From Longicatena sp. (lineage in GTDB: Bacteria > Bacillota_I > Bacilli_A > Erysipelotrichales > Erysipelotrichaceae): a DNA stretch of 32,976 nt. The stretch is taken from NCBI GenBank assembly GCA_029258245.1, contig JARHZK010000165.1:1-32976 (forward strand), written 5' to 3'. The notes beneath the pieces are model-generated. The model was not told where the DNA came from. It did no database searches and saw only the letters and a list, made by a program, of their open reading frames with translations. This document shows positions 1 to 32,976 of this stretch, in pieces; positions within the stretch are counted from its first letter, which is position 1; the number at the start of each line of letters is the position of its first letter. The position numbers and the translations under genes were made by a program.

Positions 1-125
1 AATTCTTCTTTTGTGATGTCATGAGGATAAATTTCGCTATATACTCCTAATTCGCGAATTTCTCTTGCTAATCTTGTGTTGTTTGTGCTTCCTAAATCCA
101 AAATTACAATCATATCTTGTTTCAT
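1..125 (-). CDS. guaA: GMP synthase (glutamine-hydrolysing), N-terminal fragment
   Basis: Only the first 41 codons lie in the window; the gene runs off the left edge. The peptide begins MKQDMIVILDLGS and continues NNTRLAREIRELGVYSEIY. This is the first strand and helix of the class I glutamine amidotransferase domain of GMP synthase, whose family pattern is ILVLDFGSQ..QLIARRIRELGVY. GuaA converts XMP to GMP with ATP and glutamine in the cytoplasm. GGAG lies just upstream of the ATG and fixes the start. The gene follows xpt by 22 nt, so the two are probably co-transcribed and join purine salvage to the last step of GMP synthesis. The Asn-Asn after LGST, where most GuaA proteins have Gln-Tyr/Val, is a small deviation. 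The catalytic Cys and the ATPase half lie outside the window. Confidence 0.85.
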   Translation of the reverse strand, partial: MKQDMIVILDLGSTNNTRLAREIRELGVYSEIYPHDITKEE

Positions 126-147
126 AACCTATTCTCCTTTCATTTTT

Positions 148-723
148 TTATTCTTCAACAAATGTAATCGTACCCTGTTTTAATGATTTAATACGAGCTT
201 GTGAATAAATATCAAATCCTTTTTCTTCAACTAATTTACGTCCATTTTGGAATGATTTTTCAATCACAATTCCAATACCACTTACATTTGCTTTTGCCTC
301 TTCAATAATTCGAAGTGCTCCTAAACAAGCTTCTCCATTTGCCATAAAGTCATCAATAAAAATAACATGATCATCTTCATTAATATATTTTTTACTTAAA
401 ATTAAATCATAATCAATATTTTTAGTAAATGAATGAACCGTTGTATGATAGAAATTTTCATCTAAAATCGCACTACTATTTTTTTTCATAAAAACAACTG
501 GAACATCCAATAAATATCCCAAAAATACACATGGAGCAATTCCACTTGTTTCTATTGTCATAATTTTTGTAATTTTTTTATCTTTAAAATGTTCTTTGAA
601 ATCTTTTGCTAATTCCATCATCAATTTTGCATCAATTTGATGATTTAAGAATGCATCTACTTTCAACACATTATCATTTGGCACATTCCCATATTTTCTA
701 ATATAATCTTTTAATAATTCCAT
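148..723 (-). CDS. xpt: Xanthine phosphoribosyltransferase
   Basis: This 191-residue protein has the usual Xpt length. It salvages xanthine (and guanine more weakly) to XMP/GMP using PRPP in the cytoplasm. The PRPP-binding loop of type I phosphoribosyltransferases is visible as VIFIDDFMANGEA around residues 120-132. The N-terminal MELLKDYIRKYG and the segment TIETSGIAPCVFLGYLLDVPVVFMKK (shown here as two abutting motifs, TIETSGIAP and VPVVFMKK) are characteristic of Xpt rather than Hpt or Apt. It lies between the MATE-kinase fusion gene (116 nt upstream) and guaA (22 nt downstream). In Bacillus xpt is the classic guanine-riboswitch target. Here the riboswitch sits one gene further upstream, before the transporter, and none is seen in the 116-nt gap. 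AGAGGAAAATTATATT precedes the ATG and supplies the ribosome binding site. Confidence 0.93.
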   Translation of the reverse strand: MELLKDYIRKYGNVPNDNVLKVDAFLNHQIDAKLMMELAKDFKEHFKDKKITKIMTIETSGIAPCVFLGYLLDVPVVFMKKNSSAILDENFYHTTVHSFTKNIDYDLILSKKYINEDDHVIFIDDFMANGEACLGALRIIEEAKANVSGIGIVIEKSFQNGRKLVEEKGFDIYSQARIKSLKQGTITFVEE

Positions 724-752
724 AATATAATTTTCCTCTCAACTTCTTTTTA

Positions 753-785
753 TTCTAATCTATTGTAAAAACCCAGTATTAGATT
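753..785. repeat. Imperfect hairpin in the fusion gene-xpt gap
   Basis: The arms TAATCTA (753-759) and TAGATTA (779-785) are inverted around about 19 nt in the 116-nt gap before xpt. On the minus strand there is no U-run directly after it, so it does not look like an intrinsic terminator. It could be a processing site or an operator for an internal promoter. I see no purine aptamer core in this gap. Confidence 0.3.
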
Positions 786-839
786 AACACAATTCATCTT
801 TTTTTTCAATTTCCTATCCACTTTCAACAACAAGAAATA

Positions 840-2849
840 TTACCTCAAATAGTTATCAATTACATTGAAACTTTCTATATAATTTACAATACAAATTGCT
901 GCTTGTTCTATTCCTATGGATGTATCCAAACATAACTCATAATTATGTATATTTTTCCAAGGTTTCCCTGCTATATTTTCATAATAACAAGCTCTTGTTT
1001 CATCGGAATGTTGCATATGTTCTCTTGCTTCTTCATACGTATCTTGATACATATTCATGATATTTTTTATTCGAACTTCTTTTGGAGCATACATAAAAAT
1101 GGAAATGACTTGATCGTAGTCTTTTAATACATAATCCGCCGCTCTTCCTACAATAACACAAGATCCTTCATCTGCTATTTTTCTTATAATTTGTTCTTGT
1201 GCAATAATAGCCTGTTTTGAAGCATCACTACTTAAATATAAACGATGAAACAACTTACTAGAATTTTCATTTAAATCCGAAACAAATTCTTTTGCGAGTC
1301 CACTTTCTTGAGCAGCTAATGCCGTCATTTCTTTATAATAGAATGGAATTTGTAATTTTTCTGCCACAAGTCTTCCAATCTCTTTTCCACAAGAACCATG
1401 TTCTCTTGCAATTGTAAGAATAACTCCTGGTTTTGATGGTTTCATAACTATTGTATCTTGATTCTCTGTTTTCTCAACATCTAAGGATTTAAAAAAACGA
1501 ATTGTTAATACTAATACAACACATCCAGCAACAAGATCCGAAAGTGGAGCTGCAACCAAAATCCCATAAATTCCTTGTCCCGCTTGTTGAGATTCAAAAT
1601 AATAGGATAAACCAATTGTAAAAATCACAAAACAGACCATATCTCTAATAATTGAAGATATCATCGCTTGTCCTGATTTTCCAATCGATTGGAAAAATAC
1701 TGCACTCATTTTAATAATGCATGTAATACAACTTAATGATAAATACATACGAAATGTTTTTAATGCAAATTCATAATACAATTCATTTCCAGAACCAAAT
1801 ATACGAATAATGAAATCTGGTTTAAATTCAAATAATAAGGTCGCTAAAATACCAACAACCAAAGAAGAATATAAAACTAACTGATACGTTTGTTTTACAC
1901 GCTTCATTTTATTTGCTCCATAATTAAATCCTAGAATAGGCTGACTACCTAAAGCAATCCCTACAACTATATTACATACAATCGTATATACCTTTGTTTG
2001 AATACTAAAAATAGAAATTGGAATATCACTTCCAAATTTCGATAAGCTACCAAAGTGGAATAATATTACATTGCTTAATAACGTCATAACTACAACTCCA
2101 ATTTGTGTAATAAAAGTAGCTCCACCTAATCCAATTAAATTTTTCAAAATAGAAAGATCGATTTTAAAACTCTCTTTCGTTAACACAAAACTTTTCGGTT
2201 TTTTAAAATAAATAATACTCGCAATAAAAGAGAGTACCTGTCCAATAACAGTCGCAATTGCTGCACCCTTAATTCCCCAATCCAAAACAAAAATAAAGAT
2301 AGGATCCAAAATAATATTTACAATTGCTCCTAAGCTCATCGCAATCATTGCATATGTTGGACTCCCATCTGCACGAATCATACTATTCATTACATTTACT
2401 AATAAATAAAATGGGAAAAATATTGCTATAATTTTAAAATAATCCATTGCCAATACCAATGTTTGATCCGAAGCCCCAAACAGAATCATTAATGGCTCAT
2501 GAAATACAAAACACAAAATTGTTAATACAACACTAATCACAAACGATGCACTAAGTCCTGTTCCAACACATTTATGAGCGCTATCCTTGTCCTTTCTTCC
2601 TGCACAAATACTTAAAAAAGCAGCAGCTCCATCTCCAATACACCATGCAAATGCATTCGCAATACATAGAATCGGAAATGAAATTCCTGTAGCAGCATTT
2701 CCTAAATATCCCAAACTACTATTTCCAATAAAAATCTGATCCACAATATTGTAAAATGCACTAATTAGTAATCCCATAATACAAGGAATTGAGAATTTAA
2801 TTAATAATTTTGATATTTTTTCTTCACCTAATAACATTGAATGTTCCAT
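840..2849 (-). CDS. MATE family efflux transporter fused to a cytidylate kinase-like domain
   Basis: This 669-residue protein has two parts. Residues 1 to about 460 form a complete MATE exporter of about twelve membrane segments, with the N-terminal family signatures NIVDQIFIG and LDPIFIF. Residues about 475-660 form a soluble P-loop domain of the cytidylate kinase-like family: TIAREHGSCGKEIGR (479-493) is its phosphate-binding loop, and VIVGRAADYVL and a basic segment after MYAPKEVRIKNI follow. MATE proteins exchange Na+ or H+ for drugs or metabolites and are normally about 450 residues. The kinase-like family phosphorylates nucleotides, or a substrate still unknown. A guanine-class riboswitch precedes the gene and xpt and guaA follow, so I infer a role in purine or nucleotide export or sensing. 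The single reading frame and the smooth linker (about 455-475) argue against a sequencing artefact. Such fusions occur in gut Firmicutes, but I know of no settled function. Confidence 0.85.
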   Translation of the reverse strand: MEHSMLLGEEKISKLLIKFSIPCIMGLLISAFYNIVDQIFIGNSSLGYLGNAATGISFPILCIANAFAWCIGDGAAAFLSICAGRKDKDSAHKCVGTGLSASFVISVVLTILCFVFHEPLMILFGASDQTLVLAMDYFKIIAIFFPFYLLVNVMNSMIRADGSPTYAMIAMSLGAIVNIILDPIFIFVLDWGIKGAAIATVIGQVLSFIASIIYFKKPKSFVLTKESFKIDLSILKNLIGLGGATFITQIGVVVMTLLSNVILFHFGSLSKFGSDIPISIFSIQTKVYTIVCNIVVGIALGSQPILGFNYGANKMKRVKQTYQLVLYSSLVVGILATLLFEFKPDFIIRIFGSGNELYYEFALKTFRMYLSLSCITCIIKMSAVFFQSIGKSGQAMISSIIRDMVCFVIFTIGLSYYFESQQAGQGIYGILVAAPLSDLVAGCVVLVLTIRFFKSLDVEKTENQDTIVMKPSKPGVILTIAREHGSCGKEIGRLVAEKLQIPFYYKEMTALAAQESGLAKEFVSDLNENSSKLFHRLYLSSDASKQAIIAQEQIIRKIADEGSCVIVGRAADYVLKDYDQVISIFMYAPKEVRIKNIMNMYQDTYEEAREHMQHSDETRACYYENIAGKPWKNIHNYELCLDTSIGIEQAAICIVNYIESFNVIDNYLR

Positions 2850-2864
2850 GTTTTCCTCCTAACG

Positions 2865-2921
2865 AAAAAAAACCGTAACATTTTACTATAAATACAAAAC
2901 TTATAGCAAAACTATTACGGT
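2865..2921 (-). terminator. Riboswitch expression platform: intrinsic terminator overlapping the aptamer
   Basis: On the minus strand the arm at 2921-2901 pairs with the arm at 2891-2872 (about 19 bp, one bulge, G-U wobbles) around a 9-nt loop, and seven to eight U residues follow. The 5' arm starts at the ACCGTAA of aptamer loop L3. It uses the 3' strand of P3, the J3/1 junction and five bases of the 3' strand of P1. Aptamer and terminator therefore cannot form together. Ligand binding should prevent termination, giving an ON switch like pbuE and unlike the OFF switch of B. subtilis xpt. Confidence 0.75.
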
Positions 2922-2962
2922 AGTTTGTAGAAACGTTTACCCAATTATAAACTTATATAAGT
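2899..2962 (-). promoter_or_regulatory. Purine riboswitch aptamer, guanine class
   Basis: Read on the minus strand, P1 is ACTTATA (2962-2956) paired with TATAAGT (2905-2899). J1/2 is UAA. J2/3 is the invariant GTTTCTAC. P3 is AAACTA/TAGTTT closing an L3 of CCGTAA. L2 contains the GG that docks with the CC of L3. From J2/3 to P1 the spacing matches the B. subtilis xpt aptamer base for base. The base equivalent to position 74, just before the P1 3' strand, is C (2906), which specifies guanine or hypoxanthine rather than adenine. P2 is about three nucleotides shorter than in xpt (GTTTA/TAAAC plus a wobble). The aptamer starts at the expected transcription start. Confidence 0.85.
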
Positions 2963-2969
2963 GCTTTTC

Positions 2970-2998
2970 ATTTTATCATTTTTTCTATCTATTTACAA
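2970..2998 (-). promoter_or_regulatory. Promoter for the riboswitch-MATE fusion transcript
   Basis: On the minus strand the -35 is TTGTAA (2998-2993), followed by a 17-nt spacer and an extended -10, TGATAAAAT, with TAAAAT at 2975-2970. The predicted start near 2963 places the riboswitch P1 at the very 5' end of the RNA. The -35 overlaps the stop codon of the Nudix gene. Confidence 0.6.
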
Positions 2999-3442
2999 CA
3001 ATTGATATCTAGTTTCTTCATTCTCATCACAATATATAAATTCTTGTACTGTTTCATCTAAAAAAACATCCAATAATTCTAGCATATCTTGTGCAAGATC
3101 CATATGCTGAAACTCTTTTAAAGTTATCCAAAAAACTTCCCCTTCTCTAGAAGATTTAAGTTCTCCAGAATAGTTACTAGTTTTATATAATAAAACAATA
3201 CATCTTGTGTCATCTTTATACCAACTCTTAATTCCACATAATATTGGAGATGTAATTGTTAACCCTGTTTCTTCATATACTTCACGAATTAATGCACCTG
3301 TAAACGATTCTTTCTTTTCTACATGTCCTCCAGGGAACGCAACTCCTGGCCAACCTTTTGATATACGACGTTGTACTAACACTTTATCCCCATCATAAAT
3401 CATACACATATTCATTAATTCTACATCTTCACTTCGCTTCAT
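2993..3442 (-). CDS. Nudix hydrolase (MutT-like)
   Basis: This 149-residue cytoplasmic protein has the full Nudix box, G-H-V-E-K-K-E followed by REVYEETGL (about residues 39-61). It carries the REXXEE glutamates that bind Mg2+ for cleavage of nucleoside diphosphate-X compounds. The preceding WPGVAFPGGH fits the MutT/8-oxo-dGTP diphosphatase group, but substrate cannot be read from the sequence. It lies 12 nt downstream of mgtE in the same direction and is probably co-transcribed with it. Nudix enzymes need Mg2+, but whether that explains the pairing is speculation. GAGGGAATT precedes the ATG. Confidence 0.85.
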   Translation of the reverse strand: MKRSEDVELMNMCMIYDGDKVLVQRRISKGWPGVAFPGGHVEKKESFTGALIREVYEETGLTITSPILCGIKSWYKDDTRCIVLLYKTSNYSGELKSSREGEVFWITLKEFQHMDLAQDMLELLDVFLDETVQEFIYCDENEETRYQLL

Positions 3443-3454
3443 AATTCCCTCTCA

Positions 3455-4861
3455 TTAAAAATGCAATACTCGAATCAACAATATCCATGCCAATCCATAA
3501 TATACCACAACTGCCGTTAAGTCATTCATGGTAGTAATTAATGGTCCTGATGCCACTGCAGGATCGACTTTCAATTGTTTAAAGATAATTGGTACAAATG
3601 TTCCTACAATACTTGAAATAAACATAGAAGCAAGCAATGCTATTCCAGTACAAAAAGAAATTGAAAACGATAAAAGAGGCGTATTTTGTTTTATTAACCA
3701 TAAATATATCCCAATGATTAGAAATGAGCAAATTCCTAAAATAAGACCATTTGATATACCAACCAAACCTTCTTTTAATATTAAACGTTTTTTTTCTTTA
3801 AAACTTACTTGATCATCTGTTAACACGCGAATCGTAACAGCCAAGGACTGTGTACCTACATTTCCAGCCATATCAAGTACCAAGGATTGAAAAGATACCA
3901 ATATAGCAAGTTTTGCAACCACGGGTTCAAACATTCCTACAACACTTGATACAAACAACCCTAATCCTAATAAAATAATCAACCATGGTAAACGTTTTGA
4001 GACACTTTTTAACAAGGGTTCTTGTAAATCTTCTTCCGCACTTAAACCACCTAATTTCGCATAGTCATCCCCTAAGATATCCTGTACCAATTCCACAATA
4101 TCTTGTGCAATAACAATCCCCAATAAATGATTTTGTCGATCTAATACTGGAATTGAATCCTCTGAATAATCTTGAATCCTTTCAATACAATCATCGATTA
4201 CTTCTGTACCATAAACATATGGATAAGAAGTCATAATAATGGATTCTAATGGTACATTTTCCCTTGCAGTAATTAAATCTCTTAATTCGATTGCACCATA
4301 GAACATTTTATCTTCATCAATTACATAAATCGTAGATATATTATCATTTTCTGCAGCTTGTCCAATCATTGCTTTCATTGCTTGTTTAATTGTTAACGTA
4401 TTCGGAATGACAATATAATCGGTTGTCATCTTACTTCCAATTTCATCTTCATCAAAAGAAATGGACAAAGCAATTTCTTTTTTTGATCCTTCTTGCATCA
4501 ATTCAATTAAAATAGAACGTTCTTTTTTATCTAATCCTCGTAAATACTCTACTGCTGAAGTAACTTCCATTCTCTCTAATACACGAATTTGCTTACGCAC
4601 ATTTAATTCATTCATATAAATATCTCGATTATCCGCATATTCTAAAATATCCGTTAACATATCTATATCTAATACACTATATAACTTAATACGTTCTTCT
4701 TTTTTTAATAATTCTAAAGCAGAAGCAATATCATTTTCATGATAATCTTTTAATTTCTCTTTCAACAACTTTGGTGCTAAATTTCCTCTTACAATATCAA
4801 CAATTTCACTATTATAATCACGATATTGTTTTACTTCTTTTTCTTCTAATATTTCTTCCAT
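3455..4861 (-). CDS. mgtE: Magnesium transporter MgtE
   Basis: This 468-residue protein is the usual MgtE length. An N-terminal helical domain (about 20-140) is followed by two CBS domains (about 145-270) that sense cytoplasmic Mg2+ and gate the channel. Five membrane helices follow from about 295. The pore helices carry DMAGNVGTQSLAVTIR and the acidic motif LITTMNDLTAVVVYYGLA, both diagnostic of the family. It imports Mg2+ as a dimer in the cell membrane. The weak ribosome binding site (ACAGGACAATG) sits inside a potential hairpin, and a 31-codon ORF with a strong site lies 73 nt upstream, which suggests translational control. Most Firmicute mgtE genes use an M-box riboswitch; I see none here. 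Confidence 0.95.
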   Translation of the reverse strand: MEEILEEKEVKQYRDYNSEIVDIVRGNLAPKLLKEKLKDYHENDIASALELLKKEERIKLYSVLDIDMLTDILEYADNRDIYMNELNVRKQIRVLERMEVTSAVEYLRGLDKKERSILIELMQEGSKKEIALSISFDEDEIGSKMTTDYIVIPNTLTIKQAMKAMIGQAAENDNISTIYVIDEDKMFYGAIELRDLITARENVPLESIIMTSYPYVYGTEVIDDCIERIQDYSEDSIPVLDRQNHLLGIVIAQDIVELVQDILGDDYAKLGGLSAEEDLQEPLLKSVSKRLPWLIILLGLGLFVSSVVGMFEPVVAKLAILVSFQSLVLDMAGNVGTQSLAVTIRVLTDDQVSFKEKKRLILKEGLVGISNGLILGICSFLIIGIYLWLIKQNTPLLSFSISFCTGIALLASMFISSIVGTFVPIIFKQLKVDPAVASGPLITTMNDLTAVVVYYGLAWILLIRVLHF

Positions 4862-4916
4862 TGTCCTGTTACCTGCCTTTCATTCTATCAATCACATTAG
4901 CACTTAATAACAGACA
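4862..4916 (-). promoter_or_regulatory. Hairpin able to sequester the mgtE ribosome binding site
   Basis: On the minus strand TGTCTGTTA (4916-4908) can pair with TAACAGGACA (4871-4862). This gives nine base pairs with one bulged G around a 36-nt loop. The 3' arm ends directly before the mgtE ATG and contains the AGGACA that must act as its Shine-Dalgarno. The 5' arm starts 18 nt after the stop codon of the upstream leader ORF, within reach of a ribosome paused there. Pairing was found by eye; no energy was calculated. Confidence 0.5.
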
Positions 4917-4934
4917 TTGGTAAATTAGTCATCC

Positions 4935-5030
4935 TTAAAAAAACGTGAAAACATCGACGGTATACGCCATCATTTTACTCGGGGGAACTAATTCACTTTG
5001 TCCACTATACTGACTATCACTACCGTCCAT
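4935..5030 (-). CDS. Putative 31-residue leader peptide upstream of mgtE
   Basis: An ATG preceded by a near-perfect GGAGGTGAGAAT opens a frame of 31 codons ending in TTT TTT TAA. The peptide starts MDGSDSQYSGQS, has a Pro-Pro in ELVPPSKMM, and ends AYTVDVFTFF. It has an acidic, serine-rich start, no signal peptide and no family I recognise. The frame lies between a good promoter (5073-5102) and mgtE, about 36 nt from the predicted transcript start. By hand count it is about 40% GC, richer than its surroundings. Its start (GACGGTA) and end (TACCGTC) are complementary. AATTAGTT inside it can pair with GACTAATT just after the stop. All this fits a regulatory leader ORF, or an RNA element that happens to be open. 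It is not mgtL or corL by sequence. Confidence 0.55.
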   Translation of the reverse strand: MDGSDSQYSGQSELVPPSKMMAYTVDVFTFF

Positions 5031-5072
5031 ATTCTCACCTCCAATAATTAAATAATGATTACATACTATTAT

Positions 5073-5102
5073 ATTATATCTATTTATATTTATGAAAGTC
5101 AA
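5073..5102 (-). promoter_or_regulatory. Promoter of the leader-mgtE-Nudix operon
   Basis: On the minus strand TTGACT (5102-5097) and TATAAT (5078-5073) are separated by 18 nt. The predicted start near 5066 gives a leader RNA of about 205 nt before the mgtE ATG, with the leader ORF beginning about 36 nt in. It is one of the strongest promoter matches in the window. Confidence 0.7.
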
Positions 5103-5192
5103 TTCGTTTTTTTGGTAAATTTTCTTTTTTTTTGATATTTATTGGATTATATTTTTGATCTTTTATTCATTATCTAAACTAAAATAAAATCT

Positions 5193-5241
5193 AAAAAATC
5201 CAATCAAAATCTAGAAATACGTTCTTGATTTTAATTGGATC
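5193..5241 (-). terminator. Intrinsic terminator of the glycosidase gene
   Basis: On the minus strand GATCCAATTAAAATC-AAGAA pairs with TTCTAGATTTTGATTGGAT (about 14 bp plus extension, one G-U pair) around a short loop, and six U residues follow (5198-5193). It lies about 45 nt after the stop codon of the glycosidase gene. The remainder of 5103-5285 is AT-rich with nothing else recognised. Confidence 0.75.
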
Positions 5242-5285
5242 TTTATGTTTATAAAATATTCTATTTACTTATCAAAAAAACTATT

Positions 5286-8200
5286 TTATTTATGTAATTT
5301 TTTTCGTTTTGCCGTAAATAGAGCCATTCCTGCCCCTAGCAATACACCCCATAATACTGCAGTATTTGTTTCTACTCCTGTATTTGGTGTTTGTGGTTGT
5401 TCTACTTTATTAGATGAATTTGGTTTTTCTACTTTTGTTGCTGGTTTTAATTCTGTCATTGGCACTTCTTTATGAGCTGGCTCTAAGTCTGTCCATGGTA
5501 TCTTATGACTACTTGGACCAATTGGTGTCAACTCTGGATTTTCTTTTAATCCTTTATATGCTTCTTGTAATTCTTTTCTTAATTTATTAACAGTTTCTTT
5601 ACTAGCAAATACATCCATATTCATAATATCATCAACTTTATTCACAAATATTTCATAAGAGGATGCTTCATAATCTTCTTTTTGAATACTTGATAATAAT
5701 TCTTGTGCTTCTTTTTGTATTTTTAATACTTCACTTGTATCAGTATTAATTTTTTCATATGCATTAATTTCTGCAGCACTTGCAAATCCACCTTTTCCTT
5801 GAATTTCAAATCGAATTTTATTAAATGTCTGCATTTTATCAAATTGAAATAGATAACCATTATTTGTTAAATTAATAATTTGATCTGTCATTAATTTTGT
5901 TTCTTTTCCATTTGCATCAATTCCAATTACATTTACTTTTTCCCAAGTTCCATTTGAAGCACTTCCACCAGGTCTTGCAACATATTCTAATGCATCAAAG
6001 CTTGTTTCTTTTTGAAAATCAATCGTTAATGTGTGAATATTTTTACACGTATCGTTTCCTCTATAATCTGAATGCCAGTAAGTTGATGGATTATTATCTA
6101 ATACACTAGCTGCAGCTCCATCTGTATTTGGTTTTACTTCATTAGAAGCTTGTGAACATGCACTTGCTTTCCATCCTGCTTTATCTAATTGTTTTGTTGT
6201 TTTTCCAATATTATACTGTTGTGCAAATTTAGCCGCATCGTCATAATAACTAGCACTATTTTTTACTGTTACATTTGCTACATATCCATTAAATTTTTTA
6301 TCACCTAAGATAATTTTATTTCCAGTTAAATTATCTTTTTCTCCTTTCTTATAGAAAGAACTTGATAATCTTCCATCAATATATAATTTAATTGTACCAT
6401 TTAATTCACGTACTGCATTGACTGTATGCATTTGTCCATCATTAATCTTACCTACAATATTTTTATTTGTTGTTGTTTCAACATAAGATTCTGTATTAAA
6501 TCTTCCGTGAGCTTTTTCCTTTACAGTTACAATTTCTTCTTTACTACTGATTTTATTACCTTTTATATCAAATACAATATATCCATCTTGATCAATTGAT
6601 AATTTATAATCATCTGCTTGTTGTAATAATGTTACATTAGAATCTAATGTATCCACTAACAATGAAACACTAAAATCTACATTTCCTTTGATTCCCTCAT
6701 TCGCAACCTTATGTTCTTTATTGTCCAAGTGGAATAAATCCTTTGAAACACTATTTGATTTTATTCCTAAATCAGCTTTTTTATTAATATCCACAATTTT
6801 ATTTGCAGTTCTAATCTTTTCATTTACATCAGCTGCCTTATTACCATAAATATCACGAATTTCAGTAATTTTTAAATTTGCATAATCTTTTAAACCACTA
6901 GCTTTTATTTCAAATGTACGATAATCATCTAATAATTTTGCTTCTTGTTTTGCACCATTCACTACAAATTGAGCCTTATCACTCACACGTTCATTAAAAC
7001 GAACTTCGATTTTATCATTTGATTTAATTTTTGCAGATACTAGTTGTGGTGCTGCATGATCAGTAGAACCAAATTCATAAATTTGAGATGAGAATGGTTC
7101 CAATGTAACCGTTAAATTATCTCCATAATTCACTTTTTCACTCATAGATGTAGATGCATAAGGGTATATACGAGTTTGTGTTAAATCTTTCATACCGGTA
7201 GGTACACCTACAATATTATTTAATGTTAATGTATATGTTTGTTTTTTATTTGTTGGATTAACAAAAGAAACAAATCCTTTCGTATTATCCCATGCTGAAT
7301 ATCCATAAACACCGTTTGATGGTTTCTTTCCTTCTTGAACAAACAATTTTGCATTTTTTAATACATCATGATTTTTTTCTGCAAAATCTAATGCATCAAC
7401 TGTGACTTTCCATTTTGCATCATCGAAGATACTTGGTGAATAATATAATTCCCAGAATGCTGTTCCACGCATTGCATTATCAAACAAGAATTCACGGAAT
7501 ACTTCTGTTGTAGCACTACTACTATCAGATACTCCATAAATTGGATCATGATTATAAATATTTTTTAATGGAAATTGAAGTTCATTTACTTTATATAAGT
7601 TATTATATACATCATCGCGATAATAAATTTTTCGTTGATGTCTTGCTGCTGCTTTATCTCCAGCTTCTCCTGTATCTCCTGAATCTTGCACCCAAATTGT
7701 ATTTACCCATTGTAGTAACCAAGGTGATAAATTAATATAACATGTCGCATTGATCCATAAATCTTTTCCTTCTTTTCTTCTAGCTTCGCGAACATTTTCA
7801 AATAAATCCGTCCATGCTTCCCACATATCACTTGTAAAATACATATTATGGTCTCCACCAACCATATGATCATGTTTTGGATTATTACATGGACGTGATG
7901 CAAATCCATCCCATTTCCAATAATCAATATTAAATCGAGTTTGATAATCTGTGAATCGTTTTTCAAAATTATGAATGTATTTTCTAGATCCTGTACATAC
8001 AACTTTTCCTAAGGCACTATTTGTTTGTGCATATCCTGTACCCATTGCTTCTAAATAATCAGCAAAACCACCGAAGAAATTATATCCACCTTGTGGGCCA
8101 ACCCATACTCCAAAGCTAGAATTTAACTTATCTGCTAAATGAGAAGAAGTATATAATTCATTTGGAAATTTATCATTAAATTCCCAGAATCCTGTTTGGT

Positions 8201-10304
8201 TTAAAGTTGTTCCACTTTCTCCTGGTGCATGTACATTTCCTTCATTATTGTTGTAGTTATTCCATCCATCATCAACAACATAACTATCCAATGGTTCAAT
8301 CCCATTTTCAGCCAATCCTTTTTCTGATCCTAAAAATGATTTTTCAATACTATTATCGTTGATATTCATCATATTATCATACCATGAATTATATTGTTTA
8401 CGGAATTTCGATGGAGTTGCAATATCTTCAATATATTTAAAGAAATCAGTTTGTACGACATCCATTTGTGTTCCAGTTGCTGCACCAATGACATTATTCC
8501 AAGTTCGGAATGTAGTTCCATCCTTCACATTTTGACCATCTTTTGCCATTCTAGCAATTGATTTTCCTGAATAATAACGAATTTGCATCGCATCATTTAC
8601 AATATCTGTATCTTGTGCAGGAAATTCAGATCCAAAGAATAATCCATCGGCATAAATTGGTTGCCCTAACATCAATTCGTGTTTTCCAATCCACATAGAT
8701 GAGATTTTATTTTCATCAGGAATGCTCCAAACCCCTTTTGTATTCTTATCCACTATAAAACGATCAAAATCAATATAATCAATACGTGCTGCATCTGGTT
8801 TATCCGCTGTAATTTCCAAATATGAATTCATGTAATGTTTTCCATTTTCCATAACTGTCACCATATCAATTGACCACATTACTCCTTGCTTTTGATATGG
8901 TGCAAAAGATACTCGTACATCATTGGTACCTTTTGTAATCTTCTCAATTACTAAGTCATTTGATGATATTGATTGATCTACCTTTTTCTTTTCAAACTTT
9001 TGATCTTCAAATAATTTGATTTCTGTAACGCTAAATTCATTTAAGTTGCCTAAGCAATCAGACTTAGGAACAATTTTTACATATCTTGTAGGATATACTT
9101 GATTTAAATTTCCATATGCAAAATCACCTACATTATACAATGTATCACCTTTTTTATAAGTTCCATCAGAAGTTTTTAAATCTTCATCTAATACCACTGT
9201 ATGTAAATGATGATCCTTTTCTGTAAATTCCCCTTTTCCTGCTGGGATCCAATCAGATCCATTTTCACTCACAAACAATTCATATTTCCCCATTGTACCA
9301 TTTTTGCCATACTGTTTATCTTGGTACCCTGGACGTTTATGATAAGCAAATGATCCTACATTCATTTTTGAACCTAAATCAATAACAATCGGTTCATTTA
9401 ATGTTGATGATAAAGAAAATTGAACATTTCCATCACTTAATTGTGATGCATCTGCATGTTTGAAAGTAATTTTTTTATCTTTTAAGTTAATTTCTTTTAC
9501 TGGTAAACCTGTATTTACTTTATCACTATATAAATTAAATTCTGCACCAGTAAATTCTTGTGAACCTCCTAGTACATCGCTTAATACTTCTACTTTTACA
9601 TATTGTGTTACATAGGTTTGATTAAAGTTCGCATAAACAACATCTCCTACATTAAACAACTGATCTTCTTTACGTAAGTGATAATCTTCTTTTGTGAATT
9701 CTCCATTTCCTGCTAAATTCCATTTTTTTCCATCTTCACTCACATAAAGTTTATATTTACCGATAGACCCATTTACTCCATATGCTTCCTCTTTAAATCC
9801 TGGTCTTTTTAAATAACCAAAGGAAGAAACATTCTGTTTAGAACCTAAATTAATCTCTAAAGAAAATGGATGCTCTGTTTTTGTATATTCATCGATTGAT
9901 GTATTCTTATCCCCATCAAATAATTTTGTGACATGGGACTGATCAAATTCTTTACCTGATTTATTCGTAATTTTAGCTTTCCAATCCTTACGATTCAACA
10001 CCTGTTTCGGTGCAACGACAGTTGGATTTTCTTCTTTTGATTCATCTACTAAATGAATCGAAAAGTCTTGTGATCCTTCACTAGGAGTAAAAGTTTCATT
10101 GATGCGCTTATTTTCAATTGACTTTGTACTCCACTTATTCCCTTTTTTATGAAACGTTCTTTTCATAAATTGATTTCCAATGGTAACTGTGTCACCATCT
10201 TCTGTTACAACTACGTTTCCGCCATTCTCTTTTGCATAAAGTGTTTGTGGTACAATGGTGAATAACATAGATGCAGTTAATAAAACTTTAAATAATTTAT
10301 TCAT
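5286..10304 (-). CDS. Wall-anchored multimodular clan GH-D (GH36-like) alpha-glycosidase
   Basis: This 1672-residue surface enzyme starts at MNKLFKV, which has GGAG six nt upstream and begins a signal peptide (1 to about 24, cleavage near LYA-KE). Two related discoidin/F5-8C-like modules follow (about 105-260 and 285-435; both contain KRPG, LF/LYNVGD and an Asn-rich N-Q-x-Y segment). The catalytic region is about 445-1080: VVDDGWN near 676, YWKWDGF with likely nucleophile Asp799, and WVQDSGD with likely acid/base Asp874. Then come an Ig-like segment (about 1083-1165), a LamG-like module (1190-1360), a third F5/8C module (1373-1518), a FIVAR-like helical stretch (1523-1588) and a Pro-rich double repeat. 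The end is TPNTG, a hydrophobic helix and KRKKLHK, a sortase signal with Thr replacing Leu. The likely substrates are alpha-linked Gal, GalNAc or galactosamine on host glycans; the exact one is unknown. cre-like sites suggest CcpA repression. Confidence 0.8.
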   Translation of the reverse strand: MNKLFKVLLTASMLFTIVPQTLYAKENGGNVVVTEDGDTVTIGNQFMKRTFHKKGNKWSTKSIENKRINETFTPSEGSQDFSIHLVDESKEENPTVVAPKQVLNRKDWKAKITNKSGKEFDQSHVTKLFDGDKNTSIDEYTKTEHPFSLEINLGSKQNVSSFGYLKRPGFKEEAYGVNGSIGKYKLYVSEDGKKWNLAGNGEFTKEDYHLRKEDQLFNVGDVVYANFNQTYVTQYVKVEVLSDVLGGSQEFTGAEFNLYSDKVNTGLPVKEINLKDKKITFKHADASQLSDGNVQFSLSSTLNEPIVIDLGSKMNVGSFAYHKRPGYQDKQYGKNGTMGKYELFVSENGSDWIPAGKGEFTEKDHHLHTVVLDEDLKTSDGTYKKGDTLYNVGDFAYGNLNQVYPTRYVKIVPKSDCLGNLNEFSVTEIKLFEDQKFEKKKVDQSISSNDLVIEKITKGTNDVRVSFAPYQKQGVMWSIDMVTVMENGKHYMNSYLEITADKPDAARIDYIDFDRFIVDKNTKGVWSIPDENKISSMWIGKHELMLGQPIYADGLFFGSEFPAQDTDIVNDAMQIRYYSGKSIARMAKDGQNVKDGTTFRTWNNVIGAATGTQMDVVQTDFFKYIEDIATPSKFRKQYNSWYDNMMNINDNSIEKSFLGSEKGLAENGIEPLDSYVVDDGWNNYNNNEGNVHAPGESGTTLNQTGFWEFNDKFPNELYTSSHLADKLNSSFGVWVGPQGGYNFFGGFADYLEAMGTGYAQTNSALGKVVCTGSRKYIHNFEKRFTDYQTRFNIDYWKWDGFASRPCNNPKHDHMVGGDHNMYFTSDMWEAWTDLFENVREARRKEGKDLWINATCYINLSPWLLQWVNTIWVQDSGDTGEAGDKAAARHQRKIYYRDDVYNNLYKVNELQFPLKNIYNHDPIYGVSDSSSATTEVFREFLFDNAMRGTAFWELYYSPSIFDDAKWKVTVDALDFAEKNHDVLKNAKLFVQEGKKPSNGVYGYSAWDNTKGFVSFVNPTNKKQTYTLTLNNIVGVPTGMKDLTQTRIYPYASTSMSEKVNYGDNLTVTLEPFSSQIYEFGSTDHAAPQLVSAKIKSNDKIEVRFNERVSDKAQFVVNGAKQEAKLLDDYRTFEIKASGLKDYANLKITEIRDIYGNKAADVNEKIRTANKIVDINKKADLGIKSNSVSKDLFHLDNKEHKVANEGIKGNVDFSVSLLVDTLDSNVTLLQQADDYKLSIDQDGYIVFDIKGNKISSKEEIVTVKEKAHGRFNTESYVETTTNKNIVGKINDGQMHTVNAVRELNGTIKLYIDGRLSSSFYKKGEKDNLTGNKIILGDKKFNGYVANVTVKNSASYYDDAAKFAQQYNIGKTTKQLDKAGWKASACSQASNEVKPNTDGAAASVLDNNPSTYWHSDYRGNDTCKNIHTLTIDFQKETSFDALEYVARPGGSASNGTWEKVNVIGIDANGKETKLMTDQIINLTNNGYLFQFDKMQTFNKIRFEIQGKGGFASAAEINAYEKINTDTSEVLKIQKEAQELLSSIQKEDYEASSYEIFVNKVDDIMNMDVFASKETVNKLRKELQEAYKGLKENPELTPIGPSSHKIPWTDLEPAHKEVPMTELKPATKVEKPNSSNKVEQPQTPNTGVETNTAVLWGVLLGAGMALFTAKRKKLHK

Positions 10305-10362
10305 AAAATCTCCTTTCCCATAGCAACTGTACGCATACCAATATCGAATATGCATACCACTA

Positions 10363-10376
10363 TGCTAGCGCTTACA
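10363..10376 (-). promoter_or_regulatory. cre site (CcpA operator) for the glycosidase gene
   Basis: The minus-strand sequence TGTAAGCGCTAGCA matches 13 of 14 positions of the consensus TGWAANCGNTNWCA. It lies directly downstream of a TATAAT (10384-10379), a position where CcpA binding would block transcription. Glucose repression of a glycan-degrading enzyme is the expected logic. Confidence 0.7.
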
Positions 10377-10378
10377 CA

Positions 10379-10400
10379 ATTATATACATAAACGCTTTCA
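10379..10400 (-). promoter_or_regulatory. -10 element and second cre-like site of the glycosidase promoter
   Basis: The minus strand has TATAAT at 10384-10379. A second cre-like sequence, TGAAAGCGTTTATG (10400-10387), matches 12 of 14 consensus positions and would fall between -10 and -35. No good -35 is visible at 17-18 nt (ATCAAT), so the promoter may be weak or need an activator. Confidence 0.45.
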
Positions 10401-10434
10401 TATTGATTTATAATAATTGTTATTTATTTTGTAC

Positions 10435-10468
10435 ATTTTAGTAAAAATACAATTATTTTTACTAAAAT
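10435..10468. repeat. Perfect 14-bp inverted repeat between divergent promoters
   Basis: ATTTTAGTAAAAAT (10435-10448) and ATTTTTACTAAAAT (10455-10468) are exact reverse complements around the 6-nt ACAATT. The element lies between the glycosidase promoter and the aldehyde dehydrogenase promoter, so it is upstream of both genes. That suggests an operator for a dimeric regulator rather than a terminator. The rest of 10401-10503 is AT-rich. Confidence 0.6.
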
Positions 10469-10503
10469 ATATTTTTTTAAATTTTTATGAATTTCAATCC
10501 TAT

Positions 10504-10532
10504 TTGACAAACAAAATAAATCATATGATAAT
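10504..10532 (+). promoter_or_regulatory. Promoter of the aldehyde dehydrogenase gene
   Basis: A consensus TTGACA (10504-10509) is followed by a 17-nt spacer and GATAAT (10527-10532). The RNA would begin near 10539, about 55 nt before the ATG. Confidence 0.65.
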
Positions 10533-10594
10533 AACAGATATTACTATAAAATCGTAAATATTATTCTTTTAAATAACGATTGGAAAGGATCCTT

Positions 10595-11974
10595 ATGAAC
10601 GAACTAGATATTTATCATCTTGTAACAGCACAAAAAACGTATTTTCAAACACACGAAACTCTCTCTCTACAATTTCGAATACAAGCACTTTATCGACTAC
10701 AATCCAGTATTCATTCTTATGAAGATGAACTTTACCGTTCCCTCTACAAAGACTTAGGCAAAAGTCCAAGCGAAAGTTATATGTGTGAAATAGGGCTTGT
10801 ATACAGTGAACTTCAATATATGTTAAAGCATATTAAAAAGTTTTCAAAAAAGAAAAAAGTCTATACTCCTTTTGCACAAATGATTTCAAAAAGTTATATT
10901 CAACCTTCACCAAAAGGTAATGTATTGATAATGAGCCCTTGGAACTATCCTTTTCTATTAACAATGACACCACTTATTGATGCGATTGCTGCAGGGAATA
11001 CTGTACTAATAAAGCCAAGTGCCTATGCCCCTAATACTGCAACTGTTATAGAACGTATTATCGATGAAACATTTCCACCAAACTACATTCATGTTATTAC
11101 AGGTGGAAGAAAAGAAAATCAAGCTTTATTAGATCAAAAATTTAACCATATTTTCTTTACTGGTTCCCAATCAGTAGGAAAAGAAGTATTAAAAAAAGCT
11201 TCTGTCCATTTAACATCTGTAACCTTAGAATTAGGTGGGAAAAGCCCATGTATCGTGGATTCAAGTGCGAACATTAAAGTAGCTGCAAAACGTATTGTAT
11301 TTGGAAAATTTTTAAATTGCGGACAAACTTGTGTAGCTCCTGACTACATCTATTGTGATAAAACCATTGTATCAAAACTCATTGCTGCCATTAAATATGA
11401 AATAGAGAAACAATTTACAAAAAATCCACTTCAAAATGCTTCATATGGAAAAATCATTAATAAAAAACACTATGATCGGCTTTGCTCTATCTTAAAAAAT
11501 AATCCAATTTCATATGGTGGGAATACAGATGATTCTTCTTTAAAAATAGAACCTACTCTTCTATATCCTTGTACATGGAAAAACACTATTATGCAAGATG
11601 AAATCTTTGGACCATTACTTCCAATTCTTACTTTTACATCCATAGAAGAAGTAATTGAAAATATAAATAGTCATCCTACACCACTTGCACTCTACCTATT
11701 TTCAAGCAATAAAGCAAATATCAATTGCATTACTTCTACATGCTCTTTTGGTGGTGGATGTATAAATGATACCATCATACATTTAGCGACGTCTCATATG
11801 GGATTTGGAGGTTTTCAAGAAAGTGGTATGGGAAGTTATCACGGAAAATCTGGATTTGATACATTTTCACATTATAAAAGTATTGTGAATAAAAAAACCT
11901 GGTTTGATCTTCCAATGCGCTATCAACCATATACAAAATTAAATGATTTTTTAATAAAATTTTTCTTACGATAA
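10595..11974 (+). CDS. Aldehyde dehydrogenase (class 3-like)
   Basis: This 459-residue enzyme is slightly shorter than most ALDHs, as class 3-like members are. It oxidises aldehydes to acids with NAD(P)+. Visible landmarks are the substrate/cofactor segment SPWNYPF with Asn117, the Rossmann FTGSQSVGK (188-196), the general base Glu212 in LELGGKSP, the catalytic Cys246 in NCGQTCVAPD, and EIFGPLLP. The ATG at 10595 has GGAAAGGA seven nt upstream. A TTG at 10580 is in frame, but it overlaps that site and is not needed. The basic KKFSKKKK near residue 82 and a hydrophobic, basic C-terminus (DFLIKFFLR) suggest membrane association as in related fatty-aldehyde dehydrogenases, which is inference. 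It is divergent from the glycosidase gene. The substrate is unknown. Confidence 0.9.
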   Translation: MNELDIYHLVTAQKTYFQTHETLSLQFRIQALYRLQSSIHSYEDELYRSLYKDLGKSPSESYMCEIGLVYSELQYMLKHIKKFSKKKKVYTPFAQMISKSYIQPSPKGNVLIMSPWNYPFLLTMTPLIDAIAAGNTVLIKPSAYAPNTATVIERIIDETFPPNYIHVITGGRKENQALLDQKFNHIFFTGSQSVGKEVLKKASVHLTSVTLELGGKSPCIVDSSANIKVAAKRIVFGKFLNCGQTCVAPDYIYCDKTIVSKLIAAIKYEIEKQFTKNPLQNASYGKIINKKHYDRLCSILKNNPISYGGNTDDSSLKIEPTLLYPCTWKNTIMQDEIFGPLLPILTFTSIEEVIENINSHPTPLALYLFSSNKANINCITSTCSFGGGCINDTIIHLATSHMGFGGFQESGMGSYHGKSGFDTFSHYKSIVNKKTWFDLPMRYQPYTKLNDFLIKFFLR

Positions 11975-11991
11975 ATATATGTGTATTTTAC

Positions 11992-12020
11992 TTAAATTAT
12001 CGTTTAATTTATTATATAAT
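11992..12020 (+). promoter_or_regulatory. Possible promoter of the small membrane protein gene
   Basis: A consensus TATAAT lies at 12015-12020 with a weak TTAAAT 17 nt upstream (11992-11997). GAGGTACTTAT precedes the ATG at 12054, about 27 nt after the predicted start. Confidence 0.4.
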
Positions 12021-12053
12021 GTACAACATAATAAAAAGAAATGAGGTACTTAT

Positions 12054-12455
12054 ATGGTTAAAAAAAGAACTCTTTTATTATTCGCTTGTATCGTTTGGAT
12101 GATTGCTGGATTCAATGTTATTCGAATAGGAATAATTGCATACAAAAATTATTTATCCACACTTAATTTTCTATTATCCTTAATTGTATTCTGCTTCTTC
12201 TGGTTTCTAATTTTTCATAAACTAGTAACGAAACATAAAATAAGAATTCATAGTTATATATCTAATAAGCAATACTTTTGGAATTTTTTCGATTTAAAAT
12301 CATTTCTTATCATGGCTTTTATGATCACTTTTGGTATTCTTATCCGTAGATATAATTTAGCTCCCGAACTTTTCATTGCTATTTTTTATACTGGTCTTGG
12401 AAGTGCATTAATGCTTGCTGGAATTGAATTTGGTTATCATTTTATTACTTACTAA
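12054..12455 (+). CDS. Small integral membrane protein, unknown function
   Basis: I do not recognise this 133-residue protein. It has four probable membrane segments (about 8-30, 38-55, 83-100, 108-128) joined by short basic loops such as KLVTKHKIR and IRRYN. The first segment starts right after MVKKR, so it is more likely an anchor than a cleaved signal. Charged residues are almost absent from the helices. A good ribosome binding site (GAGG) and a terminator 13 nt after the stop support a real monocistronic gene. It lies downstream of the aldehyde dehydrogenase gene and convergent with a MATE gene, which gives no clear functional hint. Confidence 0.75.
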   Translation: MVKKRTLLLFACIVWMIAGFNVIRIGIIAYKNYLSTLNFLLSLIVFCFFWFLIFHKLVTKHKIRIHSYISNKQYFWNFFDLKSFLIMAFMITFGILIRRYNLAPELFIAIFYTGLGSALMLAGIEFGYHFITY

Positions 12456-12467
12456 TTTATAAAAAAA

Positions 12468-12497
12468 CTTCGCACTATGGTAATCCATAATGCGAAG
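12468..12497. terminator. Bidirectional intrinsic terminator
   Basis: CTTCGCACTATGG and CCATAATGCGAAG pair (one mismatch) around TAAT. An A-run precedes and a T-run follows (CTTTTATTTTTC), so it can end both the plus-strand membrane protein gene and the minus-strand MATE gene. Confidence 0.8.
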
Positions 12498-12500
12498 CTT

Positions 12501-13862
12501 TTATTTTTCTACTTCGTATTGTTTATGAAATTTATTCATAAATAATATGAATAATATCACTAAAATTACACCTTTACATACAGAAGATAAACTAATACTC
12601 CACCAAACTCCATTTAACTGTAATACTGTATTACCTAATAAAATTGCCATTGGTATTCGCATTGCTGTAAATATAATACTAACAATCGATGGAGGTAATG
12701 TCTTTCCATATGCTGAAAATGCACCTGATGTCAATATTTCAATACACATAAATAATTGTGAATATCCAAGAATACGCAAATAATCCACTCCTAGTGCAAC
12801 AACATTCGATTCATGAATAAAAATTCGAAATATAGGAGCTGGTAAAAACACCAATAAACAAGTCGTTATTATTCCCCAAGCTCCCATTACTTTTAATGCT
12901 GTCGTATAACCTTCTCTTGAACGATGATATTGTTTTGCACCATAATTTTGTGCAATAAAAGAACTTGTTGCTGCAGCAAAACCATCTGCTGCCATATACG
13001 ATATAGACTCTACCTGAATACCTACTTTTTGTACTGCTATGGCAATTTCTCCCCATGCCGCAATAATTCTACCTATTGTCATAGAAATACCTGTAAACAT
13101 AATTCCTTGAATCGATGCTGGAATTCCTATTTTACATATCGTTATAACTATGTCTTTTTCAAATGGTTTAAAAAATTGCATTCTACTAAATACCTGCTCA
13201 TCATTTTTCATATAATGCATGTATAATAAACAAACAACAAATTGTGCTAACACAGTTGCAATTGCAGCACCTAATACACCTAATTTAGGAATAAACCCTA
13301 ACCCAAAAATAAGTATTGGATCTAATATAACATTAATAACTAGCCCAATCGTACTAATTTTAAATGGCGTTTTACTATTTCCTGTAGCCGTTATGAGAGC
13401 TGTACATATTGGATTAATAAAATTGAAAATAACGAATACACCCATAACCAATAAATAGGTTTGTGCCTCTCGTATAACTTGTGCATTTGTAAATTTAAAA
13501 AAACCTATAAATTCTTTTCTAAACACACAGATGATAACCCCGTAAACAATTGCCAAAAGAATTCCCATTTGCAAAGCACCACATGCAAAACGCGCAGCTT
13601 TTTCCTTTTGTTTTGCCCCATATGCATGTGCTACATTAACTTGTCCACCAACTCTTAGAAAAGCACCTACTCCATTTGCTAAATTCATAAACATACCTGC
13701 AGCTCCAACAGCAGCAACAGAATTACTTCCAATTCTTCCAATCCATATCATATCCGTCATATTATATGCCATCTGTAACAAAGATGTAGCCATAATTGGC
13801 AAAGATAACATAATAAGAGATTGCAATATATTTCCTTTTAATAAATTTGTTCTTGCATTCAT
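12501..13862 (-). CDS. MATE family efflux transporter
   Basis: This 453-residue, twelve-helix transporter has the normal single-domain MATE length. The two homologous halves start at MLSLPIMATSLLQMAYNMTD and near IGIPASIQGIMFTGIS. LDPILIFGLGF matches the corresponding helix of the MATE-kinase fusion protein at the other end of the window, which shows common family membership rather than recent duplication. It exports cationic drugs or metabolites using Na+ or H+ gradients; the substrate is unknown. TTTTGAGG lies seven nt before the ATG. It appears monocistronic, with the shared terminator at 12468-12497 and a long gap upstream. Confidence 0.92.
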   Translation of the reverse strand: MNARTNLLKGNILQSLIMLSLPIMATSLLQMAYNMTDMIWIGRIGSNSVAAVGAAGMFMNLANGVGAFLRVGGQVNVAHAYGAKQKEKAARFACGALQMGILLAIVYGVIICVFRKEFIGFFKFTNAQVIREAQTYLLVMGVFVIFNFINPICTALITATGNSKTPFKISTIGLVINVILDPILIFGLGFIPKLGVLGAAIATVLAQFVVCLLYMHYMKNDEQVFSRMQFFKPFEKDIVITICKIGIPASIQGIMFTGISMTIGRIIAAWGEIAIAVQKVGIQVESISYMAADGFAAATSSFIAQNYGAKQYHRSREGYTTALKVMGAWGIITTCLLVFLPAPIFRIFIHESNVVALGVDYLRILGYSQLFMCIEILTSGAFSAYGKTLPPSIVSIIFTAMRIPMAILLGNTVLQLNGVWWSISLSSVCKGVILVILFILFMNKFHKQYEVEK

Positions 13863-14055
13863 ATTTTACCTCAAAACTTCCTTATTAGATTCTTTATTTT
13901 AACATCATTTTTTTGCTTTTTCAAAATAAATCTATTAATTCATACATTATTTTAAAGATTGCGTATTGAAAAACAAATATGAGAAAGTGCATGACTAGAA
14001 CAAATGATTTTAACATATTTTGATATATACTACCAAAAATGTTTTAATTCAATAT

Positions 14056-14089
14056 AAAAACACAACCTCTTTACTATCAAAGTAAAAGG
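14056..14089 (-). terminator. Probable terminator after rsgI
   Basis: On the minus strand CCTTTTACT and AGTAAAGAGG pair with one bulged G around a small loop. TTGTGTTTTT follows, with the U-run at 14060-14056. A second small hairpin (GGAGG...CTTCC, about 14107-14086) lies directly before it. This is about 120 nt after the rsgI stop and could end the sigI-rsgI transcript. The rest of 13863-14055 shows no feature I recognise. Confidence 0.45.
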
Positions 14090-14129
14090 AAGATTCTAAG
14101 AACCTCCCTCTTAAACTTTAATTAATTCT

Positions 14130-14164
14130 CTATTGTAAACGATATGAGATATAGTTTACAATAG
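14130..14164. repeat. Perfect 11-bp inverted repeat downstream of rsgI
   Basis: CTATTGTAAAC (14130-14140) and GTTTACAATAG (14154-14164) are exact reverse complements. The inner ATAT/ATAT can extend the stem around GAG. Neither strand has a U-run next to it, so it is not a standard intrinsic terminator. It could be an RNA-stabilising hairpin or a protein site. Confidence 0.5.
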
Positions 14165-14210
14165 ACATTTTAATAATTGGTATACATTAACCATAAATAA
14201 AAACTATAAA

Positions 14211-15041
14211 TTAATCATCATCTTCTTCAACATCACCTTCTTCAATATCATCTTCTGCTTCTTCCTCACTATCTGTTTGTTCGTATTCATTTTCTTCTTT
14301 TTCATCTTCTATTAATTCTTTAAAATCTTCATTATTTAATAATTCTGGATGTCGTTGTATAAAAGTGTTCAATTCATCATAAGTAATATCATCATCTAAA
14401 TCATCCATTTCTTTTTCTTTCCTTTGTTTTGCAACATATAATCCTAAATTGCATTTTAATGATTTTGCGCTTTCTATATCTTTTGTTTGTCCTTGAATAA
14501 ATAATAGATCTTCTTCATCTATTAACTGATGAACAATATCAATTAATTCTTCTTTATCCTCTACATCATTTTCATTATAAAATGCATATCCAATAAGATA
14601 TGAATCTTGATTCGTATTCAATAATTCTTTTAATTGTTTTTTTATACTCTCTATTTTTTTTCCTTTTAATTGATTTAGTCTTTCCTTATTAATTGTTGTA
14701 TCATAAGTAAATACATCTCGAATTTTATGTTTATCATCTATTTCAAGTTGTAAACTTTTATTTCCATCAAACGACACCATTGCATATGCATCTACTGGCT
14801 TTAATACTTCTGAAAAATGTAATGTTACAAATAACAAAAATATAGTGAGAGTCGTTATCACTATTTTAGTAAGTGGCTTTTGCATAAAGGTCGAAATTTT
14901 AGAATTTTGAACTTTTTCATTATAAATATCTTCATTTAGAAAATATATTTGCTCTCCTACTTGCATATTGCCTTTTTTATAGATACGTACAATCTTCCCT
15001 GTATCTTCCATTACAAGACAATACATTTCTTTGATTTCCAT
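14211..15041 (-). CDS. rsgI: Anti-sigma-I factor RsgI-like protein with acidic tail
   Basis: I start this at MEIKEMYCLV (276 residues), which has AAAGGA six nt upstream. An in-frame ATG at 15062 is possible and would overlap sigI by 11 nt. Residues 1-50 form the RsgI N-terminal domain, which binds SigI in the cytoplasm. A single membrane helix (about 56-74) follows. Then comes an outside segment starting VDAYAMVSFDGNKSLQLEID, which matches the conserved RsgI pattern AYVSLDINPSIEL. In characterised clostridial RsgI proteins the C-terminus carries a carbohydrate-binding or protease domain. Here it ends in a short helical region and about 40 residues dominated by Glu and Asp. It is translationally linked to sigI. 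What it senses is unknown. Confidence 0.85.
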   Translation of the reverse strand: MEIKEMYCLVMEDTGKIVRIYKKGNMQVGEQIYFLNEDIYNEKVQNSKISTFMQKPLTKIVITTLTIFLLFVTLHFSEVLKPVDAYAMVSFDGNKSLQLEIDDKHKIRDVFTYDTTINKERLNQLKGKKIESIKKQLKELLNTNQDSYLIGYAFYNENDVEDKEELIDIVHQLIDEEDLLFIQGQTKDIESAKSLKCNLGLYVAKQRKEKEMDDLDDDITYDELNTFIQRHPELLNNEDFKELIEDEKEENEYEQTDSEEEAEDDIEEGDVEEDDD

Positions 15042-15051
15042 AATTAATCCT

Positions 15052-15720
15052 TTATGATACATGATGATTACACCTCGATTTCATAATCCATTGTAAAAGT
15101 TGTTTAAATTCTTTAATAAATAAAATCATAGTTCCTAATATAAATACTTTGCTATGTTTAATTATTTTTTCACTCACATTGCTCACCTTTGCTACATGGC
15201 GAACGGGTAATTTTCTTTTCTGGTACATTTGTGTTACAACTTCATGATCATCACTTGCAACTTCTGCTATATCTATCGCTCTTTCTTTTGTATCTTTATG
15301 TTTTGGAGCTTCATCTGCAAGTTTCTCTAATGTTAATCCAAAAATTTTTAATTCTTTACAAAATAATTCAATTTCTTCTTGTAAATCAATTGAAGTTGAC
15401 GAATGATTTTGTGAAAACTCAATACCTTGTTCATACAACTCATCTAATGAAATTGCTTTATTTTGATTACTCTTTAATTGTGTAAAATTTAACAATCTAC
15501 TTTCTATTACCAATTTTGCAAAACTCAAAAAATTACCTTTTTCTTGATCATATTTTTCTACTGCTTCTTTAAATGCAAGCAAAGCAATACTAAATTCATC
15601 ATCATTTTCAATCGCTATATAACGTCCTGTGAAATTACTCGTTGTTCGAATGATAAAAGCCATATGAGATTTGATCAATTCATCGATATGCTCCATATCA
15701 ATTGTTTCACTAAATATCAT
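15052..15720 (-). CDS. sigI: RNA polymerase sigma factor SigI
   Basis: This 222-residue sigma-70-family factor of the SigI group has a region 2 that includes LLAFKEAVEKYDQEKGN and FLSFAKLVIESRLLNF, the standard SigI signature. A C-terminal helix-turn-helix-like segment is near LPVRHVAKVSNVSEKIIKHS. In Bacillus and clostridia SigI directs heat- or polysaccharide-responsive genes and is held by RsgI, encoded next. I choose the ATG at 15720 because GGGGGA lies seven nt upstream; a TTG two codons earlier is possible. A 17-bp palindrome directly upstream and a 55-nt gap to the DUF4956 gene suggest a separate promoter, although all genes from VTC onward run the same way. Confidence 0.9.
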   Translation of the reverse strand: MIFSETIDMEHIDELIKSHMAFIIRTTSNFTGRYIAIENDDEFSIALLAFKEAVEKYDQEKGNFLSFAKLVIESRLLNFTQLKSNQNKAISLDELYEQGIEFSQNHSSTSIDLQEEIELFCKELKIFGLTLEKLADEAPKHKDTKERAIDIAEVASDDHEVVTQMYQKRKLPVRHVAKVSNVSEKIIKHSKVFILGTMILFIKEFKQLLQWIMKSRCNHHVS

Positions 15721-15741
15721 GACCAATCCCCCTTATAGTAG

Positions 15742-15758
15742 TATAGTATCATACTATA
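15742..15758. promoter_or_regulatory. 17-bp palindrome upstream of sigI, operator-like
   Basis: TATAGTATCATACTATA is a perfect palindrome around one central base. It overlaps a possible minus-strand -10 (TACTAT, 15748-15743), which lies 17 nt from TTGTTT (15771-15766). The position suits an operator or autoregulatory site. Alternatively, it is only a pair of overlapping -10-like sequences. Confidence 0.45.
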
Positions 15759-15781
15759 TTAACAGAAACAATTTCTTAACT

Positions 15782-16447
15782 TTATGAATTTTGTGCTAAT
15801 AAATTTACACTATCAATTCCTCCCACATCAAAAATATAATGAATAATTCCATTTGTATCTTTTTCCTTAATTTCCACCTCATACACCAATTCAAAAGAAT
15901 CCGATAGTATATTCTTAGCTTTTATTTGATTCTTTCCTTCAATCGTATTCACAATACCTTGAATACTATCTAAATCGGCATGAGTTCCTCGTACAACCAA
16001 TAACATTGGTTTTGTGTGACCATCTTTTTCTTTTGTAGTTACCATAATTCCAAATAATATAATACTTCCTAAAAAAACAATCATATAACTTTGTGTAGCT
16101 GAAGCAATTCCTATTGCCATAGACCAAAAAATAAATCCAATATCTCTATAATCTTTGATATTTGTTCGAAAACGAACGATAGATAACGACCCTAACATAC
16201 CTAATGATAACGCTAAGTTTGATTGAATTAAATCCATTAATACTGTAGAAATTAATGCTAAAATAATTAATGTTATTCCAAATTCAGCATGATAGGAATG
16301 CTGATCATGTGAAATTCTATACGCACCCCACATAATAATTGCAAAAATAAGGGATACTGCTAAACTAATAATAATCGCCATATTTCCTGGCTTATTTGAA
16401 ATAATTGCTAATAATTGATTCATCCCTTCATCGAATTGACTCTCCAT
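15782..16447 (-). CDS. DUF4956 membrane protein (second copy)
   Basis: This 221-residue protein has three or four membrane helices (about 20-42, 52-75, 80-95, 110-130) and a cytoplasmic C-terminal domain of about 90 residues. Between helices is SLGMLGSLSIVRFRTNIKD, the hallmark of the DUF4956 family, with conserved RFRT and KD. The C-terminal part, with LLVVRG and FELVYEVEIKEK, resembles an ACT-like alpha/beta fold. Such proteins are commonly encoded beside VTC-domain proteins; their biochemical role is unknown. It shares all these motifs with the protein encoded at 17627-18295, so the two are paralogues that may form a heteromer. It starts 2 nt after the lipoprotein gene ends. Confidence 0.85.
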   Translation of the reverse strand: MESQFDEGMNQLLAIISNKPGNMAIIISLAVSLIFAIIMWGAYRISHDQHSYHAEFGITLIILALISTVLMDLIQSNLALSLGMLGSLSIVRFRTNIKDYRDIGFIFWSMAIGIASATQSYMIVFLGSIILFGIMVTTKEKDGHTKPMLLVVRGTHADLDSIQGIVNTIEGKNQIKAKNILSDSFELVYEVEIKEKDTNGIIHYIFDVGGIDSVNLLAQNS

Positions 16448-16449
16448 AT

Positions 16450-17616
16450 TTATTCCTCCCCTTTAAATTCATCTAATTTATGAAATTCTTGATCATATAA
16501 TACTGCCTCTTCTTTATCATCATTATCCCACACATGATTTTGTTTCCATATCATACATCCATCCGTTGGTTTAGAATTATTTTGACAACAAATTTCAAGT
16601 TTAGTTTTGGATGGTATAGTGGTATTCAATGGAATTTGAAACCATTCTTCACCCTTTTTAGATCGTATAAGATAATTTGATACATTTATATTTTGATTAC
16701 TTTCATTCGACAAAGTAATCATTTGTTTATTTACATCATATCCATTAATTTTAATATTTGATTCTATCTCTTTATCATATATATATTCTAATGAAATATT
16801 TTTTTTATTCGATATGAAATCAATTGCAATTTGTTCTCCTTCAGAATAAAATGTGCTGACTCCATATGCATCTAATCTACTTTTAATTGTTTTATTAACC
16901 GATTCTGGATTTTCTTTCTTATTCCCTGTTATAATTCCATATCGAGGTTTTACTTTTTCCAATAATGCTATGGATGTTGCATCTTTTTCTCCATGATGCC
17001 CTAATTTTAGCACATCACTTTTGATGTTTTTGTTTTCAAACAGAAAGTTTGCTTCTTCCTCTTTTTCCATATCTCCACACATCAAAAAAGATGTATCTCC
17101 ATAATTTATTTTCATTACCATCGAATTATTGTTTTCATTTACTTTATCTACATGTGATGGTATCCAAATTTGAATAGAAGTATCTCTAAATTTTAAATTT
17201 TCTCCTCCATTTAAATAAATTAAATCAATTCCTTTTTTTGTAACAATATCCTGAACTTTGCTTTTTCGATAGGATACTACATCTTTTTTCGATACATATA
17301 CTTTTTTTGTTGGAATTAAATCAATAATCGTTTCTACATTCCCTGCATGATCCAAATGTCCATGAGATAAGAAAATGCCTTTCAATTCATCTACATGTTT
17401 CATTTTTAAAAATCTTGCTATTTTAGCAAAGTCCTGCCTTTTTCCTGTATCACACAAATAATATCCTTCATTAGGAATATCTATTAAAAATGCATCACCT
17501 TTTCCTATATTTATAAAAGATATTTTTAATTGTTCTTTTGATGTAGTATTTTCAACACTAGTACATCCTGTTAGTAACAGGAATAAACAGACCCATCCTA
17601 CTTTTAGCCATTTCAT
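16450..17616 (-). CDS. Lipoprotein with metallo-beta-lactamase and lamin-tail domains
   Basis: This 388-residue protein has a signal peptide ending in the lipobox LLTGC, with Cys18 as the lipid anchor. Residues about 28-275 are a ComEC-like metallo-beta-lactamase domain: FINIGKGDAFLID, the metal motif SHGHLDHAG (His85, His87, Asp89, His90), CGDMEKEE near 180 and LGHHGEKDAT near 205. Residues about 288-385 look like a lamin-tail domain (NVSNYLIRSKKGEEWFQIP, TTIPSKTKLEI, VWDNDDKEEAVLYD). The protein probably hydrolyses phosphodiester bonds, perhaps in extracellular nucleic acid or another polyphosphorylated substrate, on the outer face of the membrane. It lacks the ComEC channel, so a DNA-uptake role is not indicated. 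It sits between two DUF4956 genes (gaps of 10 and 2 nt). Confidence 0.85.
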   Translation of the reverse strand: MKWLKVGWVCLFLLLTGCTSVENTTSKEQLKISFINIGKGDAFLIDIPNEGYYLCDTGKRQDFAKIARFLKMKHVDELKGIFLSHGHLDHAGNVETIIDLIPTKKVYVSKKDVVSYRKSKVQDIVTKKGIDLIYLNGGENLKFRDTSIQIWIPSHVDKVNENNNSMVMKINYGDTSFLMCGDMEKEEEANFLFENKNIKSDVLKLGHHGEKDATSIALLEKVKPRYGIITGNKKENPESVNKTIKSRLDAYGVSTFYSEGEQIAIDFISNKKNISLEYIYDKEIESNIKINGYDVNKQMITLSNESNQNINVSNYLIRSKKGEEWFQIPLNTTIPSKTKLEICCQNNSKPTDGCMIWKQNHVWDNDDKEEAVLYDQEFHKLDEFKGEE

Positions 17617-17626
17617 TTAAATTCTC

Positions 17627-18295
17627 CTATGCAACTTGTGTTTCAGGAGCTAATACATTCACTCCACGAATACCATCTAATTCATCCAATTTATCTAATA
17701 AATCACATTTTTCTAAATTCTTTTGTTGAACTTCATAAACTAATTCAAATGTTTCACTAAAAATATTCTTACTCTGTACACTACTACCTGCTACTTCATT
17801 GAACATATTTTGTACAGTTTTTAATTGCGTTTTTTCTCCTCTTACAATCATTAATAATTTATGTTTTCTTTTTTTATTGTGATTTAATATAATCATAATT
17901 ACACCAATAAACAAAGAGCTAATAATAATTACACTGAAAGCTCCTATTGCAGATGAAATGCCAATCGATAATGCCCAAAAAATAAATCCTAAATCTCTTG
18001 GATCCTTCGTATTTGTTCGTATTCTACAAATGGAAAGTGATCCTAAAACACCTAATGATAATAATGGATTATTTTGAATTAATGCAAGTAACACAGTTGT
18101 AATCATGGATAACATTAATAATGTTACATTAAACTTTTTATTGTATGTCAATGAATCATGACATAATCGGTAAACACCCATCATAAATAATCCAATACAC
18201 AATGTAACGATTAAACTAATCAATAAATGTGTTCCTGTTAAAACATATGCTTGTTCTACAGGACCATTAAAAAATAATTTTAAAAATTTGCTCAT
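17627..18295 (-). CDS. DUF4956 membrane protein (first copy)
   Basis: This 222-residue paralogue of the protein encoded at 15782-16447 has three or four membrane segments (about 20-42, 55-75, 80-95, 108-135) and the family hallmark LSLGVLGSLSICRIRTNTKD. The C-terminal cytoplasmic domain contains LLMIVRGEKTQL and ETFELVYEVQQKN. It follows the VTC-domain gene by 15 nt, the usual arrangement for this family. GGAGAGAAATAAG precedes the ATG. Function is unknown; by genetic linkage it may be the membrane partner of the VTC-domain protein. Confidence 0.87.
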   Translation of the reverse strand: MSKFLKLFFNGPVEQAYVLTGTHLLISLIVTLCIGLFMMGVYRLCHDSLTYNKKFNVTLLMLSMITTVLLALIQNNPLLSLGVLGSLSICRIRTNTKDPRDLGFIFWALSIGISSAIGAFSVIIISSLFIGVIMIILNHNKKRKHKLLMIVRGEKTQLKTVQNMFNEVAGSSVQSKNIFSETFELVYEVQQKNLEKCDLLDKLDELDGIRGVNVLAPETQVA

Positions 18296-18310
18296 CTTAT
18301 TTCTCTCCTT

Positions 18311-19030
18311 TTAATAATAGTATTCTTTTAAAATTTGACGCGATGTTCCAAATTTACTTGGTGGTTTTCTAGTTAAATCACATTTTGTTAAAATTTTTTG
18401 AATTTGTTTAAATAAAAAGCGATCATATTTTATTTCTAGAATAGTTTCATCTTTTGGCAGTGCTTCTTTAAAATTTAAATGACGAGAAAATAAATCATAG
18501 TCAAAATCACAATACCTTAAATTATTATCCATTGTAATTCTCGTATTAAAATTTTCATGAGTATAGGCTCTACGGTCATATTCAATTAATGATACTGGTC
18601 GATAACATCGTGTAGTCATTAAATCATATGCATATCTTGCTGTATCACTATCATAGTGTAATAGAACTTTAAAATTACATTTCAATAATTCTTTCGCATC
18701 TGCTCTTGAAATCACAACACTTTCTTTTAATTCTCTACCATAACTTTTTCTTTTCAATTCGAATTTTGCTACATGATCGTCTGGATGATATATACGAACA
18801 CGGATTCGTTTTTTTTCATTCGCATGCATTTTTTTATCAATATAATCTTCATTTGTAATACTATCAAAGTAAACACTTCTTACCGTATACCCATTATATC
18901 CACCATATGCATCTGGTGTTAAAATTTGATCTAATGCATCTAGTAAAAAAAGACGATCTGGCAAAGAAATTAGATATTTTATTTCACTTCTTGAAACAGA
19001 TAGTTTTTTTACTTCATTCCCTAGTAACAT
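18311..19030 (-). CDS. VTC-domain protein (polyphosphate polymerase-like)
   Basis: This 239-residue protein belongs to the VTC/triphosphate tunnel metalloenzyme fold. The tunnel-lining strands are visible: RSEIKYLI near 15, TVRSVYFDS near 48, KRIRVRIY near 73, AKFELKRKSYGRELKES near 86, SLIEYDRRAY near 145, TRITMDNNLRY near 160 and ILEIKYD near 197. In yeast VTC4 such Arg/Lys/Glu-lined tunnels make polyphosphate from ATP; activity of the bacterial versions is mostly untested. No signal peptide or membrane helix is present, so it should be cytoplasmic. GGAGG lies nine nt before this ATG and only three before an alternative ATG at 19036. It is the first gene of the DUF4956/lipoprotein operon. 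CotH, which often accompanies VTC and DUF4956 genes, is absent here. Confidence 0.85.
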   Translation of the reverse strand: MLLGNEVKKLSVSRSEIKYLISLPDRLFLLDALDQILTPDAYGGYNGYTVRSVYFDSITNEDYIDKKMHANEKKRIRVRIYHPDDHVAKFELKRKSYGRELKESVVISRADAKELLKCNFKVLLHYDSDTARYAYDLMTTRCYRPVSLIEYDRRAYTHENFNTRITMDNNLRYCDFDYDLFSRHLNFKEALPKDETILEIKYDRFLFKQIQKILTKCDLTRKPPSKFGTSRQILKEYYY

Positions 19031-19128
19031 TATCATTTTCCTCCTTTGTATTCTTTTTTTCCTTCATTACATAATACCGATATTCATTCAATTTTAAGGA
19101 CCACTTTTTAAAAAAATATTTTTTTATA

Positions 19129-19162
19129 AAAAAAAGCAATAAGGATTACTCAAATTGCTCTA
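19129..19162 (-). terminator. Second terminator after the transketolase operon
   Basis: On the minus strand AGCAAT and ATTGCT pair around about 13 nt, followed by a run of seven to eight U. With the larger hairpin at 19208-19250 it makes a double stop before the VTC operon. Confidence 0.5.
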
Positions 19163-19207
19163 TGATATCTCTTTTTTTATGTAAAAATCAACATACTTAT
19201 ATAAAAT

Positions 19208-19250
19208 AAAATAGACCGATATCAAGTTTTACTTAATATCGGTCTATTTT
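19208..19250 (-). terminator. Intrinsic terminator of the transketolase operon
   Basis: A perfect 15-bp stem, AAAATAGACCGATAT (19208-19222) with ATATCGGTCTATTTT (19236-19250), closes a 13-nt loop immediately after the stop codon of the C-terminal transketolase subunit. The A/T-rich stem ends supply the U-run. Confidence 0.8.
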
Positions 19251-19251
19251 A

Positions 19252-20172
19252 TTATTTTTCTAAAGCTGCATTTACAATATCTTTCGCTGTTAAGCCATAT
19301 TTTTCAAGTAATTCATCTGGATTTCCACTTTCTCCAAATACATCTTGTACACCAATCATTTTTACTTTTCTTGGAGCATATTTACTTAATGTTTCCGCTA
19401 CTGCACTTCCTAAACCGCCAATTACACTGTGCTCTTCACATGTGATAAATAAATCATGTGTTTTGGCCAATTCTACTAATAAATCTTTATCTATAGGTTT
19501 AATTGTATGCATATCTACAACCGTTACATCATAACCTTTTTCTTTCAAATCTTCATATGCTTTTAGAGCAGATTCAACCATAATTCCACATGCGATAATT
19601 GCAATATCTTTTCCATTACGGACAACATTCCCTTTTCCAATTTCATATTCCAAACTATCATCATATACGGTTTCTACAGCGCTTCTTCCTAAACGTACAT
19701 AGCATGGTCCATCATATTCAGCTACAGCACGAATTGCTTTTTCAGTTTCTGCTGCATCTGCAGGACAAATTACTGTCATTCCAGGGATTCCACGCATTAA
19801 TGATAAATCTTCTATACACTGATGACTTGCCCCATCTGCTCCTACTGTTAGCCCAGCATGAGATGCGCATATTTTTACATTTAAACCTGTATATCCAATA
19901 GAATTACGGATTTGTTCGTATGCTCTACCTGTTGCAAACATTGCAAAACTTGAAGCAAATACAATATTACCACTTGCTGCAAGTCCAGCAGCAACAGCCA
20001 TCATATTTCCTTCTGCAATTCCCATATTATAATGTTGATTAGGACGTACTTTTTTTACATCCCCTGATTTTGTTGAACCAGAAAGGTCTGCATCTAAAAC
20101 AATAATATTTTCGTTTTCTTCTGCTAATGCAGCTAGCGTTTTTCCATATGCTTGACGAGTAGCAATTTTCAT
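19252..20172 (-). CDS. Transketolase, C-terminal subunit
   Basis: This 306-residue protein carries the pyrimidine-binding and C-terminal domains of transketolase. It begins MKIATRQAYGKTLAALAEEN. IVLDADLSGSTKSG, the invariant glutamate region MGIAEGNMMAVAAGLA (which activates the thiamine ring), GLTVGADGASHQ and EEHSVIGGLGSAVAE are visible. With the subunit encoded next to it, it makes a complete thiamine-diphosphate enzyme that moves two-carbon units between sugar phosphates. The split into two genes is common in Firmicutes and archaea, so it is not a frameshift. Its ATG overlaps the stop of the N-terminal subunit gene by one base (TAATG), giving coupled translation in equal amounts. Confidence 0.93.
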   Translation of the reverse strand: MKIATRQAYGKTLAALAEENENIIVLDADLSGSTKSGDVKKVRPNQHYNMGIAEGNMMAVAAGLAASGNIVFASSFAMFATGRAYEQIRNSIGYTGLNVKICASHAGLTVGADGASHQCIEDLSLMRGIPGMTVICPADAAETEKAIRAVAEYDGPCYVRLGRSAVETVYDDSLEYEIGKGNVVRNGKDIAIIACGIMVESALKAYEDLKEKGYDVTVVDMHTIKPIDKDLLVELAKTHDLFITCEEHSVIGGLGSAVAETLSKYAPRKVKMIGVQDVFGESGNPDELLEKYGLTAKDIVNAALEK

Positions 20173-20996
20173 TATTCATTTCCCTCCAATTCTTTTAAAG
20201 CTTGTTGACATTCTTCGACACTTGGTGCAACTCCATGCCAACCTGCTTTATCTTCCATGAAGGATACACCTTTCCCTTTTACAGTATTTGCTATGATTGC
20301 AGTCGGTTTTCCTGTCATTGTTTTCGCATCTTCTAGAGCACGAATCATTTGTTCAATATCATTTCCATTTTCCACTGTAATTACATTCCATCCAAATGCT
20401 CTAAATTTATCTTCAAAAGGTGCTGGGTTCATTACATCACTAACTTTACCGTCAATTTGTAAACCATTAAAGTCAACAACAGCAAGCAAGTTATCTAAGT
20501 TATAATGAGCTGCAGACATTGCTGCTTCCCAAACTTCTCCTTCTTGGCATTCTCCATCTCCCAATACTGTATAAACACGATAAGGTAAACCATGGTATTT
20601 ATTAGATAATGCCATACCAACAGCACAAGAAATTCCTTGTCCTAAAGAACCTGTTGACATATCAATACCTGGTAATAACGTCATACTAGGATGTCCTTGT
20701 AAACGTGAACCTAATTTACGTAAAGTCAGTAATTCAGCTTCTTCTAAAAATCCTTTTTCAGCTAACACTGCATATAATAATGGAGCTGCATGTCCTTTTG
20801 AAAGAACAAAACGATCGCGTTGATTGCTCTCTAAGTTATCTTTATTAATATTCATTTGTGTAAAATAAATTGCCGTTACAATTTCAACAGAAGATAAGCT
20901 TCCTCCAGGATGTCCTGAGCCTGCTTCAGTTACCATTTTCACAATATTTTTACGGATATTGCTTGTGTGTCTTTTTAAGACTGCTAATTCTGACAT
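20172..20996 (-). CDS. Transketolase, N-terminal subunit
   Basis: This 274-residue thiamine-diphosphate-binding half of transketolase contains SGHPGGSLSSVEIVTA, SKGHAAPLLYAVLAEKG, STGSLGQGIS and the cofactor/Mg2+ motif GDGECQEGEVWEAAM...N. The frame is open for 40 more codons upstream. The start is MSELAVLKRH because GGAGG lies eight nt before it, and the longer form would overlap the -35 and -10 boxes of the gene's own promoter. It provides the phosphate-binding domain of the heteromeric enzyme, and the adjacent gene supplies the other half. The enzyme serves the non-oxidative pentose phosphate pathway in the cytoplasm. Confidence 0.94.
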   Translation of the reverse strand: MSELAVLKRHTSNIRKNIVKMVTEAGSGHPGGSLSSVEIVTAIYFTQMNINKDNLESNQRDRFVLSKGHAAPLLYAVLAEKGFLEEAELLTLRKLGSRLQGHPSMTLLPGIDMSTGSLGQGISCAVGMALSNKYHGLPYRVYTVLGDGECQEGEVWEAAMSAAHYNLDNLLAVVDFNGLQIDGKVSDVMNPAPFEDKFRAFGWNVITVENGNDIEQMIRALEDAKTMTGKPTAIIANTVKGKGVSFMEDKAGWHGVAPSVEECQQALKELEGNE

Positions 20997-21068
20997 TCCA
21001 TAGTCCTCCTTAATCTTTATCATGTCTATCATACCATAATTTCCTCTTTTTAAAACATAAGAAATTAC

Positions 21069-21116
21069 AAAGTTCCTCAACTTTCGTAGTATAAAGCATA
21101 TTTGTGAAAAAATCAA
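21069..21116 (-). promoter_or_regulatory. Transketolase promoter and 5' UTR hairpin
   Basis: On the minus strand TTGATT (21116-21111), a 17-nt spacer and TATACT (21093-21088) form a promoter. A 6-bp stem, AAAGTT-GAGG-AACTTT (21084-21069), lies at the predicted RNA 5' end and could protect the roughly 84-nt leader. It has no U-run. Confidence 0.6.
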
Positions 21117-21143
21117 TATTTTTTCAATATAATTGCTAAAAAA

Positions 21144-23306
21144 TTAATTTTTTTCACAATTTATAGGTAAAAGACTTAATTGCACCTTTTCTTTTTCCAT
21201 ATCAATATTATAAACCCATACTTTCACAACATCTCCTACTGATACTACTTCACTTGGATGTACAACCCTTTGTTTTCTCATTTTAGAAATATGTACCAAA
21301 CCATCCTCATGTAATCCAATATCTACAAATGCACCAAAATCTACAACATTACGTACAACACCTTCTAATTGATCTCCTATATGTAAATCTTGTAATTCTA
21401 AAACATCACTTCTTAAAATCGGTGCATCATATTGATCTCGATAATCTCTCAACGGAGATTCTAAAGCATCAACAATATCTTTAATAGTATAGATATCAGA
21501 GTGCAATTCATTTGCTAATTGATCAATAGAAATTCCTTTTAATACTTCTTTCATATTCTTACTACCCATATCATTTATTGTAAAATGATATTTTTCTAAA
21601 ATTTTGTTAACTAAATCGTAACTTTCAGGATGAATAGAAGTACGATCTAATGGTTCGCTTCCATCTTCAATACGTAAGAATCCTGCAGCTTGTTCAAACG
21701 ACTTTGCACCAACTTTCGGTATTTTCTTTAATTCCGTTCGATTTTTTATTTCTCCATGCTCTTCACGATAAGTAACAATCGATTTTGCTGTTGCACTTGT
21801 TAATCCAGATACGTTTTTTAGCAATTCGCAACTTGCTGTATTTACATTTACACCCACACGATTCACAGCTTTTGCAACTACGAAATCCAATCGCTCTTTC
21901 AACCGTTTTGTAGGTAAATCATGTTGATATTGTCCTACGCCAATAGACTGTGGATCAATTTTAATCAATTCTGCTAAAGGATCTATTACTCTTCGTGCTA
22001 TGGAAATTGCAGAACGTTGTTCTACATGTAAATCTGGAAATTCTTCACGAGCAAGTTTACTTGCAGAATAAACAGATGCTCCTGCTTCACTTACAATTGT
22101 ATACGCAACATCTAAACGGTATTTACGTATTAATCCTGCTACAAATGCTTCACTTTCACGACTTGCTGTTCCATTTCCTATCGCAATAATCTTGATTGGA
22201 TACGTTTTTAATAAATCTAACATCACAGATTCTGCTTCTTTTATTTTTGCATTTGGCTGATGTGGATAAATAACACTAATTTTCAATAATTTTCCTGTCT
22301 CATCAATTACTGCTAATTTACATCCCGTACGAAATGCTGGATCAAAACCTAAAATCATTTTATTTTTCATAGGTGGTTGAAGTAATAATTTTTCTAAATT
22401 CATAGAAAAAACATCAATCGATTGTTCATGCGCTTTTTCACTTAATTCAGAACGAATTTCTCTTTCAATACTAGGAAATGCTAATCGTTTTAATCCATCA
22501 ATAACAGCCTCTTCAATATATGAAGTTGCAATGCTACTGCGTTTTTTCGTAAATTTTGCAATTGCCCAATTCAATTGATATTCTTCATCGAAAGAAATAC
22601 TTACTTGAATTACTTTTTCTTTTTCTGCACGATCCATTGCCATAATACGATGACTTGCTAACGTAGAAATTTTTTCATGATAATCATAATAATTTTTATA
22701 TACTTTCTTTATATCCTCATGTTTCTTTTTTTCCTTCGTAATAATTTGTCCATATTTTTCCATACTATTACGAATGCGTTTGCGAATCTCGACATCATCA
22801 CTTGCTTTTTCAGCAATGATATCTTTTGCACCTTGCAATGCATCATCAACTGTCTTTACATCGTCTGTAAGATATTTCTTTGCTTCTTCTGTAACGTTTC
22901 CATTTTTTGGTAATAAAAGTAACCAATCTGCAAGTGGCGCAAGACCTTTTGCTTGTGCATCTGTTGCTCTAGTTTTTCGTTTTTGTTGATAAGGTCGATA
23001 AATATCTTCTACCGCTGATAATTTATCGCATAATGCAATTTGTTTCTTAATTTCATCAGTTAATTTTCCCTGTTGTTCGATTAGTCTTTCAACATCTTCT
23101 TTACGTTTTTTTAAATTTTGTTGATATGTATAGTTTTCTTGAATTACACGAATCTGTTCCTCGTCTAATCCATTTGTCATTTCTTTACGATATCGTGCAA
23201 TAAAAGGTACCGTATTTCCTTGTTCTAACAATTCTAATGTACTTTTTACTTGTTGTTCTTTGATATCTAGTGCTTTTGCAATTGTTTTTATAATTTCTTG
23301 TTCCAT
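21144..23306 (-). CDS. tex: Tex family RNA-binding protein
   Basis: This 720-residue protein has the typical Tex length and domain order. It has an N-terminal helical region (VPFIARYRKEMTNGLDEEQI, about 33-52) and a YqgF/RNase H-like domain (about 320-450, with ILGFDPAFRTGCKLAVID). Next are helix-hairpin-helix motifs (about 480-560, VNVNTASCELLKNVSGL) and a C-terminal S1 domain (about 645-715, EGVVRNVVDFGAFVDIGLHE). Tex binds RNA and affects transcription and virulence-gene expression in several bacteria; the exact activity is unresolved. GAAAGGATTATC lies before the ATG. It has its own promoter and is followed by the separately promoted transketolase genes. Confidence 0.95.
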   Translation of the reverse strand: MEQEIIKTIAKALDIKEQQVKSTLELLEQGNTVPFIARYRKEMTNGLDEEQIRVIQENYTYQQNLKKRKEDVERLIEQQGKLTDEIKKQIALCDKLSAVEDIYRPYQQKRKTRATDAQAKGLAPLADWLLLLPKNGNVTEEAKKYLTDDVKTVDDALQGAKDIIAEKASDDVEIRKRIRNSMEKYGQIITKEKKKHEDIKKVYKNYYDYHEKISTLASHRIMAMDRAEKEKVIQVSISFDEEYQLNWAIAKFTKKRSSIATSYIEEAVIDGLKRLAFPSIEREIRSELSEKAHEQSIDVFSMNLEKLLLQPPMKNKMILGFDPAFRTGCKLAVIDETGKLLKISVIYPHQPNAKIKEAESVMLDLLKTYPIKIIAIGNGTASRESEAFVAGLIRKYRLDVAYTIVSEAGASVYSASKLAREEFPDLHVEQRSAISIARRVIDPLAELIKIDPQSIGVGQYQHDLPTKRLKERLDFVVAKAVNRVGVNVNTASCELLKNVSGLTSATAKSIVTYREEHGEIKNRTELKKIPKVGAKSFEQAAGFLRIEDGSEPLDRTSIHPESYDLVNKILEKYHFTINDMGSKNMKEVLKGISIDQLANELHSDIYTIKDIVDALESPLRDYRDQYDAPILRSDVLELQDLHIGDQLEGVVRNVVDFGAFVDIGLHEDGLVHISKMRKQRVVHPSEVVSVGDVVKVWVYNIDMEKEKVQLSLLPINCEKN

Positions 23307-23345
23307 GATAATCCTTTCTATCGCTCTATAACTTTTGTATAATTT

Positions 23346-23374
23346 ATTATAGAAGAGTCATACCTCAAAAGCAA
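23346..23374 (-). promoter_or_regulatory. Promoter of tex
   Basis: On the minus strand TTGCTT (23374-23369) and TATAAT (23351-23346) are 17 nt apart. The expected start is about 35 nt before the tex ATG. Confidence 0.65.
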
Positions 23375-23399
23375 GCTATACCATTCATGTATTTACTGC

Positions 23400-23425
23400 A
23401 AAAAAAAGGAATTTTTACTCCTTTT
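23400..23425 (-). terminator. Orphan minus-strand intrinsic terminator
   Basis: On the minus strand AAAAGGA and TCCTTTT pair around an 8-nt loop and the T-run totals eight. It faces away from the plus-strand gene at 23987, and no intact minus-strand gene lies upstream of it before 24693. It may mark the end of a lost gene or of a small RNA. Confidence 0.45.
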
Positions 23426-23952
23426 CATTACATTTTACAAACAACTTTTTCCATTATTTTTTCATAAATGTTTCATTATTCATTTTAGCTTCTATATATC
23501 GATTAAACTTCACTTCTTTTCATTGATTTTTTTATCTAATTCTAATAAAGATACTATTTTTCTATTATACTACGACTTATCTAATATAATTTTCCTACAA
23601 ATTAAAAAGTAACATTATCTATATTATCAATTAATAAAATAATAAATACTGATTTATATAGTATAACTTTTATAAACATATAAAGAATCTTTTATATACC
23701 AATCACTTATATTATAATTTATAACCAGCTCATTTTTATATCTTATTTTAAATACATATCCATATTCTATTAAAAATAATGATTGTATTTTAATTTTTTA
23801 CATCTAAAACACAATATTCTTGATATATATTAAACTTTATTCTATATACATTTTAAAAAAATAAAATATTAATATACTAAAGGTAAAAATAACATGAACT
23901 TTCCGTAACGGTTCTCCTATTGTATATTTTTTCTTATATATGCACTGATCCA
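23426..23952. other. Gene-poor AT-rich stretch, possible decayed gene
   Basis: No intact gene is visible here. On the minus strand two stop-bounded fragments lacking start codons look protein-like. One is 48 codons at 23797-23654 (including YVFKIRYKNELVINYN and SDWYIKDSLYVYKS). The other is 20 codons at 23569-23510 (KIVSLLELDKKINEKK), which continues in another frame as KFNRYIEAKMNNETF. Together with the orphan terminator downstream they could be the wreck of one gene. In such AT-rich DNA, chance Lys/Asn/Tyr-rich frames are also likely. Confidence 0.25.
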
Positions 23953-23961
23953 TGTTATACT
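23953..23961 (+). promoter_or_regulatory. Extended -10 of the pentapeptide-repeat gene
   Basis: TGTTATACT (TG-N-TATACT) lies 26 nt before the ATG. A consensus -35 is absent (CTTATA at 17 nt), as is usual for extended -10 promoters. AGGAGGAGTCACC just before the ATG is the ribosome binding site. Confidence 0.55.
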
Positions 23962-23986
23962 ATCTTAAGTCATAGGAGGAGTCACC

Positions 23987-24622
23987 ATGAAAATTGAACA
24001 ACCACGTATCATTGAGAATTTATTTAAGTCTAATCATTTTCTTCAATCCATTGAAGATGATTCATATCTTGAACATAGGATATTTTCTCATATCAATATC
24101 AATAATATTAACATTCCAAGTTTTCATTTGAATTGCGTTTATTTTAAAAATGTTCATTTTGAAAATTGTACCTTTGAAAACATTGATATGATTGACGTTA
24201 TATTTGAAAACTGTGAGTTCACAAATGTAATTTTTAGTGATGGATCTCTTCATAGAACGCTTTTTAATAACTGTAGAGCTATGGGAATCCAACTCGTAGA
24301 TAATGTTATAAAAAATATACAAATGTTAAATTGCAATGCTCGTTATTCGAATATGAGTGGTAGTAAAATTCAACAAACTATTTTTGAAAACTGTAATTTA
24401 GAAAATTCAAGTCATATACACTGCAATTACAAAAATACAATTTTCTCTAATTGTAATCTTAATGAAAGTGAATTTTATAATACAAATCTTAATACTCTTA
24501 ATTTTTCATCATGTTCCATTGATGGTATAGGAATTACTCAAGATTTATTAAAAGGAGTTACTATGAACTCTTTACAAGCGTTAGAAATGGCGAAATTACT
24601 AGGAATTATAGTGAAAGATTAA
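23987..24622 (+). CDS. Pentapeptide-repeat-like protein
   Basis: This 211-residue protein is made mostly of five-residue repeats with a central Phe, Leu, Met or Ile and polar flanks. Examples are VHFENCTFENIDMIDVIFEN at about 55-75, TIFENCNLENSS and TIFSNCNLNESEFYNTNLNT near 145-170. These predict a right-handed quadrilateral beta-helix from about residue 35 to 185. A short C-terminal helix (SLQALEMAKLLGIIV) may mediate dimer contact as in DNA-mimicking Qnr/MfpA proteins. Many family members have unknown roles, and quinolone protection cannot be claimed from this. There is no signal peptide or membrane helix. Phe/Leu positions with frequent Cys are unusual. It is monocistronic, between its own promoter and the terminator at 24632. 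Confidence 0.8.
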   Translation: MKIEQPRIIENLFKSNHFLQSIEDDSYLEHRIFSHININNINIPSFHLNCVYFKNVHFENCTFENIDMIDVIFENCEFTNVIFSDGSLHRTLFNNCRAMGIQLVDNVIKNIQMLNCNARYSNMSGSKIQQTIFENCNLENSSHIHCNYKNTIFSNCNLNESEFYNTNLNTLNFSSCSIDGIGITQDLLKGVTMNSLQALEMAKLLGIIVKD

Positions 24623-24631
24623 ATTAGATAT

Positions 24632-24688
24632 AAATAAAAAGCATCATGTAATTAATTAATACTTCAAATCACATGATGCTTTTTATTT
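24632..24688. terminator. Bidirectional intrinsic terminator
   Basis: A perfect 18-bp stem, AAATAAAAAGCATCATGT (24632-24649) with ACATGATGCTTTTTATTT (24671-24688), closes a 21-nt loop. It serves the converging pentapeptide gene (plus) and maf (minus). Confidence 0.85.
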
Positions 24689-24692
24689 ATTT

Positions 24693-25280
24693 TTATTTTT
24701 CATCAAAATCTAATATATTCATACATTTTAATTCTCTATATAATCTTGCTACAGGTAATCCAACAACATTAAAATAATCTCCTTGAATTCCTTTTACTAA
24801 TATTTTTCCATGCCCTTGTATTCCATAAGAACCAGCCTTATCCATAGATTCACCAGTTTTTATATATGAATTAATAATTGTTTCATTTAAATCATAAAAT
24901 GTAACATTGGTTACTTCATGAAATACGAACTTCTTATTTTCCGTTAATATTGCTACACCAGTAATCACTTGATGCGTTTTTCCACTTAAATTTCGCAACA
25001 TTTTTTTCGCATCTTCTTCGTCTTTTGGTTTTCCTAAAGCAATCCCATTTAAAACCACCATGGTATCACATCCAATAACAACATCTTGTGAATATTGCAT
25101 AAATACATCCTTCGCTTTATCATAAGCAATTTGTTCTATTGCCAAATCAATCGATAGTGATTGATTTAAATTTTCTTTGGCATTCGATGGAATACATTCA
25201 AAAGGACATCCAATATCTTTCATCAATTCTTGTCTTCTTGGAGACGCACTTGCTAAAATAACTTTTTTATTTGATTTCAT
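24693..25280 (-). CDS. maf: Maf-type nucleotide pyrophosphatase
   Basis: This 195-residue protein has the normal Maf length. It contains the signature SASPRRQELMKDIG near residues 11-24, VIGCDTMVVLNG with the catalytic Asp near 72, GKPKDEEDAKKML, and SYGIQGHG with VVGLPVARLYREL at the C-terminus. Maf proteins hydrolyse non-canonical or modified nucleoside triphosphates such as dTTP, UTP and methylated UTP/CTP, and are linked to arrest of division. The SYGIQG motif fits the dTTP/UTP (YhdE-like) group. The start overlaps the end of the upstream membrane protein gene by 14 nt, so the two are translationally coupled. The shared terminator lies just after the stop. Confidence 0.94.
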   Translation of the reverse strand: MKSNKKVILASASPRRQELMKDIGCPFECIPSNAKENLNQSLSIDLAIEQIAYDKAKDVFMQYSQDVVIGCDTMVVLNGIALGKPKDEEDAKKMLRNLSGKTHQVITGVAILTENKKFVFHEVTNVTFYDLNETIINSYIKTGESMDKAGSYGIQGHGKILVKGIQGDYFNVVGLPVARLYRELKCMNILDFDEK

Positions 25281-25998
25281 GCATGTCTTCCTCTTTTTGA
25301 AACATTTTTAATCGATGATGTAAATATGCATAACTAGCAACAAATAAACCAAGTATTCCTACAATAAAAAATATCGCTATGTTCTTAACAAGCTTTGCAA
25401 AAAATGCATCTGGAAATAAGTTCACCATAAAATCTTTTGCTGGATCTAATAACCATAAATCATTACGGAACAAAATCTTATGAAACATTATCCAAAAAGC
25501 ATCAAAGTCAACATACACCCATGTCACCAATAAAGCAAAAAATATCACAAATATAAGTGTTGTCTTCATATAACTAATACTTAATTCTGTCCATGCTGAT
25601 TTTTTCAGGCGTACTGCTAATAAAATAACACTGATTCCAAACATTACAAATGCTATATTTCGGATTACCAATGCAAAATGATATAATCTTTTTACATCTT
25701 CCATATGTGCTTCTTCTTTTACATTAAACGCATCCTGAAGTTGCCCTTGAATTGTAATCTTCACTTTAATATCATGTCTATGATCTTCTAAATAATCTAA
25801 TAATACATCTGTTGCTAAATTCAAATCTTTCTGTGTAACACCCAATTCTTGAGCTGTATTTAATCTTTCATACTCTTGCATATAAAATTCTCTATGAAAA
25901 CAATTATAATCAATACTAGAAATCAAAAGTATGATAATAACTGACATAGATGCTATATACATTGCTACCGTATTTATTTTATTTATAATTTTATTCAT
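25267..25998 (-). CDS. TIGR01906/DUF1461-type membrane protein
   Basis: This 243-residue protein starts at MNKIINKINTV, where GAGGAAACTTA gives a ribosome binding site; ten further upstream codons are open but lack one. There are five membrane segments (about 10-28, 104-122, 137-158 and 206-226 are the clearest). The motif FHKILFRNDLWLLDPAKDFMVNLFP (here noted as FHKILFRNDLWLL and LFPDAFF), between the third and last helices, identifies the conserved Firmicute family TIGR01906, whose function is unknown. A long outside loop (about 30-100) follows the first helix. It is coupled to maf downstream. Some relatives (Lit) modify lipoproteins; that link is only suggestive here. Confidence 0.8.
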   Translation of the reverse strand: MNKIINKINTVAMYIASMSVIIILLISSIDYNCFHREFYMQEYERLNTAQELGVTQKDLNLATDVLLDYLEDHRHDIKVKITIQGQLQDAFNVKEEAHMEDVKRLYHFALVIRNIAFVMFGISVILLAVRLKKSAWTELSISYMKTTLIFVIFFALLVTWVYVDFDAFWIMFHKILFRNDLWLLDPAKDFMVNLFPDAFFAKLVKNIAIFFIVGILGLFVASYAYLHHRLKMFQKEEDMHEIK

Positions 25999-26061
25999 TA
26001 AGTTTCCTCTATTCTCAAAATTAACCATGATAATAATACCACAAATTAACTGAAATAGAAA

Positions 26062-26085
26062 TAAAAGACCTATTTTTCATAGGCC
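26062..26085 (-). terminator. Intrinsic terminator of the thrC-thrB-ACT operon
   Basis: On the minus strand GGCCTAT and ATAGGTC pair (one G-U) around about 5 nt, followed by TTTTATTT. It lies immediately after the stop of the ACT-domain gene. Confidence 0.65.
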
Positions 26086-26088
26086 CTA

Positions 26089-26523
26089 TTATTCGACAGC
26101 TAATAATTGTAAGTTTGTTGCTCCTTTACATTCTTTTAAATTTTGCAACAATTCATCAAGTGATGTATTCATTTCACTCATATCAAAAGATAAAGTAACA
26201 CTTGCCCAATCATGGATTGGTATATTTTGATTAATTGTTAAAATATTGGCATTAGCTCTTGACATTATATTTAATACTTCTGATAAAATTCCTTTATCAT
26301 GATGTAACATTAAAGAAATAACCGCTTTTCTTGAACTCATTCCTTTATCTGGTAAAAAAACATAATCTTTATATTTATAATAAGTTCCTCGACTAATACC
26401 AACTTGTTTTACCGCATCACTCACTTGTTTTACTTTTCCATTTTGTAAAAGTGTTCTAGCTTCAATTACTTTATCTAATACATCTGGTAATATAGAACCA
26501 TCTACAATATAATATTTTTCCAT
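26089..26523 (-). CDS. UPF0735 ACT-domain protein (PheB-like), threonine operon
   Basis: This 144-residue protein has two parts. Residues about 1-60 include a helix-turn-helix-like segment (VSDAVKQVGISRGTYYKYKDYVF). Residues 68-144 are an ACT domain (AVISLMLHHDKGILSEVLNI, ANILTINQNIPIHDWASVT). The arrangement is that of the UPF0735/PheB family. ACT domains bind amino acids, and the DNA-binding-like half suggests a regulator responding to threonine or a relative. The gene overlaps the thrB stop by one base, which ties it to threonine synthesis. In Bacillus the homologue lies beside pheA. No biochemical activity is established. Confidence 0.85.
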   Translation of the reverse strand: MEKYYIVDGSILPDVLDKVIEARTLLQNGKVKQVSDAVKQVGISRGTYYKYKDYVFLPDKGMSSRKAVISLMLHHDKGILSEVLNIMSRANANILTINQNIPIHDWASVTLSFDMSEMNTSLDELLQNLKECKGATNLQLLAVE

Positions 26524-27404
26524 TATTTCACCTCATATGTTGCACCATCATAAGTTGCATGTAATAAACGTATATTCCATTCTGGATATCGTTTTTTTAA
26601 TTCTTTTATAACCGCTTGTGCTGTTTCTTCATCTTGTGTTATAGAAACCATAGTAGAACCACTACCACTAATATATGTTGTAATCATATCATAATCAAGA
26701 CATAATTTCATTATTTCTTCATATTGTGGGATTAATTGTTTACGATACGGTTCTTGCATTTGATCTTTACATGACTTACGAATAATTAACCCATTTCCTA
26801 TTTCTATCGCTTTTGCTAAAGCAGTGCATCTTCCCATTTGATACACAGCTTCTTGATAAGTCATAGAGATAGGTAAAACATCTCTTGCTTTCTTCGTATT
26901 TACTTCATAATTGGGAATTATTGTCACAAATAATAAATCTTTTTTTACTCCAAATCGTATCATATTAGGAGTATTATCTTCCATAAAACTTACACATAAT
27001 CCTCCAAATAATGCTGGAGCTATATTATCTGGATGTCCTTCCATTTCTGTTGCTAATTTAAATATTTCATATTTATTCAAAGATTTTTGAAACATTGCGC
27101 TTGCTCCCATCAATCCTGCGATAATACATATCGCACTGCTTCCTAACCCTCTAGCATATGGAATATTGGAATCTACAATAATTCTTAGACCTGATACTCT
27201 TTCATCAATTGCATTTAATCCTTTTAAAAATGCTTGATAAATTAAATTACTATCATTGCAATATGCTTCTTGACATCCAATAATTTCTAATCCTTCTTCC
27301 ATTTCTTCAAATGAAATAGTAGCAAATGTATCGAATGCTAATCCTAAACAATCATATCCTACACCTAAGTTTGCACTTGTCGCTGGTACTTTCACTTTAA
27401 CCAT
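26523..27404 (-). CDS. thrB: Homoserine kinase
   Basis: This 293-residue GHMP kinase phosphorylates homoserine with ATP to O-phosphohomoserine, the substrate of ThrC. Visible motifs are VKVPATSANLGVGYDCLGLAFD at the N-terminus (given here as VPATSANLGVGYDCLG), the ATP loop PYARGLGSSAICI near 85-97, and EGHPDNIAPALFGG near 127-140. TYISGSGSTMVSI near 243 is the C-terminal motif 3. The length is usual for the family. The start overlaps thrC by 8 nt, and the end overlaps the ACT-protein gene, so all three are coupled. Confidence 0.95.
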   Translation of the reverse strand: MVKVKVPATSANLGVGYDCLGLAFDTFATISFEEMEEGLEIIGCQEAYCNDSNLIYQAFLKGLNAIDERVSGLRIIVDSNIPYARGLGSSAICIIAGLMGASAMFQKSLNKYEIFKLATEMEGHPDNIAPALFGGLCVSFMEDNTPNMIRFGVKKDLLFVTIIPNYEVNTKKARDVLPISMTYQEAVYQMGRCTALAKAIEIGNGLIIRKSCKDQMQEPYRKQLIPQYEEIMKLCLDYDMITTYISGSGSTMVSITQDEETAQAVIKELKKRYPEWNIRLLHATYDGATYEVK

Positions 27405-28887
27405 GGAATATCTCCTTTGTCGTATTCTCTACATATTTTATCATATTGTTTTTATCTATTACATCTTTATGCACTATTTTTTCTTTATTTAACAAAACTA
27501 ACGATTGTGGTATTACTGTATTTGTTTTTATTGATAATTGCTTCATACAAGTAAATTCATCTGTATATTTTTCATTAAAAATAGCTTCCATAACTGTTGA
27601 TGCAAATTTATATGGGCTTGCTGTTGACAATAATACACATGGTGTACTATCTTCTTTTTGATATTCTTCCATAACTTTATATCCTGTTGCAGTATGTGGA
27701 TCTAATATATACCCCTTTTCTTCATATACGTTTCTAATAATTGCTTTACAATCTTTATCCGTACAATATCCTCCATAAAAATCTTTTTGAATATCATATT
27801 TCAATTCATCCTTTATTTTATAAGAACCTTTTGTTTCTAAATCATTCATTAATTTACAAATATAATCGGTATCTTTTCCACTCTTATAATATAATAAACG
27901 TTCTAAATTACTTGAAATTAATATATCCATACTTGGTGAAATTGTTTTATAAAAGATCCGATTACGATTGTATTCTCCATTTTTTAAGAAATCATATAAT
28001 ACATTATTTTCATTACTTGCTACAATCAATCGTTTTATTGGTAATCCCATACACTTTGCATAATAGCCTGCTAAGACATTTCCAAAATTTCCTGTTGGTA
28101 CACAAAAATTAATTTCATCTCCAAACGTAATTTGATGCTGTTGAACCATTTCTTTATAAGCGTATATATAATATACGACCTGTGGAATTAAACGTCCAAT
28201 ATTGATGGAATTCGCACTTGATAAAATAATTTTTTTCTTCATTAATTGCTCTTTTAATTTCTTGTTTTGAAAAATCTTTTTTACATTTGTTTGCGCATCA
28301 TCAAAATTTCCATGTATTGCACATACTTTGGTATTGAATCCATCTGTTGTCGTCATTTGTAGGCGTTGGATATTACTTACTCCATTATTCGGATAAAATA
28401 CTGTAATTGCAATATTTTCTACATTCTTAAAACCTTCTAATGCTGCCTTTCCTGTATCTCCACTAGTTGCAGTTAAAATCATGACTTTTTGTTGATAGCT
28501 ATTATCTATTGCCTTTGACATCAATTGCGGTAACATTTGTAAACCAACATCTTTAAATGCACAGGTAGGACCATGAAACAATTCTAAAATGGGTATATCT
28601 TTTACGATATGTAATGGTGTAATGTTCTTTGATTCAAATTTAGTTTCATATGCATTTTTTACACATTGTTCAATTTCATCTTCACAATAATCTGGTAATA
28701 ATAATGATAAAACTATTTCTGCCATCTGTTCATATGTCATATTCATCATGTCATTTAAAGGTAACTCTAATTCATCTAAATGATCATATACATAAAGTCC
28801 TCCATCATCCGCAATTCCTTTTAAAATTGCTTCTTTACAAGAACATTTTATATTTTTATTACGCGTACTAATATATTTTACTTCCAT
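27397..28887 (-). CDS. thrC: Threonine synthase
   Basis: This 496-residue enzyme converts O-phosphohomoserine to threonine with pyridoxal phosphate. It belongs to the longer form (E. coli and yeast type): MEVKYISTRN at the start, GIADDGGLYV, and HGPTCAFKDVGLQ with the PLP lysine Lys112. LTATSGDTGKAAL and VPTGNFGNVLAGYYAK, the phosphate- and PLP-binding loops, follow. DPHTATGYKV and LLSTASPYKF are near the C-terminus. GGAGATGAAGAT precedes the ATG. It is first in the operon with thrB and the ACT protein gene, transcribed away from hom-lysC-asd. No T-box is seen in the 110-nt intergenic region. Confidence 0.96.
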   Translation of the reverse strand: MEVKYISTRNKNIKCSCKEAILKGIADDGGLYVYDHLDELELPLNDMMNMTYEQMAEIVLSLLLPDYCEDEIEQCVKNAYETKFESKNITPLHIVKDIPILELFHGPTCAFKDVGLQMLPQLMSKAIDNSYQQKVMILTATSGDTGKAALEGFKNVENIAITVFYPNNGVSNIQRLQMTTTDGFNTKVCAIHGNFDDAQTNVKKIFQNKKLKEQLMKKKIILSSANSINIGRLIPQVVYYIYAYKEMVQQHQITFGDEINFCVPTGNFGNVLAGYYAKCMGLPIKRLIVASNENNVLYDFLKNGEYNRNRIFYKTISPSMDILISSNLERLLYYKSGKDTDYICKLMNDLETKGSYKIKDELKYDIQKDFYGGYCTDKDCKAIIRNVYEEKGYILDPHTATGYKVMEEYQKEDSTPCVLLSTASPYKFASTVMEAIFNEKYTDEFTCMKQLSIKTNTVIPQSLVLLNKEKIVHKDVIDKNNMIKYVENTTKEIFHG

Positions 28888-28939
28888 ATCTTCATCTCCT
28901 TTTCTTTACTTGCATTTCCATATTTATTATGATACGATG

Positions 28940-28968
28940 TTTACAATACAAAAACAAGTGTTTTTAAT
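28940..28968 (+). promoter_or_regulatory. Putative promoter of hom-lysC-asd in the shared divergent region
   Basis: TTTACA (28940-28945), a 17-nt spacer and TTTAAT (28963-28968) form a weak promoter. The thrC promoter must lie in the same 110 nt, with a CATAAT on the minus strand just upstream of its ribosome binding site. One regulator bound here could control both operons. No riboswitch or T-box core is present. Confidence 0.4.
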
Positions 28969-28997
28969 AAAAAAACAAATTTTAAAGGAGAAGACTT

Positions 28998-30173
28998 ATG
29001 AATATTGCAATATTAGGTTTTGGAACCATAGGTAGTGGTGTATATGAAATCATTCAACACGCCGCAACAGATGAAGTTAAAAATTTACACGTAACACATA
29101 TTTTAATTCGCAAAGGAAAAGATAAAACATTACCGATTATGTGTGATGACATACAAACTATTTTCGACGATCCTCAAGTAGATCTTATAGTGGAAACGAT
29201 CGGTGGAATAGAACCTGCGCATACCCATATCATGAATGCGATACAGGCAAAAAAACATGTTGTAACTGCTAATAAAGCAGTCGTTGCAAAGTATTTAAAA
29301 GATTTCAATGCTGCAGCTGTAAACAATGATGTTCATTTCTATTATGAAGCAAGTACAGGTGGTGGTATCCCTTGGATTCAAGGTCTTGAAAAAGCTTTAC
29401 GCATAGATGCAGTAGACTGTATTCATGGCATTTTCAATGGGACTAGTAATTATATATTGGATCATATGTATCGATATCAAGCTACTTTTGATGATGTATT
29501 AAAAGATGCACAACACTTAGGATATGCTGAAGCAGATCCTAGCGCAGATATCGATGGCTTTGACATTAGTAATAAAATAAGAATATCTGCTTCCATTGCT
29601 TATAATCATCCAATTACGGATCAATTTCCGATATTCGGTATTCGAAACATTCTCAAAGAAGATGTTCAATTTTTTTCATCCAAAGGATTTGTTGTAAAAT
29701 TGATTGCGAAAACAAAACGAAAAGGAAACACTTATGACTGTATTGTTGAACCGATGTTATTCGGTAAAAATCAAATTGAGGCAAATATACAAGAAAATTA
29801 TAATTTAATATCTTTACATGGAGATACGATTGGGGAATTAAAATTTTATGGACAAGGTGCTGGAAAACTTGCAACAGCAAATGCCGTTATTCAAGATATA
29901 ATCGATATTTCAGAAAACAAATCCCATCGTCAATGTTCATTCAATAATACGATGCAATATGATTCTACACTATGCAATCATGATTATATTCTTCGTTGTA
30001 ATCCATCCCTACAATCATTATTCAAAGAATTGGAATATGAACCGATTGCTCATTCTTATTTCCATATCAAACATGTAGAAGCAACAAAGATGCATGCAAT
30101 CCTGAAAGAAATATTAGAATGTGATCCAACAGCCTTCATGGCAAGTATATATGAGGAGGAACAATCATGTTGA
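28998..30173 (+). CDS. hom: Homoserine dehydrogenase
   Basis: This 391-residue enzyme reduces aspartate semialdehyde to homoserine. The NAD(P) loop GFGTIGSGVYE is at 7-17. VVTANKAVVAKY, TGGGIPWIQGL, GIFNGTSNYILDHM and GYAEADPSADIDGFDISNKI with the catalytic lysine complete the catalytic core. Typical Hom proteins reach about 430 residues because of a C-terminal ACT domain. Here only about 80 residues follow the catalytic core, and they match that domain poorly, so threonine feedback may be altered. AAAGGAGAAGACTT precedes the ATG. Its last 7 nt overlap lysC (ATGTTGA), giving coupled translation. Confidence 0.94.
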   Translation: MNIAILGFGTIGSGVYEIIQHAATDEVKNLHVTHILIRKGKDKTLPIMCDDIQTIFDDPQVDLIVETIGGIEPAHTHIMNAIQAKKHVVTANKAVVAKYLKDFNAAAVNNDVHFYYEASTGGGIPWIQGLEKALRIDAVDCIHGIFNGTSNYILDHMYRYQATFDDVLKDAQHLGYAEADPSADIDGFDISNKIRISASIAYNHPITDQFPIFGIRNILKEDVQFFSSKGFVVKLIAKTKRKGNTYDCIVEPMLFGKNQIEANIQENYNLISLHGDTIGELKFYGQGAGKLATANAVIQDIIDISENKSHRQCSFNNTMQYDSTLCNHDYILRCNPSLQSLFKELEYEPIAHSYFHIKHVEATKMHAILKEILECDPTAFMASIYEEEQSC

Positions 30174-31483
30174 AAATCACTAAATTTGGTGGTTCATCCG
30201 TAGCCAATGCAAAACAATTTCAAAAAGTAAAACATATCATTCAAAGCGATTCTTCGAGACGTTTCGTTATTGTAAGTGCTAGTGGTAGAGAATCGAAAGA
30301 TGATAATAAAATAACGGATCTATTATATTTAATCGAAGCACACTTAAAATATAGCGTAGATTACTTGTCTTTATTTGACTTAATAAAAGAACGCTTTATT
30401 TCCATTAAAACTGACTTACAACTTCAATATCCTATTGAAAATGATTTGAATCAACTCCAATCAGAATTGCATAAATCTATTTCTTTAGATTATTTAGTAA
30501 GCAGAGGAGAATATCTAACAGCTAAATTAATGGCAGAATATTTAGGATTTCCATTCGTGGATGCAAAGGATATCATCTCATTTCGATATGATGGAAAGAT
30601 CAATTACGATTTAACAAAACATCGTTTAGATCATTTCTTAAAAAATCATGATTGTTTCGTTATGCCTGGTTTTTATGGTTCTTTGCCAGATGGAACGATT
30701 AAAACGATGTCTCGAGGAGGAAGCGATATCACAGGTTCTATTTTGTCACGACTTCTCGATGCCGATGTTTATGAAAATTGGACCGATGTTTCGGGTATAT
30801 TGATGGCCGATCCAAGAATTGTTAAGAATCCAAAACGAATTCATACAATTACATATAGTGAATTAAGAGAATTATCTTATATGGGAGCAAGCGTATTACA
30901 TGAAGAAGCAATATTCCCAGTGAAAGAAAAAAATATTCCCATCCATATTTTAAACACAAACCATCCAGAAGAAGGAGGAACGATTATCGTAGATGAAATA
31001 AAAAATGATGATTCTAATCAAATAATTACTGGAATTGCTGGTAAAAAAGATTTCACTGTTGTTGCCATATACAAAAATCATATGTCGGATGAAGTAGGTA
31101 TTATTCGTAGAGCCCTAGAAGTTTTTGAAAATTACCATATATCCATTGAACATATTCCTAGTGGAATTGATTCTTTTAGTATTGTAGTAAATTCAAATGA
31201 TGTAAATGATATTATTTATGACATCGTAAGTGATATAAAAAAAGAATGTAATCCTGATAAAGTAAAGGTCATTGATCATATTTCATTAATTTCAACAGTA
31301 GGTCGCCAAATGATATATCGTCCAGGTATTTCTGGTAAATTATTTGCAGTATTAGGAAAAAACGAAATTAATATACGTATGATTGCACAAGGTAGCGATG
31401 AAATTAATATTATTGTTGGCGTCGAAAATAAAGACTTTGAAAAAACAATCTCTGCCATATATAGCTCTTTTATCATACAATAA
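30167..31483 (+). CDS. lysC: Aspartate kinase
   Basis: This 438-residue monofunctional aspartokinase phosphorylates aspartate at the head of the Lys/Thr/Met pathway. It has KFGGSSVANA at the N-terminus, VSASGRESKDDNKITDLL, the SRGEYLTAKLMAEYLG aspartate site and TMSRGGSDITGSIL. WTDVSGILMADPRIV binds ATP. Two ACT domains follow (about 310-370 and 385-438), the second with VGRQMIYRPGISGKLFAVLG. The length and KDDNKITDLLY insert resemble YclM-type class III kinases, which in Bacillus respond to lysine plus threonine; feedback here is not predictable. Linked to hom and asd, it probably serves threonine synthesis. GAGGAGGAACAATC precedes the ATG. I use lysC as a general symbol. Confidence 0.93.
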   Translation: MLKITKFGGSSVANAKQFQKVKHIIQSDSSRRFVIVSASGRESKDDNKITDLLYLIEAHLKYSVDYLSLFDLIKERFISIKTDLQLQYPIENDLNQLQSELHKSISLDYLVSRGEYLTAKLMAEYLGFPFVDAKDIISFRYDGKINYDLTKHRLDHFLKNHDCFVMPGFYGSLPDGTIKTMSRGGSDITGSILSRLLDADVYENWTDVSGILMADPRIVKNPKRIHTITYSELRELSYMGASVLHEEAIFPVKEKNIPIHILNTNHPEEGGTIIVDEIKNDDSNQIITGIAGKKDFTVVAIYKNHMSDEVGIIRRALEVFENYHISIEHIPSGIDSFSIVVNSNDVNDIIYDIVSDIKKECNPDKVKVIDHISLISTVGRQMIYRPGISGKLFAVLGKNEINIRMIAQGSDEINIIVGVENKDFEKTISAIYSSFIIQ

Positions 31484-31503
31484 TAAGGAAAGGATGAGGA
31501 ATT

Positions 31504-32514
31504 ATGAAAACATATAATGTTGCTATTTTAGGTGCTACCGGTGCTGTTGGACAAGAAATGATAAAAATTTTAATGGAAAGAAATTTTCCTATTCATGAAT
31601 TACATTTGTTGGCAAGTGCAAGAAGTGCAGGAAAAAAAATAAAGATACAAAATAAGGAATATATGATTGAAGAAACAACGAATTCTAGTTTTCAAAATAT
31701 CGATATTGTATTAGGTGCTACTGAAAACGATGTTGCCATGCGTTTTCTTCCAATAGCTGTAGAAGCTGGTGCAGTCGTAATAGATAACAGTTCTGCTTAT
31801 CGATTAGATCCTAATGTACCTTTAATTATTCCTGAAGTGAATCCAGAAGCTGTTAAAAATCATAAAGGAATTATTGCAAATCCGAATTGTGCTACTATTA
31901 TAGGACTCGTTGCCCTTGCTCCCCTTCATCAATATGCAAAGGCAAAACGTATGATTGTTTCTACCTATCAAGCTGTTTCAGGAGCAGGAATCAATGGAAT
32001 CAAAGAATTGGATCAACAAATCGATGCAATAAAAAATCATAACGATGTGGAAATCAAAACATTCCAACATCAAATTGCATATAATCTAATTCCACAAATT
32101 GGTGATTTCAATGAAGACGGATATTCAAGTGAAGAAATGAAAATGCAAAAGGAAGGAAGAAAAATCATGGATCTTCCTGATTTATGTGTCAATTGCACTT
32201 GTGTACGTGTCCCAATCTATCGTTCCCATTCAGAATCAATATTTGTTGAATTTGAAAATAAAATAACTATCGAAAAAGCAAAAGAACTATTACAAAATGC
32301 AAAAGGTATAAAATTAGTCGATAATCCAAAACATAATCAATATCCGATGCCATTGGATACAACAGATCAAGATCTTGTGTATGTAGGACGTATTCGCAAA
32401 GATATGAGCAAGCATCCAAACGCATTAAGTTTTTGGTGTTGTGGAGATCAGTTAAGAAAAGGAGCTGCTACAAATGCAGTTCAAATTGCTGAATTAGTTA
32501 TTCAAACATTATAA
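31504..32514 (+). CDS. asd: Aspartate-semialdehyde dehydrogenase
   Basis: This 336-residue enzyme reduces aspartyl phosphate to aspartate semialdehyde with NADPH. ILGATGAVGQEM near 8-19 binds the cofactor. DNSSAYR near 94-100 and IIANPNCATI, with the catalytic Cys129, follow. QAVSGAGINGIKEL near 167 and VPIYRSHSES are the substrate-site motifs. It is slightly shorter than most Asd proteins but complete. It lies 20 nt after lysC, with GGAAAGGATGAGGAATT before the ATG, and ends at a strong terminator. The genes hom, lysC and asd supply homoserine to the divergent thrB-thrC operon. Confidence 0.96.
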   Translation: MKTYNVAILGATGAVGQEMIKILMERNFPIHELHLLASARSAGKKIKIQNKEYMIEETTNSSFQNIDIVLGATENDVAMRFLPIAVEAGAVVIDNSSAYRLDPNVPLIIPEVNPEAVKNHKGIIANPNCATIIGLVALAPLHQYAKAKRMIVSTYQAVSGAGINGIKELDQQIDAIKNHNDVEIKTFQHQIAYNLIPQIGDFNEDGYSSEEMKMQKEGRKIMDLPDLCVNCTCVRVPIYRSHSESIFVEFENKITIEKAKELLQNAKGIKLVDNPKHNQYPMPLDTTDQDLVYVGRIRKDMSKHPNALSFWCCGDQLRKGAATNAVQIAELVIQTL

Positions 32515-32559
32515 AAGAAAAACATCTATATCATTTCAAACGATATAGATGTTTTTCTT
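32515..32559. terminator. Bidirectional intrinsic terminator after asd
   Basis: AAGAAAAACATCTATATC (32515-32532) pairs perfectly with GATATAGATGTTTTTCTT (32542-32559) around a 9-nt loop. It starts right after the asd stop and overlaps the stop codon of the convergent small gene. Confidence 0.85.
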
Positions 32560-32815
32560 ATTCTGTTTTTGATATTCCTTCATGTAGCTTATGAATAATA
32601 TCTCCAATTCCATAACATCCTAAAGAATATGCAAAAAATGGTGAACAATTACTTAAATAAGCATTTAATATTTCTTTCGTACTAACTTTTGTTGCATCAG
32701 TTACCATCTTGATTGATTCATGCGTTAAATAAAAATAATATACTGCAATTAATAAGAATAAAACTGCTGCTACATAAAATATAATACTTGTTTTCGTAAT
32801 TTTCTTTTTCTTCAT
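32558..32815 (-). CDS. Small membrane protein, unknown function
   Basis: I do not recognise this 85-residue protein. It begins with the basic MKKKKITKTS, has one strong membrane helix (about 10-30, IIFYVAAVLFLLIAVYYFYL), a polar middle with THESIKMVTDATK, and a second weaker helix (about 55-73) containing two Cys (SNCSPF and LGCYG). The basic start predicts an N-in topology. GGAGAAGAACT lies before the ATG, and the gene ends inside the asd terminator, so it should be monocistronic and real. It is convergent with asd and divergent from a tRNA gene. Confidence 0.6.
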   Translation of the reverse strand: MKKKKITKTSIIFYVAAVLFLLIAVYYFYLTHESIKMVTDATKVSTKEILNAYLSNCSPFFAYSLGCYGIGDIIHKLHEGISKTE

Positions 32816-32931
32816 AGTTCTTCTCCTTTTTTATTCTTATAAACTTAAAATACTTGCTAATGTTACCATATTTTTATAAAAAAAGATAGCAAAACAACAT
32901 AAAGTATAGTAATATATACTGTGAAAAATAT

Positions 32932-32976
32932 GCAGTCGTGGTGGAATGGCAGACACGCTATCTTGAGGGGGTAGTG
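32932..32976 (+). tRNA. tRNA-Leu(GAG), 5' part
   Basis: The window ends inside this gene. GCAGTCG is the 5' acceptor strand, TG follows at positions 8-9, and the D-arm begins GTGGAATGGCAGACAC. The anticodon stem CTATC/GGTAG closes a loop TTGAGGG, so the anticodon is GAG (reading CUU/CUC). The first bases of a long variable arm follow, as expected for tRNA-Leu. The T-arm and 3' acceptor lie beyond the edge. A TATACT at 32915-32920 could be its -10, without a clear -35. Confidence 0.88.

Follow-up and report, generated by a model that had tools for sequence, protein, structure and literature searches.

Which compound is moved by a MATE transporter that carries a kinase-like domain at its C-terminus and is placed behind a purine riboswitch, and does the kinase-like half take part in the transport? 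The question is raised by a contig of Longicatena sp. (JARHZK010000165.1), here called the window (the whole stretch that was analysed, 32,976 nucleotides). MATE exporters are commonly multidrug transporters, often polyspecific, and their natural substrate is rarely assigned. The first-pass annotation described a MATE part and a P-loop kinase domain in one frame, a purine riboswitch and flanking xpt-guaA genes. This description is confirmed: the frame is single and unbroken, encodes a fusion of a MATE transporter with Cytidylate_kin2 (PF13189), and has both profiles above their cut-offs, while the riboswitch (RF00167), xpt (TIGR01744) and a match to the GuaA N-terminus are all present (Table 1). 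The riboswitch, which lies outside the positions 840-2849 to which that annotation was assigned, is the informative element of the locus.

Table 1. Coordinates of the features at the fusion locus, given as positions in the window
Feature	Position	Strand	Basis or remark
guaA 5' end, truncated by contig edge	1..125	-	TIGR00888/NF000848, E about 3e-6 over 36 residues
xpt, xanthine phosphoribosyltransferase	148..723	-	TIGR01744, 246 bits
MATE-Cytidylate_kin2 fusion ORF	840..2849	-	669 aa
Cytidylate_kin2 domain PF13189, residues 477-644	918..1421	-	P-loop variant REHGSCGKEIG
MATE domain, residues 10-454	1488..2822	-	TIGR00797, PF01554
Shine-Dalgarno AGGAGG	2855..2860	-	Sequence; directly past terminator U-run
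Intrinsic terminator/expression platform	2865..2921	-	MFE fold and duplex test
Purine riboswitch aptamer, guanine-type	2884..2980	-	RF00167, 50.3 bits (gathering threshold 37); model R1, 94.7 bits

The fused gene, its neighbours and its relatives

The N-terminal ~455 residues contain two MatE repeats and match TIGR00797 matE (186 bits, cut-off 147.4) as well as PF01554. Foldseek comparison with MATE structures gave E-values down to 8e-17 and a TM-score (target) of 0.91 for DinF-BH (BH2163; structures 4lz6 and 5c6o), which is also the nearest solved structure by sequence, at about 30% identity. DinF-BH shares an intramembrane aspartate with the window MATE, but lacks the C-terminal domain of the fusion. 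In the window MATE this residue is Asp37, which is invariant in 49 relatives; its counterpart in the alignment is the DinF-BH aspartate replaced by Asn in 5c6n. Eleven positions, including Gly26, Ser57, Cys62 and Asn65, separate the riboswitch-linked clade from other MATE proteins and are candidate specificity residues.

Of the 80 loci most closely related to the window gene in GTDB species genomes, 76 encode both halves and, therefore, the fusion is not an artefact of assembly or reading frame; two of the 76 (L110 and L105) show an internal deletion or frame break. According to the record titles the fused loci belong to Lachnospiraceae, Oscillospiraceae, Erysipelotrichaceae, spirochaetes and one Fusobacteriaceae bin, many of the genomes behind the 80 loci being metagenome bins. 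The non-fused loci are L075, L098 and L103, which encode the MATE part only, and L106, in which an alpha/beta-hydrolase-like tail replaces the kinase. The riboswitch-linked L106 frame (L106:5926-8274, 782 aa) was assigned this C-terminal domain by eye, with no profile. Within the window's own order, just 5 of the 316 genomes surveyed carry the fusion at more than 50% identity, and so scattered a distribution suggests horizontal transfer. No close relative was found on a plasmid, the plasmid homologues all having less than 60% identity.

A gap of 116 nt separates the fusion gene from xpt downstream, which may share its transcript. The first 41 codons of guaA (3-125, minus strand) match the GuaA N-terminus, over a length too short for the cut-off. 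Among the loci read, the linkage of xpt-guaA to the fusion is confined to the window; the neighbours of fusion genes vary, and a conserved operon of xpt-guaA with the fusion is ruled out. Purine families are absent from the 25 commonest families in a Pfam scan of 96 genes adjoining fusion loci. The window also encodes, at 5286-10355 (minus strand), a secreted glycosidase-like protein of 1689 aa, whose C-terminal tail resembles a sorting signal by eye; this protein is unrelated to the finding.

The riboswitch and its expression platform

The window aptamer folds as the three-way junction of the C74 class of RF00167, with covarying stems and U22, U47, U51 and C74 in place, and has one extra nucleotide at P3/J3-1. 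The combination of U51 and C74 is the guanine-type signature (PMC9295807). Over ten aligned aptamers, eight pairs of P1, P2 and P3 have changed on both sides and 98.9% of the cells are paired, a covariation reached by none of 500 shuffles. The extra nucleotide stands directly before C74 in eight of the ten, being absent from L070 and L106. J2-3 reads GUUUCUAC and contains no insertion, and the aptamer thus lacks the insertion of 1 or 2 nt in J2-3 that, together with one in J3-1, defines guanine-II and xanthine-II riboswitches.

A subtype model, R1, was built from the ten MATE-linked aptamers, which match it by construction at 87-104 bits. They precede the window gene and the fused genes of L037, L039, L040, L041 and L070, the L038 fusion (behind another gene) and the kinase-free MATE genes of L075, L098 (Intestinibacter bartlettii) and L106. 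An independent match of 88.6 bits was found before a fused gene, L168, in a genome of the window's family, which brings the R1-type riboswitch-linked MATE loci to 11 in 10 genomes (L040 and L041 share one assembly). The ordinary purine riboswitches of the window genome score 43 bits or less. In a survey of 392 genomes, the only R1-type riboswitch before a non-MATE gene is that of L038, which precedes a guanine deaminase gene with the MATE fusion next to it; the other matches, in Bacillota, reach 63 bits or less. The riboswitch forms a subtype of its own, linked to a single MATE clade. The window genome has three further RF00167 matches, of which two precede purE-purL and purD-fhs, respectively; the third is truncated at a contig end and is very similar to the purE-purL copy. 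Near-identical purine riboswitch ends on two contigs, at G000:C45 (L001) and at the end of G000:C75 (L003), probably mark an assembly break at the pur operon. A decayed copy without P2 (L103:5847-5929) lies before the kinase-free MATE gene of L103.

In the window, the 5' arm of the terminator runs from 2921 downward and consists of the aptamer L3, the 3' strand of P3, J3-1 and the 3' strand of P1; the 3' arm ends at 2872 and is followed by the U-run. The duplex has an energy of -22.4 kcal/mol, against a shuffled mean of -8.4, and none of 500 shuffles is as strong. A strong terminator whose 5' arm is made of L3, the 3' strand of P3, J3-1 and the 3' strand of P1, followed by a U-run, is present in all 11 leaders. 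In eight of the first ten, at most one of 500 dinucleotide shuffles forms so strong a duplex; the weaker leaders are L106 (4/500), L038 (6/500) and L168 (3/500). Two ordinary riboswitches of the window genome, tested in the same way, have no such arms (29 and 253 of 500 shuffles as strong). Since the terminator arm is made of aptamer strands, aptamer and terminator are mutually exclusive and the ligand should switch the gene on: high ligand is predicted to turn the exporter on. The architecture rules out an ordinary OFF purine riboswitch. An OFF switch would be usual before a gene for import or biosynthesis, and an ON switch before an exporter is a coherent arrangement.

The adenine riboswitch of Bacillus subtilis pbuE shares the strand-exchange ON switch, the terminator built from P1, J3-1 and P3, and the exporter downstream. 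It differs in having U74 where the present aptamers have the guanine-type C74, and in the pump, which is PbuE, an MFS protein, there and a MATE protein here. In the pbuE switch the terminator forms at the cost of P1 and P3, and the presence of the ligand allows a purine efflux pump to be expressed (PMC7707468). The guanine-II riboswitches of Paenibacillus share the guanine-type pocket, the J3-1 insertion and a predicted ON switch, but have the J2-3 insertion and precede phosphoribosyltransferase genes; the main text of their description names no transporters (Hamal Dhakal et al. 2022, PMC9295807). In open-licence papers, no relevant literature was found on purine riboswitches of MATE genes or on MATE with the PF13189 kinase family. 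What is new here is that the same riboswitch subtype is common to 11 related MATE loci, all with the pbuE-like layout but with C74.

The extra J3-1 nucleotide of most members could change the ligand. J3-1 insertions mark the xanthine-II and guanine-II variants (PMC9295807), and the aptamer might likewise be a variant for a different purine (xanthine, 8-oxoguanine or a nucleoside), with the pump exporting that compound. This is somewhat unlikely: for all that eight of the ten aptamers carry the nucleotide, U51 and C74 are kept, J2-3 has no insertion, and the two members that lack the nucleotide share the same gene context and platform.

Purine context and the exported compound

The clearest purine context found is that of L038 (4542-8007), where the riboswitch is followed by the guanine deaminase gene (TIGR02967, 364 bits, slightly under the cut-off of 375) and, after a gap of 25 nt, by the MATE fusion, in one apparent operon. 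The divergent genes encode a purine nucleoside phosphorylase (TIGR01700, above cut-off) and a NupC-type transporter (377 bits, cut-off 442). Purine genes adjoin only two of the 11 riboswitch-linked loci, the window and L038, the neighbours elsewhere being unrelated to purines. The first-pass interpretation is sustained in part. Its proposal that purines, not drugs, are the physiological substrate is supported for the transporter half: the 11 ON riboswitches and the L038 cluster make purines the probable signal, and the probable class of substrate, of the MATE clade.

The window genome encodes a nucleoside phosphorylase and two genes of the purine permease family. In this 97% complete draft no guanine deaminase was detected above cut-off, and no match to MoCoBD_1 (xanthine-dehydrogenase-type) was found. 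To judge from the draft, salvage and export are therefore the only fates open to surplus guanine.

The explanation that we consider probable is that a guanine-type riboswitch with a pbuE-like ON platform controls a MATE exporter of a purine base, the kinase being an older accessory module. The domains, the riboswitch subtype, the ON architecture of the 11 leaders, the phylogeny and the genome content behind it are computed; from them we infer the identity of the ligand, the direction of export, the substrate and the role of the kinase. The purine-base reading is supported by the recurrence of one subtype and one ON layout in all 11 leaders and from the guanine deaminase context of L038. The exported base is most likely guanine, possibly hypoxanthine or xanthine. 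In the ligand-free leader the terminator would invade P1, J3-1 and P3, and transcription would halt before the MATE gene. When the ligand is bound, the three-way junction would withstand the invasion; read-through would follow, the pump would be made and the surplus base removed. In the window genome the phosphorolysis of nucleosides could release bases, for which export, alongside salvage by xpt and guaA, would be a main route of disposal.

Guanine might also be sensed merely as a proxy, with the MATE exporting another compound such as a toxic purine analogue, a drug or a purine-derived metabolite. We regard this as unlikely. It agrees with the multidrug habit of MATE exporters, and a precedent exists in Clostridioides difficile, where a variant (subtype-2) FMN riboswitch is an ON switch that drives an EmrB/QacA-type efflux pump for FMN breakdown products (PMC11477304). 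That system likewise activates an efflux pump for a metabolite-like ligand, with aptamer and transporter families that differ from those of the window. However, L038 has a guanine deaminase gene under this switch, which argues for the base itself as the cargo.

The kinase-like half and the wider significance

A domain search, which the first-pass annotation had proposed for residues 475-660, assigns residues 477-644 to PF13189 Cytidylate_kin2 (148.7 bits, cut-off 28). The predicted structure has the P-loop kinase fold and matches 3hdt with a TM-score (target) of 0.88; among solved structures, 3hdt, from Clostridium symbiosum, and 3fdi, from Eubacterium ventriosum, come closest, followed by CMP kinases. 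3hdt and 3fdi share the PF13189 fold at 26-28% identity to the window domain, but are stand-alone proteins with no assigned function. A true (d)CMP kinase is ruled out (TIGR02173, 23.4 bits against an equivalog cut-off of 102.1). The principal kinases fused to MATE proteins group in a single clade (support 95), marked by the P-loop REHGSxGKQIG and the motif YYKEM; the stand-alone proteins have REYGSGGR, with GR in place of GK, and YD-type motifs in place of YYKEM.

In a quick tree of the MATE half, with long branches outside the riboswitch clade, all ten riboswitch members then known fall in one clade of 17 rows (support 100), which nests inside a far larger fused group without riboswitch. The fusion predates the riboswitch and is much more widespread. 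The survey of fused homologues had two sides: the riboswitch recurs before the 11 related MATE loci, but some 65 other fused homologues have no R1-type riboswitch, and no purine family is among the commonest of the neighbours. Three of the 11 riboswitch-linked MATE proteins (L075, L098 and L106) lack the kinase and are nested within the clade; repeated loss of the domain is therefore the simplest account. Within the riboswitch clade the kinase shows no sign of relaxed selection, as the kinase-to-MATE divergence is 1.19 there and 1.15 elsewhere and the invariant residues are kept.

PF13189 is also found C-terminally fused to Na+/H+ exchangers (L121, L122 and L124, beside a TetR-like regulator gene), and to YitT/DUF6198 proteins (L123, L125, L126 and L129), and fused to distant MATE proteins (L119, L120 and L128). 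Stand-alone PF13189 genes overlap or abut MATE genes in L018 (101-2028), L019, L020, L027, L031 and L034, with possible translational coupling; this is a split form of the same association. By its sequence contexts, PF13189 appears as a recurrent transporter-associated nucleotide-kinase-like domain, and the fusions to unrelated transporter families suggest a general regulatory module. That the kinase half senses or phosphorylates a purine, nucleoside or nucleotide and gates its export, fusion and riboswitch forming one purine unit, is very improbable, because the nucleotide-kinase fold and the conserved invariant residues that favour it are set against kinase-free riboswitch-linked pumps, the many fused homologues without riboswitch and the presence of the domain on exchangers and YitT-type proteins. 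Under the accessory-module reading, Cytidylate_kin2 would be a generic cytosolic module of older origin, with a nucleotide-binding or kinase function, that this clade can lose; by analogy and co-occurrence, it most likely adjusts transport to the nucleotide or energy status and does not act on the cargo.

Taken as a whole, and only tentatively, a distinct guanine-sensing ON subtype of pbuE-like layout may define an unrecognised MATE subfamily for the export of guanine or purine bases, some members paired with guanine deaminase, in which an older kinase module couples the pumps to nucleotide status. Fused domains are not to be interpreted from one locus, the kinase being a separate and widely shared transporter accessory; its role is now easier to frame, since MATE proteins, Na+/H+ exchangers and proteins of the YitT type all carry it. 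For MATE exporters, whose substrates are rarely assigned, a conserved ligand-specific ON switch before one clade would offer a direct substrate assignment, to a guanine-type purine. The switch would be a guanine counterpart of the adenine/pbuE switch, and would make sense as one response to an excess of purine bases in gut anaerobes, which are apparently unable to degrade them in the cases concerned.
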